A stretch of DNA of 62,770 bases, from the NCBI GenBank assembly GCA_030614255.1, contig JAUWKI010000005.1, forward strand, positions 1-62,770. Direction: 5' to 3'. Origin of the DNA: Actinomycetes bacterium. Its GTDB lineage: Bacteria > Actinomycetota > Aquicultoria > UBA3085 > Oleimmundimicrobiaceae. The position numbers and the translations under genes are program-made. Below, piece after piece: positions 1 through 62,770 of the stretch (positions within the stretch are counted from its first letter, which is position 1; each line of letters opens with the position of its first letter). The notes beneath the pieces are model-generated. The model ran no database searches. It was not told the DNA's origin and saw only the letters and a list, made by a program, of their open reading frames with translations.

Positions 1-423
1 CTACTTAATGGCAAACATCAGTTCGCCCTGAGCCACTAATTCCCCGTCTACGGTGGCTTTCGCGTGCCCGACACCGACAGGACCTTTTGTTTTAACAATC
101 TCAGTTTCCAATCTTAATTGATCTCCGGGGCGAACCTGCTTCTTGAATCTTACTTTATCTATCCCCGCAAAAAAGGCAATTTTTCCCTTATTTTCTTTTT
201 TGCTCAAAATCGCAACCGCCCCAACCTGGGCCAGCGCCTCAACTATTAACACCCCCGGCATTACAGGATAGTCGGGAAAATGTCCGACAAAAAAATGTTC
301 ATTCGCCGTTACATTCTTTATCCCCACAGCACGTTTCCCCTCTTCAACCTCCAGAATCTTATCCACCAAAAGAAACGGGTACCTGTGAGGAATAACTTTT
401 TTGATTTCATCTATATTCAACAA
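1..423 (-). CDS. fabZ: 3-hydroxyacyl-[acyl-carrier-protein] dehydratase FabZ
   Basis: This cytosolic hot-dog-fold enzyme removes water from 3-hydroxyacyl-ACP in type II fatty acid synthesis. The 140-residue protein has the usual FabZ length, the N-terminal HRYPFLLVD motif and the active-site block [17 protein letters not shown], which carries the catalytic His and Glu. The start is TTG at 421-423, preceded by a good Shine-Dalgarno (CCTCC on the plus strand at 431-435). The stop lies exactly at the window edge, so the gene is complete. It diverges from the YerB-like gene at 705, and the next genes of its operon lie outside the window. Confidence 0.96.
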
Positions 424-474
424 AAAATCTCCTCCCTCCGAGTTAGATAAAAAAAGTTTATCCTTTTCTTATAA

Positions 475-504
475 TTAAGACAAGTTCAATTGTTGTGTTA
501 TAAT
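475..504 (+). promoter_or_regulatory. Candidate sigma-70-type promoter for the YerB-like gene
   Basis: TATAAT at 499-504 is a perfect -10 box. The -35 region near 475-482 (TTAAGACA) is weak. Transcription from here would run through the GC-rich palindrome at 536-600 before reaching the coding start at 705, giving a leader of about 190 nt with a strong hairpin. This is inferred from sequence only. Confidence 0.4.
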
Positions 505-535
505 CTTTCAAAATAAAAAATGAAAATATAAAAAC

Positions 536-670
536 GACCTGCCCGCCGTGCCTGCCCTGCCTGCCGGTAGGCACGGCGGTAGGCACGGCGGTAGGCACGG
601 TATAGAAAAATTAAAAATGTTAAGGGCAAAGCCCCATCACTTTCAACCCCGCCACTGCCGGCGGGCAGGT
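536..670. repeat. GC-rich palindromic repeat (copy 1)
   Basis: The block 536-600 is a GC-rich island in AT-rich DNA. It contains CCTGCCGGTAGG, which is palindromic apart from its central purine/pyrimidine swap, and three direct copies of the 12-mer GGTAGGCACGGC (last one cut short). A related fragment, CTGCCGGCGGGCAG, lies at 655-668. The same core recurs at 11457, 13361, 40077, 40498 and 56471. Reading frames across it encode Arg/Ala-rich peptides that should not be annotated as genes. The rest of the gap 424-704 holds only the candidate promoter and AT-rich flank. Confidence 0.85.
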
Positions 671-704
671 TAATCCTCACCCATCAAAAAAAGGAGGGGG
701 AAGA

Positions 705-1805
705 TTGCCGTTTCAAAATAAAAAAGGACGTGGAAATATATTGAAAAAAGCTCTACTAATATTTCTTGTTTTGGTGCTTGTTAGCGCAACCGCATTTGCA
801 CTTTACTCTTATTTAAAACCCGAAGAGGCATCTGAAGAACCAAGCGTAGAAATTGAACCTGTGGAAGAGAAAGATGACTCCGTCGTGGAGACAAAAACAC
901 CCGAACATTATTGTTTAACTTGCGGACAAAAAGCCACCGAGGAAGATTCCCGTCTCAGGCCATCGGCCGTAATCATCGAGAATCACCCGGCGGCGCGTCC
1001 TCAGTCGGGCCTGGAAGATGCATGTATTGTTTATGAGGTGGTTGCTGAAGGGGGCATCACAAGATTTTTAGCCATTTATACCCACAAAGATTGCAATAAT
1101 ATAGGCCCCGTGAGAAGTGTAAGAGATTATTTTGCCGAGATAGCAAAAGGATATAACGCTCTCCTCGCACATTGCGGAGGTTCTCCAACCGGCTACTCAA
1201 CCGTTAATAGTCTTCATGTAGCCGGCCTGGATGAGTTTGCAAACTCAGGAGCTTATTGGCGAGTAAGTTCGCGCAAGAGACCGCACAACCTCTATACCTC
1301 CACCAAAAAAATACGAGAGCGGGCCCAGGAAAGAAAATTTGACTCCAACGTAAATTACGAATCTTTCTCGTTTAAGGATAATGCTCCTCTTGAGAAGCGA
1401 CCCGAAGAAACATACGTGACCATAGACTTCTCTTCTCCAAAATTTAAAGTGAAGTATGAGTACAACAGAGAAAGTAATTCGTATTCACGCTTCATGGGCG
1501 GCATATCACACAAAGATAGCAACTCAGGCAAGCAACTTGAAGCAAAAAATATCTTAGTCTTGATGACGTCAATTCGGGTAGTTGACGAGATAGGGCGCGT
1601 CAAGATAGGTACCCTGGGAAGTGGCCCCGCATATGCTTTTTTAGATGGCACCATAACCAAAGGGAAATGGATTCGAGAAGGTTCATCTAACACCGTAAAG
1701 TTTTACGATAAGTCGGGAGCAGAGATTATATTAAACCGAGGGCAAACGTGGATTGAAATCATATCTCCTGATAAAAAAGTAGATTTTCCTGAATCCAAAG
1801 GTTAA
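705..1805 (+). CDS. DUF3048 (YerB-like) membrane-anchored protein
   Basis: This 366-residue protein has a lysine-rich start and one hydrophobic segment at about residues 16-36 (ALLIFLVLVLVSATAFALY), then an acidic linker. The remainder matches the extracytoplasmic DUF3048 family known as YerB, including RPSAVIIENHPAARPQSG and GPVRSVRDYF. Its biochemical role is not established. The start is TTG at 705, fixed by AAGGAGG at 691-697 with 7-nt spacing; no ATG is better placed. A CxxC-like LTCGQ follows the linker. It is one of three plus-strand genes here, and its stop overlaps the murA stop by 4 nt in convergent orientation. Confidence 0.88.
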   Translation: MPFQNKKGRGNILKKALLIFLVLVLVSATAFALYSYLKPEEASEEPSVEIEPVEEKDDSVVETKTPEHYCLTCGQKATEEDSRLRPSAVIIENHPAARPQSGLEDACIVYEVVAEGGITRFLAIYTHKDCNNIGPVRSVRDYFAEIAKGYNALLAHCGGSPTGYSTVNSLHVAGLDEFANSGAYWRVSSRKRPHNLYTSTKKIRERAQERKFDSNVNYESFSFKDNAPLEKRPEETYVTIDFSSPKFKVKYEYNRESNSYSRFMGGISHKDSNSGKQLEAKNILVLMTSIRVVDEIGRVKIGTLGSGPAYAFLDGTITKGKWIREGSSNTVKFYDKSGAEIILNRGQTWIEIISPDKKVDFPESKG

Positions 1806-3079
1806 GCATTAGGTGAGTTTTGCTCGTCGAGACGACTTATGTCGGCGCCAAGAGATTTTAGTTTGATTTCAAAGTTTTCATATCCCCTGTCTATATGAGA
1901 GACATCATTAACTTCGGTAACACCTTTAGCGGCCAAGCCCGCCAAGACCAGAGCAGCCCCGCCTCTTAAATCCGTGACCCTCACAGAGGCCCCTGTGAGA
2001 CTATCTACACCTTTTACAATCGCATGAGGACCTTGAACGCGAATATTTGCCCCCATCCGATTAAGCTCGTCAATAAGCATAAATCTATTTTCAAAAACAT
2101 TCTCCGTAATTATGCTTGTTCCGTTAGCAACAGACAGTAAGGCCATCATTTGAGCTTGCATATCCGTTGGAAATCCGGGATAAGGCAATGTAGCAATATC
2201 TAACGGCTTAATCTCACCGTTTCGAGAAACTCTTAATCCACCATCGGTTTCATTAATTTTCACGCCCGCATCGATTAATTTGTTTTTAATCATGCCCATT
2301 AAATTAAGCGGCGCATTTTGAATTAAGACATCACCGCCAGATAAGACAGCAACCACCATAAATGTTCCCGCCTCTATCCTATCGGAAACAACAGTGTATT
2401 CTCCTGTAGGACGAAGTTTTTCAACTCCCTTAATAACCAAACAGCTTGTGCCGGCTCCATCAATTTTTGCCCCCATCTGTTTTAAAAAATAAACGAGATC
2501 GGTTATTTCCGGCTCCCTCGCAGCATTTTTAATTATGGTCGTTCCTTTTGCCTTGACGGCCGCCATCAAAATATTTTCAGTTGCTCCGACACTTGGAAAA
2601 TTAAAATCGATGTTCGTTCCTTTTAAAACAGTTGCCTCTGCTTCAATAAACCCATGCTTCACCCTTATTTTAGCTCCTAATTTTTCTAGACCACGCAGGT
2701 GAAAATCTATCTTTCTTAAACCAATATTACATCCTCCGGGAAGAGCAACGTGAGCCTTGCCAACCTGGGCCAGCAAAGGACCCAAAACTATTATGGAGGC
2801 ACGCATTTGATTCACCAGTTCATATGACGCTTCATATCTTAAAGAACTCGCGGGGGTGATGGTTGTTGTGCCGGAATCGCTCAAATCCACCTTCATTCCA
2901 AGCTCTTCAAGAACTTTTGCCATAATAAAAACATCTTTGATTTTTGGGACATTCTTGAGAACAACTTTATCGTCACTCAATATTGAAGCAGCCATAAGTT
3001 TAAGAGCAGCATTTTTAGCTCCGCCAATCTTTACGGTTCCTTTTAATCTATTCCCGCCTCTTATAAGAAACTTTTCCAT
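1802..3079 (-). CDS. murA: UDP-N-acetylglucosamine 1-carboxyvinyltransferase MurA
   Basis: MurA transfers enolpyruvate from PEP to UDP-GlcNAc, the first committed step of peptidoglycan synthesis, in the cytosol. The 425-residue protein begins MEKFLIRGGNRLKG. The catalytic cysteine is Cys117 in LPGGCNIGLR, so the enzyme should be fosfomycin-sensitive (Cys rather than Asp). The ATG at 3077-3079 follows a GGGAG ribosome site at 7-nt spacing; an in-frame extension to 3133 has no family support. It lies downstream of the ATP synthase terminator, an arrangement common in Actinobacteria and Firmicutes. Confidence 0.96.
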   Translation of the reverse strand: MEKFLIRGGNRLKGTVKIGGAKNAALKLMAASILSDDKVVLKNVPKIKDVFIMAKVLEELGMKVDLSDSGTTTITPASSLRYEASYELVNQMRASIIVLGPLLAQVGKAHVALPGGCNIGLRKIDFHLRGLEKLGAKIRVKHGFIEAEATVLKGTNIDFNFPSVGATENILMAAVKAKGTTIIKNAAREPEITDLVYFLKQMGAKIDGAGTSCLVIKGVEKLRPTGEYTVVSDRIEAGTFMVVAVLSGGDVLIQNAPLNLMGMIKNKLIDAGVKINETDGGLRVSRNGEIKPLDIATLPYPGFPTDMQAQMMALLSVANGTSIITENVFENRFMLIDELNRMGANIRVQGPHAIVKGVDSLTGASVRVTDLRGGAALVLAGLAAKGVTEVNDVSHIDRGYENFEIKLKSLGADISRLDEQNSPNA

Positions 3080-3145
3080 TCTCAACTCCCTAAACCATCT
3101 CAAAGATAATAATACTATAATGTATCGCTCCATAAAAACAAAAAA

Positions 3146-3173
3146 ACAAACCCTTGATTAATCAAGGGTTTGT
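3146..3173 (-). terminator. Rho-independent terminator after atpC
   Basis: A perfect 28-bp palindrome (half-site ACAAACCCTTGATT) lies 31 bp past the atpC stop. On the minus strand it is followed by a T-rich run at 3134-3145, the layout of an intrinsic terminator closing the atp operon before murA. Confidence 0.88.
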
Positions 3174-3204
3174 GATGCTTATTTAAAAATTTTAAATTAG
3201 ATAA

Positions 3205-3618
3205 CTAAACTCTTTTGCTAATCCGTAGCCTGTTTTCAGCTTTTTCTAAATCAATTTGAGCTTTGTAGTAATCCTCGCCTTCTTTTTGGACTTCGGCAAT
3301 TTCCTTAACGGCCCTCTCTTTTGCTTCTTTTGCCCTTTTGATATCAATTTCAGAGGCAAACTCCGCGAAATTGGCAAGGATAATAACTTTATCTTCCAAA
3401 ACCTGAATATATCCTTTGTGCACGGCAACATATTCATATTTATTCTCATCAAGCTTCAATCTTAACTCTCCCACACCGAGAACAGCTACAAGAGGAGCGT
3501 GAAGAGGTAAAACGCCAATCTCCCCTTCTATCCCGTGAGCAACCACCATTTTTACATTTCCGCTGTATAATATGCGCTCAGGCGTAACGACTTCACACAT
3601 TACAAACTTGTCAACCAT
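3205..3618 (-). CDS. atpC: ATP synthase F1 epsilon subunit
   Basis: Central-stalk subunit that couples and regulates rotation. The 137-residue protein shows the N-terminal beta-barrel features CEVVTPERILYSG and GEIGVLPLHAPLVAVL, then a C-terminal helical hairpin rich in Lys and Glu (about residues 90-130). ATG at 3616-3618 is preferred; a TTG two codons upstream at 3622-3624 is also possible because the AAGGAG site sits between the optimal distances for the two. It is the last gene of the operon, 15 bp after atpD. Confidence 0.93.
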   Translation of the reverse strand: MVDKFVMCEVVTPERILYSGNVKMVVAHGIEGEIGVLPLHAPLVAVLGVGELRLKLDENKYEYVAVHKGYIQVLEDKVIILANFAEFASEIDIKRAKEAKERAVKEIAEVQKEGEDYYKAQIDLEKAENRLRISKRV

Positions 3619-3633
3619 AAACAACTTGCTCCT

Positions 3634-5055
<1,422 letters not shown>

Positions 5056-5068
5056 TTAACTCACCTCT

Positions 5069-5944
5069 TTACTTTAGTGCTTCTGCTCCACCAACAATTT
5101 CAGAAATTTCTTGCGTAATTTGAGCTTGCCTGGCCCTGTTAAAAGTCCTTGTAAGCTGGCCAATCATCTCTACAGCGTTATCGCTTGCGGCTTTCATGGC
5201 CGTTCGGCGCGCACCGTGCTCACTCGCCACAGATTCCATCAATGTTCGGTAAACCAATGTCTCCACATAAGTTGGCAAAAGCTCGTAGAGTACTTTTTCA
5301 GGAGACGGTTCAAATATATAATCATCGCGAACTACACGCTCTTTTTCGCCTTCCGTCATATCTTTCTCAATGGGTAAAATATTGTATTCAATCGGTCTTT
5401 GGTCCATTACGGATTTAAAGTGATTAAAGATAATCAAAACCTTATCAACCTCGTGATTTATATACATCTCCATAACTTTAGCGGCAATTTCGCGGGCATC
5501 TTCAAATTTAGGCGAATCGCCAATCTCAGTATATTCTGACAACAGCTCATAACCACGATATTTAAAATAATTGATGCCCTTCTGACCGGCGACCGATAGA
5601 ACTACCTCACGTTCTGCTTGTTTCTCTCTTTCTAAAATACTTTCGGTTTTGCGAATAATGTTTGTGTTAAAAGCTCCGCACAATCCCCTATTTGAGGTTA
5701 TCGACAAAACATAGACCCGCTCCTGCTTTTCGTGAACTTCCAAAAGCGGATGTTTCCCGGCTTTAACATATGAAGATAGATTGGCGAGAACTTCCATCAT
5801 CTTTGTAGTATAGGGGCGAGAGTTTTCGATCCTCTCCTGGGATTTCCTAATCTTTGCACCGGCAACCATCTCCATGGTTCTCGTTATCTGCCTGGTGTTG
5901 TCAATACTCTTTATTCGCCTTTTTATCTCACGAGTTCTAGCCAA
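5069..5944 (-). CDS. atpG: ATP synthase F1 gamma subunit
   Basis: Rotor shaft of F1, 291 residues. The N-terminal coiled-coil strand begins MARTREIKRRIKSIDNTRQI, and the C-terminal strand ends with the family block QLTRTFNRARQAQITQEI followed by EIVGGAEAL. Length and both coiled-coil arms look normal. It lies between atpA and atpD. Confidence 0.97.
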   Translation of the reverse strand: MARTREIKRRIKSIDNTRQITRTMEMVAGAKIRKSQERIENSRPYTTKMMEVLANLSSYVKAGKHPLLEVHEKQERVYVLSITSNRGLCGAFNTNIIRKTESILEREKQAEREVVLSVAGQKGINYFKYRGYELLSEYTEIGDSPKFEDAREIAAKVMEMYINHEVDKVLIIFNHFKSVMDQRPIEYNILPIEKDMTEGEKERVVRDDYIFEPSPEKVLYELLPTYVETLVYRTLMESVASEHGARRTAMKAASDNAVEMIGQLTRTFNRARQAQITQEISEIVGGAEALK

Positions 5945-5969
5945 AATTCATACATCCCTTAAATAAAAT

Positions 5970-7469
5970 TTATTGCTCCACGAAAGTTATTTTAAATTCC
6001 TCAATAGCTTTCTTTAAAGCTGTTTCAGTTCCTTCAGAAAGTATCTTTTCTTCACGAATCTTATGACTTATTTCAGGGTAATTCCCCTCTATGAACTGCA
6101 AAATATCTGCCTCAAACTGACTAACTCTATCCACGGAAATATCATCAAGATAACCATTAACGCCTGCGTAAATGATAATAATTTGTTTTTCAACCGGCAT
6201 CGGAACATAGCGGCCTTGTTTTAAAATTTCTACCATTCTCTCGCCACGTAAAAGCTGTGCCTTAGTCGTTTCATCCAGTTCCGACCCAAATTGGGCAAAT
6301 GCTTCAAGCTCCCTAAATTGAGCTAAATCTAACCTTAAACTACCAGCCACCTGCTTCATTGCCTTAATCTGCGCGTTACCTCCAACCCTGGAAACGGAGA
6401 TACCGACGTTGATGGCGGGTCTCACACCGGCAAAAAAGAGGTCGCTCTCTAAGAAAATCTGACCGTCCGTGATTGAAATTACGTTTGTCGGGATATAAGC
6501 TGAAACATCACCTGCTTGAGTTTCGACAATCGGCAAAGCCGTTAAGGAACCGCCTCCATTTTTATCGTTTAATTTTACCGCTCTTTCCAGCAAACGTGAG
6601 TGAAGATAAAAGATATCTCCCGGATAAGCCTCGCGGCCGGGAGGACGACGCAAGACCAATGAAACCTGCCTATAAGCCTGAGCATGTTTTGAAAGGTCGT
6701 CATATACACAAAGCGCGTGCCCGCCTTTATACATAAAATATTCAGCTATGGCACAGCCGGCATAAGGAGCAATATATTGAAGCGGTGCCGGCTCATCGGC
6801 GGGAGCGCATACAACAATCGTGTAATCCATGGCCCCCTGTTCCTCAAGATCTTTTACAACTTGGACAACGGTGGAAGCTTTCTGGCCTATGGCCACATAA
6901 ACACAGATAACACCTTCTCCTTGCTGATTAATAATGGTATCGGTCGCAATGGCTGTCTTGCCGGTTTGCCTGTCACCGATGATAAGCTCCCTTTGACCTC
7001 GGCCAATTGGAATCATGGAATCTATGGCTTTTATTCCTGTCTGAAGCGGTTCTTTTACAGGCTGTCTCTCCACAACACCGGGCGCCTTCCATTCAATGGG
7101 CCGAAAGCTGTCCGCTTTTATGGGACCCTTTCCGTCAATGGGCTGCCCTAAAGCGTTTACAACCCTTCCCACCATGGCTTCACCCACGGGAACCTGAAGT
7201 ATTTTACCGGTTCGCTTTACAACATCCCCCTCTTTAATTCCGGTGGCTCCGCCCATAAGAACGACGCCTATTCTGTCTTCCTCTAAGTTTAAAACCACTC
7301 CAAAAATACCGCCAGGAAACTCCAGCATTTCGCCCGCCATTGCTTCGGGTAGCCCACTAACAAAAGCTATTCCGTCACCGGCTGCAAGAACCTCACCAAC
7401 TTCAATGATCTCAAATCCCATATCCAGTTCATCTATTTTTTCCTTTAAAAGTTCAGGAATTCCCGTCAT
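5970..7469 (-). CDS. atpA: ATP synthase F1 alpha subunit
   Basis: Non-catalytic nucleotide-binding subunit, 499 residues. The P-loop GDRQTGKT is at residues 165-172, and the signature [14 protein letters not shown] is present. The extreme N-terminal segment that docks onto the delta subunit is kept but about five residues shorter than in E. coli. This matters because the partner delta subunit is truncated. The start overlaps the atpH end by 17 bp, suggesting coupled translation. Confidence 0.97.
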
Positions 7470-7830
7470 CTGAACCCAACCCCTTATCGCTTACAAATTT
7501 TTCCCTCAGCTTATCAAGCCTACTGCAAATACTAAAGTCTAAAACTTTATCCCCCATGCGAATAACCATTCCACCAAGGATAGACTCATCTATAAGCATC
7601 TTAAGCAAAACATTCTTACCAGTTAAGCGAGAAAGTTTCTTTTGTAAATCAGCGGTTAAATCTGGGGTCAATGGCACCACAGTTTTCACTTCAGCAACCA
7701 TCTCAATAGATGTAAGCTGATTGGTAAGACGAGAAAGCTCTTCTTGCAGCTTCGAAGCAATAGCAACTATTTCCTCGATGCTCTTTCCCGAAGTATCACC
7801 AACAACCGTATCAGCCTTCACAAACATCAC
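7453..7830 (-). CDS. atpH: ATP synthase F1 delta subunit, short form lacking the N-terminal domain
   Basis: At 125 residues this is much shorter than the usual delta subunit (about 175-185). What is present matches only the C-terminal half: a helix at about residues 18-45, the conserved [11 protein letters not shown] strand, and [26 protein letters not shown] near the end (residues 78-103). The six-helix N-terminal domain that binds the tops of the alpha subunits is absent, and no frame upstream can supply it because atpF overlaps the start by 20 bp. Position between atpF and atpA supports identity as delta. Confidence 0.85.
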
Positions 7831-8314
7831 CTAACTTTGTTGTATATTCCTTTATTAAACCTAAATGATCCTTTTTGTTTAATGCCTTCTGAACAACCTT
7901 AGAAGAGGCATCGATGATTAAATCCGCCATTTTATCCTGAAGCTCCACTATAATTTTTTCTTTTTCTGAAGTCACCTCATGCTGAGCTGATTCAATCATT
8001 CTTTTAGATTCCTTATTTGCACTTTCAATTATTTCTTTCTTAATCCCCTCAGCAGCAACTCTACCCTGCTCTACTACCTGCTGAGCTTCTTTTCGAGCAT
8101 TTTCTATCTGTTTCTGATAGTCGTTAAATAATTTTTCTGCCTCAAGACGAGCTTTTTCGGCTTCATCTAAAGATTCCTTGATTTTGTTCTCGCGCTTTTC
8201 CATCATCCCCAAAATTGGCTTAAAAGCCAATTTTTTAAGCAAAACAAAAAGCAGAAGAAACGAAACCAACGACCAAAAAATCAGACCCGTCTCAGGATGA
8301 AATAATACATCCAC
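7811..8314 (-). CDS. atpF: ATP synthase Fo b subunit
   Basis: Peripheral stalk subunit, 167 residues. It has one N-terminal membrane helix (about residues 11-31, LIFWSLVSFLLLFVLLKK) followed by a long charged coiled coil (residues 40-150), as usual for b. Its 3' end overlaps the short atpH. Confidence 0.95.
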   Translation of the reverse strand: MDVLFHPETGLIFWSLVSFLLLFVLLKKLAFKPILGMMEKRENKIKESLDEAEKARLEAEKLFNDYQKQIENARKEAQQVVEQGRVAAEGIKKEIIESANKESKRMIESAQHEVTSEKEKIIVELQDKMADLIIDASSKVVQKALNKKDHLGLIKEYTTKLGDVCEG

Positions 8315-8340
8315 TTATCTCTCACCTCTTTAATAAAACA

Positions 8341-8568
8341 TTACTTAGTTACGAGTAAAATAGCAATAACAAACGTATACAAAGAAATAGCTTCAACCAA
8401 CGCAGCCGCGATAATCATGGTCGTACGAATACCACCTGCCGCTTCCGGCTGACGAGCAGAACCCTCAACGGAGGCCCTTGCCAACCAAGCAATTCCTAAA
8501 CCGCAACTAATAGCAGCCAATGCCATAGCCGCAGCTCCTGCTACATAAGCAATACCTTGTGCGTCCAA
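8341..8568 (-). CDS. atpE: ATP synthase Fo c subunit
   Basis: Rotor-ring proteolipid, 75 residues, two membrane helices joined by the polar loop ARQPEA. The ion-binding carboxylate is Glu59 in AALVEAISLY. The residue after it is Ala rather than Ser/Thr, and helix 1 lacks the Gln of sodium-type rings (a Trp stands there). The ring is therefore predicted to carry protons. That reading follows known c-subunit ligand sets and is an inference. Confidence 0.96.
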   Translation of the reverse strand: MDAQGIAYVAGAAAMALAAISCGLGIAWLARASVEGSARQPEAAGGIRTTMIIAAALVEAISLYTFVIAILLVTK

Positions 8569-8983
8569 AATATTTCCTCCTTTCTTTGGTTAATTATTTT
8601 GTTGTTCATTGTTGTCAAATTTTATTAGCTTAGAGTTTAGAGAAAAATCTCTCTGCTCTATCAGTCGGAAGTCTCTTAGTGGGGAGTCGGTAGTTTGTTA
8701 GCCAGATTGCTGGTTTTGCTATACTCCATACTCCATACTCTATCTGCCATCAGGTACTTTGAAATTAATTGAGATTTATTGTAATTCATTGAGATTGATA
8801 GCCGTTTCCTCAATCTCTACTTAATCTCCACTGAATCTCCACAAATTTCCATTTAATTTCTATCCCTTACTCGTCACCCTATATACCCTTGTTTTGCTCT
8901 CCACTCTCTGCTCTATGCTTCTTGGTCTTCCTGAAAGCTGGTAGCTGGAGACTGGTAGCTCCTCTTATTTCATACCCTCCTAA
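8569..8983. repeat. Composite intergenic repeat mosaic inside the atp operon
   Basis: This 415-bp gap between atpE and atpB has no gene. From about 8663 it holds, in order: an AGTCGG-type module with TTAGCCAGATTGCTGG; a run of ACTCCAT/ACTCTAT; TATCTGCCATCAGGTACTTT (8739-8758); an AATT-centred phased array (about 8758-8870, spacing 10-11 bp); a TATACCCTTGTTTTGCTC segment; and an AGCTGGTAGCTGGAGACTGG segment (about 8936-8958). The same modules recur in this order elsewhere, so this looks like the most complete copy in the window. Confidence 0.8.
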
Positions 8984-9721
8984 TTAGTGTCCGCCGTGAA
9001 CGGCGTCCGAAATGTAGAGCGCTGAAAGCATGGCAAAGATATATGCCTGTAACGACGTAAATAGCAATTCCAAAATTAAAATAATCACGGCTCCCAAAAC
9101 AGGGAAAGGCGCAATGATAAAGCTCTTGTATTGAATTATCATGCCTAAAAAGATTAAGAGGACAATGTGCCCCGCCACCATGTTAGCAAAGAGACGAACT
9201 GCCAGAGAAAATGGCTTGGCAAAAGCGCTTGGAATCTCAATGATAAAAAGAGCCGGCGCTAATGCCGTAGGCACTCCCTGGGGAACCCAACCCTTAAAAT
9301 ATTTGAAGGGACCATGTTTAACAATTCCGATTATGTGAGTCGCAAAAAATACCATAATTGCAAGGGTTCCGGTTACAAATATGTTGCTCGTGGGGGTAAA
9401 TAAGCCGGGGACTAAACCGACTAAATTGCAGAACCAAATAAACATGAACAACGTCAGAATGAATGGGAGATAAGGAAGCCCTTCTTTGCCCATCATGGTA
9501 AGCACGATATCATCGCGGACAAACTGGACGATTACCTCCACAAAATTTTGAATTCCCTTCGGGACCATGCTAACTCTTCTGGATGCCAGAAAAAATAGGA
9601 CAAATACCAGAGCCGTCGCTACCCACATCGATATTACCGCTATGTTAATAGATGGGTCGATGGGACCTATGTGGGGAAGATGAATTATGGGGTGGAGATG
9701 AAAATGATGAAGTGGATCCAA
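8984..9721 (-). CDS. atpB: ATP synthase Fo a subunit
   Basis: Stator subunit carrying the two half-channels, 245 residues, five to six membrane helices. The essential arginine is Arg176 in FSLAVRLFANMVAGH. The N-terminus is rich in His (positions 5-17), an unremarkable soluble lead. It is separated from atpE by a 415-bp repeat mosaic, unusual for an atp operon. Confidence 0.96.
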   Translation of the reverse strand: MDPLHHFHLHPIIHLPHIGPIDPSINIAVISMWVATALVFVLFFLASRRVSMVPKGIQNFVEVIVQFVRDDIVLTMMGKEGLPYLPFILTLFMFIWFCNLVGLVPGLFTPTSNIFVTGTLAIMVFFATHIIGIVKHGPFKYFKGWVPQGVPTALAPALFIIEIPSAFAKPFSLAVRLFANMVAGHIVLLIFLGMIIQYKSFIIAPFPVLGAVIILILELLFTSLQAYIFAMLSALYISDAVHGGH

Positions 9722-9726
9722 TTCAA

Positions 9727-10134
9727 TTACTCCTTTCTAATTTCTAACTTAGATGATTTAGCTAAATCGTTTATCAGTTTTAATTCCACAAACAAAAGGC
9801 AACTATAAACAGCTATAAAGCTTCCGATAAGAACATAAATATTTGCCCAGGAAACCTTGGCGAAATAATAAATTACACCAAGCATCAAAGGCAATCGAAC
9901 TAAAAAACCGGGCAAAATGACCGCAGCCATTGAGTTTGTTTCGTGATTCATACACCTTAAAATCAAATAAGCAGCAACCGTAAAGTTGATGATTGCTAAT
10001 CCAAATCCCAAAATTACCCCATAAGCCCCCGATAGCCCCTTTTCATAGTAGGCCGCTCCGGTAGCTATAAGACAGAACAGGGAACTTATTAAGATAGACT
10101 TGCCCATTAAAGGCAGAGAGCTTGCCAGTAACAT
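9727..10134 (-). CDS. atpI: AtpI-like ATP synthase assembly/accessory membrane protein
   Basis: This 135-residue protein has four predicted membrane helices and sits between atpZ and atpB, the position of the ATP synthase subunit I family, which is linked to c-ring assembly or ion supply. The ATG at 10132-10134 overlaps the stop of the upstream gene by one base (TGATG), which argues against the longer in-frame extension inside that gene. Sequence identity of this family is weak, so the call leans on topology and position. Confidence 0.75.
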   Translation of the reverse strand: MLLASSLPLMGKSILISSLFCLIATGAAYYEKGLSGAYGVILGFGLAIINFTVAAYLILRCMNHETNSMAAVILPGFLVRLPLMLGVIYYFAKVSWANIYVLIGSFIAVYSCLLFVELKLINDLAKSSKLEIRKE

Positions 10135-10385
10135 CAACCCTTTCGCTTGCTCGCGTCTTTCTTTTCTTCTCCAACCATTATTTTGCGATAAAGCACCCAA
10201 AAGCTGCTTACAACTCCCCATAAAACTCCCACAATCATAAAGAAGGGAGTCGTACCCAACCGCCTATCCAACAAATAACCTATTCCAAAACTAACTAAAA
10301 CGGTAACCCCAAATTCGATTCCAATGTTACCGTAACGCTGTAAATCTCTTAACCAAGGTTTATCATCGTTACTTGGTTTTCCCAA
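10134..10385 (-). CDS. atpZ: AtpZ/AtpI family two-helix membrane protein
   Basis: The 83-residue protein starts (TTG at 10383-10385) with GKPSNDDKPWLRDLQRYGNI and has two membrane helices: about FGVTVLVSFGIGYLLD and FFMIVGVLWGVVSSFWVLY. This matches the AtpZ-type first gene of atp operons, thought to help Mg or ion handling or complex assembly. A longer reading from TTG at 10436 is open but lacks family support. It probably begins the atp transcription unit, though a promoter is not clear. Confidence 0.72.
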   Translation of the reverse strand: MGKPSNDDKPWLRDLQRYGNIGIEFGVTVLVSFGIGYLLDRRLGTTPFFMIVGVLWGVVSSFWVLYRKIMVGEEKKDASKRKG

Positions 10386-10455
10386 TATTAAATCACAACC
10401 TTTTGAATAATGACATAAATGGAATATTGTCCGCAAGAGCTTTCTTAAAAATCCT

Positions 10456-10902
10456 TTATTTTCTTAGTTGTCTAATTTTAATTTTTGCTTCCTTGAGCAT
10501 TTCGTCGGCCATTAAATCAGGATAACCATCTCTGTAAATAATCTCTTTTAAACCAGCATTGATAAGCATTTTTGTGCAAAGAATACATGGTTTATGAGTG
10601 GTATACAATAAAGCTTCCCCAATTTTTATGCCATGAAGAGCAGCTTGAATGATAGCATTTTGCTCAGCATGAAGACCTCGACATAATTCGTGCTTTTCTC
10701 CTGAGGGAATATTCTGAAGTTCCCTGATGCACCCTACCTCAAGACAGTGTTTTAATCCCGACGGCGCGCCGTTATAGCCGGTAGCAAGAATTCTTTTATC
10801 TTTGACGATAACCGCACCAACTTGCCGACGCAGACATGTTGAACGCGTCGAAACTTCTTCAGTTATCTTCATAAAATACTCGTCCCAGGTTGGACGGTTC
10901 AT
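10456..10902 (-). CDS. comEB: dCMP deaminase (ComEB-type)
   Basis: This zinc enzyme deaminates dCMP to dUMP, the substrate of the ThyX encoded at 17769. The 148-residue protein has the zinc motifs HAEQNAI and PCILCTKM plus the family block [24 protein letters not shown] at 10900-10902 follows GGGGTG at good spacing; a GTG three codons upstream is possible. Together with thyX and tmk it makes a dTMP route independent of ThyA. Confidence 0.93.
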
Positions 10903-11094
10903 CTTGTTCACCCCATGTCTTAAATGAAAATATGAAATTGAAAAAATAAAAATGATAATGTAAAAATAAAAAATTTAAATTCCAACCCCAACAAATAAGA
11001 GCTAAGAAACAACCCCAGCTGTTTCAAATTAAGAAATAAAAATGAAAACTTTAAAGCTCTAATCCGGTTTTTGCTTTACCTTAATTTAGTAATT

Positions 11095-11514
11095 TTACTT
11101 TCTGCCTTTTAGTGTCAAAAGACTTGAGCCAAGAATATTAGCAATTTCAGCAAGTTCTTTAAGAAGTATGTCAACTTCCTTTTTGTCTGCTTTCCCTGAA
11201 TCTTTTAAAATTCTTAACCAAAATTCAGATTCATTAGCCGATTTTAAAGAGTAGTGAAAAAAGTTAGTAAAATCTTTCTTGGAGCTAGCGGCCTGGGCTT
11301 CAATATAATTGGCCCCGATACTCGTTCCGCTCCTTAAAAGCTGGTCCCCAATTATTTGTGTACTGGAGCTCCTCGGAAGCTTATCTATAAATTCAACCAG
11401 CATTAGAGTAAATTTATAAACTCTGTTTTTGAATTCCTTTTTAAATTTTTCTTTACCGTGCCTACCGCCCTGCCTACCGGCAGGCAGGGCAGGCAGGTCG
11501 TTTTTCATTCTCAA
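11095..11514 (-). CDS. S23/IVP-type four-helix bundle protein with an in-frame palindromic repeat
   Basis: The 139-residue protein matches the family first seen in 23S rRNA intervening sequences: VYKFTLMLVEFIDKLP, then QLLRSGTSIGANYIEAQAA and the terminal helix ANILGSSLLTLKG. Its role is unknown; relatives include accessory proteins of diversity-generating retroelements. Residues about 5-20, just after MRMKND, are encoded by a copy of the GC-rich palindrome (11457-11500). They read LPALPAGRQGGRHG, a peptide foreign to the family. The insertion keeps the frame, so the protein may still be made with an extra loop at its N-terminus. Confidence 0.8.
   Translation of the reverse strand: MRMKNDLPALPAGRQGGRHGKEKFKKEFKNRVYKFTLMLVEFIDKLPRSSSTQIIGDQLLRSGTSIGANYIEAQAASSKKDFTNFFHYSLKSANESEFWLRILKDSGKADKKEVDILLKELAEIANILGSSLLTLKGRK
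11457..11500. repeat. GC-rich palindromic repeat (copy 2), inside a coding region
   Basis: The core CCTACCGGCAGG with flanking GTGCCTACCGCC and GGCAGGGCAGGCAGGT matches the copies at 13361 and 40498 almost base for base. It lies within the 5' end of the S23-type gene and is translated in frame. Confidence 0.9.
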
Positions 11515-11529
11515 TTTTTAACTACATCC

Positions 11530-12771
11530 TTATAGTTCCGGGTAGAGGGGAAATTCATCGCAAAGTTTTTCAACTTCATTTTTTACTTCCGTATGAATCT
11601 TCTCGTTATCCACATTTTCCAAAGTTTCTATCATTAACTTTCCGATTTTCTCCATCTCTTTTTCCTTCATCCCCCGAGTTGTTATGGCCGGAGTGCCTAC
11701 TCTTATCCCACTTGTAACAAAGGGGCTCTTTGTCTCAAAAGGAATGGTGCTCCGATTTAAAACAATCCCCACACTTTCAAGAATAACTTCCGCATCTCTC
11801 CCGGTAATCCCCTTATCGGTTAAATCAACCAGGAAGAGGTGATTATCAGTCCCCCCGGAGATTAAACGGTATCCACTGTCTTTAAAAACTTCTGCCAAAG
11901 CTTTAGCGTTTTTAATAATTTGTTTTTGATAATCCTTAAATTCATCGGTTAAAACTTCTTTTAAGCAAACGGCCTTTGCGGTTATTTCGTGCATTAAGGG
12001 ACCACCTTGAATACCTGGAAAGACCGTTTTGTCTATTGACTTAGCAAATCTCTCTTCACAAAAAACCATCCCCCCCCTGGGTCCTCGGAGAGTTTTATGA
12101 GTAGTGGTAGTTGTAAATTGCGCGTGAGGAATTGGGCTCGGATGAACACCGGCAGCAACCAAGCCGGCAATATGAGCTATGTCAGCCATCAAATAAGCGT
12201 TTACTTCATCAGCAATCTTGCGAAATGCCTCAAAATCAATGGTTCTCGGATAAGCGCTCGCCCCAGTAACAATAATCTTTGGTCTGTGTTTTTTAGCAAT
12301 TTTTAAAATTTCATCATAGTCAAATATTTCAGTATCCTTGTCAACGCCATAAAAGACAAAATCATACAACTGACCCGAAAAATTAACAGGGCTTCCGTGA
12401 GTTAAATGGCCACCGTGGCTAAGCTCCAAGCCCATAACTTTATCACCGGGTTTTAAACAAGAAAAATACACCGCCATGTTTGCTTGTGAGCCACTATGAG
12501 GTTGAACATTTACATGATCTGCCCCAAAAACAATTTTAGCCCGCTCTATGGCTAATTTTTCAGCAACATCTATAAATCCGCACCCACCATAATATCTTTT
12601 GCTGGGATAACCTTCCGCATACTTATTCGTTAAAACGGAGCAAGTGGCTCTCATTACAGCCAAACTTGCAAAATTTTCAGAAGCAATAAGCTCCAAGGTT
12701 CCTTGCTGGCGCCTTAGTTCATCCTCTATAGCTTTAGCTATCTCAGGATCTACTTTAGATAAATTTTCCAC
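11530..12771 (-). CDS. glyA: Serine hydroxymethyltransferase
   Basis: PLP enzyme interconverting serine/THF and glycine/5,10-methylene-THF. The product supplies the methylene group that ThyX uses. It has 413 residues, with PLP lysine Lys226 in [15 protein letters not shown] and the N-terminal [11 protein letters not shown] block. The start is GTG at 12769-12771, overlapping the rpiB stop by one base (TAGTG), with GGAGG at good distance inside the end of rpiB. Confidence 0.97.
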
Positions 12772-13244
12772 TATTCAACCTCCGGTTTTTTTGAAGAATA
12801 TTTTCTCTCCAACTTAGCAATCTTTGCAAGTCTTATTAAATGCCGTCCGCCCTCAAATTCAGTTTTAAGCCACGTGTTTACGATTTTTTTAGCTTCTTTT
12901 AAATCAACCACACGCCGCCGCCCCCCCATCGTAAGAACATTTGCATCGTTATGCTGTCTGCTAAGACGAGCGGACTCAATATCGTTACAGACGGCGGCTC
13001 TAACCCCTGGAATTTTGTTTGCCGTTATCGCAACACCTATCCCCGAACCGCAAATGATGATGCCCCTGTCAAATTTACCTGATACCACCACTTCGGCCAC
13101 TCGCTCCGCATAATCGGGATAATCGACAGATTCCGAGTTGTTGGTGCCAACATCCAAAATCTCCAAATTCTTTTCTTTTAAAAATGACTTTATTTTTTCT
13201 TTTAACTCATAACCGGCATGATCGCTGCCAATTGCTATTTTCAA
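12771..13244 (-). CDS. rpiB: Ribose 5-phosphate isomerase B
   Basis: Interconverts ribulose 5-phosphate and ribose 5-phosphate. The 157-residue protein begins [15 protein letters not shown] and carries the active-site motif [18 protein letters not shown] (catalytic Cys) and [17 protein letters not shown]. It is translationally linked to glyA downstream. Confidence 0.95.
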
Positions 13245-13578
13245 ACTATCTCCCTGCCTTAATGTAAGTTTTCATCAATATGCTTATAAAATTAACACCA
13301 AGCATTCGCTTCGTCCAATATTCTTATTAATTTTTTTAAAACTTTAAAATTTCCACTTTCCCTGCCTACCGCCGTGCCTACCGTCAGGCAGGGCAGGCAG
13401 GTAGTTGGGAGTCTATTAGTCGGGAGTCGGGAGTTTGTTAGTTTTTTCCTTTACCCTCTCAACTTTCTATCTGCCATCAGGTACTTTGTAATTAATTGAG
13501 ATTTATTGTAATTAATGGTAACTAATTGTAATCTCTACTTAATCTCCACCAATTACCACTTAATTTCTATTTACTCTT
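13245..13578. repeat. Intergenic repeat mosaic between rpiB and ywlC
   Basis: No gene in this 334-bp gap. Modules: GC-rich palindrome (13361-13404); AGTCGGGAGT module (about 13405-13440); TCTGCCATCAGGTACTTT (about 13472-13489); and the AATT-centred phased array (about 13490-13574). Segment 13466-13515 matches 8735-8784 nearly exactly. A further TCTGCCATCAGGTACTTT copy at 13583-13600 forms the end of the ywlC coding region. Confidence 0.85.
13361..13404. repeat. GC-rich palindromic repeat (copy 3)
   Basis: CCTGCCTACCGCCGTGCCTA, then CCGTCAGGCAGGGCAGGCAG; the same order and orientation as copies 2 and 5 but with a T in place of G in the core (CCGTCAGG). It is embedded in the rpiB-ywlC mosaic. 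Confidence 0.85.
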
Positions 13579-14238
13579 TTATCTGCCATCAGGTACTTTC
13601 AGCTTCCCCAAAATCCTCTTGAGCTTCTCGACAGAAATAGCCCCTTCGCGAATTATGGTAGGCAGGGTTGTAGTTAAGTCCAAAATTGTCGACTCTACAC
13701 CAAGCTCAGTTTTTCCCCCATCTAAAATCAAGTCAACATCTTTGCCGATATTATTGAGCACTTGCTGCGCCTCGATTAAACTTGGGGCACCGGAAATATT
13801 TGCACTGGTTAACACCAAAGGCATTCCGACAGAGGCAACTAAAGATAAAGCAATTTTATTTTTTGGAAACCTTATCCCCACAGTGACCCTTTCGCAAGTC
13901 ACCTCGAAAGGAACAATATCGCTTTTTTTAAATATTAATGTAAGGGGACCGGGCCAGAACTCATTAACAATCTCTTCTGTAAATACCGGAGGTTCTTTTA
14001 TCAAAAAATTCAAATCAGCAACGTCTGAGATGCAAACCACCAGAGGGTTATTAAAAGACCGTCCCTTGATTTTAAATATTTTTTCAACGGCTTTGAGATT
14101 GAAAGCATCCGCCGCCAAACCATAAACCGTTTCGGTGGGAAAGACCACTAAGCCCCCCGCCTTAAGTATATCGGCAGCTTCCTCGATAACAACAGATTCT
14201 GGATTCTTACAATCAACCTTTACAATTTTGGCTTGCAT
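13579..14238 (-). CDS. ywlC: L-threonylcarbamoyladenylate synthase (Sua5/YwlC/TsaC)
   Basis: Makes threonylcarbamoyl-AMP from threonine, bicarbonate and ATP for the t6A37 tRNA modification. The 219-residue protein has the YrdC-fold signature VVFPTETVYGLAADAF and the KxR-type block KIKGRSFNNPL. ATG at 14236-14238 follows AGAGG at 6-nt spacing, better than the longer in-frame start. The last residues (KVPDGR) are encoded by a dispersed repeat (TCTGCCATCAGGTACTTT), so the natural C-terminus has probably been replaced or extended. Confidence 0.93.
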   Translation of the reverse strand: MQAKIVKVDCKNPESVVIEEAADILKAGGLVVFPTETVYGLAADAFNLKAVEKIFKIKGRSFNNPLVVCISDVADLNFLIKEPPVFTEEIVNEFWPGPLTLIFKKSDIVPFEVTCERVTVGIRFPKNKIALSLVASVGMPLVLTSANISGAPSLIEAQQVLNNIGKDVDLILDGGKTELGVESTILDLTTTLPTIIREGAISVEKLKRILGKLKVPDGR

Positions 14239-14408
14239 AGGTACCTCTCTTTTGGCTGATGGCTCGCTCACTATCATTCGCTCGATAGCTGATAGTTCAA
14301 GTCAAAAGCTAAAGTATAAAGACCAATAACTAATAGCTATCAGCTCCTTCACCTTCCCCCGTCAAGGGGGAGGGAGAGAAGGGTTCATCCTCTAGCTATT
14401 TGTCATTT

Positions 14409-14467
14409 GCCTCCCCGCCTGCCCGCCAATGCCTAGCGGCATCATAGGCGCAGGCAGGCGGGGAGGC
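14409..14467. repeat. Long GC-rich hairpin
   Basis: Arms GCCTCCCCGCCTGCC (14409-14423) and its exact complement (14453-14467) enclose a 29-nt loop that itself pairs through GCCTA (14431-14435) and TAGGC (14445-14449). The surrounding DNA is AT-rich, so this looks like an inserted or amplified palindromic element rather than a simple terminator (no U tract). Confidence 0.85.
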
Positions 14468-14501
14468 GGGCAAGTATCTGCTATCTGCCATCCGTTTCTT
14501 A

Positions 14502-14532
14502 TGAGATTGCTTCGGCTTCGCCTCGCAATGAC
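14502..14532. repeat. Small palindromic repeat, GAGATTGCTTCGG...CCTCGCAATGAC type
   Basis: GAGATTGCTTCGGCTTCGCC followed by TCGCAATGAC. Near-identical palindromic sequences (reverse form GTCATTGCGAGG...GAAGCAATCTC) are, from general knowledge, scattered through many unrelated bacterial genomes. One copy is seen here. Confidence 0.6.
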
Positions 14533-14665
14533 AAATAGGAATATTTTTCACCTTTCACTTTACCCTTTAATCCTTACCCTATATCCTTTACCCTCATCTT
14601 TTCTTTGCCTATGTTTTGTTTTGCTGAAGACTGGAGTCTGACAGCTGAGGGCTGAAGTTTACCCT

Positions 14666-15613
14666 CTATCCTTCTTTTTCTCTACTCATATTTTCCCCTG
14701 GAGACTGATAGCTGGCGGCTGGAAGCTGGATATATCTTCTTCTAGCCACCACTACCCGCTCAATACCCGCATAGTCTTTCGATACATCAACTTCATCATA
14801 TTTTCCTGAGTCATTCAACAGGCGCTCAACAGAGTCAGCTTGGTCCCCGCCAATTTCCAGAATTAGGTAGCCACCTTCCTTTAGATAACTTGGAGATTCA
14901 GCAATAATTCTTCTGTACTCTCTTAAACCATCGGGTCCTCCGTCCAATGCTAACAAGGGCTCAAAGTCCCTGATTTCTTTTTGGAGTTTATCTATTTCTT
15001 TACTTGGAATATAAGGGGGGTTAGAAACAATTACATCGATTTCATTCATAAAACAATCGTCTAAACCATCCAAGAAATCGCAACGGATGAATTTGACTCT
15101 ATCTTGTAAGCTGTAAAATTCGGCATTTTCCTGAGCTACTCTTAATGCTTTATCGGAGATATCTAACGCAAACACAAATGCATCGGGCATCTCGTAAGCA
15201 ATACTTAAGGCAATGGCCCCGCTCCCCGTGCCCAAATCAACCATCTTAATTTCGGTTTCTTTCCTTTTTTTTGCAACCTCTAACACCTTATCAACAACAA
15301 GTTCGGTTTCAGGCCTTGGAATTAAAACATCTTGATTAACTTTTAAAACAAGGTGTCTGAAGGGTTTTTTTTCAAGAATGTAAGCAACCGGTTTTCCTTT
15401 GGCTCGAATGCTAATAAGTTCACGATATGCTTGAATTTCTCGTGGGCTTAAGGGACGAAAAAAATCGGTATAAATTTCTATGCGCGAAAAATTTAAAACT
15501 GCCCCCAGTAAAAGCTCCGAATCAAGGCGAGGATTTTGTATACCATTTTTTTCAAGAAAAGATGTTGCAAGTTTCAAAATTTCCGAAACATTATAATTTT
15601 CTTTCTTAACCAA
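14666..15613 (-). CDS. prmC: Release factor glutamine methyltransferase PrmC
   Basis: Methylates the glutamine of the GGQ motif in release factors using SAM. The 315-residue protein has the SAM motif DLGTGSGAIALS (residues 126-137) and the catalytic NPPY at 198-201. The start is TTG (15611-15613). It directly follows prfA, its substrate gene, 12 bp apart. The C-terminal tail after VVVARRR (about 22 residues, including LPAASYQSPGE) is translated from an AGCTGGAGACTGATAGCTGG intergenic module and has no family counterpart. Confidence 0.95.
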   Translation of the reverse strand: MVKKENYNVSEILKLATSFLEKNGIQNPRLDSELLLGAVLNFSRIEIYTDFFRPLSPREIQAYRELISIRAKGKPVAYILEKKPFRHLVLKVNQDVLIPRPETELVVDKVLEVAKKRKETEIKMVDLGTGSGAIALSIAYEMPDAFVFALDISDKALRVAQENAEFYSLQDRVKFIRCDFLDGLDDCFMNEIDVIVSNPPYIPSKEIDKLQKEIRDFEPLLALDGGPDGLREYRRIIAESPSYLKEGGYLILEIGGDQADSVERLLNDSGKYDEVDVSKDYAGIERVVVARRRYIQLPAASYQSPGENMSREKEG

Positions 15614-15625
15614 CCAATCTACCCC

Positions 15626-16714
15626 TTAAATGGACGCCTCGCTCAACTTCTTTGTGCGGTCAGCAAGCGCTAAGGCCTTAATAATCTCCCCTATGTTTCC
15701 TTCCAACACAAAATCCAGATTATGAATAGTGAGACCTATGCGATGGTCGGTTATCCTCCCTTGAGGAAAATTATAGGTCCTTATCCTTTCGCTCCTGTCA
15801 CCCGTTCCTATTTGAAGCTTTCTCGATTCAGCTCTCTCCGCGTGCTGCTCTTCCAAATATTTTTCATACAAGCGAGCTCGGAGAATTCTCATCGCGCGCT
15901 CGCGATTCTGGAGTTGAGAGCGTTCTTCTTGGCACGAAACTACCATACCTGTAGGCAAGTGAGTAATTCTAACAGCCGAATCGGTTGTGTTGACCGACTG
16001 TCCACCCGGGCCACTGGAACGAAATATGTCGATTCGTAAATCATTTTGATTTATATCGACTTCAACCTCTTCGGTCTCGGGCAAAACGGCCACCGTCACG
16101 GTGGAAGTGTGAATTCGACCACCCGATTCCGTAACAGGCACTCTCTGAACTCGATGTACACCGGATTCATATTTTAAATGACTATAAACACCCTTGCCTT
16201 TGACCTCAAAAATTATCTCCTTAAATCCTCCCAACCCGGAAGGACTTGAGCTTAAAACCTGCGTTTTCCAACCTTGTTGTTCAGCATATCGAGAGTACAT
16301 TCTATACATTTCCGCCGCGAAGAGACTTGCCTCTTCGCCACCCGCTCCGGCTCTTATTTCTGTGATGACATCTTTTCCATCATTGGGGTCCTTAACTATC
16401 ATCATCTCTTTAAGCTCGTTCTCTAGCTTTTCCTGCTCTATTTCGGCAGAACTCAACTCAGAGTGAAGATAATCCTGCATTTCCTTATCGGGTTCCTCTT
16501 TTATAAGCGCCTTAGCTTCCTCAATATTCTTTAAAACATTCTTATATTCCTTAATTTTCTTCGCAACTTCTGTAATTTCTGAATGAGCTTTTGCGTATTC
16601 TTTATATTTTTTTGGGTCAGCATGAATTTCAGGGTCGCTTAATTTTTTAGTCAGCTCTTCATATTTTTCTTCAACCTTATTCAGTTTATCTAATATTCCA
16701 GTCTTATCTGACAT
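15626..16714 (-). CDS. prfA: Peptide chain release factor 1
   Basis: Reads UAA and UAG stop codons on the ribosome. The 362-residue protein carries the codon-recognition tripeptide PVT (193-195) and the GGQ hydrolysis motif at 237-239 in [17 protein letters not shown]. It starts ATG two bases from the end of the upstream YqhQ-type gene. Confidence 0.97.
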
Positions 16715-16716
16715 AA

Positions 16717-17679
16717 TTATTGTAAGATATAACCCTCGCTTTCCTCATTAAAGTCTTCGATAGATAGTAGCTTTTTCAAGGAAGAAATAGCCACTTCTAA
16801 TTGATCATTAGAGGGTTCTCTAGTCGTCATCTTCTGTAGCCAAAGACCAGGAGCCAAAACAATTTTAACCAAAGAAGAGTCCTTATGTTTACGAGCTAGT
16901 TTGATTAGTTCATAGCTTATCCCGATAACCAGGGGAGCCACTAACAGATGACTTATGATGCGCCAAATCAAGGGAGGTCTTCCTAGAAACGCAAAGATAA
17001 AAATTAAAACCGTGAGCGCTATCAAGATAAAAGCGGTTCCACAACCTACGTGTAAGGGACTATATTTGGACGCCGCCTGAGGAGTCAACTCATCTTCCGC
17101 CTCATATGCATGGATTGTTTTATGTTCAGCCCCGTGATATTCAAATACGCGCCTTATGTCCTTTATACTCGATATGACAGCAAGATAGATAAGAAAAATG
17201 GTCACCTTCAAAGATCCTTCGAAAAGACTAACCATAAAATTGTTCGATAGGTACTTATTAAACAAAACGGTAATCCAACTAGGCAAAATAACAAAGAGGA
17301 GTATGCCAAAAACAAATGCTAAGCAAATACCGATAGCCATTTCTTTGCTACTAATCTCTATATCTTCCTCTTCCGTAGCCAGCTCAGCAGAGAGCGAAAT
17401 AGCCTTCATCCCCAAAACCAACATCTCTATAACACCCATAACCCCTCTTATTAAGGGGAGTTTTAAAATAGGGTATTTTTTTGCAAGAGAGTTTATTTTC
17501 CGTTCTTCGGTAACAATTTCTTGGTTGGGTTTACGGACGGCTAAGACCCAATTCTCTTTACCTCGCATCATAACCCCCTCCAAAACAGCCTGTCCGCCAA
17601 CCTGAGCTCTTGAAAAGAGGGCAAGATTTATTAAGAAACATATTTTTTTAGTAATTCGCTTTACAGATAATGTCTGCAT
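16717..17679 (-). CDS. DUF1385 (YqhQ-type) integral membrane protein
   Basis: The 320-residue protein has the family signature [14 protein letters not shown] near residue 27, then a cytosolic segment. Two or more pairs of membrane helices follow (about residues 112-140, 150-170, 210-255), with the conserved [16 protein letters not shown] and [10 protein letters not shown] between them. The family's biochemical role is not settled, though it is persistently found beside prfA-prmC. No convincing ribosome site precedes the ATG at 17679, so a start further in is possible. Confidence 0.88.
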
Positions 17680-17768
17680 TGGTTAAACTCAGCTTCTTTC
17701 AATTTTCCACCATGATTCATTAAAAAATTGGATGGGTTAGATTCTCGACAATAGTTATCGGACTGAAA

Positions 17769-18452
17769 CTACTTGATTTTCTTCCAAGGTTTTCCACAAC
17801 TAAATTTACCCTCAAGACAGGGACCGCGATTACAAGATGGCCCTGCGTCTTTAAAAAGTAAGTTGGTTACTTCTTTTACTTCTTTCAGCATAGCAAGAGC
17901 TAAATTTCTAATTTCCCATTGCGCTCTATTGCAACAACGAAGGCTAAAAAAATGAAGAAGCTCACGGGCATTCATCGTAACAACCATTTTTGTTTCACTC
18001 GAGTTGGGTAAGACATATCTCGCGTCCTCTGCTTCAATTCCCTCCTCAAGCAACTCCTGATAAATTTTCAACGCCGTGGCGTTCAATTTGTCATATTTTT
18101 CTTTTACTAATAAATTATTCTCAATTGATGGAGGAGTAATGAAATTTAAATCCTGCGAATATTTCACATATCTTTGTGATTGTTGATTAAAAGAAGCCAA
18201 CCTGTGTCTTACCAGTTGGTGAGAGCATACTCTCGAAATCCCGTCGATTGCGAAAGTAAAAACAGCGTGTTCAATTGCGCTTAAATGTCCAGATTTTATA
18301 ATTAAACTAACAAGTTTTTCGACTTCTTCGCTCGACATGACCTGAAACAACTCATCCGCACCAACCGGCGCATAACAAATCCGCGCAGCGGTAGCAACGG
18401 TTCGTTCGGGCTCTGGGGTATGTTCTAATAACCTAACATTCAATTCAACCAC
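17769..18452 (-). CDS. thyX: Flavin-dependent thymidylate synthase ThyX
   Basis: Makes dTMP from dUMP with methylene-THF, FAD and NADPH. The 227-residue protein has the ThyX signature RHR at 82-84 followed by Ser87 and Arg94 (RHRLASFNQQSQRY). No thyA is seen in the window. The start is GTG at 18450-18452 or possibly TTG three codons on. It lies 14 bp after rpmE and presumably shares the rho-rpmE transcript. Confidence 0.96.
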   Translation of the reverse strand: MVELNVRLLEHTPEPERTVATAARICYAPVGADELFQVMSSEEVEKLVSLIIKSGHLSAIEHAVFTFAIDGISRVCSHQLVRHRLASFNQQSQRYVKYSQDLNFITPPSIENNLLVKEKYDKLNATALKIYQELLEEGIEAEDARYVLPNSSETKMVVTMNARELLHFFSLRCCNRAQWEIRNLALAMLKEVKEVTNLLFKDAGPSCNRGPCLEGKFSCGKPWKKIK

Positions 18453-18466
18453 TTCTAATCTGAGTA

Positions 18467-18748
18467 CTATTCAGAAGACTCATTAACTGCTTGCTCTTTG
18501 TTTGAGTCAACAGTCTTTTTAGCCGGTTTTTTATCTGGGGTTCCCATTGTTTGCAACCCATACTTCTTTTGAAACCTTTGAACCCTTCCTCCAGCATCTA
18601 CCAATTTTTGCTTACCTGTATAAAAAGGATGACATTTTGAACAAATCTCCACTCTTAACTTAGGATTCGTTGAATAAGTAACAAAAGTCTCCCCGCAAGA
18701 ACAAGTAATCTGAGACTCTACATAGTTGGGATGTATCCCTTTCTTCAA
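18467..18748 (-). CDS. rpmE: 50S ribosomal protein L31
   Basis: The 93-residue protein starts [20 protein letters not shown] and has the zinc-type cysteines (CSCGE and [10 protein letters not shown]), that is, the C+ form. The TTG start at 18746-18748 is set by GGAGGTG six bases upstream and by family alignment; codons further upstream overlap the ribosome site. The C-terminus has a charged tail of about 25 residues beyond the usual L31 core. Confidence 0.94.
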
Positions 18749-18859
18749 AAACTTCACCTCCAAATATTTTCAATCTACTTTAAAAAACAAGGAAGATGTT
18801 AACACAGAAAAAACCTTTTTGGCAATCCCATCGCGTCGGCAAGAGATCTTATTAAAAAT

Positions 18860-20167
18860 CTATTCTGAAGGCAAGGAGGTCTTTTGGATTTGGTTCAAAA
18901 AAACCGCATTTGAACGAGTCCCTTTAACTTTATCAATCAAAAGATTTATTGCCGCCGTTGGATCTAGCGCAAGCAAAACTCTCCTGAGCTTCCACACCTC
19001 TTGAGCTTCCGCGGGGTCCATAATAAGTTCTTCTTTTCTAGTGCCTGAGCGTTCAATGTTAATCGCAGGAAATATGCGTTTATCGGCCAATTTTCTATCT
19101 AAGTGAATTTCCATATTTCCGGTTCCTTTAAACTCTTCGAAAATAACCTCGTCCATACGGCTACCCGTTTCCACCAGAGCCGTGGCAAGAATCGTAAGAC
19201 TCCCTCCGTGCTCGATATTTCTCGCTGCACCAAAAAATCTTTTTGGTGGATAAAGGGCGGTTGAGTCCACTCCTCCTGAGAGAATTCGGCCGCTTGTGGG
19301 AGCGTTAAGATTGTATGCCCTGGCAAGACGCGTGATGCTATCTAAGAGAACAACAACGTCCTTGCCTTGTTCTACAAGACGTTTTGCCCTTTCAAGCACA
19401 AGCTCAGTCACCTGAACATGATTTTCTGAGGGTTGATCAAAAGTTGAGCTAACCACCTCACCTTTTACGGAACGTTCCATATCGGTAACTTCCTCCGGTC
19501 GTTCATCAACAAGTAAAACAATTAACACAATTTCCGGGTTATTAGTGGTTATACTATTTGCAAGCTGTATTAATATTGTTGTTTTACCGGCTTTTGGGGG
19601 AGAAACAATCAGACCTCTTTGCCCTTTACCAATAGGCGCCACTAAATCAATAACCCTCGGAGCAACCTCTCTGTTGGATGTTTCAAGTCTAAGTCTCTGT
19701 TTTGGATAGATTGGTGTCAGTGTTTCGAAAGCTTTTCGGTTTCGAGCAAACTCCGGATCTTCACCATTAACCGCTTCGATTCTCAACAGGGCACTATATT
19801 TTTCATTATCCTTTGAGGGACGCACTTGACCCATAACTTCATCGCCTCTACGAAGTAAAAACCGGCGAATTTGCGAGACTGATACATAAATATCGTTATC
19901 GCTGGGAAGATACCCATTTGTCCTTAAAAAACCATACCCATCACCCAAGATATCCAAAATACCTTTTCTTGATAGCGTGCCATTCTCCGTTCTTGCGGGG
20001 GAACTTTTAGTCAAGGTCTTTTGGGATTGCTTGTTAAGTATCGCTTCAACAAGTTCAGCCTTCTTGATTTTACTTGCATCTTCTATGCCAAGCTTTTTTC
20101 CAATGGGCCTAAGGTCATTTAATTTCTTCTTCTCTAGTTCGTTTTTCTTAAAATTTACTTTCTCCAA
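18860..20167 (-). CDS. rho: Transcription termination factor Rho
   Basis: RNA-binding hexameric helicase. In the 435-residue protein, the N-terminal helix bundle ([20 protein letters not shown]) is followed by the cold-shock-like RNA site ([14 protein letters not shown]) and Walker A PPKAGKTT at 190-197, with the Q/R-loop region [12 protein letters not shown]. It lacks the long disordered insert common in actinobacterial Rho. It heads rho-rpmE-thyX. Confidence 0.97.
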
Positions 20168-20195
20168 TCAACACACCTTCCTTAATCTCATTCAC

Positions 20196-20858
20196 TTATT
20201 TCTTGGCTGAAATAAGTTTTTCCAGTTTATTCCAGTCATCTAAAAATCTATCTATTCCCCCATCTGTTAAGGGGTGTTTAACCATCGCTTTTATAACTTT
20301 ATAAGGAATAGTAGCAATATCCGCGCCCGCCAAGGCCACTTCGGTAACGTGCATGGGGTGTCTTATGCTCGCAGCAATAATCTCAGTTGAAATACCATAG
20401 TTTTCATAAGCGGTAACAGTATCAGATAAAATTGAAATTCCATCATGCCCTATATCGTCCAGCCGACCTAGAAAAATACTAGCATAAGAAGCTCCTGCTT
20501 TGGCAGCCAACAAGGCCTGATTGACCGAAAACACCAGAGTCATATTCACCCTAATCCCCTCGGAGGACACCACTTTTGTCGCGGCAAGCCCTTCTGGAGT
20601 TATCGGGATTTTGATGATAACATTTTCAGCAATTTTTGAAAGCTCGCGTGCCTCTTTTACCATCCCTTCTCTTTCGAGACTTATCACCTCCGCACTTATT
20701 GGACCGTCCACGGTTTTTGCAATCTCATCGATGACTGAGTGGAATTCCCGACCCTCTTTAGCACAAAGAGTTGGGTTCGTCGTTACTCCGCTTAAAATTC
20801 CCCAAGAGTTAATCTCCCTAATGTGCTCAATGTTTGCGGTATCGATAAAAATTTTCAT
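20196..20858 (-). CDS. tal: Transaldolase, small (TalC/fructose-6-phosphate aldolase) type
   Basis: The 220-residue protein starts [20 protein letters not shown], with the Schiff-base lysine in [13 protein letters not shown] and the strand [11 protein letters not shown]. The subfamily contains both transaldolases and fructose 6-phosphate aldolases, which sequence alone cannot separate; transaldolase is the more common activity. It sits at the end of the phosphoglycerate block, 20 bp after 2-phosphoglycerate kinase. Confidence 0.93.
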
Positions 20859-20878
20859 GTAACCACCCCTTAAAAAGT

Positions 20879-21832
20879 CTATTCTTCTTTACCAGATCCG
20901 GTTACAGCAATCTCACTTGAACATGAATCAACAACTTTATTTAAAATTGCTTCCACAACCTCTTGAATCGCTTTATCTAAACTATAACTTGGTATAAGTG
21001 GAACCTTTTCTTTTGCGGCAATCTTCTCGATATATTCACCAACCTTTCTAATGTTTTCGAAATTTGCCCTATATCTTTTCAAAGAACGCATTCCTCCGGT
21101 ATCAACTTCTCTTACGTAAAAATGGCTTCTATGAAGATCTTCGGCTTCCATGGGAATAATTAATGGAACAATAACAGCATTGTTGAATCGGTTAAACTCC
21201 ATAAAACCGGGAACAATATGCACCCCTTCAATTATCATGTTGATACCCTCTCGCACTGCCCTTTGGACAACCGCGGTCAAACCAACATTTACAACCTCGG
21301 CCTGTTCTTTAAAACCAACGATTACAGGGTCTTCTTTCTCCGAAAAAGGCATCCTCAAAGATTTCCATGAATCAAATGAAGATCTATAGAGAACAGGCAT
21401 TAGCTCCCTCGATAAAAGTGTGCGCATGACTTCTCGAATAGCATCGGATGGAATAATGTGTGTTATTCCTAATCTGCTACCAACCTCCGTCGCAATTGTC
21501 GACTTTCCAACGCCTGTAGTTCCTCCAATTAAAACTATCAATGGTTTATCAAGTTTTCCCAACATTAACCAGCATTTATATTTTCGAGCGTAATCCGCTC
21601 CCATTTTGGACTCCATAGTTTCAATCACTAAATCAGTTAAATCTTTACTTTTTATAGAATAGATGCCTTTCTCTTTTAAGTAATCTTCGATAGATTTAGC
21701 TATCTCATACGCTTTATTGGGAGGAATGCCGGTTGCCATAATCGACGATGCAATCAAACCTTTTGAAAAAGGAAGGCCATGTTTTTCATCACTAATTAGG
21801 ATATTTTTTTCTTCTTTCTTAGGATTTGTCAC
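20879..21832 (-). CDS. 2-phosphoglycerate kinase
   Basis: Phosphorylates 2-phosphoglycerate to 2,3-bisphosphoglycerate, the precursor of cyclic 2,3-diphosphoglycerate. The 317-residue protein has an N-terminal ATP-cone-like region ([20 protein letters not shown], about residues 24-90) and a P-loop kinase domain with [17 protein letters not shown]. The start overlaps the cDPG synthetase gene by 14 bp, and the pair encodes the two consecutive steps of cDPG synthesis described in methanogenic archaea. Confidence 0.9.
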
Positions 21833-23183
21833 GCTTTTTTCTCCTTCTAAATTTACTTATGCTTTCTTTAGCCAAACCAACTAGTGCATCTTCGAGCTCA
21901 CCATCTTCGCCAATTACAACCGGCTCGTTATCCATGTAAATAACGTCGGCACCCATCTCTAAGCCCATACTCGTCACAACATCAACGGAAGCTGCCTTAA
22001 GCTCTGTTAGAATGGTCGTAAATTTTCCTTTGTGTCGTTCCAGGTCTCTCTTAAGCTTGGGACGATTCGATAGATTCTCACTTATGCCAACAACTTCGCA
22101 ATCGAACTCTTTCTCTAAATAACCCCTCAAAATTTCCTTTACCTTCAAAGGAGCAGTGCTAGCTAGAAAAATTCGCTTTCCACTGATATTTTTTAAAGGA
22201 CGGGGGCGAAAAACCGTTTTAATGACCTGCAGGTCCGGATTGACTTTCTTTATCGTTTTTTCCAATAAATCTACTTTTTCTTGACTTGCCATGGGCTCCT
22301 CGCACATTGTTAGAATCACAATATCCGATATAAGAAGTCTATAAGGACCAAGATAACCACCTATATACTCTACCGGCTGATGCGCTCCCACCACGATAAT
22401 TCTCGTATCCGTCCGAATGGGCGGAAGAGCCGACCCACTCCCCTCAAATATGACCAACTCTTCTTTTAACTTGTTAGCTAAACTTGCACCCTCCAAAACA
22501 TTTGAGATGAAGGGAACTCCCGCCATCCCGCCGCCACACCTTCGACAACCAATGGTCGTAACTCTACTCATAAGAGCATCTTCGTAATGATCCGAGGCAG
22601 CATGCTTTCCTTCTTTACTTGCCTTAAGAAGAAATTGTGGAGTTATGTGCAACTTTTTCCCCTCTAAAACTTCGGGTTCCTCCGGGCCTCCTCTGCCCAT
22701 CGCTACCACTAAAGGAGAAAGACCGGCTTTTTCAAATCGGCGACAAATATATGCCGAAATAGCTGTTTTACCAACTCTTTTGCCGGTACCAATTATTGAA
22801 ATTGAGGGTTTCGTTGCAATGTCATGAAAAATGGGTGGGTCAAAACGAAAATCTGCTCCTAAATAAGAAACACCTGCTTTTAAGATATAACTGGCAAATT
22901 TAAATCGCTCGATATAACCTACCACAGGTTCATCACTTAAATCAATAGTTAAATCCGGTTTATATTTTGAAAGGGCATAATTGATACCAACAAGCGGTTC
23001 TGCTTCAAAAACTACAGGGTAACCAAGAGAATTTAAATCTGTTTCCTCGGTAATTTTCTCCGTGCCACCAATGAAAACTACAGCCATCAATTTATATCCT
23101 AGATCTCTCTCGATATTTTCCAAAGCCGCTTTGATAACAGGGAAATAGTGTTCTCCATCGACCAATACAATTGCTTTTTTTAT
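21819..23183 (-). CDS. cpgS: Cyclic 2,3-diphosphoglycerate synthetase, probable ATA start
   Basis: Closes the intramolecular anhydride of 2,3-bisphosphoglycerate using ATP. The protein has an N-terminal domain ending near residue 140 and a P-loop domain with IGTGKRVGKTAISAY. The first normal start codon is a TTG at 23163-23165, but this removes the conserved strand KKAIVLVDGEHY and has no ribosome site. In frame upstream is ATA at 23181-23183, overlapping the phosphoesterase stop and preceded by GGTGAGG at 4-nt spacing. The ATA start (454 residues) is preferred. Confidence 0.88.
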   Translation of the reverse strand: MKKAIVLVDGEHYFPVIKAALENIERDLGYKLMAVVFIGGTEKITEETDLNSLGYPVVFEAEPLVGINYALSKYKPDLTIDLSDEPVVGYIERFKFASYILKAGVSYLGADFRFDPPIFHDIATKPSISIIGTGKRVGKTAISAYICRRFEKAGLSPLVVAMGRGGPEEPEVLEGKKLHITPQFLLKASKEGKHAASDHYEDALMSRVTTIGCRRCGGGMAGVPFISNVLEGASLANKLKEELVIFEGSGSALPPIRTDTRIIVVGAHQPVEYIGGYLGPYRLLISDIVILTMCEEPMASQEKVDLLEKTIKKVNPDLQVIKTVFRPRPLKNISGKRIFLASTAPLKVKEILRGYLEKEFDCEVVGISENLSNRPKLKRDLERHKGKFTTILTELKAASVDVVTSMGLEMGADVIYMDNEPVVIGEDGELEDALVGLAKESISKFRRRKKRDKS

Positions 23184-24004
23184 GGTACCTCACCACCATC
23201 TTGAACGCGGGGCTCAATCATTTTCCATTTACAGTACTTGCCTCCACTTAGCAAAAATTTTGCTAATAAAACTTGCTCTCCAAAAGGATATTTTCGGTAA
23301 ATCGTCACCGTATCCCCTTTAGTTTCGATGAGATTATAGCAAGGTTTCGTACGACCTCTTACTCTCAGAGATGATACGGTTCCCGCATTTACTACCACTA
23401 AATTTTCAATCCGCCAGACATACGGCACATGTTTGTGCCCACAGAGAACTATATCAACACCATTGCTTATTAAGGCCTCCAACACATCGCCGGCATCAAA
23501 AACAACATTTCTTTCCCTTCCGGTTCCTGGTACCGGAAGAAGGTGGTGATGCATCGCCATTATCTTTAAATCATTCGATTTACTGCTAAATTGCTCCAAT
23601 GCCCATTTGGTACGCTCCCGACCCACACGACCGCTATCTAAATCGGGCTCACTTGAATCTACTCCAACAATAACCACCCCGTTAAATCTCAACACATTGT
23701 TTCGTGAACCAAAAATATCTTCAAAGTGCACATAGCCCACATTTCTTGAATCATGATTCCCGGGTACAATAAGTTTATTTTTGCAATCTATCTGTGAAAG
23801 AAAGGCTTCCGCTGTCGTAAACTCTTGACGAAATCCCTGGTTAGCTAAGTCTCCCGTAACTACGACAATGTCCGGTGCAATTTCATTTATCTCTTCGACA
23901 GCACGATTCATCAGGTTTGTTACAAAATACTGGGACCCAGCGTGTATATCAGAAATATGTACAATAGTAATAGGATGATTTGTATCTTTTGCCTTTTTAA
24001 CCAT
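23180..24004 (-). CDS. Calcineurin-like metallophosphoesterase
   Basis: The 274-residue dimetal phosphoesterase has the five motifs in order: VHISDIHAG, VVTGDLANQG, VPGNHDSR, MAMHHHLLP and LCGHKHVP. This class includes cyclic-nucleotide and nucleotide-sugar phosphodiesterases, so the substrate cannot be read from sequence. Coupled translation with cpgS makes a role in phosphoglycerate turnover conceivable (for example opening cDPG), but that is only context. Confidence 0.88.
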   Translation of the reverse strand: MVKKAKDTNHPITIVHISDIHAGSQYFVTNLMNRAVEEINEIAPDIVVVTGDLANQGFRQEFTTAEAFLSQIDCKNKLIVPGNHDSRNVGYVHFEDIFGSRNNVLRFNGVVIVGVDSSEPDLDSGRVGRERTKWALEQFSSKSNDLKIMAMHHHLLPVPGTGRERNVVFDAGDVLEALISNGVDIVLCGHKHVPYVWRIENLVVVNAGTVSSLRVRGRTKPCYNLIETKGDTVTIYRKYPFGEQVLLAKFLLSGGKYCKWKMIEPRVQDGGEVP

Positions 24005-24065
24005 AAACTTTTCTCCTTGAATTCAAAGCTCTTCTTCTAAAAACTATCTTTAAAAAGCCGGTGAG

Positions 24066-24097
24066 GTTAGAAACCTATTACTAAGATAGTTTCTAAC
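24066..24097. repeat. Short inverted repeat after the debranching-enzyme gene
   Basis: GTTAGAAAC and GTTTCTAAC (9-bp arms, 14-nt loop) lie in the 170-bp gap between the glucosidase stop and the phosphoesterase start. There is no long T run, so terminator function is uncertain. Confidence 0.4.
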
Positions 24098-24174
24098 TAT
24101 ATTTACGAAAGGAACAGGAGATAGAGTAATTTTTGCTTTAGCCAGTGGCCTACTCATGAGGTCAAATAAAATTT

Positions 24175-26412
24175 TTATTCCTCCATGATAATTTTTGTTT
24201 CTCTCTCTTTTTTTAGAACCGTAAAGCTCGTTAGTCCATTCTCGCGACGAAATGAGAGATCTAAAGGATTCCCGCCAACTTTCAACCCCCTCAATTTGAC
24301 ACTTCCAAGCCAACTTGGGAGATGTGGTTTATTCAAATATAGCGCATTATTGGGTGCATCCGGACTTATACCCAAAAGTGACTGCAATATCATAAATATG
24401 CTTCCGGCCGACCACGCCTGCGGACTACAGGCGACCGGATAATCAGTTGGCCAACTTTCTTCCCTGCGAGAAAAACCGCAAAAAAGCTCGGGTAACCGCA
24501 TGTAGGCGTGGTGTGTAGCCGCATCATATAAACCATTTGCAACTTTTTCAGAAGCATCATCGAACCCATACCTTCTAAATCCTCTAACTATCAAAGCATT
24601 GTCATGGGGCCAAATCGTCCCATTATGATAACTCATTGGGTTATATTTTTTTGCCGTTTTGCTTACAGTTCGGATTCCCCACCCGGAAAACATATCGGAC
24701 TTCATGAGACGCTCCGCAACTTTCTGGGCTTTATCTTTATCTAAAATACCTGTCCACAATACTTGACCCGGATTTGAAGTAATCGTCTTAACTTGTTTTT
24801 TATCGCCATCGAGAGCCATGGCAAGAAAATTCTCTTCGTTCATCCAAAAATCTTCGTTAAACTTTTCTCGAAGAGCGGCTGCCCAAGAAACCAAAGCTGT
24901 GCTTTTTCCCAAATCTCCAAGTCCATTATAGATCTCGCTTGTCCTTCTTAGAGCATAATAAACATAGGCCTGAACCTCAACGAGAGCAATGGGTAATTTC
25001 GCCGCCCTACCATCGGCATGAAAAACTGAATTAGAAGAGTCTTTCCAGCCTTGATTTTCCAGACCTCTTTCTGCTCTTCTTTCATATTCAATAAATAGAT
25101 CACCATCTCTGTCGCCATAGTTTTTTATCCAATCTATGGCCTTATCGATATTGCCTTTGATTTTTTTTACTAAACCCAGATCATTTGTCCATTTTAAGTA
25201 CTCTGAAACAAGAATTAAAAATAACGGGGTAGAGTCAATCGAACCATAATATGGGGTATGTGGAATTTCTCCCAAGTTTGCCAGTTCGCCTCTTCTTAAC
25301 TCGTGAATTATTTTTCCTGGTTCCTCTTCCCGCAAAACATCCTCTTTTTTACCCTGATAAGCAGCCAAAAATTTAATGGTATCTCTCGCAAAATCGCTGC
25401 ATAGAGGTAAGGTTTGAATCGACACAATTGCAGCATCTCTTCCGAAGGGCGCTGCATACCAAGGAATTCCCCCCACAATTATTCTGCCTTCCGGCATCTC
25501 TGTTACCAAAGCACGAACATCGTTTTTACTTCTTGCAATCAATCTGTCAAATATGGGATTATCCGTGTCTACTTGAAGACATTTTTCACCATATCTTTCA
25601 TAGGATGCCTTGAGACTGCTTAAAGTACGCCCAAAGTTAGGTTTGGGGTTTTCCTTCACATTCTCACCAACGATGGGCTCCACATAAATGCTGAAGTTTA
25701 ATTTTGAAAGAGCTTTAATTTTAAAATTAAAAATCACCGTAGCCCTTTCTGGTCCAATTTCCACAGAAGATGGCTCAACAGAAAAATGCAATTTGGTTTG
25801 GCGAAAAATATCGTCTTTGCCCATGTAAGCAAAGATAAGATTTTTGCCTTCAAGCTGCGGACATAACAATTTTCCTCGACTCTTACGTTTTAGCCCTCTA
25901 ACTTCAAAAATGTCCGCAAAATCGGAGCCGAATTTAAACTGAAGAGTTAAATCGACGGAGAAGGAATTATAGTTTTTGATTCTAACCTTATTATGAAAAC
26001 CATCTTTTACCAATCTCGATTGCCTTATATTTAAAGTTTCCTGGGGAATTTTAATACCATTGCTCTCTATGTCAGGATTAGCACACTCAAGGCGTTCCAA
26101 ATAATTTAGCTCTACTGTTGAGCTCAGACAGACCGGGTTTTTATCGTTTATTAAAAACTCCATACAGCTTAGAAAACGAGTATCTTGGTAATAAAAACCA
26201 AACCCCCGAGTATTCCCCCACGGAATATCTCCTTCCGTGTTGGTAAGCAAAAAACAATCCCCCTCTTTGGTAGTTAAAACTTTTTCCCTTACATCCACAA
26301 TGATGAAAGGAATTCCTTCATTTAATATTCTATTTGTGGCCTCAGTCTCTTCTTCAAAAATTCTTCCTTCCGGACTTACACACTTTTTCAACGATTCCAC
26401 CCTTTCAAACAA
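24175..26412 (-). CDS. Amylo-alpha-1,6-glucosidase / glycogen debranching-type protein
   Basis: The 745-residue, apparently cytosolic protein (no signal peptide) has an N-terminal beta-sandwich of the debranching-enzyme type (about residues 35-240, GFGFYYQDTRFLS). A C-terminal (alpha/alpha)6 catalytic barrel follows (about 300-700), with WYAAPFGRDA and MSYHNGTIWPHDNA. This family cleaves alpha-1,6 branches or related glucosides; exact substrate unknown. The ends of this gene and the GT4 gene abut, so the two probably act in the same storage-glucan or glycoside pathway. Confidence 0.88.
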   Translation of the reverse strand: MFERVESLKKCVSPEGRIFEEETEATNRILNEGIPFIIVDVREKVLTTKEGDCFLLTNTEGDIPWGNTRGFGFYYQDTRFLSCMEFLINDKNPVCLSSTVELNYLERLECANPDIESNGIKIPQETLNIRQSRLVKDGFHNKVRIKNYNSFSVDLTLQFKFGSDFADIFEVRGLKRKSRGKLLCPQLEGKNLIFAYMGKDDIFRQTKLHFSVEPSSVEIGPERATVIFNFKIKALSKLNFSIYVEPIVGENVKENPKPNFGRTLSSLKASYERYGEKCLQVDTDNPIFDRLIARSKNDVRALVTEMPEGRIIVGGIPWYAAPFGRDAAIVSIQTLPLCSDFARDTIKFLAAYQGKKEDVLREEEPGKIIHELRRGELANLGEIPHTPYYGSIDSTPLFLILVSEYLKWTNDLGLVKKIKGNIDKAIDWIKNYGDRDGDLFIEYERRAERGLENQGWKDSSNSVFHADGRAAKLPIALVEVQAYVYYALRRTSEIYNGLGDLGKSTALVSWAAALREKFNEDFWMNEENFLAMALDGDKKQVKTITSNPGQVLWTGILDKDKAQKVAERLMKSDMFSGWGIRTVSKTAKKYNPMSYHNGTIWPHDNALIVRGFRRYGFDDASEKVANGLYDAATHHAYMRLPELFCGFSRREESWPTDYPVACSPQAWSAGSIFMILQSLLGISPDAPNNALYLNKPHLPSWLGSVKLRGLKVGGNPLDLSFRRENGLTSFTVLKKERETKIIMEE

Positions 26413-27444
26413 TCATCTAACTTTAATCATCTTTCGATAAATCGCTTCATAATCATCGGCCATCTTGGCCGCACTAAACTTTTTTTCGGCATAATCACGA
26501 CACTTAAAAAGATCTATTTTGTCCACCTTTGATACAGCTTCTACCATTTCCTCAACGGTATTAACGATAAACCCGGTCTCACCATCAATAACAATTTCGG
26601 GAACGCTACCGTATGGAAAAGCGATAACGGGTGTACCTGAAGCCATCGCCTCTATTATGACCAGCCCAAATGGTTCTGGCCACTGCAACGGGAAGATAAA
26701 TGCCTTGGCGTCCCTTAAAAGTTCCTTTTTTCTTTTATCGGTAACTTCACCGAGAAACTTAATTTGTTTTCCGTCAATTTTCGGGTAAACTCTTTCCTCA
26801 AAATATTCTGTATCAGGCCCGGGGTCAATTTTACCCGCCATAATTAAATTTATTCCCGCTCTCTTGGCAACATCTATCGCCGTATGCGCCCCTTTATCCG
26901 CAGTAATTCTGCTCAAGAACAAAAAGTAATCCTTTTTCTTGCTCTTAAATTCATAACGGTCAACATCGATTGCATTATAAACAGTGCCCATATAATTGAG
27001 GCCCGTTAAATCTTTCCTTTGCGCATTGCTGATAGAATTATAATAAACAGCATCCTTGAAGGTTCTAAAAAACCGCTTATTGGCTTCGATAAAAGGACCA
27101 TGGAGAGTGGTTAGCACAGGAGTAGAGACAAAATTGGCCATTGCAATTCCCAGATAACCCATATGATTGTGAATTAAGTCAAATTCATTGGCCATTTTGA
27201 ACGCGGAAGTGACATGAAGCAAATCAGGTATTTCATGCCCCTCAATCAACAACTTTCTTGATGGCTTGGTGTGATAAACCGAACTTAATTTAGCCGAAGT
27301 CTTTGAATCACCCGTCGCAAAAAGCGTAACGTCGTGGCCCCTTTTTACAAGCTCCTCAGTTAGAATATGAACGACCATCTCTATTCCTCCATACTTAACT
27401 GGAGGAACTCTTTCCCAAACCGGTGCTAATTGGGCAATCTTCAT
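26413..27444 (-). CDS. Glycosyltransferase family 4 protein
   Basis: A 343-residue GT-B enzyme. The N-terminal domain starts MKIAQLAPVWERVPPVKYGG, and the C-terminal domain has the donor-site block PEPFGLVIIEAMASGTPVIAF (the EX7E-type motif) at about residues 257-277. It lacks membrane helices. It is sandwiched between the phosphoglycerate mutase (10 bp) and the debranching enzyme (0 bp), so a role in glucan or glucosylated solute synthesis is plausible; the acceptor is unknown. Confidence 0.9.
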   Translation of the reverse strand: MKIAQLAPVWERVPPVKYGGIEMVVHILTEELVKRGHDVTLFATGDSKTSAKLSSVYHTKPSRKLLIEGHEIPDLLHVTSAFKMANEFDLIHNHMGYLGIAMANFVSTPVLTTLHGPFIEANKRFFRTFKDAVYYNSISNAQRKDLTGLNYMGTVYNAIDVDRYEFKSKKKDYFLFLSRITADKGAHTAIDVAKRAGINLIMAGKIDPGPDTEYFEERVYPKIDGKQIKFLGEVTDKRKKELLRDAKAFIFPLQWPEPFGLVIIEAMASGTPVIAFPYGSVPEIVIDGETGFIVNTVEEMVEAVSKVDKIDLFKCRDYAEKKFSAAKMADDYEAIYRKMIKVR

Positions 27445-27454
27445 TTTTACCTCT

Positions 27455-28636
27455 TTAGCTCTTAACGAATAAATCCATTAATCGGTATCCCTCATCTATC
27501 TGAAATGAACCCGACCTTACTGCAAATTCATCAAAAACTTCGACCTCATCCGGCTCGACTCCCGCCTGGTAAATAGCAAATGGCACGGGATCAGAAACAT
27601 GAGTCCTAATGGAAATTGGGGTTAGGTGATCCGGCACAACCAAAATTTTATGCTCGGAGCCTTTTAATTCTTCACGCAGCGTACCCACAACTTTATCATC
27701 AAACTGCTCTATCGCTTCGATTTTTGCTTCTATATCGCCAATATGACCTGCCTCATCAGGTGCCTCAACATGAATAAATATGAAATCCAGCTCTTTTAAA
27801 GCGTTGAGAGCATAATTTCCTTTAGCTAAATAATCTGTATCAAAATAACCCGTGGCACCCGGAACATCTATGACTTTAAGACCGATACAGCGACCTATGC
27901 CCTTAATTAAGTCCACCGCGGAAATAACTCCACCGTTTAAACCATACTTTTCATAAAAAGTTGGCATCGAAGGAGCTATCCCTTGTCCCCAAAGCCAAAT
28001 CATGTTCGCGAGATTCTTTTCCTGTTTTTTACGTCTAATATTCACTTGATGGTTCTCAAGAATTTTTCTAGAAGAAACCATCAACTCACTCAGAAAAGAA
28101 GAGTTCTCTCCCTTGGGAAGATTTTCCTTAATCGATTGTCCCGTAATATCATGGGGAGGAATGCATGATGTTCTTGAGTAGTTGCCTTTCGTAACCATGA
28201 GATGACGATAACTCATGCCAGGATAAAAACGCAATTCTTTGCTCTCAAACTTCTCGTTTAAAGCCTGGATTAAAATTTTTGCTTCCTCATTAGATACATA
28301 GCCCGCGCTATAATCTACCAGAACATCACCCGAAGCCGTAACAAGATTACACCTGAAAGCCACCTCGTCTTCTTCTAGATAAACATTCATATTCGCCGCT
28401 TCTAACGGCCCGCGACCAGTATAATATTTTTTGGGATTATAACCGAGCAAGGATAAATTAGCCACATCGCTTCCCGGTTTCATACCATCAGGCACGGTTT
28501 TGGCGGTTCCGGTAATACCGTTTTTCGCTATGAAATCCATATTAGGTTTCTTTGCCACCTGTAAAGGGGTCTTACCACCCAATTCTTCCAAACGATAATC
28601 TGCGGCCCCATCTGGCACAAGAACAACATATTTCAT
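27455..28636 (-). CDS. apgM: ApgM-type (archaeal) cofactor-independent phosphoglycerate mutase or related homoserine kinase
   Basis: The 393-residue alkaline-phosphatase-superfamily enzyme has metal and serine sites VPDGAADY, PGSDVANLSLLGYNP, VEAPDEAGH and VVPDHLTPISIRTH. The archaeal branch interconverts 3- and 2-phosphoglycerate, while some bacterial members beside hom and thrC act as non-canonical homoserine kinases. Both contexts are present: hom-thrC upstream (across a 608-bp repeat gap) and the 2-phosphoglycerate kinase/cDPG genes downstream. ATG at 28634-28636 follows GGAGG at 6 nt; the longer reading begins in repeat DNA. Confidence 0.87.
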   Translation of the reverse strand: MKYVVLVPDGAADYRLEELGGKTPLQVAKKPNMDFIAKNGITGTAKTVPDGMKPGSDVANLSLLGYNPKKYYTGRGPLEAANMNVYLEEDEVAFRCNLVTASGDVLVDYSAGYVSNEEAKILIQALNEKFESKELRFYPGMSYRHLMVTKGNYSRTSCIPPHDITGQSIKENLPKGENSSFLSELMVSSRKILENHQVNIRRKKQEKNLANMIWLWGQGIAPSMPTFYEKYGLNGGVISAVDLIKGIGRCIGLKVIDVPGATGYFDTDYLAKGNYALNALKELDFIFIHVEAPDEAGHIGDIEAKIEAIEQFDDKVVGTLREELKGSEHKILVVPDHLTPISIRTHVSDPVPFAIYQAGVEPDEVEVFDEFAVRSGSFQIDEGYRLMDLFVKS

Positions 28637-29244
28637 AAAGAACCTCCAATTAGTCGGGAGTCTGTTAGTGAGGAGTGAGGAGTAATTAGTTACCCTCCAC
28701 CAGCTTTCAGTCCGCAACCATTAGCCAATTGAATGAACTACCACGGACTTACGTCCGTGGTTTCCTACATTTCAAGCTTCGCTTGTCCTAAGTCTTCTTT
28801 CTCTTGATAACGGATATAGTTTTTTATTTATACCCCAACAAGAAGACTTAGGAGCCCGATACATTCCCGGACTTACGTCCGCGGAATTTCTAGTGATAAT
28901 TAAAAAAATAAAAATTTAAAATGGGAAAATTTTAAAAAAGACATTTATAATCATTCTTAGTTCTTCATTATCATTTTTCATTTAACTCTCTCCTGTACCC
29001 TTTGCCCTGTTAGTCGGGAGTCTGTTAGTGGAGAGTCGGTAGTAAATTAAAAAATATACATCAGCCCTTAGCTATCTGCATTAGCCTTGAGCTAAAAACA
29101 AATTCAACTAACTTTGCGCTCCATACGCTCTATTTTTCCCGCTCTCTTTTTTCTTCTGCCAACAATAATTATTACTCCTTTTGCTTCATGCCTTTAAGTT
29201 CTTGCTCTTCCTGAAGGCTGAAGACTGGAGGCTGGGAGCTGATA
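28637..29244. repeat. 608-bp intergenic mosaic with IS200/IS605-like palindromes
   Basis: No gene. It contains AGTCGGGAGTCTGTTAG copies (about 28652 and 29010); an element rich in nested hairpins (28731-28893, listed separately); an AT-rich AAAAATAAAAATTTAAAATG stretch (about 28900-28985); and GAAGACTGGAGGCTGGGAGC (about 29219-29240) just before the thrC stop. It may separate hom-thrC from apgM transcriptionally, but no clear promoter was recognised. Confidence 0.75.
28731..28893. mobile_element. Candidate non-autonomous IS200/IS605-type element (PATE/MITE-like) or structured RNA relic
   Basis: Four inverted repeats lie in 163 bp: CCACGGAC-TTAC-GTCCGTGG (28741-28760); CAAGC-TTC-GCTTG (28773-28785); long-range TCCTAAGTCTTCT (28786-28798) with its exact complement (28841-28853); and a second CGGAC-TTAC-GTCCG hairpin (28868-28881). 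The two TTAC-loop hairpins near both ends and the GAACTACCACGGAC lead resemble terminal palindromes of IS200/IS605 insertion sequences. No transposase or TnpB frame is inside, so it would be a deletion derivative. Confidence 0.5.
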
Positions 29245-30294
29245 TTAGAATATGACTTTCTCTACCGCTTCTACGGTTGCCTCGGTCTTGACAACTTTTT
29301 CACTTAATTTTATCGCGTTATCAGGATCTTTTAATCCGTGACCCGTAAGCACACAGACCACAGTCTTACCTTTTTCAATCTTTTTCTCCACAACAAGCTT
29401 TCTTAAACCTGCTAAAGAGGCAGCTGATGCAGGTTCCACAAAAATTCCTTCTTGGGATGCAAGCATTTTATAGGCCGAAATAATTTCATCATCGCTAACC
29501 ATATCTATTTTGCCTCCTGAAGAAGAAGCCGCTTCTTCGGCCTCTTTCCATCTTGCGGGATTTCCAATTCTTATAGCCGTAGCAATCGTTTCCGGATTTT
29601 TTATGGGATGTCCTTTTACGATAGGCGCCGCTCCCTCAGCTTGAAACCCCATCATTTTTGGAAGTTTAGTAGATTTGTCGGCCTGATAATATTCTTTGAA
29701 GCCCAACCAGTATGCAGTGATATTCCCCGCATTACCCACGGGGATAAATAAATAGTCCGGTGCATCCCCTAAACCATCACATATTTCAAAAGAGCCCGTT
29801 TTTTGTCCTTGAATTCTATATGGGTTAATAGAGTTTACTAATGCTATCGGGTGTTTTCTGGTAAGTTCTCGTACAATATCAAACGCTTCATCAAAGTTTC
29901 CTTTAACAGCTATAACTTTTGCCCCATGCATAAGCGCTTGAGAGAGCTTACCTAAAGCAATCTTTCCCTCGGGAATCAGAACGATACAGTCAATTCCCGC
30001 TCTGGCGGCATAGGCCGCTGCCGAAGCAGATGTATTACCTGTAGAGGCACACATTACGGCTTTGACTCCTCCTTCAAGCGCTTTACTGATTGCCATCGTC
30101 ATTCCCCTGTCCTTGAAGGAGCCCGTGGGATTTAATCCCTCGTATTTCAAAAAAATATTCAGACCCAATTCCTTACTCAAACTTTTCGCAAAAATGTGAG
30201 GAGTGTTTCCTTCAAGCAATGTAATAACAGGAGTTTTGTCAGATGCGGGGAGGAAATTACGATATCTTTCAATCAAACCTTTCCAATCATTCAT
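29245..30294 (-). CDS. thrC: Threonine synthase
   Basis: PLP enzyme converting O-phosphohomoserine to threonine. The 349-residue protein has the PLP lysine in [14 protein letters not shown] and the glycine-rich phosphate loop near VPVGNAGN-like [16 protein letters not shown] at 30292-30294, eight bases inside the end of hom and preceded by GGAGG, is preferred to a longer reading. Coupled hom-thrC translation fits the pathway; no classical GHMP-type thrB follows. Confidence 0.95.
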
Positions 30295-31579
30295 TCGTTT
30301 CCTCCACCCTGATAACATTGCAAATTTCGTTGATTACATCCAGCTCTTTTATTTGATTAAGAGCTGTTCTGAAATTTTTCTCCTTAATAAGATGCGTAAT
30401 GAGTACCAAGTCAGTGGTCAAGCCCTGTGGCCCTTTCTGAATGACGCTTGCTAAACTAACGTCATTATCGCCAAAAACTTTTGCTATTTTCGCGAGGACT
30501 CTCGGTTTATCAATAACGTTCACAAGCATGTAATATTTCGAATCGATTTCATCTATCGCTTTCAATCTCAAATTTCTAAAACAGGTACAGCCAATCTTTC
30601 CGCTTGAACCGTATCGTACATTTCGCGCAACTTCTATTATGTCGCCCACAACTGCACTGGCAGCTGGAAGACTTCCGGCGCCCTGACCGAAAAACATAAC
30701 CTCTCCTACAGAGTCTCCTTCAACAAAGATTGCATTATAAACATCATTTACTGAAGCAAGCGGGTGTCTAACCGGTATCATGGCCGGATGAACACGTACT
30801 TCCAACTCATCATTCGCTTCTTTCGCTACAGCGAGAAGCTTCACCACGTAACCCATCTCTTTGGCATGCAAAATATCTTTTGCGGTAATCTTTGAAATTC
30901 CTTCTACAGAAACGTCAGAGGATGTCACCCTGCTATTAAAGGCAATCGAAGCTAAAATCGCTATCTTTGCCGCCGCATCTCTTCCCTCAACATCAGCGCT
31001 AGAATCCTTTTCGGCATACCCTCTCTCCTGAGCTTCTTTTAGAGCTTTTCCAAAAGAACAACCCTCATCGCTCATCATGGACAAAATAAAGTTTGTTGTT
31101 CCATTTACAATACCCATAACCTTTAAGATCTTGTTGCTAGCCAAACATTCTTTTAAGGGACGGATAATAGGGATACCTCCGCCCACACTTGCCTCGAAAA
31201 AGATATCCACACCCTTCTCGTCGGCCATTTCTAAAATCTCTTTGCCGTGGCTCGCCAAAAGCTCTTTGTTCGCGGTTACAACGTGTTTCCCTCTTTTTAT
31301 TGCTTCAAGTATGAAGCTCTTTGCGGGCTCTATCCCCCCAATTACCTCAACTACTATATCGATATCAGGATCCTCGATTATAGTTTTAGCATCAGTTATC
31401 AACTCTCTACTAGCCCCAACCATATCGGCCTTTTTCGGATTTTTTTCAGCTATGGCCTTAATTACAAGGTTTGCCCCGACCTTCAACCGAAAATCCTCTC
31501 TATGAGTAGCTAGGATTTTGTAAACTCCCGAACCAACGGTTCCTAAACCAATTAGCCCAATATTTATCAAATCTTTCAC
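30287..31579 (-). CDS. hom: Homoserine dehydrogenase with C-terminal ACT domain
   Basis: Reduces aspartate semialdehyde to homoserine. The 430-residue protein has an N-terminal Rossmann motif [17 protein letters not shown], the catalytic-domain block [14 protein letters not shown], and a C-terminal ACT domain (about residues 350-425, [19 protein letters not shown]) expected to give threonine feedback control. It is a monofunctional form with no fused aspartokinase. Confidence 0.96.
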
Positions 31580-31962
31580 TGTTCATCTCCCCTTGCTAGT
31601 TTGCTTGTTTATTTTTACTTTACCCTTAACTATCAGTTATTAGCTGTCTTGCCCATCAGTCAGGAGTCTCTTAGTCCCGCCAGAGGCGGGTAAGCAAGAG
31701 TCGGGAGTTATCTGGTTCCTTAGTTTCTTAGTTACATGGCTACTTGGCTTCTACGTCACCATGTCGCTATGTTACTATGTCGCCAGCTCCCTATACCCTT
31801 TATCCTTCTTTTGCCATTTGCCATCAGTCCCGCCAGAGGCGGGCAGGCATCAGCCTATCAGTCAGGAGTCTCTTAGTTGGGAGTTTGTTAGCCAGATTGC
31901 TGGTTTTACTATACTCCATACTCTATACTCCATACTCTATACTCTCAACTTTTCACTTTCAA
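31580..31962. repeat. Intergenic repeat mosaic between hom and lysA
   Basis: No gene in 383 bp. It holds two copies of the CCCGCCAGAGGCGGG hairpin (31676-31690 and 31829-31843), AGTCAGGAGTCTCTTAG copies (about 31659 and 31860), TTAGCCAGATTGCTGG, and an imperfect ACTCCAT/ACTCTAT tandem tract (about 31911-31945). Open frames through this stretch follow the repeats and are not genes. Confidence 0.8.
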
Positions 31963-33267
31963 TTACTTAAGAGGTCTTTCCAAACATACTAAATCTTCGT
32001 AATTTTCACGTCTAATTATTTCGGTTGCATTTCCCTTGTTTACGAAAATTACCGCGGGACGAGGTTGCTTATTATAATTATTTGCCATCATATATCCGTA
32101 GGCACCCGTTGCAGGAGTGCACAATATGTCTCCAACCTCAACTGAAGGCAGCTTTACATCTTTTATGAGAACGTCCCCGGCCTCGCAATGTTTGCCCGCA
32201 AGGGTTACTTTGCTTACCGGTTCAAAGTTAGCTTTATTGGCTATCATTGCCTCGTAAACAGCATCGTAGAGCATTGGCCGAAGATTATCTGACATTCCTC
32301 CGTCTATCGATATATATGTTCTAATACCGGGTATCTTCTTAATCGTCCCAACTGTATACAAAGTAACTCCCGAATTTCCGACGATTGACCTACCCGGCTC
32401 AACCAAAATTTTAGGACATGGTATGCCGTGTTTTTCCGCTTCCCTCTGAACACCTCTGACTATTACTTCCGCATACTCTTTTATTGTTGAAGGCTCATCT
32501 TTTGCTTCATACTTTATTCCCAAGCCCCCACCAACATTAATCTCCGTAGCACTAAAACCAGTCTCGTCGAACACCTGTTTGGTAAAGTCCATTATTATCT
32601 CTATTGCCTTGGCGTAAGAGTGTAAAGCAAATATTTGCGAACCTATGTGTATATGGAGACCTCTTAGACATAAATTCTTATATTCCAGGGTTCTCTTTAC
32701 TGTCTCTAAAGCTATGCCATCAGCCAACCCAAACCCAAATTTGGAATCAACCTGACCGGTCTGTATATAATTATGAGTAGAAGGTTTAATGCCAGGAGTT
32801 ATTCTGAGCATAATATCGGGTTTAACTCCTTTTTCTGAAGCCATTTTATCTAACAACTCCAGCTCATTTTCGCTATCCACTACTATGCAGTCTATGCCCA
32901 TTTCGAGAGCCAGCTCTAATTCTTGGGGAGTTTTATTATTCCCGTGCATAAAAATCTTTTCAGAAGGAAAATTAGCTTTTTTTGCAATATATAGTTCTCC
33001 GCCGGAAGAAACATCCAGCAACAGCCCCTCTTCTTGAATTATTTGACACATTGCGATAGAAATAAACGCCTTGCTCGCATAAATTACCTCAGTGTTTTTA
33101 TCAAGTTTTCGAAACGAGGAGAGATATTCCCTGCACTGTTTTCTTATAGTCATCTCATCCATCACAAAAAGTGGAGTATTAAATCTCTTTGCAAGTTCGA
33201 CGGTATCGCAACCTCCAATTTCAAGATGACCACCTTCGTTGATTTGAGCAGTTAAGGGTAGAACCAT
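31963..33267 (-). CDS. lysA: Diaminopimelate decarboxylase
   Basis: Last step of lysine synthesis, decarboxylating meso-DAP. The 434-residue protein has the PLP lysine in VIYASKAF (about residue 55-60), the phosphate-binding GGGLGIKY and the active-site CEAGDVLIKD. ATG at 33265-33267 follows GGAGG with 5-nt spacing; an upstream in-frame TTG overlaps the ribosome site and is rejected. Its 3' end abuts a repeat mosaic. Confidence 0.96.
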   Translation of the reverse strand: MVLPLTAQINEGGHLEIGGCDTVELAKRFNTPLFVMDEMTIRKQCREYLSSFRKLDKNTEVIYASKAFISIAMCQIIQEEGLLLDVSSGGELYIAKKANFPSEKIFMHGNNKTPQELELALEMGIDCIVVDSENELELLDKMASEKGVKPDIMLRITPGIKPSTHNYIQTGQVDSKFGFGLADGIALETVKRTLEYKNLCLRGLHIHIGSQIFALHSYAKAIEIIMDFTKQVFDETGFSATEINVGGGLGIKYEAKDEPSTIKEYAEVIVRGVQREAEKHGIPCPKILVEPGRSIVGNSGVTLYTVGTIKKIPGIRTYISIDGGMSDNLRPMLYDAVYEAMIANKANFEPVSKVTLAGKHCEAGDVLIKDVKLPSVEVGDILCTPATGAYGYMMANNYNKQPRPAVIFVNKGNATEIIRRENYEDLVCLERPLK

Positions 33268-33356
33268 AAAATCCTCCAAAAGAAGAAAGGTTGAATAAAC
33301 TGATGCGTAACGCCAGCTTTTCCCAGTTTAACACAGGAAACATTGTTGCGTCAAAG

Positions 33357-34202
33357 CTAACTTTCCTCTCTTAAACTCCTTATTAAATTCAAATTTTGTA
33401 TGTCATCATCTTTACTTTCATGGGGAGTTTCGAGTATACAGGGCAAGTCTTTCAGCATGGGATGATTAACAATTCTTTTAAATCCCTCTAATCCGATATA
33501 ACCCTTGCCTATACCTGCGTGTCTATCTACTCGAGAACCAAGTAGCATGCGAGAATCGTTCGCATGAATTAAAAACAGTCTATCTATCCCAAGCTTCTTA
33601 TCAAATTCTCTTAAAGTATCGTTCAAACCATCTTTCGTCGATATATCATATCCCGCAGCAAACGCGTGACAAGTATCAAGGCAGATGCCAAGTTTCTCAC
33701 TCCAACCAACTTCCTTAAGAATAAAAACAAATTCTTCAAACTTGGCTCCTAAGTTATGACCAGAACCCGCAGTGTTTTCTAAAAGTATCTTCAGCTCACC
33801 ATCGATCTCCGAAATTAAAGATTTTAACGATTCGGCAACTCTCATAAGACCCTTCTCCCTGCCCACCCCTTTATGGCTTCCCGGATGAAATACAAGATAA
33901 GAAGCATTAAGTTTCTTCGCGCGCTCAATTGAGTCGAGCGTCGCTTTTACCGACTTTGAATAAATATTCGCATCTGGAGAGCCCAGATTAACGAGATAGG
34001 GCATATGGATAACAAGGGGTTCGATTCCGGCTTTCTTGCGACGAGAATTGAATTCGTAAATATCTCTATCCAAATCTTTAGAATGTTTCCAACCCCGTGG
34101 ATTTCCGGAAAATATCTGCATCGTTTCACAGCCCCTAATGAGAGCCTGTTCAACGGCTAAATATATCTTTCCCGCAATAGATACGTGGCAACCAAATTTC
34201 AT
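33357..34202 (-). CDS. nfo: Endonuclease IV (AP endonuclease)
   Basis: Zinc-dependent AP endonuclease of base-excision repair. The 281-residue TIM-barrel protein starts MKFGCHVSIAGKI and has the metal ligands in LVFHPGSHKG, LLENTAGSGHNLG, CLDTCHAFAAGYDI and LIHANDSRMLLGSRVDRH. Length is normal. Confidence 0.96.
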   Translation of the reverse strand: MKFGCHVSIAGKIYLAVEQALIRGCETMQIFSGNPRGWKHSKDLDRDIYEFNSRRKKAGIEPLVIHMPYLVNLGSPDANIYSKSVKATLDSIERAKKLNASYLVFHPGSHKGVGREKGLMRVAESLKSLISEIDGELKILLENTAGSGHNLGAKFEEFVFILKEVGWSEKLGICLDTCHAFAAGYDISTKDGLNDTLREFDKKLGIDRLFLIHANDSRMLLGSRVDRHAGIGKGYIGLEGFKRIVNHPMLKDLPCILETPHESKDDDIQNLNLIRSLREES

Positions 34203-34613
34203 ATCATCAGCCCATCAGTCGGGAGTCTGTTAGTTGAGAGTCCATAGTCAGGAGTCGGGAGTTTGTTAGCCAGATTACTGGTTTTACTATACTCTATACT
34301 CTATCAGTCGGGAGTCTGTTAGTCGGGAGTCGGGAGTTTGTTAGTTTTTTCCTTTACCCTCTCAACTTTCTATCTGCCATCTGCTGCCAGCCATCCGCCA
34401 TCCGCCATCTGCTATCAGCCCATCAGTCGGGAGTCTGTTAGCCGAGAGTCCATAGTCAGGAGTCGGGAGTTTGTTAGCCAGATTGCTGATTGGTCTGTTT
34501 TTGACCTTACCCTTTCCCCATTACTCTATACCCTTAATTTATTCCCTGCTCTATGTTTTTAGCCATCTGCCATCAGCTATCTGCTATCTGCCCCACCAGA
34601 GGCGGGCAAGCAT
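34203..34613. repeat. Intergenic repeat mosaic between nfo and argS
   Basis: No gene in 411 bp. It holds at least three AGTCGGGAGTCTGTTAG copies (about 34217, 34307, 34425); repeated GGGAGTTTGTTAGCCAGATT (about 34258 and 34464); a CTGCCATCCGCCATC-type run (about 34374-34410); a TACCCTTTCCCCATTACTCT segment (about 34508); and a degenerate CCCACCAGAGGCGGG hairpin (34592-34606). Segment 34495-34612 matches the reverse complement of about 50040-50205. Confidence 0.8.
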
Positions 34614-36278
34614 CTACATCTTCTCGGGAGCACTTATGCCTAAAAGATTTAAAACATTACACAAGACTTGGCGAACACAATCGACCAAAACGAGTCTCGC
34701 TTTGTTTAATTCTACACTTTCGGTTATAACACGACACTTAGTGTAAAAAACATGAAATGAAGAGGCTATTTCCTCGGCATATTTGGTAAGACGATAGGGG
34801 GTCATTCTTGATGCACAAATTTCTATGACTTCTTCGAGTTCCATCAACTTGCGCAACAAATCGAGTTCAGATTCTTCACATAATAAATCGAGATTGACAT
34901 CCTCAATATTCGGAAGAGAAAAACCCTTCTCTTCAGCAAATTTAAGGATGCTACAGATTCTTGCATGAGCATATTGAACATAGTAAACCGGGTTATCGCT
35001 GGATTGGCACTTGGCTAACTCAATATCAAAATCAAGGGGAGTATCCGTGCTCCTCATCAAAAAAAAGTAACGAGCTGCATCGGGGCCGACCTCCTGCAAC
35101 AATTCCTCTAGGGTAACCATTTCACCGGTTCTTTTGGACATACGAACCGGCTCACCGCCTCGCCAAAGATTGACAAGTTGCCCAATAATTATTTCAAGTT
35201 TCTCTTTCGGATAACCAAGAGCTTGGATAGCGGCCTCGACTCTTTGAACATAACCGTGGTGATCCGCTCCCCAAATGTTTATGAGCTTGTCGAAACCACG
35301 ATTCAACTTATTTTTATGATAAGCAATATCAGCGGCAAAATACGTTGGCTCTCCGCTCTCGCGTATAAGAACCCTGTCTTTATCATCTTCGAAAGCCGTT
35401 GTTCTCAGCCATACCGCTCCATCCTTATTGTAAATATAGCCACGCTCTCTTAGCTCAGATACAACATCTTCTATGGCCCCAGAGTCATGCAAGGTCGTTT
35501 CGCTAAACCATCCATCAAACTCTATTCCCATATCGAGGAGAACTTTTTTAATGTGAGCTAACACTTGACGATAAGCAATCTCTTTAAAACACTCTCCTCT
35601 CTCATCTTCAGAGAGGAGTAGATACTTATCTCTTTCTTCTTTGAGTATCTCTTGGGCAATTTCTTTTATATATTCCCCTTGATAACCATTTTCGGGAAAA
35701 ATTACATCTCTATCTAAAAGCTCAGCATACCGTGCCGCCACAGACTGACCAAATATCTTCATCTGATTGCCATAATCATTGACATAAAACTCTCGAGTAA
35801 CAATATATCCAGCCGCCGTCATAAGGTTTGCAAGAGCATCTCCTACCGCGGCCCAACGTCCATGACCGATATGCATGGGACCCACAGGATTAGCACTCAC
35901 AAATTCTATTTGGACCGTTTCGCCATGTCCAATATTAAAATGACCAAATTCCTTACCTTTTCTTTTTATCTCTTTCAAAACTTCTCTGAACCATTTATCG
36001 CTCAAGTAAAAATTGATAAATCCAGGGCCGGCTACTTCAACTTTTGAAAGAAAATGATGTTTATCGTCGATATGTTTAACAATAGAATCAGCTATTTTTC
36101 GGGGAGACATTTTAGTTTGACTGGCCAAGACCATTGCCGCGTTTGTGGCCCAGTCACCATGTGTCTTATCGTTGGGATGTTCAATTAACGGCTCAATATT
36201 AATTACAGACGGAATTTCACCAGCTTTTTTAGCACGCTCGATAGCGTCTAGGGTAAACTTTATTAATTCTTCCTTCAA
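34614..36278 (-). CDS. argS: Arginyl-tRNA synthetase
   Basis: Class I aminoacyl-tRNA synthetase, 554 residues. The N-terminal additional domain (about residues 1-100) is followed by HIGH at 136-139 (PMHIGHGR) and the KMSKS-equivalent VRMSKRTGEMV; the alpha-helical anticodon-binding domain closes the protein. The start is TTG (36276-36278). The stop falls at the very edge of the repeat mosaic. Confidence 0.97.
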   Translation of the reverse strand: MKEELIKFTLDAIERAKKAGEIPSVINIEPLIEHPNDKTHGDWATNAAMVLASQTKMSPRKIADSIVKHIDDKHHFLSKVEVAGPGFINFYLSDKWFREVLKEIKRKGKEFGHFNIGHGETVQIEFVSANPVGPMHIGHGRWAAVGDALANLMTAAGYIVTREFYVNDYGNQMKIFGQSVAARYAELLDRDVIFPENGYQGEYIKEIAQEILKEERDKYLLLSEDERGECFKEIAYRQVLAHIKKVLLDMGIEFDGWFSETTLHDSGAIEDVVSELRERGYIYNKDGAVWLRTTAFEDDKDRVLIRESGEPTYFAADIAYHKNKLNRGFDKLINIWGADHHGYVQRVEAAIQALGYPKEKLEIIIGQLVNLWRGGEPVRMSKRTGEMVTLEELLQEVGPDAARYFFLMRSTDTPLDFDIELAKCQSSDNPVYYVQYAHARICSILKFAEEKGFSLPNIEDVNLDLLCEESELDLLRKLMELEEVIEICASRMTPYRLTKYAEEIASSFHVFYTKCRVITESVELNKARLVLVDCVRQVLCNVLNLLGISAPEKM

Positions 36279-36301
36279 CTTCTGCCCCCTTCAACAAAAG
36301 A

Positions 36302-36321
36302 AGCTGGGCTTGGCCTCAGCT
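36302..36321 (-). terminator. Possible weak terminator downstream of htrA
   Basis: On the minus strand AGCTGAGGC-CAA-GCCCAGCT forms an 8-bp stem with one bulge, followed by TTCTTTTGTT. It lies in the 100-bp gap between the htrA stop and the argS start. The T tract is interrupted, so confidence is low. Confidence 0.35.
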
Positions 36322-36378
36322 CTCTGTACAAAAAAAGTCAAGACAAAACATGAGACATAAACCCTGACTCCTTCTGGT

Positions 36379-37644
36379 CTACTTAATTATCTGAGGCTTC
36401 TCTTCTAAAGTCAAACTGACCCCAGTTCTACTACCATTTCGCACATAAACAACTTCAGCCAAATCCCCAGTACTTTTACTTCGAATCTTCGCAATAAGAT
36501 CATCCATTGACTCTATAATTCCACTATCAAATTCTACGATGATATCTCCTCGCTCTATTCCTGCGCTCCATGCAGGGCTACCTTCTGCAACCTCAACAAC
36601 TATAGCCCCTTTGCTAACCGGTAAGTTTAGACTGCCGGCAATATCTTCATCAAGCGTTCTCCCCGCTATCCCAAGATAAGGATGACTAGCCCTCCCTTTT
36701 TCAATTAACTGTTCCGTAATACTCTTCGCCAAATCAATCGATATCGCAAAACCAACCCCTTGGCCTTGAGTTTCTGCAATAATAAAACTGTTTATCCCGA
36801 TAACTTGTCCATCTGAGTTCACCAATGCGCCGCCGCTATTCCCTGGATTTATCGCTGTGTCTGTTTGAATTAAATCTGTGTATGTACGAATTATGCCAAG
36901 CTGATCGGGCAAGCTAAATGTACGGTTTAAAGCGCTCACTATGCCAGCCGTAACAGAGTGCTCAAAACCAAAAGGGCTTCCAATCGCAACAACCAACTCG
37001 CCAACCTGAAGCTCCTCAACTGTTCCTAGCTCCGCAGCAGGCAAGTTATCTTTTTCTACCTTAACAACAGCTAAATCTGTATCTGGATCGGTCCCGACTA
37101 CCTTTCCTTTTACATCTTCGGTTCCTATGGTTACCCAAATCTCATCCGCACCTTGCACAACATGATTATTGGTTATGATATAGCCATCCGTAGTAAAGAT
37201 AACTCCCGAGCCAACCCCTTGTTGAGTGGTGTTACCAAAAAAGCCAGAAATAACTTTCTGAATGCGAATATTAACCACGGACGATTGTGCTTTTTTTGCA
37301 ATATCGACAACTGAACCCGGAGAAGTAGTAACTCCGCTTCTCTCCCCAGTCACCACTTCTTTTATCGCTTCTATTCGAGAAAACTCGCCCCCAAGTAATT
37401 CTTGAGGGCCTATACCAAAAATATAAAATGTAAGAAGAGCCGCCACTAGGCCACCAATCACAGCACCTATTAGAGCAATAAAAAAAGCTTGCCCCCACCT
37501 GAGATTCGTGCGTTTTATTTTAGAGGAGACCACAACTCTTTCTTTTTCGTCATCCTTGGAGCCCAAATGTTCCATACCTTGAGATTCCATTCCAGACGAA
37601 GCTGAACTTTTTTCCTTTTCGTTATCTTTAATCGAAAAAAACAT
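36379..37644 (-). CDS. htrA: HtrA/DegP-type membrane-anchored serine protease
   Basis: Envelope protein quality control. The 421-residue protein has a charged cytosolic N-terminus, one membrane helix (about 52-77), a trypsin-like domain with triad His161 (TNNHVV), Asp190 (DTDLAVV) and Ser270 (GNSGGAL), then one PDZ domain (about 325-415, GAIVVEVAEGSPAWSAG). This single-TM, single-PDZ layout is usual in Gram-positive lineages. The protease domain faces the outside. Confidence 0.95.
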   Translation of the reverse strand: MFFSIKDNEKEKSSASSGMESQGMEHLGSKDDEKERVVVSSKIKRTNLRWGQAFFIALIGAVIGGLVAALLTFYIFGIGPQELLGGEFSRIEAIKEVVTGERSGVTTSPGSVVDIAKKAQSSVVNIRIQKVISGFFGNTTQQGVGSGVIFTTDGYIITNNHVVQGADEIWVTIGTEDVKGKVVGTDPDTDLAVVKVEKDNLPAAELGTVEELQVGELVVAIGSPFGFEHSVTAGIVSALNRTFSLPDQLGIIRTYTDLIQTDTAINPGNSGGALVNSDGQVIGINSFIIAETQGQGVGFAISIDLAKSITEQLIEKGRASHPYLGIAGRTLDEDIAGSLNLPVSKGAIVVEVAEGSPAWSAGIERGDIIVEFDSGIIESMDDLIAKIRSKSTGDLAEVVYVRNGSRTGVSLTLEEKPQIIK

Positions 37645-37724
37645 TTTTGCCCCTTTTCAAGATTTATTCCCTAATCAAAAGATAACAAATTTCACAAGCA
37701 ATTTGCACAAACGTCAAACAAGTT

Positions 37725-40016
37725 TTATTGGTCACTATGGGAATCTCGCCCAACTGTTTTGAGAAAAATTAAACCGTGCAGATTTGTTAAATAAACCGAA
37801 ATCACAGCACAAACAACTAAGGAGATGAAAATACCAAAGAGCAGTTTAAGCGAACCAAAAACTAAAAAAGTGGTAGATACTAAGATTAAGCCCATGAAGA
37901 TCACATAAAAACCGACTTTTAAAAGATTGTGAAGAGAAAACCCTATACTTTTAATGATAGCTTTTGGAAAAGATGTGTTTTTAAAGACGATGAAAGCATC
38001 AGCAAAAAATGTAAGCATCGCCAATAATGTCAGAATGAGTCCCAGGAATAACGCCAAATAAGAAGACTGAACCTGAGCAAAAGCAAGACAAAAAACTGAC
38101 AGAAGCAGTAGAGTAACATGCCATCCCGAAAGTAAAACAACTCTTCCAAAAGTCTTTCTTGCTAACTTAAAGCACTCATTGGCCCCATTTGCTATCCAGG
38201 AACCAGGGTTACTCCGCTGCAAAACATAAGCAAGACCAAATGCACGCGCAAAACTGCCAGCCAACAACCCTAAAAACCACATCAACGCAACTAAAAAATA
38301 GAAGAGCCATGCCTCATAAATTGGATAAAAGTAGCCAACCAAGAGCCAAGAGATTGATAGCGCCAAACAACCAGCAGTAAAACTTACTAAAATTGATAGA
38401 TAACTCGTGAATGTGTAATTAAGAGCTCTAAAATAACTTCCCTTTCTAAAATGACTTTTTGCATCGCTTTCTGTTAAAGAAGCTATGATAAATGCCAATT
38501 TATCCTTTCCCAAAGGAATGTAAAGAAAGAATAAAAGCAAAATGGCCCAACAACAAACAACCGAGGATAAAACCATAATTGGTGCAATTGGTGTCATCAT
38601 CAAAGCACAAAAATAACCAACGATTGAAGCGGCTGGAGTATAACGTAAAACAATTTTACTCGCCTCTTTCCCGGCCCCGGAAGTCTCGGCAAAATCTATC
38701 CTATCAGTTCTGTTTTGTTCAGCAAAACGCAAGGTAAGGCCAAAAGGCCAGGTAGAAATATTGTCGATGGTCTTGTCTCCAAACTCCGAAAGCATATAAT
38801 CCGCTGTCGCAGTAATTTGTCCGATTGTTTCTTTAGCGGATACACTTCCTTTTTTACCAATTGCCCTAACCAGCACTCCTGCAGAGAGACCCCTTTTGAA
38901 CGCAAATATCTTTAAACCGGCTTCTTCCTTCTCTTTAATATCAGCACCAACGTATATCATTTCTTTAGCTAGGGTAACAGAGGTTACGTAATATCCCTCT
39001 GTGTCATAAACCCAATAACTCTCTCCTGTTCCAGCATCTAAAGCATATATCTTGCCATCATTTGAACCTATGTAGACCACGGTTCCGTCTACCAATGGAG
39101 AGCTAATAAAAAACCCCTCAACGTAAAAAAACCATTTGAGTTCGCCATCGCTAGCATCTAAAGCAAATAACTCACCATTGCTTGAGCCAATATAAACATT
39201 GTCACCAGATACAGTAGGTGAGCTGCCTGGCTCGTTTCCAATGTCATAATTCCATTTCAACTCACCATTTTTCGTGTCAAGAGCAGATATTTTTTTATCA
39301 CTTGAACCCACAAATACAGTTTCGTCAAAGACAAAGGGTGCAAAGAAAATTCCTTTATTGAGCTTGTTGAGCTTAGATGTCCATATTGGATTACCCGTAT
39401 CCCCATTTAGAGCACAAACCGTCCCATCAAATGTACCAATATAGACGGTGTTTTCAAAAACGACCGGAGGCGAAGAAACATGGGACCCATCGGGTCTATA
39501 AACCCACTCTCTCTTGCCATCTTGATTTAAAGCATGAAGGGTTCCATTGGGTGCAGTTAAATAAACCATACTATCACCGGAAAATACAGGAGAAGTATAA
39601 TAAAAAAACTTCGTAACCGGAGGATAAATTTCTCCTTCAACCTCAGTGTATAACCACTCTTTCTGTCCAGTATAGGCATTTAGAACAATGAGTCTTCCGT
39701 TATCGAGAACGATGTAAACCTTGCCTCCCTCAACGGTTACACAGCCTCCAAATTTTTCCTTAGATTCTTTTTCAATTTTATATTCCCACTTTAATTTGCC
39801 GTTTATACCATCGACAACATAGACAACCCCTTCGTCAGAATAGAAATAAACCATTTTATTGGCTGCAATAGGTGAGGAATACGTTTTTCCTGATACAGTA
39901 TATGACCATACGCTGGAAACAGGTGATTTTGGAGCAGAATAAGCAAAAGATGCACCCAAGCTTAGAAAAAGTAAAGAGATTAAAAGAATAGTGATAGCCC
40001 GTTTATTCAATTCCAC
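37725..40016 (-). CDS. Signal-peptide PQQ-type beta-propeller protein fused to a C-terminal membrane domain
   Basis: This 763-residue protein has a signal peptide (about residues 1-28, ending SFAYSA). Eight or so PQQ-like repeats follow (about 30-375), each with a VYIGSxDGxxYALDxxTG pattern such as VYIGSNDGKIYALDAGTG, forming an extracytoplasmic propeller. After a 90-residue linker (about 375-465) comes a cluster of roughly six to eight hydrophobic helices (about 470-755). The propeller-plus-multispan layout is unusual; no enzyme motif is evident, and folding or scaffold roles (as in BamB) are only analogies. Confidence 0.8.
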   Translation of the reverse strand: MELNKRAITILLISLLFLSLGASFAYSAPKSPVSSVWSYTVSGKTYSSPIAANKMVYFYSDEGVVYVVDGINGKLKWEYKIEKESKEKFGGCVTVEGGKVYIVLDNGRLIVLNAYTGQKEWLYTEVEGEIYPPVTKFFYYTSPVFSGDSMVYLTAPNGTLHALNQDGKREWVYRPDGSHVSSPPVVFENTVYIGTFDGTVCALNGDTGNPIWTSKLNKLNKGIFFAPFVFDETVFVGSSDKKISALDTKNGELKWNYDIGNEPGSSPTVSGDNVYIGSSNGELFALDASDGELKWFFYVEGFFISSPLVDGTVVYIGSNDGKIYALDAGTGESYWVYDTEGYYVTSVTLAKEMIYVGADIKEKEEAGLKIFAFKRGLSAGVLVRAIGKKGSVSAKETIGQITATADYMLSEFGDKTIDNISTWPFGLTLRFAEQNRTDRIDFAETSGAGKEASKIVLRYTPAASIVGYFCALMMTPIAPIMVLSSVVCCWAILLLFFLYIPLGKDKLAFIIASLTESDAKSHFRKGSYFRALNYTFTSYLSILVSFTAGCLALSISWLLVGYFYPIYEAWLFYFLVALMWFLGLLAGSFARAFGLAYVLQRSNPGSWIANGANECFKLARKTFGRVVLLSGWHVTLLLLSVFCLAFAQVQSSYLALFLGLILTLLAMLTFFADAFIVFKNTSFPKAIIKSIGFSLHNLLKVGFYVIFMGLILVSTTFLVFGSLKLLFGIFISLVVCAVISVYLTNLHGLIFLKTVGRDSHSDQ

Positions 40017-40036
40017 TCCTAAATTTGTATCAAGTA

Positions 40037-40071
40037 GAGCCGACGAGCGAACTTGAACCGCTGAGCTGCTC
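40037..40071 (-). pseudogene. Truncated tRNA-like remnant (D-arm fragment plus T-arm and acceptor)
   Basis: On the minus strand, GAGCAGCTCAGCGG is followed by a T loop TTCAAGT flanked by AGCGG/TCGCT arms, then CGTCGGCTC as a 3' acceptor-like strand. The anticodon arm and 5' acceptor are missing. A GC-rich palindrome copy (40077-40108) lies immediately upstream of the break, and no CCA follows. It is read as a damaged tRNA; the original identity is unclear. Confidence 0.45.
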
Positions 40072-40076
40072 CCGGC

Positions 40077-40108
40077 CGGCCTGCCTGCCGGTAGGCACGG
40101 CCTGCCTA
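40077..40108. repeat. GC-rich palindromic repeat (copy 4)
   Basis: CCTGCCTGCCGGTAGGCACGG core with flanking GGCC, adjacent to the truncated tRNA-like sequence. Confidence 0.85.
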
Positions 40109-40145
40109 TTTATCAATAAGTCTATCAAATTTCAATAGAGAAATT

Positions 40146-40221
40146 TGGAGCCGGATGCCGGATTTGAACCGGCGACCTACGCATTACGAATGCGTCGCTC
40201 TGCCTGCTGAGCTAATCCGGC
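40146..40221 (-). tRNA. tRNA-Thr (anticodon CGU)
   Basis: A 76-nt cloverleaf: acceptor GCCGGAT pairs with ATCCGGC, D arm GCTC/GAGC, anticodon stem ACGCA/TGCGT with loop TTCGTAA (anticodon CGT, reading ACG codons), and T arm GCCGG-TTCAAAT-CCGGC. The terminal CCA is encoded (40146-40148 on the plus strand as TGG). Confidence 0.95.
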
Positions 40222-40564
40222 TGTAAATTCCATCAAGTCTCTCTACTTAATTTTTACTGAGTGCTGATATTGAAATTTGCTGTAATACAATTGTAATTTA
40301 TAGTAATTCATTGTAATTTCCACTTAATCTCCACCAATTACCACTTAATTTCTATCTAATTTCCACTTAATTACAACTTAATTACCCTTATTTTTTCTCT
40401 CCGCTCTCAGCCCTTTAGTCGGTAGTCCGTAGTCGGGAGCAAGTTCAAATAAAAAATAAAAAATAAAAGCTTTTTAACAATCTTACTTTTTAATTTCCGT
40501 GCCTACCGCCGTGCCTACCGGCAGGCAGGGCAGGCAGGTAGTTTTTCATTTTCATTCTCCATTT
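40222..40564. repeat. Intergenic region with helically phased AATT array
   Basis: No gene in 343 bp. From about 40262 to 40392, AATT-centred motifs recur at 10-11 bp: GTAAT at 40282, 40293, 40303 and 40313, then TTAAT/CAAT-type at about 40325, 40335, 40346, 40357, 40368, 40379. The first part (about 40231-40300) is repeated in inverted orientation at about 50330-50420. An AGTCGGTAGTCCGTAGTCGG copy (about 40419) and the GC-rich palindrome copy 5 (40498-40541) follow. Confidence 0.85.
40498..40541. repeat. GC-rich palindromic repeat (copy 5)
   Basis: CGTGCCTACCGCCGTGCCTA, then CCGGCAGGCAGGGCAGGCAG, followed by GTAGTTTTTCATTTT as at copy 2. It lies 24 bp from the ricT stop. Confidence 0.88.
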
Positions 40565-41392
40565 TTATTTAACTTTACCCTCTCGCTTTCCACCTTTAAC
40601 TTTCTCCACTTCTTTTAGTGGTATCTCGTATTTAAAACCATCACTTACTTCCACAGTCAATTTTTCACCAGGAACATTATAATCCACAACTACACCTTCC
40701 CCGTAGTCAGTCTTGACCTTGGTCCCTCTTTTTGGAGCACGTTTTTTAAAATCTTTGTAGACATGCTGTTCATATTTTAAGCAACACATCAATCTTCCGC
40801 AAACCCCGGAAATTTTCAGTGGGTTCAGGGGCAATTCCTGCTCTTTAGCCATGCGAATAGAAACGGGTTCGAAATCTTTTAGGAAAGTTTCACAACAAAG
40901 TTTCCGCCCGCAGAGCCCTAATCCCCCTATCATCTTCGCCTCATCCCTTACCCCCACTTGCCTAAGTTCAATTCGCGTACGAAACACCGAAGCTAAGTCC
41001 TTAACGAGCTCTCGAAAATCTACGCGACTATCGGCTGTGAAATAAAAGATTATTTTACTACCGTCAAAAACACACTCGACATTAATTAACTTCATCGAAA
41101 GCTTGTGTTTTTCAATTTTCTTCTCACAAACCTCAAAAACTTCTTCTTTTTTCGCCTTGTTCTTTTCAAGTTGAGCTTCGTCCTTTTTTGTGGCTTTGCG
41201 CAAAACTTTTTTCAAGGGTGCTGTAATCTCTTCCTCGGAAACATCTCCGGGGGCCATAACTACCTCCCCAAATTCAACTCCCCGAGAAGTTTTTACAACC
41301 ACGAAATCACCCAATTTTAAATCGATATTATCGGGATCAAAATAATAAACTTTACCTGCTTCTTTAAAAACAACTCCAACAACTATGGACAT
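40565..41392 (-). CDS. ricT: PSP1-domain protein RicT (YaaT)
   Basis: The 275-residue protein has the PSP1 C-terminal domain and the cysteine cluster GLGLCGRKLCCETFLKDF and VCGRLMCCLKYE. In Bacillus subtilis this binds Fe-S clusters in the Ric complex with RicA/RicF and affects RNase Y-dependent RNA processing. A basic linker and C-terminal SH3-like tail (TKVKTDYGEGVVVDYN) follow. It sits one base from holB in the conserved tmk-holB-ricT order. Confidence 0.92.
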   Translation of the reverse strand: MSIVVGVVFKEAGKVYYFDPDNIDLKLGDFVVVKTSRGVEFGEVVMAPGDVSEEEITAPLKKVLRKATKKDEAQLEKNKAKKEEVFEVCEKKIEKHKLSMKLINVECVFDGSKIIFYFTADSRVDFRELVKDLASVFRTRIELRQVGVRDEAKMIGGLGLCGRKLCCETFLKDFEPVSIRMAKEQELPLNPLKISGVCGRLMCCLKYEQHVYKDFKKRAPKRGTKVKTDYGEGVVVDYNVPGEKLTVEVSDGFKYEIPLKEVEKVKGGKREGKVK

Positions 41393-42519
41393 TATACTGC
41401 CTCCTGAAGTTTAAATAACATTACTTCTAAAGCTAGCTGTCTGTTAATATTAAACCTCAACATCCGCTTGGTCTCCTGAATAATTTCAAGTGCCCCCTGA
41501 GCTTTCTGCAAAGAAAATCCTTTACCAAAAATCCTTATCTTCTCCACACAATCCGTATTCATTAAGAGGTCTTCATTTAAACATCCAGTAATAATCAAAA
41601 CATCTCTATACCAGGAAGAAAAAATATCTAAGATATCCTCAAAAGCTCTAAACTCCTCTTTACCCCTCTCTCGTTTCTGTTTTTCAATCAATCTTTTCTT
41701 AAAACGAGCGGCATGCGCCCGATTCGCGACAATTTCCTCAACTTCCACTAACTCAATCTCTTGTTTCAATTTAAGCTCACCAATATAATTTCCAACCTCG
41801 GACGTAAGACAATTAGCTTCATTGGCAAGCCCTAAAGCATCCAATCGTTTCAATTTTTCAGCAAGACACAATACAAATTCTCGCCTTTTTAACCTTCTCT
41901 CGGAATTGAGCATTTCGATAGCATTCCCAAAAATTCCCCTGCTTATCTTAGCTACCAATTCTGCTCTGTCCTTATCAACCTCATATCGTCGCACAATCTC
42001 ATCAATTATTACATCGATTGCAATTGGCCTAAAATAAATTTGATAACATCGAGAAACAATGGTGGGAAGCACGCCTTCTAAATTGGAGGTTATAAGTATA
42101 AAAACTACACCATCCGGAGGTTCCTCTAACACCTTTAATAAGGCATTCGCCGCCTCCGCTGTCATTTTTTCGACTTCATCAATTATATAAACCTTGGAAT
42201 CCATCTCAAAAGGCTTTCGGCTAACTTCCCTCTGAACTTCCCGGATCTGTCCAATGGTTATAAAATTTCCCTCCGGTGCAACCTGAATCACGTCCGGGTG
42301 AGTCTCACGAGTTATTTTAACACAACAAGAACACTTCCCGCATCCTTTAGCTTCACAGTTAATGGCACAAGCAAGAACTTTTGCCGTAGTATGTTTCCCA
42401 ACGCTTTGAGGACCCATAAAAAGGTAAGCGTGATTCAACTTTCCTGATGATATGAAATGCTTAAGCTTATTTACAGCTTCCGCTTGCCCTAAAATATCTT
42501 TCCAAGAAGCTATTATCAT
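41392..42519 (-). CDS. holB: DNA polymerase III delta-prime subunit
   Basis: Clamp-loader AAA+ subunit, 375 residues. Walker A is GPQSVGKHT at 36-44; the zinc site is C51-x8-C60-x2-C63-x2-C66; the sensor region contains LLKVLEEPPDGVVFIL. The start overlaps tmk by 4 nt and the stop overlaps ricT by 1 nt. Whether it is strictly delta-prime or a short tau-like subunit is settled by length and neighbours in favour of delta-prime. Confidence 0.94.
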   Translation of the reverse strand: MIIASWKDILGQAEAVNKLKHFISSGKLNHAYLFMGPQSVGKHTTAKVLACAINCEAKGCGKCSCCVKITRETHPDVIQVAPEGNFITIGQIREVQREVSRKPFEMDSKVYIIDEVEKMTAEAANALLKVLEEPPDGVVFILITSNLEGVLPTIVSRCYQIYFRPIAIDVIIDEIVRRYEVDKDRAELVAKISRGIFGNAIEMLNSERRLKRREFVLCLAEKLKRLDALGLANEANCLTSEVGNYIGELKLKQEIELVEVEEIVANRAHAARFKKRLIEKQKRERGKEEFRAFEDILDIFSSWYRDVLIITGCLNEDLLMNTDCVEKIRIFGKGFSLQKAQGALEIIQETKRMLRFNINRQLALEVMLFKLQEAV

Positions 42520-43133
42520 AGAAATTCATTCAACACCTTTACTATTTTTTCATGCACTTCTCTCTCTTTTCCAGTAGCATCCACAATTTGATAGCGCTCG
42601 GAGTAACGTTGAGCAAGTTTCAAAAATCCATCTTGAACACGACGATGAAATTCTATATCCTCTTGTTCTATTCTGTCAGCCTCTTTAGTAGTAGCTCTCT
42701 TTAGACCATCTTCTGTTGGAAAATAAAGAAGGATGGTCAAGTGCGGATTTATATCCTGGGTTGCCCATCTATTAATATCAATGAGTTTACTCAAAGAAAG
42801 TCCCCGTCCAAAACCCTGATAAGCAAGCGTCGAATCAATGTATCTATCGCAAAGAACCAATTTACCCTCTTCCAGGGCAGGAACAATAATTTCGGAAACG
42901 TGCTGAGCTCGGCTGGCCGTATAAAGAAGAACTTCCGCTCTATAATCCATCTCTTTCGTTTCGGGGTTCAATAAAACCTTCCTGAGCTCATCTCCTATCT
43001 CGGTTCCGCCGGGTTCCCTTGTTGTTAAAACATCAAAATTTTTGCCTCTAAGATAGTCCGCAAGCAAATTCATTTGTGTGGTCTTTCCACAACCCTCTAC
43101 TCCTTCAAGAGTTACAAATATCCCTCTGTGCAT
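42516..43133 (-). CDS. tmk: Thymidylate kinase
   Basis: Phosphorylates dTMP to dTDP. The 205-residue protein has the P-loop GVEGCGKT (11-18), REPGGTEIGD and the LID region RATTKEADRIEQED. It completes the dCMP deaminase-ThyX-Tmk route in this window and starts 21 bp after the fumarase beta gene. Confidence 0.97.
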   Translation of the reverse strand: MHRGIFVTLEGVEGCGKTTQMNLLADYLRGKNFDVLTTREPGGTEIGDELRKVLLNPETKEMDYRAEVLLYTASRAQHVSEIIVPALEEGKLVLCDRYIDSTLAYQGFGRGLSLSKLIDINRWATQDINPHLTILLYFPTEDGLKRATTKEADRIEQEDIEFHRRVQDGFLKLAQRYSERYQIVDATGKEREVHEKIVKVLNEFL

Positions 43134-43154
43134 CTAAGCAACACCGCCTTAAAA

Positions 43155-43703
43155 TTATTTTTTCGACTTTCTATTTGAAAATTCCACATAAAAATCTTTA
43201 CCCCTGCAATCAACTCCTACCACTACAGGAAAATCTTTGAGTTCAAGCTCATAGACAGCTTCGGGACCCAAGTCCTCGTAGGCCACAACTCTAGCTCTCT
43301 TAACACACTTAGAGAGCAACGCTGCGGCACCTCCCGTTGCAACGAGGTATATCGCCTTATTCTCTTTTATCGCTCTTTTTGCACTCTCTGAGCGAGGTCC
43401 TTTTCCTATCATACCTTTAAGTCCGCGAGACAGCAGTTCGGGTGTAAATGGATCCATTCGGCTACTGGTGGTCGGTCCAATTGAGCCAATAACCTCTCCC
43501 GGTTTAGCCGGAGCCGGCCCTGCATAAAAAAGCACTTGTCCTCTAATATCTATAGGAAGTTCATCTCCTCTTTTGAGTGCTTCAATGAATCTTCTATGAG
43601 CTTTGTCTCTAGCCGTATATACCACTCCGCTAACAAGAACCTCATCCCCTGCATAGATATCACAAATCATCTCATCATCAAGAGGTGTATTTATCCTAAT
43701 CAT
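43155..43703 (-). CDS. fumB: Fumarate hydratase class I, beta (C-terminal) subunit
   Basis: Two-subunit Fe-S fumarase; this chain supplies the C-terminal domain. The 182-residue protein has GQVLFYAGPAPAKPGEVIGS, IGPTTSSRMDPFTP and VATGGAAALLSKCVK. The related L-tartrate dehydratase beta subunit is similar, but mdh next door favours fumarase. The start overlaps the MFS gene end by 8 bp, with the alpha subunit gene on the other side of that transporter gene. Confidence 0.9.
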   Translation of the reverse strand: MIRINTPLDDEMICDIYAGDEVLVSGVVYTARDKAHRRFIEALKRGDELPIDIRGQVLFYAGPAPAKPGEVIGSIGPTTSSRMDPFTPELLSRGLKGMIGKGPRSESAKRAIKENKAIYLVATGGAAALLSKCVKRARVVAYEDLGPEAVYELELKDFPVVVGVDCRGKDFYVEFSNRKSKK

Positions 43704-45036
43704 TTATCAACTTTACTCCTTTTCTCTCGACTCGAACATTTCGCATAGCTAAAACTCCCGCACAAATAACGGCGACCCCTCCGAGCAAAAGAGTAATCCT
43801 CGAGCCGTTGAAGCGAGCCAAATAGACCAATTGCTGGGGCTGAACAACATTCTCTACTATTTTTTTAAGCACCCGGTTCATAATATCGGCAACGATTCCA
43901 GAAACAGCCAAAGATATCAATAAAAAAACTCTTATCATCGATTCGAAGACACTAAAGACCCGTCCCCTTGTCGAATCATCAACACTCTCATGAACAAGCG
44001 TAAAACCCGTAACATTTAATATTGCAAGATTTACCCCAGCAAATACAATTATAGCAATTACAATTTTATAATATGAGATGCTCGAAAAAGTCACCATTGC
44101 TATCCCGAAGGCCAAAATGGATAGTCCAAATAGTCTGTCCTTGGGAAAAAACCTTCCAATAATCCCCGAAAGAAGACCGCCTATAACGAGACCGACCCCT
44201 AGGGCAGCGATAAGATAACCAAAGCCAGCTTCCCCAATATGTAAAACTTCGTTTGAGTAAACAGCGCCCAATGAATATATTGAACCTCCTCCCAACATAG
44301 CCACACCGATGCAAATAATCATGTATTTAAGTAATTTATTTCCTCTCATGAAGACAAAACCACTCAACAAATCTTCTTTTATCTGAAATAAGTTAATTTT
44401 ACCAAGTTCATGACGTCTCCGATGAGGAAGATGAATGAATGAAAGAGCCAGAGCGGAAAGGAAGAATGTCCCGGCATCTATATAAAACGCCGCATTGGGA
44501 CCTGTCAAACGCTGAAAAAATGGCAAATGTGCCCAAACCGACTCAACCAACAAAATTATGGTGGCCCCAAAAGCAGAACCGATAATCATGGTCAAATAAT
44601 TGGTCGTATACGAAACCGAGTTTGCCGTAAGAACATCCCTGGATTCAACAATGTTTGGAATGCTGGCATCTTTAGAAGGCATAAAAATAATAGAAAAAGT
44701 ATCCAATAAAAAGGCAATAGCATAAATTCCAAAGATGTTATTAATGAAAGGGAGAGTTAAAATCAACAAACCCCTACCGATATCACAGATGATCATCAAA
44801 CGCTTGCGGTCAAACCTATCAACCATGACTCCCGCAAGCGAGCCAAAAAAAAGAGCGGGCAACATTTTGAAAATCATCAATGTGCCCACCGCAAGACCAG
44901 ATTGCGAGAGTTTATATACCAACGAAATCATGGCTATAACGATAATCCAATCGCCTAAATTGGATACCGCTTGACCGAACCAGAGTAAAAGGAAGTTTCT
45001 GTTCTTGAAAAGCTTGGCATATGATGGCTTTTTGAT
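43696..45036 (-). CDS. MFS transporter (MFS_3-type), probable ATC start
   Basis: A twelve-helix major facilitator. Conventional starts begin at ATG 44931, in the middle of helix 1. The frame stays open upstream to ATC at 45034-45036 and encodes the canonical N-terminal block KNRNFLLLWFGQAVSNLGDW; AAAGGAG lies 10 bases before ATC (45047-45053), and no ATG, GTG or TTG exists between. From ATC the protein has 446 residues, including the loop DRFDRKRLMI. Substrate unknown; the gene separates the two fumarase subunit genes. Confidence 0.82.
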   Translation of the reverse strand: MKKPSYAKLFKNRNFLLLWFGQAVSNLGDWIIVIAMISLVYKLSQSGLAVGTLMIFKMLPALFFGSLAGVMVDRFDRKRLMIICDIGRGLLILTLPFINNIFGIYAIAFLLDTFSIIFMPSKDASIPNIVESRDVLTANSVSYTTNYLTMIIGSAFGATIILLVESVWAHLPFFQRLTGPNAAFYIDAGTFFLSALALSFIHLPHRRRHELGKINLFQIKEDLLSGFVFMRGNKLLKYMIICIGVAMLGGGSIYSLGAVYSNEVLHIGEAGFGYLIAALGVGLVIGGLLSGIIGRFFPKDRLFGLSILAFGIAMVTFSSISYYKIVIAIIVFAGVNLAILNVTGFTLVHESVDDSTRGRVFSVFESMIRVFLLISLAVSGIVADIMNRVLKKIVENVVQPQQLVYLARFNGSRITLLLGGVAVICAGVLAMRNVRVERKGVKLIND

Positions 45037-45056
45037 CTTTTGTTAGCTCCTTTCTT

Positions 45057-45902
45057 TCAAAGAACCTTCTCGGCCGACCTCAAAGCACAACATCCAAAAT
45101 TAACTGCAATCGGCAAACAAGCCATGTGGCATGGATAAGTTTCTATATTCACTGCTAACGCAGTGACTTTGCCCCCTAGGCCTCCTGGACCGATACCTAG
45201 ATTATTTATCTCTTCCAGCAAACTTACCTCAAGATTTGAATATCTCTCATCTTCGTTTCTTTCGTTAATATTTCTTAAAAGTGCTTTTTTAGCCAAAAAA
45301 CCGACGCTATCAAACGTGCCGCCAATTCCTACTCCGATAACAACCGGCGGGCAAGGATTTGCCTTTGCGTTCTTTGCGACCTCCAAAACCGTTGATTTTA
45401 TTCCCTTTGGACCATCACCGGGAAGAAGCATTCTAACCACACTCACGTTTTCACTTCCTCCTCCTTTCGGCATAACAACCACTTTCACTGAATCTCCAGG
45501 GACTAATCTCAGCGATATCGCTGCAGGAGTATTATCGCCGGTATTTTTTCTGTCAAAACAGGGGTCATCGACTACCGATTTCCGAAGAAATCCGCTTTTA
45601 TAGCTCCTTTTTACACCCTCATTTATAGCTTCTTCAATCAACCCTCCAACAAAAGAAACATCCTGTCCAATCTCGAGTAAGACATTGACTATGCCGCAGT
45701 CCTGGCATATCGGTAACTTCTCCGACCGCGCTATAACCGCATTTCTAATTATCTGTTGAATGACAGTACGACCAATATCGGATTCCTCAATCTCAAGCGA
45801 TTTTTTTAAAGCAAGGAGTACATCCGGTCTTAAATTATAGTTTGACTCAATACAAAGCTCTTCTACAACTTTAGTTAACTCTCTTACGTGTATCTCCTTC
45901 AA
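45057..45902 (-). CDS. fumA: Fumarate hydratase class I, alpha (N-terminal) subunit
   Basis: The 281-residue Fe-S domain chain carries cluster cysteines in PICQDCGIVNV and near GANPCPPVVIGVGIGG-like NPCPPVVIGV and CHMACLPIAVNFGC. The start is TTG at 45900-45902, 32 bp inside the end of mdh, with AGGAG at 9-nt spacing. It pairs with the beta chain at 43155 to hydrate fumarate to malate. Confidence 0.91.
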   Translation of the reverse strand: MKEIHVRELTKVVEELCIESNYNLRPDVLLALKKSLEIEESDIGRTVIQQIIRNAVIARSEKLPICQDCGIVNVLLEIGQDVSFVGGLIEEAINEGVKRSYKSGFLRKSVVDDPCFDRKNTGDNTPAAISLRLVPGDSVKVVVMPKGGGSENVSVVRMLLPGDGPKGIKSTVLEVAKNAKANPCPPVVIGVGIGGTFDSVGFLAKKALLRNINERNEDERYSNLEVSLLEEINNLGIGPGGLGGKVTALAVNIETYPCHMACLPIAVNFGCCALRSAEKVL

Positions 45903-46836
45903 ATAAATCGCTCCTATGCAATTTCAAATTTTCAATGCCTTCCTTAACCGATTCAGCCGACTTATTTAAAAATGACTGCTCTTCAGGGTTTAGTTTTAAT
46001 TCAATTATCTCTTCTATCCCATCTTTACCAATTTTAGCTGGTACCCCCAGGCAAATATCGTTTAACCCATACTCCCCTTCCAGGTACACACATGCGGGAA
46101 GCACTTTCTTTTTATCTTTTACAATAGCTTCTGCCATCTCGGCCACAGAAGCAGCGGGAGCATAAAAGGCACTCCCGTTCTTCAGATAAGAGACTATCTG
46201 GGCCCCTCCCTTTTTTGTCTTTTCGATAATACTGTCAATTTTTCTCTCTGACAAAAGCTTAGTTAGAGGAACTTCTGAAACACTTGAAAAACGAGGAAGC
46301 GGAATCATTAATTCGCTGTGGCTACCAATAACCAGCGCCGAAACAACACTCATTGGAACACTCAACTCATCAGCAATAAAGTACTTGAATCGAGCAGAAT
46401 CTAAAACCCCAGACATGCCAAAAACTCGATTTTTTTCAAATCCGCTTATTTTAAGAGACAGATAAGTCATGGCGTCCAAAGGATTAGTTACAACAATTAC
46501 TTTTGCGTTCGATGCGAACTTAACGATATTCTCGATAACCAATTTGATAATTTCAGAATTTTTCGTCAGTAAATCAAGACGACTCATCCCGGGCTTTCTA
46601 GCGAACCCAGCGGTCACTATGACTAAATCGGAGTCAGCAATATCTTCAAAGTCATTCGTTCCAAAAATTTTACTATCAAAACCCTCAGAGGAGGAAGATT
46701 GCATCATATCAAGGGCCGTTCCTTGAGGAAGTCCCTCAACCACATCGACCAATACCACTTCCCCCAGGTCTCTTTTTGCTATCAAAAAAGCGCATGTGGC
46801 CCCCACGTGCCCCCCGCCGATTATACTTATCTTCAC
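45871..46836 (-). CDS. mdh: Malate dehydrogenase (LDH-like type)
   Basis: NAD-dependent oxidation of malate. The 321-residue protein has Rossmann IIGGGHVGATCAFL, the acidic residue VLVDVVEGLPQG selecting NAD, the substrate-loop arginines in AGFARKPGMSRLDLL (malate rather than lactate), and GSHSE catalytic His. It overlaps fumA by 32 bp. Confidence 0.94.
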   Translation of the reverse strand: MKISIIGGGHVGATCAFLIAKRDLGEVVLVDVVEGLPQGTALDMMQSSSSEGFDSKIFGTNDFEDIADSDLVIVTAGFARKPGMSRLDLLTKNSEIIKLVIENIVKFASNAKVIVVTNPLDAMTYLSLKISGFEKNRVFGMSGVLDSARFKYFIADELSVPMSVVSALVIGSHSELMIPLPRFSSVSEVPLTKLLSERKIDSIIEKTKKGGAQIVSYLKNGSAFYAPAASVAEMAEAIVKDKKKVLPACVYLEGEYGLNDICLGVPAKIGKDGIEEIIELKLNPEEQSFLNKSAESVKEGIENLKLHRSDLFEGDTRKRVN

Positions 46837-46896
46837 ACTTGCCTCCTAAAGCTAAAATTATCCATATTTATCTCGATTGATAGACCATTAATTATA

Positions 46897-47562
46897 TCAA
46901 TTAAAGGGTTTGCGAATCTTGATTTCGTAGATTAAGCCCTTCACTTTGATTTGTGTATTCTTATTAAAAGACATTTTACCAAGAATTTCTTTAATTTCAC
47001 TGGTTCGATAACTTTTGTCTACCGATCTTCTCGATTTTTCTTTATCAACCGGGTGTAAAATCTTGGTAATCTCATCAAATTCCTTGGGTGTAACATCCCT
47101 TCGGGAATCGATGATGTAAGCACATCCACCTCCAGATAGAACACGATAAATCTCGTTCAACATTTTTTGAACATCAGAAACACATTTTATCATACCGTGA
47201 GAAACAACGACCTCGAAGTAGTTATCTTCGAATGGAATTTCCTGAGCGTCACTTAAGACAAAACGTAAATTTTTTAGACTTTTACATTCGACAAAATTCT
47301 CAGCATATTCAATCATATCCGGTGATAAATCTAAGCCTACGACAGAAGCACCGGGAAGCTTTTTTGCAAACTCCAACGCAAGGAAACCGGGGCCTGTGCC
47401 CAAATCTAAAATTCTTCGAGGAAGTTGAGTTGATTCGGATAATATTCGTGCGATTAAAGGACGGTAAATTCTTTTCACTTTGTCTTTACGTCTAAGAGAT
47501 TCGACATACCGCTTGACCCTATCTTTTCCAATAAGGGGCCCGCTAAAATCCTTAAATTCCAC
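46897..47562 (-). CDS. Class I SAM-dependent methyltransferase
   Basis: The 221-residue protein has motif I ILDLGTGPGFLALEFA (about 51-66), GLDLSPDMIEYA and motif IV VVVSHGMI. It resembles the UbiE/Methyltransf_11 group, but the substrate is unknown. An 11-bp overlap with the small upstream gene suggests coupled translation. Confidence 0.85.
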   Translation of the reverse strand: MEFKDFSGPLIGKDRVKRYVESLRRKDKVKRIYRPLIARILSESTQLPRRILDLGTGPGFLALEFAKKLPGASVVGLDLSPDMIEYAENFVECKSLKNLRFVLSDAQEIPFEDNYFEVVVSHGMIKCVSDVQKMLNEIYRVLSGGGCAYIIDSRRDVTPKEFDEITKILHPVDKEKSRRSVDKSYRTSEIKEILGKMSFNKNTQIKVKGLIYEIKIRKPFN

Positions 47563-47758
47563 TTCCTAGACACCTTTCATGCTCAAACTTTTGTTTCAGC
47601 AGTTCAGATACAACAAACGTTTCCCTTAAACCCTTGCACTTCAAGAACTGAGAAGAGTTAATATCAACAATCATAACATATTCTTTATCGGATACTTCTA
47701 CCATTATCTCACTCTGAAATGCCACAAAACTATCTCCAAGATACATATCGCTGTCCAC
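47552..47758 (-). CDS. Small hypothetical protein
   Basis: 68 residues, beta-rich pattern (VMIVDINSSQFLKCKG) with a Cys/His-containing C-terminus, no membrane segment and no recognised family. The start is GTG at 47756-47758 with a weak ribosome site; ATG four codons later is possible. The only support is coding continuity and the 11-bp overlap with the methyltransferase gene. Confidence 0.5.
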   Translation of the reverse strand: MDSDMYLGDSFVAFQSEIMVEVSDKEYVMIVDINSSQFLKCKGLRETFVVSELLKQKFEHERCLGSGI

Positions 47759-47904
47759 TTTACCAACTACCGATATAACTGGTTTTGCCCAAGCTTCTGT
47801 TTAAAACCAGCTTCTTGATGGCCTATAGTTCTAAAAGAGAAACCAAGCTAAACTGCTACAAGCAACTGATAATTAAAGAAAAGATGGCCAAAGGGGAAGT
47901 TTAT

Positions 47905-49968
47905 CTAACTTTTAGTGGAAGGCTTTTTCGTGGAACAATCCGGATTTATACATGTAATCCACGGTTTTTTTCTTTTATATATAACCTTAATGCAAGGAGC
48001 TTCGCATTCTTTTTCTTCGCAAATCTTGCCAAGCGGAATAATATCACCATACTGAGGTAGAGGATAAGTAGTTTTGCAATCTGGATACGACGAGCACCCC
48101 ACAAATCTCTTTCCCGTCTTTTTGGACTTTATAATTCTGAGTTCACCCTTACAAGCCGGGCACTTGCCAATAATTCTGCTTTCCCTTATACCATTTCTAA
48201 TACCCTCGCTAACTTCAGCCTCTTTTTCCTCAAGAACCTTAACAATAACTCGCAACACACCTCTTGATGCATCAACAATAGAACCTCTTTCCACCTTGCC
48301 TTCGGCTATTAAATCCATATCATGCTCCAATTGCGCAGTGAGAGCAGGATTTGTTATTGCTTCCGCATTTTTCTTCAAGGTGTCCGTAACGGCAATACCC
48401 ACCTCCGTGGGAATTACAGGATCACTGTGAACATAACCTCTATTATAAAGACCTTGTATGATGGAATGTCTGGTTGATTTGGTCCCTAATCCCAACTTTT
48501 CCATCTCTTGAATTAAACGACCTTGACCATATCTTTGGGGAGGCTGAGTTTCCTTCGATTCTAAAATTGGCTTTTTGACTAAAACAGTATCTCCCTCACT
48601 TAAGTGAGGGAGATCTTCGTCTTTCTTCCTTCCGTAACTGTAAAATTTAAACCATCCTTCATCAACAACACGCGAACCCTGCAAAAAGAAAGGCTCTGAG
48701 CGTTTAAGAGCAGGGCATTCAATGCTGATATCAATCCTTGCGCTTTCCATAGATGCCGGAGGAGCTAAAGTTGCTAAAAATCTTCTAACAACCAGTTGGT
48801 AAATCTTCCATTCCTGCGGCTTCAAATCCTCTTCATTTGCCACACCGGTCGGATGAATGGGAGGATGATCGGTAGTTTTTTTCTTTCCTCTTGTGGGAAC
48901 AATTTTATCTTGAGCTAAAATTTGCGCAGCTAAACCACCCAATTGTTTGCTTTTCTTTAAATTAGCTAAAATCTCTTTTAAATTAAGAGATGGAGGATAA
49001 ACTGTATTATCTACTCTTGGATAACTAATTAGTCCATCCATATATAAACCTTCGGCGATACGCATAGCATAAGACGCGCCAACACCCAGCGACGAGGCAG
49101 TAGCCAAAAAACTTGTGGTGTTGAACGGCGCTGGTGGAGAAATTGATTTTTTTGTTCTCTTGGAACAAACCACTACTCCCTTTTTCCCAAGATTAGATAC
49201 TATTTCATCTGCTTCTTTTTTATCCCAAAATTTATCGGTTTTGTGTTGAGCTATAAATTCCTGTTCGTCTTGCTCCGCCTTCAACAACGCTTTAATTTGC
49301 CAATATGGTTTCGATATAAAGAACTTTCGCTCTTTTTCTCTGTCAACCAGAATTGCAAGCGTGGGACTTTGTACTCTCCCCGCAGATAAAAACTGTTTAC
49401 CGAGTCTTTTTGAAGCAAGTGAAATAAAACGAGTTAGAGTAGCTCCCCAAATAAGGTCGATATCCTGTCTGGCTTCACCTGCTTTTGCAAGATTTGCATA
49501 TATCTCTTCAAGGTTATCAAACGCTCTTTTGATTTCATCCTCAGTCAATGCAGAAAAACGAGCCCTTTTTATGGTGGCCTTGGAATTTACTTCTTTAGTT
49601 TTATTTACCGCGTCTACTCCGATAAGCTCACCTTCGCGATCGAAGTCAGTAGCAACAATAATCCCCTTAGCGCTTTTGGCTTGCTTTTGAAGAGCTTTAA
49701 TAATCGATTTCTGAGATGGTATTTTAACTATCTTGGCATCAACAAGTTCAATAGGCTTTACTTTCTGCCAATTACTGTAATCTTCGGGAAAATCTACCTT
49801 TAAAATGTGTCCTTTAAGCCCAATGATGAAGCATTCTTCCCCTTTTTTGTCCTGAAAAGCATAGATTGGAATACCAAACGACTTGCCCGTTGTAACTTTT
49901 CCACCAGACAAAATATGAGCTATTCTCTTGGCCGCATTATCCTTCTCGCTTATTATAAGTTTTGCCAT
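47905..49968 (-). CDS. topA: Type IA DNA topoisomerase, archaeal-type TopA
   Basis: Relaxes negative supercoils. The 687-residue protein has the toprim domain with DFDREGE (108-114) and active-site Tyr316 in GLISYPRVDNT. Two C-terminal zinc ribbons follow: CPACKGE...CSSYPDC and CEEKEC...CINPDC. The N-terminal toprim block (KGHILKVDFPEDYSNW) follows the archaeal topoisomerase I pattern rather than E. coli/Bacillus TopA. It is probably inherited by transfer or shared by a few bacterial lineages; whether it is the only topoisomerase I cannot be told from here. Confidence 0.92.
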   Translation of the reverse strand: MAKLIISEKDNAAKRIAHILSGGKVTTGKSFGIPIYAFQDKKGEECFIIGLKGHILKVDFPEDYSNWQKVKPIELVDAKIVKIPSQKSIIKALQKQAKSAKGIIVATDFDREGELIGVDAVNKTKEVNSKATIKRARFSALTEDEIKRAFDNLEEIYANLAKAGEARQDIDLIWGATLTRFISLASKRLGKQFLSAGRVQSPTLAILVDREKERKFFISKPYWQIKALLKAEQDEQEFIAQHKTDKFWDKKEADEIVSNLGKKGVVVCSKRTKKSISPPAPFNTTSFLATASSLGVGASYAMRIAEGLYMDGLISYPRVDNTVYPPSLNLKEILANLKKSKQLGGLAAQILAQDKIVPTRGKKKTTDHPPIHPTGVANEEDLKPQEWKIYQLVVRRFLATLAPPASMESARIDISIECPALKRSEPFFLQGSRVVDEGWFKFYSYGRKKDEDLPHLSEGDTVLVKKPILESKETQPPQRYGQGRLIQEMEKLGLGTKSTRHSIIQGLYNRGYVHSDPVIPTEVGIAVTDTLKKNAEAITNPALTAQLEHDMDLIAEGKVERGSIVDASRGVLRVIVKVLEEKEAEVSEGIRNGIRESRIIGKCPACKGELRIIKSKKTGKRFVGCSSYPDCKTTYPLPQYGDIIPLGKICEEKECEAPCIKVIYKRKKPWITCINPDCSTKKPSTKS

Positions 49969-50550
49969 AATTGCTTACTCTCCCGCTTTATAGGTCAATT
50001 AACGCGATATATTAGCACAGTCTTGAATGAGTTGAAAGTGAAAGATAAAAATTGCTGCCGGCAGATACTTGCCCGCCTCTGGCGGGGCAGATGGCAGATA
50101 GCAGATAGCTGATAGCTGATAGCTGATAGCGAATGGCTAAAAGCATAGAGCAGAGAATAAGTTAAGGGTATAGAGTAAAGGGGAAAGGGTAAGGTTAGGA
50201 ATTAGGATTAAGGAGTAATTGGTGGAGATTAAATAGAAATTAGGTGGTAATTACAATTAGTCTCAACGAAGCAATTTTCATGTATTACAATAAATTACAA
50301 TTAGTTACCATTAATTTCAATGAATCACCATAAATTACAATTGTATTACAGCAAATTTCAATTAGTTACAATGAATTTCAATATCAGCACTCAGTAAAAA
50401 TTAAGTAGAGAGATTAGGTAGAGATTGATAAAAAGGTAAAGAGTAAAGTAAGGAGCAAGGATTAAAGTTAAAAATATAAAGTGCAAACCAACAAGCTAAC
50501 ATACAAAAAAAGCCCCCGAAACGGGGGCTTTTTAATACCAAATCGGTGAA
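49969..50550. repeat. 582-bp intergenic mosaic with inverted AATT array
   Basis: No gene. In order: CTGCCGGCAG and the CCCGCCTCTGGCGGG hairpin (50072-50086); AGCAGATAGCTGATAGCTGA tandem tract (about 50093-50130); TAAGGGTATAGAGTAAAGGG (about 50163-50182); then a phased array from about 50216 to 50425 with ten near-tandem copies of a decamer close to RTTACAATNA (50284-50385). All modules are the reverse complement of the usual orientation. A terminator (50505-50532) closes the region. Confidence 0.85.
50505..50532 (-). terminator. Rho-independent terminator after the cytochrome b gene
   Basis: AGCCCCCG and CGGGGGCT form a perfect 8-bp GC stem with a 3-nt loop, extended by A/T pairs, and a run of seven T on the minus strand. 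It lies 18 bp after the cytochrome b stop and can also act in the other direction. Confidence 0.93.
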
Positions 50551-51192
50551 TTAGTGAGCGTGTTCTTCTTTAAGATGAGATTCCCATTCTTCTTTAAGTC
50601 CCGGAAACTTCTTCCAAAAAACCCAGTGCATCATAATGGGGAATCCCTCATGAACTGAAAGATAAGCATGAATGGTCGTAAATATTACAAATATCCACAT
50701 CCCGATATAATGAAATACTCTCATCCAAGCTGCCGCAATAGCAACCCCACCAAAAGGTCCAGCACACCAGGTAAGCAATTCTTCTCTCCACATTAAAGAA
50801 AATCCGGTGAAACCCTGAATTAGTAAAAGTACCCAAAATACATCGTAAGTTACTTTCTGAAGAGAAGCATAATTTGCTACATTTGGATAATCGTCTTTCA
50901 TGTGAGCATAATACATGAGGACAGCCGGTGTATTTTTGATATCCTTCCACCCGATAGTAAAATCTTTGTAAGCCCCTTTATCTACAGTGAAAAAGCAGTA
51001 AATTATTCTCAAAATTAAATTTATGCCAACTATGTACATCAATATATAGTGAGCCCATTTCATAAAATCCATGCCCCCGTAAAAAAACGGGAACCGTATA
51101 TAGAGCCCTGAAATAGTCAAACCAACAATACAAATCAAATGAATAAAATGCGCCATTCTCCGCGGTTTCGCGGCATAATGAAGTTCAGCCAC
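50551..51192 (-). CDS. b-type cytochrome (HyaC/FdnI-like)
   Basis: The 213-residue protein has four membrane helices and heme-ligand-type histidines (RMAHFIHLI, MKWAHYILM, RVFHYIGMW, TIHAYLSVHEG). This matches quinone-reactive b-type cytochrome subunits of hydrogenases and formate dehydrogenases. No catalytic dehydrogenase gene is adjacent in the window; the neighbouring TatA/TatC are the export path such Fe-S partners need. Confidence 0.82.
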   Translation of the reverse strand: MAELHYAAKPRRMAHFIHLICIVGLTISGLYIRFPFFYGGMDFMKWAHYILMYIVGINLILRIIYCFFTVDKGAYKDFTIGWKDIKNTPAVLMYYAHMKDDYPNVANYASLQKVTYDVFWVLLLIQGFTGFSLMWREELLTWCAGPFGGVAIAAAWMRVFHYIGMWIFVIFTTIHAYLSVHEGFPIMMHWVFWKKFPGLKEEWESHLKEEHAH

Positions 51193-51213
51193 AATTTCAC
51201 CTCCTGAATTTAA

Positions 51214-51432
51214 TTAATGTTTATGGGCAAGCTTTTCCCCAGGTTTTCCTTTGTATTCTCCTAAGGCCGTCTTAATTTTAACATCATGTTTACCTAATAC
51301 AAGATTAGCAAATTGTCCCGTTACCGCTACACGAAGGAAAAAATCAAAAATCCAAAAAACAGCTATCATAATAAACCATACACCAAAACCAATAATATCG
51401 GACCAAATATTAACCGTCTGAAGTAGCGTCAA
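51214..51432 (-). CDS. Small single-span membrane protein between tatC and the cytochrome b gene
   Basis: 72 residues with one helix (about 15-38, FGVWFIMIAVFWIFDFFLR), then a soluble basic C-terminus ending KLAHKH. No family recognised. It overlaps the end of tatC by 23 bp and sits 21 bp before the cytochrome gene, so an accessory role to the cytochrome is plausible. Confidence 0.6.
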   Translation of the reverse strand: MTLLQTVNIWSDIIGFGVWFIMIAVFWIFDFFLRVAVTGQFANLVLGKHDVKIKTALGEYKGKPGEKLAHKH

Positions 51433-52177
51433 GCTCTACACCCCCTTCTGTCAGATCTTCTTTTTTCTTCTTTTTTAATTTTTTGTACCACCACGCCAAT
51501 AAGATGCTAAATTCATACAATACAATCATCGGCGCAGCAAAAATAGCCATGGTAACAGGACTCCAGTCAGGAGTCGCGATTGCCGCAAATAACAATATTA
51601 TTATATAAGCCACCCGCCAATTTTTGCGCAATGTGGCCGGTGAAACAACGCCTAGCATTACCAAGACTAATATAAAAAGTGGCATCTCAAACGATATCCC
51701 AAAAGCCAACAAAAATAAAGCTGCATACGCTATATATTTATCAACTGTTAAAATCGGACTTATTTGCCCTTCGGCTTGGCCTAAAAGCCATTCCGTTCCA
51801 ACCGGCATAATATATTTATACCCGAAAACCACGCCACACGCAAAAAGAATCACAAATAAAAGGACCAATGGATATACTGTCTTTTTCTCCCTACCTTTTA
51901 AAGCAGGTGCCAAAAAAGATAGTACCTGATATATTATTACGGGAATGGCAACAAAAATTCCTGCAAAAAGTGCAATTTTAAATTTTGCCATAAAAGGATC
52001 TAAAACACCCATGTACATAAGTTCTATATCACCTGCGGGCTTCTTTATGATATCCAAAATTGGATAAGCATAAAAAAAACAGACCGACGCTCCGATAAAA
52101 ACCGCAATTGCGGAAATTACTATACTTCTCCGCAATTCGTCAAGATGGGTTAAGATAGACATCTTTTTATCAAACAC
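51410..52177 (-). CDS. tatC: Sec-independent protein translocase TatC
   Basis: Twin-arginine signal receptor, 255 residues, six membrane helices. N-terminal HLDELRRSIVIS and the loop motif FLAPALKGREKKTVYPL with the conserved FxxPxLxxxE pattern are present. It overlaps tatA by one base. The C-terminus is a Lys-rich tail (KKLKKKKKED). Confidence 0.95.
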   Translation of the reverse strand: MFDKKMSILTHLDELRRSIVISAIAVFIGASVCFFYAYPILDIIKKPAGDIELMYMGVLDPFMAKFKIALFAGIFVAIPVIIYQVLSFLAPALKGREKKTVYPLVLLFVILFACGVVFGYKYIMPVGTEWLLGQAEGQISPILTVDKYIAYAALFLLAFGISFEMPLFILVLVMLGVVSPATLRKNWRVAYIIILLFAAIATPDWSPVTMAIFAAPMIVLYEFSILLAWWYKKLKKKKKEDLTEGGVELDATSDG

Positions 52178-52506
52178 TAATTACTGCCCCCGGCTTCCAC
52201 TTTTTTATCTGCTTGTTCTTCTTCGTTCTCGACCTCATTAGAATTTGCTTCTTCAGACTTTTTTTGTTCTTCGGCTTCTTTCTCCTGTTTTTCAGCTTCC
52301 TTTTTTTGTTTTTCGGCTTCCCTTTTCTCTCTCTCCACTTCTCTGAATTCCATCTTCACTTGATTTTCAATCTGTTGTGAAGCTTGTCTAAATTCATGGA
52401 TAAATTTTCCGGCAGTTCTTCCTATTTCAGGCAACTTCCTGGGACCAAAAATTATAAGAGCTATCACCATTATGGTTAAAATCTCAGGCATTCCGAGACC
52501 AAACAT
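52177..52506 (-). CDS. tatA: Twin-arginine translocase TatA/TatB family protein
   Basis: The 109-residue protein has a short N-terminal helix (MFGLGMPEILTIMVIALIIF), the FGPRKLPEIGR hinge, an amphipathic helix and a long Glu/Lys-rich coiled-coil tail (about 55-100). ATG at 52504-52506 follows GGAGGTG. The missing Phe-Gly after the hinge and the long tail make TatA versus TatB assignment uncertain. Confidence 0.92.
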   Translation of the reverse strand: MFGLGMPEILTIMVIALIIFGPRKLPEIGRTAGKFIHEFRQASQQIENQVKMEFREVEREKREAEKQKKEAEKQEKEAEEQKKSEEANSNEVENEEEQADKKVEAGGSN

Positions 52507-52602
52507 ACAAAGCACCTCCAGGTCTAAAAAAGTTAATACTTATAATATCTTTTACAATTTGCTTAATCAATATTTATCTACAAACTACTAAAACCAATCC
52601 CA

Positions 52603-53238
52603 TCATTTCCCTCCAAAACTTTTTATAATTTCAATTACCTCATCGTCAGTCGTTTGCGAAAAATATGTATAAAATTGACTTACCGAAAAGAAAAGTTCAG
52701 GAGAGTGTAGACAAACCAATTCATCAACTTCTGTGCCAAGACGTTTACAAGTATCTTTCGGTGAAACAGGAACTGCCAAAATTAATTTTTTGGGTTTCTT
52801 TTCTCGAATCGCATTTATCGCCGCTAAGGCCGTATATCCTGTTGCTATACCATCATCAACAAGAATGACTACTTTATCTTTTAAGTTTGTTTCAATTCTG
52901 TTACCTAAGTACTTAAGCCGACGCCTACCTATTTCCAATGTCTGTTTTTTAACTTCACTTTCTATATATTCATTTGAAACTCGTAAACTTTTTTTCAACT
53001 GTTCATTTATCATTACCGTCTCTTTACTTGCCAAAGCCCCTATCGCTAGCTCAGGATTTCCAGGTGCGCTAATTTTTCGAGGAATAACTAAATCCAAAGG
53101 AGCTTTCAGCCGTTTTGCAACTTCTTTAGCCGTTATGACCCCACCGCGAGGAATTGCCAACACAACAACATCTTTGCCCTCGTAATCAACGAGGGAACTT
53201 GCTAATTGTTTGCCCGCATCCATTCTATCGATGAACAT
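52603..53238 (-). CDS. Phosphoribosyltransferase domain protein
   Basis: The 211-residue type I PRT fold has the PRPP-binding loop VILVDDGIATGYTALAAI and an N-terminal block VLAIPRGGVITAKEVAKRL. The family (PF00156 group often found alone or fused to hydrolases) lacks a defined substrate. ATG at 53236-53238 follows GGGGTG. It lies 96 bp upstream of tatA. Confidence 0.87.
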   Translation of the reverse strand: MFIDRMDAGKQLASSLVDYEGKDVVVLAIPRGGVITAKEVAKRLKAPLDLVIPRKISAPGNPELAIGALASKETVMINEQLKKSLRVSNEYIESEVKKQTLEIGRRRLKYLGNRIETNLKDKVVILVDDGIATGYTALAAINAIREKKPKKLILAVPVSPKDTCKRLGTEVDELVCLHSPELFFSVSQFYTYFSQTTDDEVIEIIKSFGGK

Positions 53239-53349
53239 GGAAAACACCCCATTTTAGTCGGGAGTCTCTTAGTGGGGAGTCGGGAGTTTGTTAGCCAGAT
53301 TGCTGGTTTTACTATACTCCATACTCTATCTGCCATCTGCTATCTGCCA
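53239..53349. repeat. Repeat mosaic before the TPR gene end
   Basis: From 53253: AGTCGGGAGTCTCTTAG, GTTTGTTAGCCAGATTGCTGG, TACTATACTCCATACTCT and CTATCTGCCATCTGC, the same order as in the gap at 8663. It ends at the stop of the TPR gene. Confidence 0.8.
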
Positions 53350-53976
53350 TCAGCCACTTTCTAACTCAGTAGTATTTTCTTTGGTTTCTGAAATCTCCTT
53401 TTTGGCCTCTTCTAATCCTTGTTTGACAGTTTCTATTCTAGGGTGATCTTTCGGCGCAATTTCTAAAAACTTCTCCCAAAACTTAACGGTTTCAGAGAAA
53501 TTTCCCGCAATCTTGTTCGCATAACCTAAATTAAGGATTGCATTTACGTGGTTGGGATCATTTTCAAGAACTTGTTCCAATTCAGAAATAGCTTTCCCTG
53601 TATTATCCATAAAAAGATATGCAAGTGCCATATCCGTACGCACATCATTCAGGTTTGGGTCGAGTTCTAACGCACTTCTATATGCATCAACGGCTGCTGC
53701 AAATATGTTTAAATCCCCGGTCTGAGCTCCCCAGTCGTAATATTTGTTTCCAAGTTCAGTCCAAGCTTGAACATCCTCTGGGTTTTCCTCCAGATAAGCT
53801 CCTATTTGGGACACTTCATTTTGAAAATCAAACTCTTGAGAGTCAACTTGATTTTGAGTCTGTTGGGGTGGATTTAGAAGATAGGCGAATCCACCTAAAA
53901 AACTCGCTATAAATAAAATAGCTATTCCCAACGCAATAAGTTTACTTGTAAACGAAGCTTGGGTCTTATCTAACAT
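53350..53976 (-). CDS. Membrane-anchored TPR-repeat protein
   Basis: The 208-residue protein has one N-terminal helix (about 13-33, LIALGIAILFIASFLGGFAY), a Gln-rich linker, then three TPR units (about 55-190; DVQAWTELGNKYYDWG, AYRSALELDPNLNDVRTDMA, AILNLGYANKIAGNF). It resembles NrfG/CcmI-type TPR domains seen beside cytochrome c maturation genes. Partner unknown. Confidence 0.78.
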   Translation of the reverse strand: MLDKTQASFTSKLIALGIAILFIASFLGGFAYLLNPPQQTQNQVDSQEFDFQNEVSQIGAYLEENPEDVQAWTELGNKYYDWGAQTGDLNIFAAAVDAYRSALELDPNLNDVRTDMALAYLFMDNTGKAISELEQVLENDPNHVNAILNLGYANKIAGNFSETVKFWEKFLEIAPKDHPRIETVKQGLEEAKKEISETKENTTELESG

Positions 53977-53996
53977 TATAAAGCTCCTTCATTAAA

Positions 53997-54398
53997 TTAA
54001 GGAGTTGCGGTAGTTTCGGTACCAACTTCTGCCTCCCCCACCGAAGCCGGAGTTGTTTCGGCCATCGACGGAACTTCCATTGGCATTTCACCACCGACCG
54101 ATGGATGACCAGCTGGCATCTCACCACTCTGCATCTGCTCTTCCGTAATAGGAGGAGCTTGCGTCGACGAGCCGGTAGTTCCCATCGGCAAGAATAATCC
54201 TCTTACAAAAAAACCAACAACGAATGCAACCACAATTAAACCAACTGCCCAAACTAACCCTATACTTTGAGACATCAAATCAAATTCTTGAGATGATTTT
54301 TGTTGATTAGAAGAAGTACTTTTTGTACTTTTTTTTGTCTTTTTACTCCCCTTCCCTTCAGACCCTGATTCGTCTTCAAATAATTCGTCATCTTTCAA
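53997..54398 (-). CDS. Hypothetical single-span membrane protein
   Basis: 133 residues: charged Ser/Lys-rich N-terminus (about 1-40), one helix (about 46-70, LVWAVGLIVVAFVVGFFVRG), then a Pro/Glu/Met-rich outer tail with repeated MPxGHP/GEMPME motifs that could coordinate metal through Met/His. No family recognised. It lies between the RseC-like and TPR genes with short gaps. Confidence 0.6.
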   Translation of the reverse strand: MKDDELFEDESGSEGKGSKKTKKSTKSTSSNQQKSSQEFDLMSQSIGLVWAVGLIVVAFVVGFFVRGLFLPMGTTGSSTQAPPITEEQMQSGEMPAGHPSVGGEMPMEVPSMAETTPASVGEAEVGTETTATP

Positions 54399-54419
54399 AC
54401 AAATCGCCTCCTGGCAAAA

Positions 54420-54848
54420 TCAATTTTTTTTCCAAACACGAGCAATATGAGGTTCAAATTGGCCACTGGATGCCGCCTTTTTATCAATCTTTCTAATCAA
54501 TAGATATGAAAACCCGAGAAAAATCAAGCTCATAAAGAAACCAAAATTTTGTGAATTGAGTCCCACGCCAAAAAAGTTGACCAAAAACTCTCCCAAAAAG
54601 AAACCACTCACCAAAAAAAACAAGGGAACCAAAAAAACCGTTGTATAGGCAATTAAAATACTTTTAGATTGAATATCGAGGCCTACTTCATCGCCAACCT
54701 CGACCCCCGATTGATTTGATACCTCAAGATGCATTTTATTATCATTACCCCGGTAACACGCGCGACAGCTCTTGCACGCTGCAGACCGTTCAATCTCAAT
54801 TATGGCTTTGTCTTCTTCGATTTTGACTACTACTCCACGCTCTTGCAT
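54420..54848 (-). CDS. RseC/SoxR-reducing-system family membrane protein
   Basis: The 142-residue protein has a cytosolic beta N-terminus with the CKSCRACY cysteine cluster (about 25-32), then two membrane helices (about 66-90 and 105-125). This is the RseC/RsxC-linked family implicated in reducing Fe-S regulators or in electron-transfer complex function. No rnf genes are in the window. Confidence 0.82.
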   Translation of the reverse strand: MQERGVVVKIEEDKAIIEIERSAACKSCRACYRGNDNKMHLEVSNQSGVEVGDEVGLDIQSKSILIAYTTVFLVPLFFLVSGFFLGEFLVNFFGVGLNSQNFGFFMSLIFLGFSYLLIRKIDKKAASSGQFEPHIARVWKKN

Positions 54849-54862
54849 AAACCTTACAAACC

Positions 54863-56212
54863 TTAACCCTTGAGTTTCGCTCTTACCGGTTTAGTCGTAG
54901 CTATTATTCTCTCTTTATCAAGAGTAAGGTATTCGCCTCCTTCATAGAGAACTCTTCCTCCAACCATTGTAAATATTACATCCTCTTGATTTGCAGTATA
55001 TACCAAAGCAGAGCAGGGGTCACACACAGGATTTTGGTGAGTGTGAGAGACGTCAACCGCTATTAAATCAGCTTTTTTATCCTTTTCCAAAGAACCGACT
55101 TCGGAGTCAATTCTAAGAGCTTGCGCTCCACCAAGGGTGGCCAGTTTAATAAAGTTTTCCGCCGATAATCCCTCTACCTTCTCCTCCAGACCTCGTTGAA
55201 GTAAAAGTCCTATTCTCATCTCATCAAACATGTCCATTGTATTATTGCTTGCGGGACTATCCATACCCATTCCCACCTTGAGGTCCCGGTAGAGAAACTT
55301 ACCAAGCGGAGCTACTCCCATCCCCAGTTTTGCACTACACTTCGGGCAATGAACGACGGAGACGTCATACTTCTTTAAAATATCTATATCCGCGTCGCTA
55401 ACCTGAATACAGTGAACAACAATCACCTTTCCTGATTCCAATGCATCCCACTGCTCAACATATTTTACCGGGCTCACACCCGTTGGCTGCCAAAGAAGGT
55501 CATTCCAACCCATCTGTTCCAAAAAGGAAGTAGCTAAAGGACTAGAGCCATATTTAACAAATTCGTATTCGTCGGGGGAACCGGCAAGATGAAAGCAGAC
55601 CGTGAGATTATCCTCTTTTGCCCAATCACTTACGGCCTTAAAGAGAGGTGGTGAAACAGTATAAACCGAATAAGGGGAGATACCAATCTCCAGATTTGTT
55701 CCTTCCGCTTCCGCTTGCCAAGAAGATACATTCTTTTTGGCCTCCGAAATTATCCGGCCCACTCTTGAGTTATCCATTCCCATTACTTCGTGAAATATAA
55801 TCCCACGAAGACCCGCTTGCCTTGAAGCTTTAAGACTCGCGCCTGTATCTGTAGTATCGGCAATACAGGTAATCCCCGATCTAATCGCCTCAAGCGCACC
55901 GAGCTCAGCAGAAGAAAACCAGTTTTTAGCCGTAAGTTTTTTGCTTTTCTTTGTTACTTGCATCTTCCAGTGGGTAAAGGAAAGGTCGTCACAGAGCCCT
56001 CTGAAAACACTATATTCAAGATGTGCGTGCGCATCTACGAAGCCCGGCATAAGCACAGCTTGACCAAAGTCTTTAACTTCCTCTTCGGGATAGTTCCTTT
56101 CAAGCTCCTTGCGCTTTCCAACGGCTTCAATTTTGTCTCCGGAAACAACAACCGCTCCGTCCTCTATCGATTCTTGACTTACAGGTAAAACCCATTTTGC
56201 TGCTAATAACAT
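54863..56212 (-). CDS. Amidohydrolase of the SAH/chlorohydrolase (TRZ/ATZ) group, possible aminofutalosine deaminase
   Basis: The 449-residue metal deaminase has HAHLEY (HxH), then metal His in CFHLAG and VVHCIQ, and Asp in GMDSPASNNTMDMFDEMR. Members deaminate S-adenosylhomocysteine, 5'-methylthioadenosine, guanine or 6-amino-6-deoxyfutalosine. The nearby menaquinone-type genes make the last option attractive, but no mqnA/B/C/D is in the window to confirm. ATG at 56210-56212 follows GGAGG. Confidence 0.8.
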   Translation of the reverse strand: MLLAAKWVLPVSQESIEDGAVVVSGDKIEAVGKRKELERNYPEEEVKDFGQAVLMPGFVDAHAHLEYSVFRGLCDDLSFTHWKMQVTKKSKKLTAKNWFSSAELGALEAIRSGITCIADTTDTGASLKASRQAGLRGIIFHEVMGMDNSRVGRIISEAKKNVSSWQAEAEGTNLEIGISPYSVYTVSPPLFKAVSDWAKEDNLTVCFHLAGSPDEYEFVKYGSSPLATSFLEQMGWNDLLWQPTGVSPVKYVEQWDALESGKVIVVHCIQVSDADIDILKKYDVSVVHCPKCSAKLGMGVAPLGKFLYRDLKVGMGMDSPASNNTMDMFDEMRIGLLLQRGLEEKVEGLSAENFIKLATLGGAQALRIDSEVGSLEKDKKADLIAVDVSHTHQNPVCDPCSALVYTANQEDVIFTMVGGRVLYEGGEYLTLDKERIIATTKPVRAKLKG

Positions 56213-56257
56213 GCAAACCTCCAATTTGCTAACAACCATCTAGCTGATAGCCTGTTC

Positions 56258-56274
56258 CTCCATCAGTGATGGAG
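56258..56274. repeat. Short perfect hairpin CTCCATC-AGT-GATGGAG
   Basis: Seven-base-pair stem downstream of the S23-type pseudogene on the minus strand, without a T run. It may be the remains of that gene's terminator. Confidence 0.35.
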
Positions 56275-56306
56275 TCACTCAATAGTAAAAACAAAAAATC
56301 TTCTAT

Positions 56307-56684
56307 TCAATCACTTAAAGTACTTTTGAAGGAATTGATTTTCTTGGCAAGAACCTCTGAATTATTATAAATTTCCTGATTGCAATTTTCATTAACGTAT
56401 CCTCTATCTAAAGCCATAGCAAATCCCGAAACGACTTCAAAAATAGAACTTGTAGCTATATCTAAGAAACGCCTGCCTGTCGGCAGACAGGCTTAAAATC
56501 TTTATTGCTGTCTCGACCAGATCCTTCAGCAATATTAAGAGAAACTGAGACCGCAGCTCGTCTAATCTGCTGAGTAAACCCAAAAAACCTCATTCTGAGG
56601 AAATGAGTCTGTAATGTTGTAAACTTTACTCACATATTTAGTCGCTAAATGCCAGATTTTCAAACTCTCAAACCTAAACGCCAC
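56307..56684 (-). pseudogene. S23/IVP four-helix bundle pseudogene disrupted by a palindromic repeat
   Basis: Frames joined on the minus strand give a recognisable S23-type protein. GTG (56682-56684, AAGGGG before it) reads VAFRFESLKIWHLATKYV... to PQNEVFW. A frameshift then leads into [20 protein letters not shown] and RDSNKDF. A GC-rich hairpin (56471-56492) follows, after which the frame changes and reads [16 protein letters not shown] through to a TGA at 56307. The two frameshifts and the inserted hairpin indicate a broken gene. Confidence 0.8.
56471..56492. repeat. GC-rich palindromic repeat (copy 6) within the S23-type pseudogene
   Basis: GCCTGTCGGCAGACAGGC (56475-56492) forms a perfect 7-bp hairpin and is preceded by an extra GCCT. 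It interrupts the coding sequence after NKDF and shifts the frame. The rest of 56213-56799 holds the pseudogene and a CTATCTGCCAT module (about 56757-56800). Confidence 0.85.
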
Positions 56685-56799
56685 TTTATTTCCCCTTCAA
56701 TGTACGCCATATACCCCACCAAAGACGGGCAATCATCTGCTCTAATCTATAAACCATCTGCCATCTGCTATCTGCCATAAGCCATCAGCCATAAGCCAT

Positions 56800-57777
56800 T
56801 TAATGATACCTATTAATTACAAACTCTCCGATGAAACGTAGCTCTCTTCTTGCTTCATCAGCATCGATTAATTTCAGAGCCTCGAAGGCTTTTTCCACAA
56901 ATCCTTTCGCTCTATTCTTTGTTTCCTTAATTGCTGAAGTGGCTTTAATTATCCTGATAGCTTTTTCTATCTCTTCTTCAGTTGAATTTACATTCTCTAC
57001 CACATTTTGTAAATATGCCCTCTGTGAGGTTTCTTGCAGAGCAAGAAATATAGGCATAGTAACCATGCCATCTTTTAAATCTATCCCGATTGGTTTTCCA
57101 AGTATCCTCTTATCCCCCGAAATATCTAAAACATCGTCATATATCTGAAATGCCATTCCAAGGTTTTCACCATATCTTCCCACTGCCTCAATTTCTGTTT
57201 CCTTTGCACCTGAGAGCACCGCGCCCATCGAGCAAGCCGCGGAAAACAAGAGAGCTGTCTTATTTCTTATCTTGGTCAAATAATCATCTATAGTTTGATT
57301 AAAGTTACGGCAAGTTCTCATCTGATGAAGTTCCCCGACACTCAGCGCGAGAGCCGCTTCCGCCATTACTTTCATAAGGTAAGGATTATTCAATTTTGAA
57401 AGAATCTCGAAGGCTACTCCAAACAGATAGTCCCCCGTAGAAATGGCCACCTTCTCATCCCATGTAGCATTAATCGTCGGAGAACCGCGACGCGTATCGG
57501 CTCCGTCTAAAACATCGTCGTGAATTAGGGATGCTGTATGAACTAACTCAATGGCCACAGCCGAGGGTATTAGCTTGGATACATCATATATATTTATCAT
57601 TCCCGTCAAAAGAACGAGAATTGGCCTAAGCCTTTTACCCCCTGCTTTAAGCGTAGTTAAAGCTGCCTCGGCAAGCTTCCCTTCTTTTAAGGATACAATC
57701 CTTGTAAGCTCGTCTTCAACTAGCTTTAAATCTTCTTTTAGGCGAGATGGTAACGAATAAACTTTAGACATTTTCAC
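56800..57777 (-). CDS. Polyprenyl diphosphate synthase
   Basis: Chain-elongating trans-isoprenyl synthase, 325 residues. First aspartate-rich motif in LIHDDVLDGADTRRG (DDxxD) and second in IYDDVLDISGDK (DDxxD), plus the lysine patch AGGKRLRPIL near the start. The product chain length cannot be read exactly; position after menG suggests it makes the menaquinone side chain. Confidence 0.94.
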   Translation of the reverse strand: MKMSKVYSLPSRLKEDLKLVEDELTRIVSLKEGKLAEAALTTLKAGGKRLRPILVLLTGMINIYDVSKLIPSAVAIELVHTASLIHDDVLDGADTRRGSPTINATWDEKVAISTGDYLFGVAFEILSKLNNPYLMKVMAEAALALSVGELHQMRTCRNFNQTIDDYLTKIRNKTALLFSAACSMGAVLSGAKETEIEAVGRYGENLGMAFQIYDDVLDISGDKRILGKPIGIDLKDGMVTMPIFLALQETSQRAYLQNVVENVNSTEEEIEKAIRIIKATSAIKETKNRAKGFVEKAFEALKLIDADEARRELRFIGEFVINRYH

Positions 57778-57786
57778 CTACAAATT

Positions 57787-58494
57787 TTATTTGACACCGA
57801 CATGAACAGCAACAATTCCAAGGGTTAAATTATAGTACTTAACGTCTTTAAAGCCACTTTCCTCCATAATCTCTTTTAGTCTCTCCTGGTTTGGGAACTT
57901 CTTAATCGAGGTCGAAAGATATTTATAAGAATCAAAATCCCCTCCAAATAAACCGCCGATTATAGGAAGAATGTTAGACAAATAGAAAAGATAAAAGGGC
58001 TTAAAAAAAGGAGATGGTGGACTCGAAAACTCCAGACAGACCGCCCTTTTCCCCCGTTTTAAAACTCTGTACATTTCACTGAAAGCTTTATCTATATGCT
58101 CAACATTTCGGACACCAAAACCCACGGTTACTCCATCGAAGATATCATTCTCAAAAGGAATCTCTTCCGCGTTGCCCAAAACAAACTTTACCTTATCTTC
58201 TAGCCCGTGTTTTGCAATCTTCATTTTGCCAAACTCAATCATCTCGGAGCAAAAATCGAGGGCTCTAACCTCTCCTTTGCTCAATTTTTCGGCTATTTTC
58301 ATGGCCAAATCCCCCGTGCCCGAACAAATATCTAGAAACTTACCCTCAGAGAAATCTCCGAGTTGAGAAACGGCGAAATTCTTCCAAGAATGATGAAGAC
58401 CAAAACTAAGAAGAGAGTTCGTTAGATCGTAAGATTTCGCTATTTTAGAAAAGGTAGACTGAATATATTCTTGCTTCGAATCTGTCCGAACCAA
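57787..58494 (-). CDS. menG: Demethylmenaquinone methyltransferase (UbiE/MenG)
   Basis: Methylates demethylmenaquinone (C-2) with SAM, the last step of menaquinone synthesis. The 235-residue protein has FLDICSGTGDLAMKIA (motif I), ALDFCSEMIEFGK, NAEEIPFENDIFDGVTVGFGVRN and a UbiE-type C-terminus. It lies one base from the B12-radical SAM gene and 9 bp before the prenyl synthase. Confidence 0.94.
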   Translation of the reverse strand: MVRTDSKQEYIQSTFSKIAKSYDLTNSLLSFGLHHSWKNFAVSQLGDFSEGKFLDICSGTGDLAMKIAEKLSKGEVRALDFCSEMIEFGKMKIAKHGLEDKVKFVLGNAEEIPFENDIFDGVTVGFGVRNVEHIDKAFSEMYRVLKRGKRAVCLEFSSPPSPFFKPFYLFYLSNILPIIGGLFGGDFDSYKYLSTSIKKFPNQERLKEIMEESGFKDVKYYNLTLGIVAVHVGVK

Positions 58495-58495
58495 C

Positions 58496-60259
58496 TTAAT
58501 CTCCTGCCCTGTTTGGGGTCATTAAAGCACGCAAAACTCCAAGTGGTTTGAAATTAAACACACCAAGGTTCCATAGTCTGTTCCCAGAAAAAAGCTGATT
58601 CAGCCAGTCTAGGGATTGATACTTGTTAGCATCCGGGGCTACGCTATATTTATCAACTTTACTCTTTAACTCATTTAAACTTGCTTCTCTTAACTCAATA
58701 TCCTCAATAAGTATAATTTCATCTATCTGTTTCATCAAACCCTTTTCAAAATGAAGTCTTGCATCCATCTGTTTGGCTTCCGCCTCAGAGATAACACCGT
58801 ATTTTGCCTTGATCTTATTTATGCCTATCATGGCATCATAAGTGCTATAGGCATATTCGTCAGGTGTCATCCATTTGGTTTCATAGTTTAAGACATGCTT
58901 CCAACTCGGTTGTAGAAGTGCTTGTCTGTGTTCCTCAAGCGTTTTACACTTGATTGTATATCCGTACTTATCGGGATTCTCATAAATTAAACTTCCTGGG
59001 TCCAAGAAGGGAACCATGGGCGAAAGGAACATTAAAACTCTCTTATCACCATTAAATTTTTGATAGAGGTATTCACAATAATTTACGGTATCTAAAACTG
59101 ACTCCGCAGTTTGATATGGCAAACCGGTCATGTAGTAAATCTCAAAGCGCTCAACGTTGTTCTCAAGCGCCCAACCGATGCTTGCTTCAACTTCCTCATT
59201 GGTATAGGTTTTGCCGGAGCCCTTGCGAACCTTGGGATCGTGGGATTCCAAAGAAGCCCCCATGGCGTAGTGAGGCAGAGCATTTTTCGCCTTTTTGAAG
59301 AAATCTTCCGGCGGAGGCGTGAAAAATTCCAAACCCACCTGATTGGTAATACCCTTTTCTTTTGCGGCTTTAAAAAATCTGTCGGCATATTCGTCGCCTG
59401 CCTGTCGCAAGTCACCTATAACAAAGGTTGGACTCTTCAAGGTTTTTTGAATATTCGCTATATCATCGGCTACACGCTCGGGGTCGCGATAGGCAATTTT
59501 ATCCCGTCCGTAAAAATTCTTTGAGGTATAGGCCGAGCCCCCACAGAACGTACAGTTTCTAGTGCATCCTTTACATGTTAACGCCGCTGTTGATGGCGTC
59601 TTCAACCAATCCTTCCAAGGCAGACAACCCACCATATCTCTGTATTTTATAACCGACTTCATCATGTGACTAAAGTCCATAGAAAAGCAGTTTATATCTT
59701 CGGGCACATAAGTAATTGGATTCTCGTGTATCTTTCCCTGCCCATCTTTCCAGGTAAGATTGGCAATATTTTCAACTGATTTTTTCTCCTTAACACATTC
59801 AATGAGACGCCTCAAGGGTTCCTCAGTACAATCCCCTCGTAAAACATAATCGACGCAAGGATAGGAAACCAGTTCCTGATGAAAATAGGAAGATGAAAAT
59901 CCCCCGAAAATTACCGGAATGTTAGGATGATATTTCTTAACGATTTTCGCGATTTCGATGCTTCCATGAGCATGTGGAAGCCAGTGAAGATCTATCCCGA
60001 ATGCTTTCGGGTGAAGCGATTTTATAAGTTTTTCGACATCAAATGCCCTACTTTTCAGCATCTTCACCGCTAGATTTATAATGCGAACTTCGTGACCATA
60101 GCGATGTAGATATTCAGCTATCGTGCTAAAACCAACCGGGTACATCTCAAATATCGGAGCCGACGGTATTAAATCGGCAACGGGGCCGTACATGATGGAG
60201 CGCTCCCGAAAATCGTAGACACTTGGAGCATGAAGCAAAATTAAATCCGCACTAGACAA
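58496..60259 (-). CDS. B12-binding-domain radical SAM protein (Ta0216-like)
   Basis: The 587-residue protein has a Rossmann B12-binding-like N-terminal domain (about 1-135), then a radical SAM core whose cluster motif is C232-TRN-C236-TF-C239 (TCKGCTRNCTFCGG), then a long C-terminal region. The usual DxHxxG cobalamin ligand is not clear here. TTG at 60257-60259 follows GGAGGT by 7 nt and is preferred to longer readings, because the upstream ATG lies inside the ribosome site. Role in the menaquinone operon is unknown. Confidence 0.86.
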   Translation of the reverse strand: MSSADLILLHAPSVYDFRERSIMYGPVADLIPSAPIFEMYPVGFSTIAEYLHRYGHEVRIINLAVKMLKSRAFDVEKLIKSLHPKAFGIDLHWLPHAHGSIEIAKIVKKYHPNIPVIFGGFSSSYFHQELVSYPCVDYVLRGDCTEEPLRRLIECVKEKKSVENIANLTWKDGQGKIHENPITYVPEDINCFSMDFSHMMKSVIKYRDMVGCLPWKDWLKTPSTAALTCKGCTRNCTFCGGSAYTSKNFYGRDKIAYRDPERVADDIANIQKTLKSPTFVIGDLRQAGDEYADRFFKAAKEKGITNQVGLEFFTPPPEDFFKKAKNALPHYAMGASLESHDPKVRKGSGKTYTNEEVEASIGWALENNVERFEIYYMTGLPYQTAESVLDTVNYCEYLYQKFNGDKRVLMFLSPMVPFLDPGSLIYENPDKYGYTIKCKTLEEHRQALLQPSWKHVLNYETKWMTPDEYAYSTYDAMIGINKIKAKYGVISEAEAKQMDARLHFEKGLMKQIDEIILIEDIELREASLNELKSKVDKYSVAPDANKYQSLDWLNQLFSGNRLWNLGVFNFKPLGVLRALMTPNRAGD

Positions 60260-60342
60260 AAGAACTACCTCCATTAAAAATTTCACGAACTTAAACATTT
60301 TACAGTAAAGACTTAAAGGAAAAAAGAGAGAAGCGGCTAAAA

Positions 60343-60996
60343 TTATCCTTTGGAAATAAGCAGTTTAAACTGCTCCGAAGTGGGACATCCGGGTAAGTCC
60401 TCTAGGGATTCTATGGCAACATTCTTGCAAGTTTCAATGACATTACCAGAGATTCCCCCGACTTCATAAAATATCCCAAAATTTAATCCGAAGGACTTCA
60501 AAGTCTCAACAATCTTCTCATCTACCTTCCCGATTAAGGCCCCGAGCCAGCATGAAGTCCTATAAAGGGTTGCTAACTCACTTCGTCTTTCAAACTCCTC
60601 TAAATCTTCTGAATTTCCCCTGGCAAAACTCGCGATTGTCTGAGCAAGAATATTAACCACCCCAACATCGTCAAGAAAAGTGACAAGGGAGATTGCCTTG
60701 GCATAATAAAAATCGCCTATTATGAGAGAAAAATTAGTTAGTGGAGAGTAGTAACGACGCTTGAAAGCCAGGTCAAAAAGCTCAACAGCCAGCGCCGCGG
60801 GAAGAAGTCTTTCAAAATCATAGCTCCCAAACTCCGCCGATAGCAAAAGCAATTTTGCCTGAAGAAGATCCCTTCCTTGAGGGATGCGCTCCATCTCATT
60901 ATTATCTGAAGACGAGAAAATTTTGTGGCCGCTTGCCACTTCGTGCTTCAGAACTTCTTCTACTTTTTTTAAATCCTTTTCGACTCTCGCAGTTAT
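60343..60996 (-). CDS. Degenerate polyprenyl-synthase paralogue, probable ATA start
   Basis: The 217-residue protein aligns with trans-prenyl synthases: an N-terminal VEKDLKKVEEVLKHE, then AALAVELFDLAF, GDFYYAKAISLV and SFARG. Both DDxxD motifs are missing, suggesting a non-catalytic partner subunit as in heterodimeric synthases. The usual start would be GTG at 60939 without a ribosome site; ATA at 60994-60996 is preceded by GGTGA and gives the full family N-terminus. It lies 84 bp upstream of the radical SAM gene and looks like the operon's first gene. Confidence 0.7.
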   Translation of the reverse strand: MTARVEKDLKKVEEVLKHEVASGHKIFSSSDNNEMERIPQGRDLLQAKLLLLSAEFGSYDFERLLPAALAVELFDLAFKRRYYSPLTNFSLIIGDFYYAKAISLVTFLDDVGVVNILAQTIASFARGNSEDLEEFERRSELATLYRTSCWLGALIGKVDEKIVETLKSFGLNFGIFYEVGGISGNVIETCKNVAIESLEDLPGCPTSEQFKLLISKG

Positions 60997-61313
60997 ATCT
61001 AATCACCAAAGGTAATTTTAGCATAATATTAATTTTTGGGTTTAGAAGATTCTGCTTCCGGTCCTACATAAGCCCAATAAAAACTATTAATGCAATAACC
61101 CCCAATAATCTTCACAAAAATTCCTTAATACAATCGCAGTAACCATCTGCATTTCGTCAGACTAGTACCTAGTGTGCTCCTGTTTACATAGACAATTTTA
61201 TCTCTGCCATTGTGATTTAGTTGAGATTTTGTATAATAGTACTAAAGAAAAGACTAAAAAAAAGGCTTCTGTGTGCAAAAACCACAAAACTGAGTTAAGG
61301 AAAGCTGGTAAAA
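60997..61313. other. Divergent regulatory region between the prenyl block and the BldD-like regulator
   Basis: No annotated gene. A clear plus-strand promoter (61210-61237) precedes the regulator. The minus-strand part contains a short hydrophobic frame that could not be supported as a gene. No palindromic operator was recognised. Confidence 0.6.
61210..61237 (+). promoter_or_regulatory. Promoter of the BldD-like regulator gene
   Basis: TTGTGA at 61210-61215, a 16-bp spacer and TATAAT at 61232-61237 make a good sigma-70-type promoter. The start codon at 61314 leaves a leader of about 70 nt with AAGGAAAG near the start. Confidence 0.6.
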
Positions 61314-61757
61314 ATGAACTACAGTAAGCTGGTTGGAGAAAAATTAAGGGAGATTAGAAAGAAGAAGGGTTATAGTTTAAAACTTGTCGAGGATAAAACC
61401 ATGGGCAACTTCAAGGCCTCCACCTTAGGAGCTTATGAACGAGGCCAGCGCAATCTCTCAATACAACACGTTTGGGAACTGGCACGATTTTATGATGTTA
61501 ATCCGGATGAGCTAATCCGTGTAGAAAAAGAAACTTCCAATAGAAGAGATCGAGTTAATTTAAAGATCATCCCCGATCTCTCTGATACAGATAAAACCCT
61601 GCTCCATAACTACATTAAATATATAGATAATAAAAGAAAAGAATTTGATTGGAACGTTCGCTCGCTTCGACAAAGTGACATACTCTCATTGGCTCACCTC
61701 GTAGATGTCACACCAGATGTAATCAGCGATAAACTGGGCCAGATTGTCCAGCACTAG
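61314..61757 (+). CDS. BldD-like HTH regulator with degenerate c-di-GMP signature
   Basis: The 147-residue protein has an N-terminal XRE helix-turn-helix (about 1-68, with SYERG-like GAYERGQRNLSIQ). The C-terminal domain matches BldD: the c-di-GMP motif RGD-x8-RQDD is seen here as RKE (108-110), eight residues, then RQSD (119-122). Spacing is kept but one residue in each half differs. In Streptomyces BldD blocks sporulation genes when bound by c-di-GMP; whether this homologue binds it is unknown. Confidence 0.85.
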   Translation: MNYSKLVGEKLREIRKKKGYSLKLVEDKTMGNFKASTLGAYERGQRNLSIQHVWELARFYDVNPDELIRVEKETSNRRDRVNLKIIPDLSDTDKTLLHNYIKYIDNKRKEFDWNVRSLRQSDILSLAHLVDVTPDVISDKLGQIVQH

Positions 61758-61830
61758 TCTTTTACGGAGTTACTATTTTCTTTAATATTATTCCCTTAGC
61801 CACTTATTTCTGCAGATATTCTTCCAGCAT

Positions 61831-62674
61831 AGGGGGTCAGGCCTGACAAACTTGACAAACTCCACTGAATTTATTTAGATTGGAGAAAACAATGAAGGAG
61901 ACACGTTGGCAAGAAAACCACGAATTGAATTTGCTGGAGCACTCTATCATATTATTGCCCGAGGTAACAATAAGGAAGATATATTTACAGAAAGTAAAGA
62001 TTATCTAAAATATCTAAGTCTTTTAAAAAAATATCAAGAACGAACCTCCTTCCATCTTTACGCTTTCGCTCTTATGACAAATCACGTCCATCTTCTTTTA
62101 GAAACAGAAGACACCCCTCTCTCAAAATCAATGCAGGGCATTCAGCAAAGCTATACCCAATATTTTAACCGCAAATACAGTCGAGTTGGACATCTCTTTC
62201 AAGGACGATACAAAGCCATCCTCTGCGAAAAAGACCCTTACCTTCTGGAACTTATAAGGTATATTCATCTCAATCCGGTACGCTCAAAAATAGTCGACTG
62301 TCCCAGTAAATATTCATGGACCAGTCATCTTGTTTATCTGGATAAAAAGAAAATGAAGTTTGTTGAAACAGATAAAACACTCTCGATGTTTTCCAGAAGT
62401 AAAAGTAAAGCCAGAGAACTATATTTAAAATTTATTTTCGAGGAGAAAAATGCGAGACATAAAGAAGAATTCTATGATTTGTCTGAACAACAGTATCTAG
62501 GAAGAGAAGAATTCATAGAAGAAATAAAGAAAAGAACAAAAACAACCAAAGAATTTGAGAAAAAAAGCAGTTTAATTAAGTTAGTTAAAGTGATTGCCGA
62601 TCTAACCAAAATTGCCGAAGAAAGCATAAAAAGCTCCAGCAGGTGATGGACGTCAACTATTTTTCCCCTCTGAC
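61831..62674 (+). mobile_element. Putative REP-type (RAYT/Y1) transposable element
   Basis: The element is bounded by AGGGGGTCAGGCCTGACAAA on the left, in which TCAGGCCTGA (61837-61846) is a perfect palindrome, and by GTCAACTATTTTTCCCCTCTG at about 62652 on the right. ACTTGAC on the left and GTCAACT on the right are partly complementary. The transposase gene occupies 61906-62646. Ends are inferred from pattern only. Confidence 0.6.
61906..62646 (+). CDS. REP-associated tyrosine transposase (RAYT, HUH/Y1 family), C-terminally short
   Basis: Single-strand HUH endonuclease of the kind that cuts and moves REP palindromes in enterobacteria. The 246-residue protein starts at TTG (61906-61908) after AAGGAG at 6-nt spacing. 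It has ALYHIIARGNN, the HUH motif TNHVHLLLE (about 64-72) and a later Tyr in DPYLLELIRYIHLNPVR. The C-terminus ends within what would be a DnaA-like helix-turn-helix domain (EESIKSSSR, stop), suggesting truncation. The remaining 62647-62770 shows no gene. Confidence 0.85.
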   Translation: MARKPRIEFAGALYHIIARGNNKEDIFTESKDYLKYLSLLKKYQERTSFHLYAFALMTNHVHLLLETEDTPLSKSMQGIQQSYTQYFNRKYSRVGHLFQGRYKAILCEKDPYLLELIRYIHLNPVRSKIVDCPSKYSWTSHLVYLDKKKMKFVETDKTLSMFSRSKSKARELYLKFIFEEKNARHKEEFYDLSEQQYLGREEFIEEIKKRTKTTKEFEKKSSLIKLVKVIADLTKIAEESIKSSSR

Positions 62675-62770
62675 GACAATTATTTTTCCCGATGTTTGAG
62701 TTAAAAAAATTACCCCATTTCCCGTATTTTTCTGTCTTTAGCCGTAGCCATACGATAACTCGGTATATTA

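Follow-up and report, generated by a model that had tools for sequence, protein, structure and literature searches.

The window analysed here, a stretch of 62,770 nucleotides, encodes a protein (P0001) that is probably a BldD-family regulator, binding DNA under the control of c-di-GMP and lying outside the orthologous BldD group. BldD of Streptomyces is the switch that restrains spore formation while c-di-GMP is abundant and is the textbook example of a tetrameric second-messenger clamp. The basis computed for P0001 consists of its domain make-up, the homology of its ligand surface, the conservation of the equivalents of BldD Arg114, Arg125 and Asp128, and the presence of c-di-GMP synthase domains in the genome. 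From this we infer that the protein binds the ligand, dimerises and represses. The features of the gene and its surroundings are collected in Table 1.

Table 1. Features of the P0001 gene and its flanks, in positions of the window.
Feature	Position	Strand	Basis
Stretch of 802 bp holding the P0001 gene; G032 has 23 bp at the same site	61027..61828		Comparison with G032
Sigma-70-like promoter match TTGTGA-16-TATAAT, 5' of the P0001 gene	61210..61237	+	10/12 matches
Gene for BldD-like regulator P0001, 147 aa	61314..61757	+	ORF, ATG start
Helix-turn-helix (HTH) DNA-binding domain, aa 11-67	61344..61514	+	Pfam HTH_3; PDB 2ewt match
Short linker, aa 68-80	61515..61553	+	Alignment
BldD-like C-terminal domain (CTD; c-di-GMP type), aa 81-143	61554..61742	+	Pfam PF21179
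Motif 1, R108-K109-E110 (BldD R114-G115-D116)	61635..61643	+	Sequence and alignment
Motif 2, R119-Q120-S121-D122 (BldD R125-Q126-D127-D128)	61668..61679	+	Sequence and alignment
REP-associated Y1 transposase adjoining the P0001 gene; same site in G032	61906..62646	+	Similarity, 89% identity to G032

Both domains of P0001 could be recognised by profile searches. The Pfam HTH_3 model matched residues 11-67 at 47.4 bits against a cut-off of 23, and the XRE-type HTH matched the DNA-binding domain of BldD (PDB 2ewt) with an E-value of 2.3e-13, as expected from the sequence-only reading, in which the HTH was said to fit BldD. The same reading had taken the second domain to be BldD-like and this too was borne out, the Pfam BldD-like_C model matching residues 81-143 at 39.3 bits against a cut-off of 27 (35 bits in the genome-wide scan). 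With P0001 alone as the query, phmmer found the BldD CTD in the PDB at E-values of 0.017-0.046. A CTD profile made from 111 homologues with P0001 left out scored P0001 at 40.3 bits; the best shuffle of residues 68-147 reached 12.5 bits on that profile (4566 scored of 5000). The match to the BldD-like CTD profile is not due to chance. The bare RxD/E-x8-RxxD pattern arises in 869 of 100000 shuffles and the motif alone is therefore weak evidence; the pattern together with the Ile and Ser contact positions arises in 7 of 100000. A single-sequence AlphaFold2 model of P0001 was unusable (mean pLDDT 49.7), hence the fold of the CTD stays predicted. The promoter match upstream of the gene is not significant by itself, five promoter-like sites having been found against 5.7 expected, and Rfam gave no match in 60300-62770.

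The contacts made by BldD are given in the available text of the paper on the BldD-c-di-GMP structure (PMC4151990). Of the two c-di-GMP dimers, one is read by the motif 2 residues Arg125 and Asp128 and the other by the motif 1 residue Asp116, and Arg114 contacts both; guanine is read by Arg114, Arg125 and Asp128, and its N1/N2 by Asp116. Lys84 and Arg130 contact phosphates, Ile110, Asn118 and Ser123 contact bases, and a swap of either motif abolishes c-di-GMP binding (PMC4151990). The signature of P0001 is R108-K-E110-x8-R119-Q-S-D122, in which three of the four RXD-X8-RXXD residues are kept. RKE at 108-110 and RQSD at 119-122 thus lie eight residues apart, as had been claimed, and the alteration proposed for the ligand signature comes down to one position, Asp116, which is Glu. 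Over the nine published contact positions, P0001 keeps I104 (Ile110), R108 (Arg114), S117 (Ser123), R119 (Arg125) and D122 (Asp128), has Arg (R80) in place of Lys84, counted here as kept, and is changed at three, namely E110 (Asp116), D112 (Asn118) and L124 (Arg130). Given that motif 2 and the Arg114 equivalent are whole, the changes sit in motif 1 plus one phosphate contact. Weaker binding by P0001, or binding with another stoichiometry, is possible.

Variation of the signature was followed in homologues collected with the Pfam profile, a search that may be biased towards proteins carrying the motifs. There were at least 150 matches, and 113 of the 150 places listed were used (L080 yielded no row); 131 rows were aligned and 19 falling short of both motifs were set aside to leave 112 from the phylum, P0001 included. 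Arg114, Arg125 and Asp128 were each invariant in 112 of 112 rows. Asp116 was the sole signature position to vary, with 96 Asp, 10 Glu and 6 other residues. The ligand site that was to be sought in orthologues is, across these homologues, fixed at three signature residues and variable at the fourth. According to the available text of the 2014 paper, the four signature residues, Asp116 included, were strictly kept in all homologues known then (PMC4151990); judged from these alignments, strict conservation of Asp116 is not borne out by the wider sample. For the tree, the 112 rows were reduced to 93 with both domains by removing ten near-identical Streptomyces rows, the rows without an HTH and one row with X's. 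Parsimony on Glu versus not-Glu at position 116 needs 6 changes, the tree of HTH-bearing proteins holding six Glu rows, and D116E is thus a recurrent variant of the family. Asn118 was present in 86 of the 96 rows with Asp116 versus 1 of the 16 without (Fisher p 3e-11, the rows being related and not independent). The association ran the same way on the tree in a mean of 2.7 of 4 supported pairs and in none the opposite way, though with only four supported independent pairs the sign test is unable to reach 0.05. Arg130 accompanied Asp116 over all rows (64/96 versus 4/16 of the others) and this association was absent on the tree.

A set of short proteins (L072 and L074-L079, from families f48, f52 and others) has a BldD-like CTD without an HTH and, in several cases, a hydrophobic N-terminal stretch. 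In most of these, motif 1 reads RGE or another non-RGD form and Phe occupies the Ser123 position; L077 scored 37.3 bits with the Pfam BldD-like_C model. They are possibly membrane-anchored c-di-GMP binders.

Since the guanine-reading core is intact, the simplest reading of P0001 is a c-di-GMP-dependent DNA-binding dimer, as in BldD. At high c-di-GMP, the CTDs of two monomers would close on a stack of c-di-GMP, and this closure would pair the HTH domains for binding to a palindromic operator. When c-di-GMP falls, the pair would separate. The replacements D116E and N118D, with R130L, may loosen the second c-di-GMP dimer, so that P0001 possibly binds a c-di-GMP dimer instead of a tetramer. That a natural dimer-binding form has arisen several times, with P0001 as one case, is a more speculative proposal and rather doubtful. 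It is also conceivable, if unlikely, that the CTD is a relic in which the fold and three residues remain but c-di-GMP is no longer usefully bound, DNA being bound signal-free or via another partner. The changes at three of the nine contact positions would suit such a relic, as would the long branch of P0001 in the tree (2.02 changes per column). However, one would expect conserved residues to have gone from a site in decay, and P0001 keeps all three invariant ones plus the equivalents of Ile110 and Ser123.

The relationship of P0001 to BldD proper was examined with the NCBIfam BldD equivalog model, which scored residues 2-142 at 95.1 bits, below the 250-bit cut-off; the Streptomyces control scored 297.3 bits and two other members of the class 124.8 and 103.8. 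Streptomyces-type bldD loci adjoin pyrR-pyrB, an arrangement seen within a flank of up to 1.5 kb in 15 of 32 loci (14 from Streptomyces or near it, plus that of G020). No BldD-like gene was found beside pyrR of the P0001 genome, which lies on another contig (C3:82468-82986), and P0001 was missing from all four family relatives examined, one genome of the same genus and three of the same family. P0001 is therefore not a BldD orthologue and, as classified from its sequence, is a BldD-family protein (HTH plus BldD-like_C) outside the orthologous group. For the same reasons, the suggestion that it shows what ancestral BldD did is not supported.

BldD-like_C was present in 3 of the 36 class genomes and in 114 of the 396 genomes sampled in the phylum. 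This phylum is taken to be Actinomycetota, as genomes belonging to it carry BldD almost identical to the Streptomyces chains in the PDB. The absence of the P0001 gene from the four relatives may reflect a gain here or losses there: a clade uniting P0001 with the other class members, the proteins of G026 (L012) and G020 (L013), was not rejected (p-AU 0.324) in a tree in which long branches meet; eight truncated proteins of the class were included in the first tree and omitted from the p-AU tree. The G026 and G020 proteins have the HTH and CTD of P0001 and are 43% and 35% identical to it, but unlike P0001 they keep RxD (as RED and RDD respectively). The G026 gene adjoins asd-lysC and the G020 gene pyrR-pyrB (names read off translations, without a family scan), and the G020 signature, RDD-x8-RDQD, fits RXD-X8-RXXD. 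This pyrR-linked homologue is a better candidate than P0001 for the early role of BldD.

The site of the P0001 gene was compared with G032 and G034, on which the comparison rests, the G033 contig ending before the site and the G035 site not being resolved. The G034 site (L158 5386-5914) is occupied by a gene for a ParE-type toxin (40.7 bits) with an ORF of 93 aa before it. A contig chimera was considered and rejected: both flanks of the P0001 gene match one G032 site, and the REP-associated transposase follows in both the P0001 genome (G000) and G032, which argues against a chimera. The transposase ORF has 246 aa here versus 311 aa in G032 and may thus be truncated. Its leader, GGGGTCAGGCCTGACAAACTTGACAAACTC at 61833-61862, has two copies each in G000 and G032 and none in the three other family genomes searched. 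On the other side of the gene, the ORF at 60343-60939 resembles polyprenyl synthetases weakly, its 25.2 bits falling short of the cut-off of 27. A full synthase lies nearby at 56800-57777, and the ORF may encode the small subunit of a synthase made of two parts.

A BldD-like HTH protein that stops where motif 1 would begin (ending in IKAKRRAEGK or similar) was observed in 16 class genomes (L046, L048-L062). A gene for an M78 (ImmA/IrrE-like) protease followed in three of five neighbourhoods, one of them scanned with Pfam and two assigned by similarity to that one. These ImmR/ImmA-like proteins share the BldD-like HTH with P0001, at 30-37% identity mostly over residues 1-112, whereas they differ in being without motif 2 and in having the protease partner; BldD-like_C was not found in the one scanned.

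P0001 might instead regulate a small mobile or accessory unit, in the manner of ImmR or of an XRE repressor of the phage type, having been acquired at a variable site and having a CTD of little consequence. The site does vary among relatives, being empty in G032 and holding the toxin gene in G034, a transposase adjoins the gene, and the proteins of the class with a BldD-type HTH do adjoin a protease in the proportion just given. P0001 nevertheless has the second half of the CTD that those proteins miss, and no M78 gene was found among its scanned neighbours, which are the polyprenyl-synthetase-like ORF and the Y1 transposase. Nor do mobile elements supply a close relative: tblastn matched 21 phage and 24 plasmid records, mostly over the HTH half, and the best full-length match was a chromosome-sized Nonomuraea record of 34.3% identity. 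An alignment search of viral contigs gave two matches in the HTH half only, and a search of the genome contig collection gave ten loci, all Clostridia-type matches of the HTH half. Such a mobile-unit origin appears improbable. Least credible of all is a preference of the altered motif for a different cyclic dinucleotide, either c-di-AMP or a mixed one, as the sequence-only reading had allowed in suggesting a changed ligand choice. The residue that reads guanine N1/N2 in BldD is changed, but Glu retains the carboxylate, and c-di-AMP is not bound by BldD according to the available text of PMC4151990. The guanine contacts Arg114, Arg125 and Asp128 are kept, which makes another ligand unlikely, and the altered residue gives no reason to expect one.

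Control of P0001 by c-di-GMP would find the second messenger's enzymes at hand. The P0001 genome codes for nine GGDEF domains and a single EAL domain; one GGDEF stretch was inspected and carries GGEEF. GGDEF domains are present in 36 of 36 class genomes. WhiB was not found in any of these 36, P0001's own included, so Streptomyces-like sporulation control is unlikely, and the lineage is presumably non-sporulating, judging solely by this absence. The picture of a deep-branching lineage with a BldD-family regulator thus stands as regards family membership, a class of 36 genomes without WhiB and GGDEF domains in all of them. The BldD operator pattern TNAC(N)5GTNA showed no enrichment in the window, with 6 occurrences versus 9.9 expected, and neither did a longer form of the BldD box (3 versus 7.8). 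One match to the box consensus, TCACCAAAGGTAA at 61003-61015, is placed 64 bp upstream of the divergent ORF for the polyprenyl-synthetase-like protein, at chance level for the window; G032 and G034, which are without the regulator, have a non-consensus version of this site.

That BldD is older than complex development has been argued already: the available text of a 2013 paper proposes its early presence and repeated loss in Actinobacteria, with a stationary-phase role in the simpler ones (PMC4255298). Biosensor work, in the text available, evolved the middle residues of motif 2 and neighbours of motif 1 and thereby tuned affinity (PMC11082216). A parallel case is the anti-sigma factor RsiG, for which single-motif c-di-GMP-binding forms acting as homodimers are described in basal Actinobacteria, again in the available text (PMC8325347). 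No description of an RxE form of BldD was recognised in the open-licence papers searched. With three signature residues fixed and the fourth varying with a neighbouring contact, the BldD site appears to split into a fixed and a variable half, and the natural variants at Asp116 are material for asking if the tetramer is indispensable or was added later as a refinement. With P0001, transcriptional control by c-di-GMP would reach a lineage that lacks WhiB.

P0001 and Streptomyces BldD share the HTH and BldD-like CTD joined by a short linker, the Arg114, Arg125 and Asp128 equivalents and the spacing of the motifs. They differ in that P0001 is only about 33% identical to BldD, carries D116E, N118D and R130L, falls below the equivalog cut-off, has no pyrR link and is missing from the other family genomes examined. 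The nearest known counterpart of its altered residue is the D116A mutant of the BldD CTD (PDB 5tzf and 5tzg, which we take to be a c-di-GMP-dimer intermediate), the chain of which reads RGA for RGD. The mutant is altered at the same residue as P0001, but its Ala has no carboxylate whereas the Glu of P0001 keeps one.
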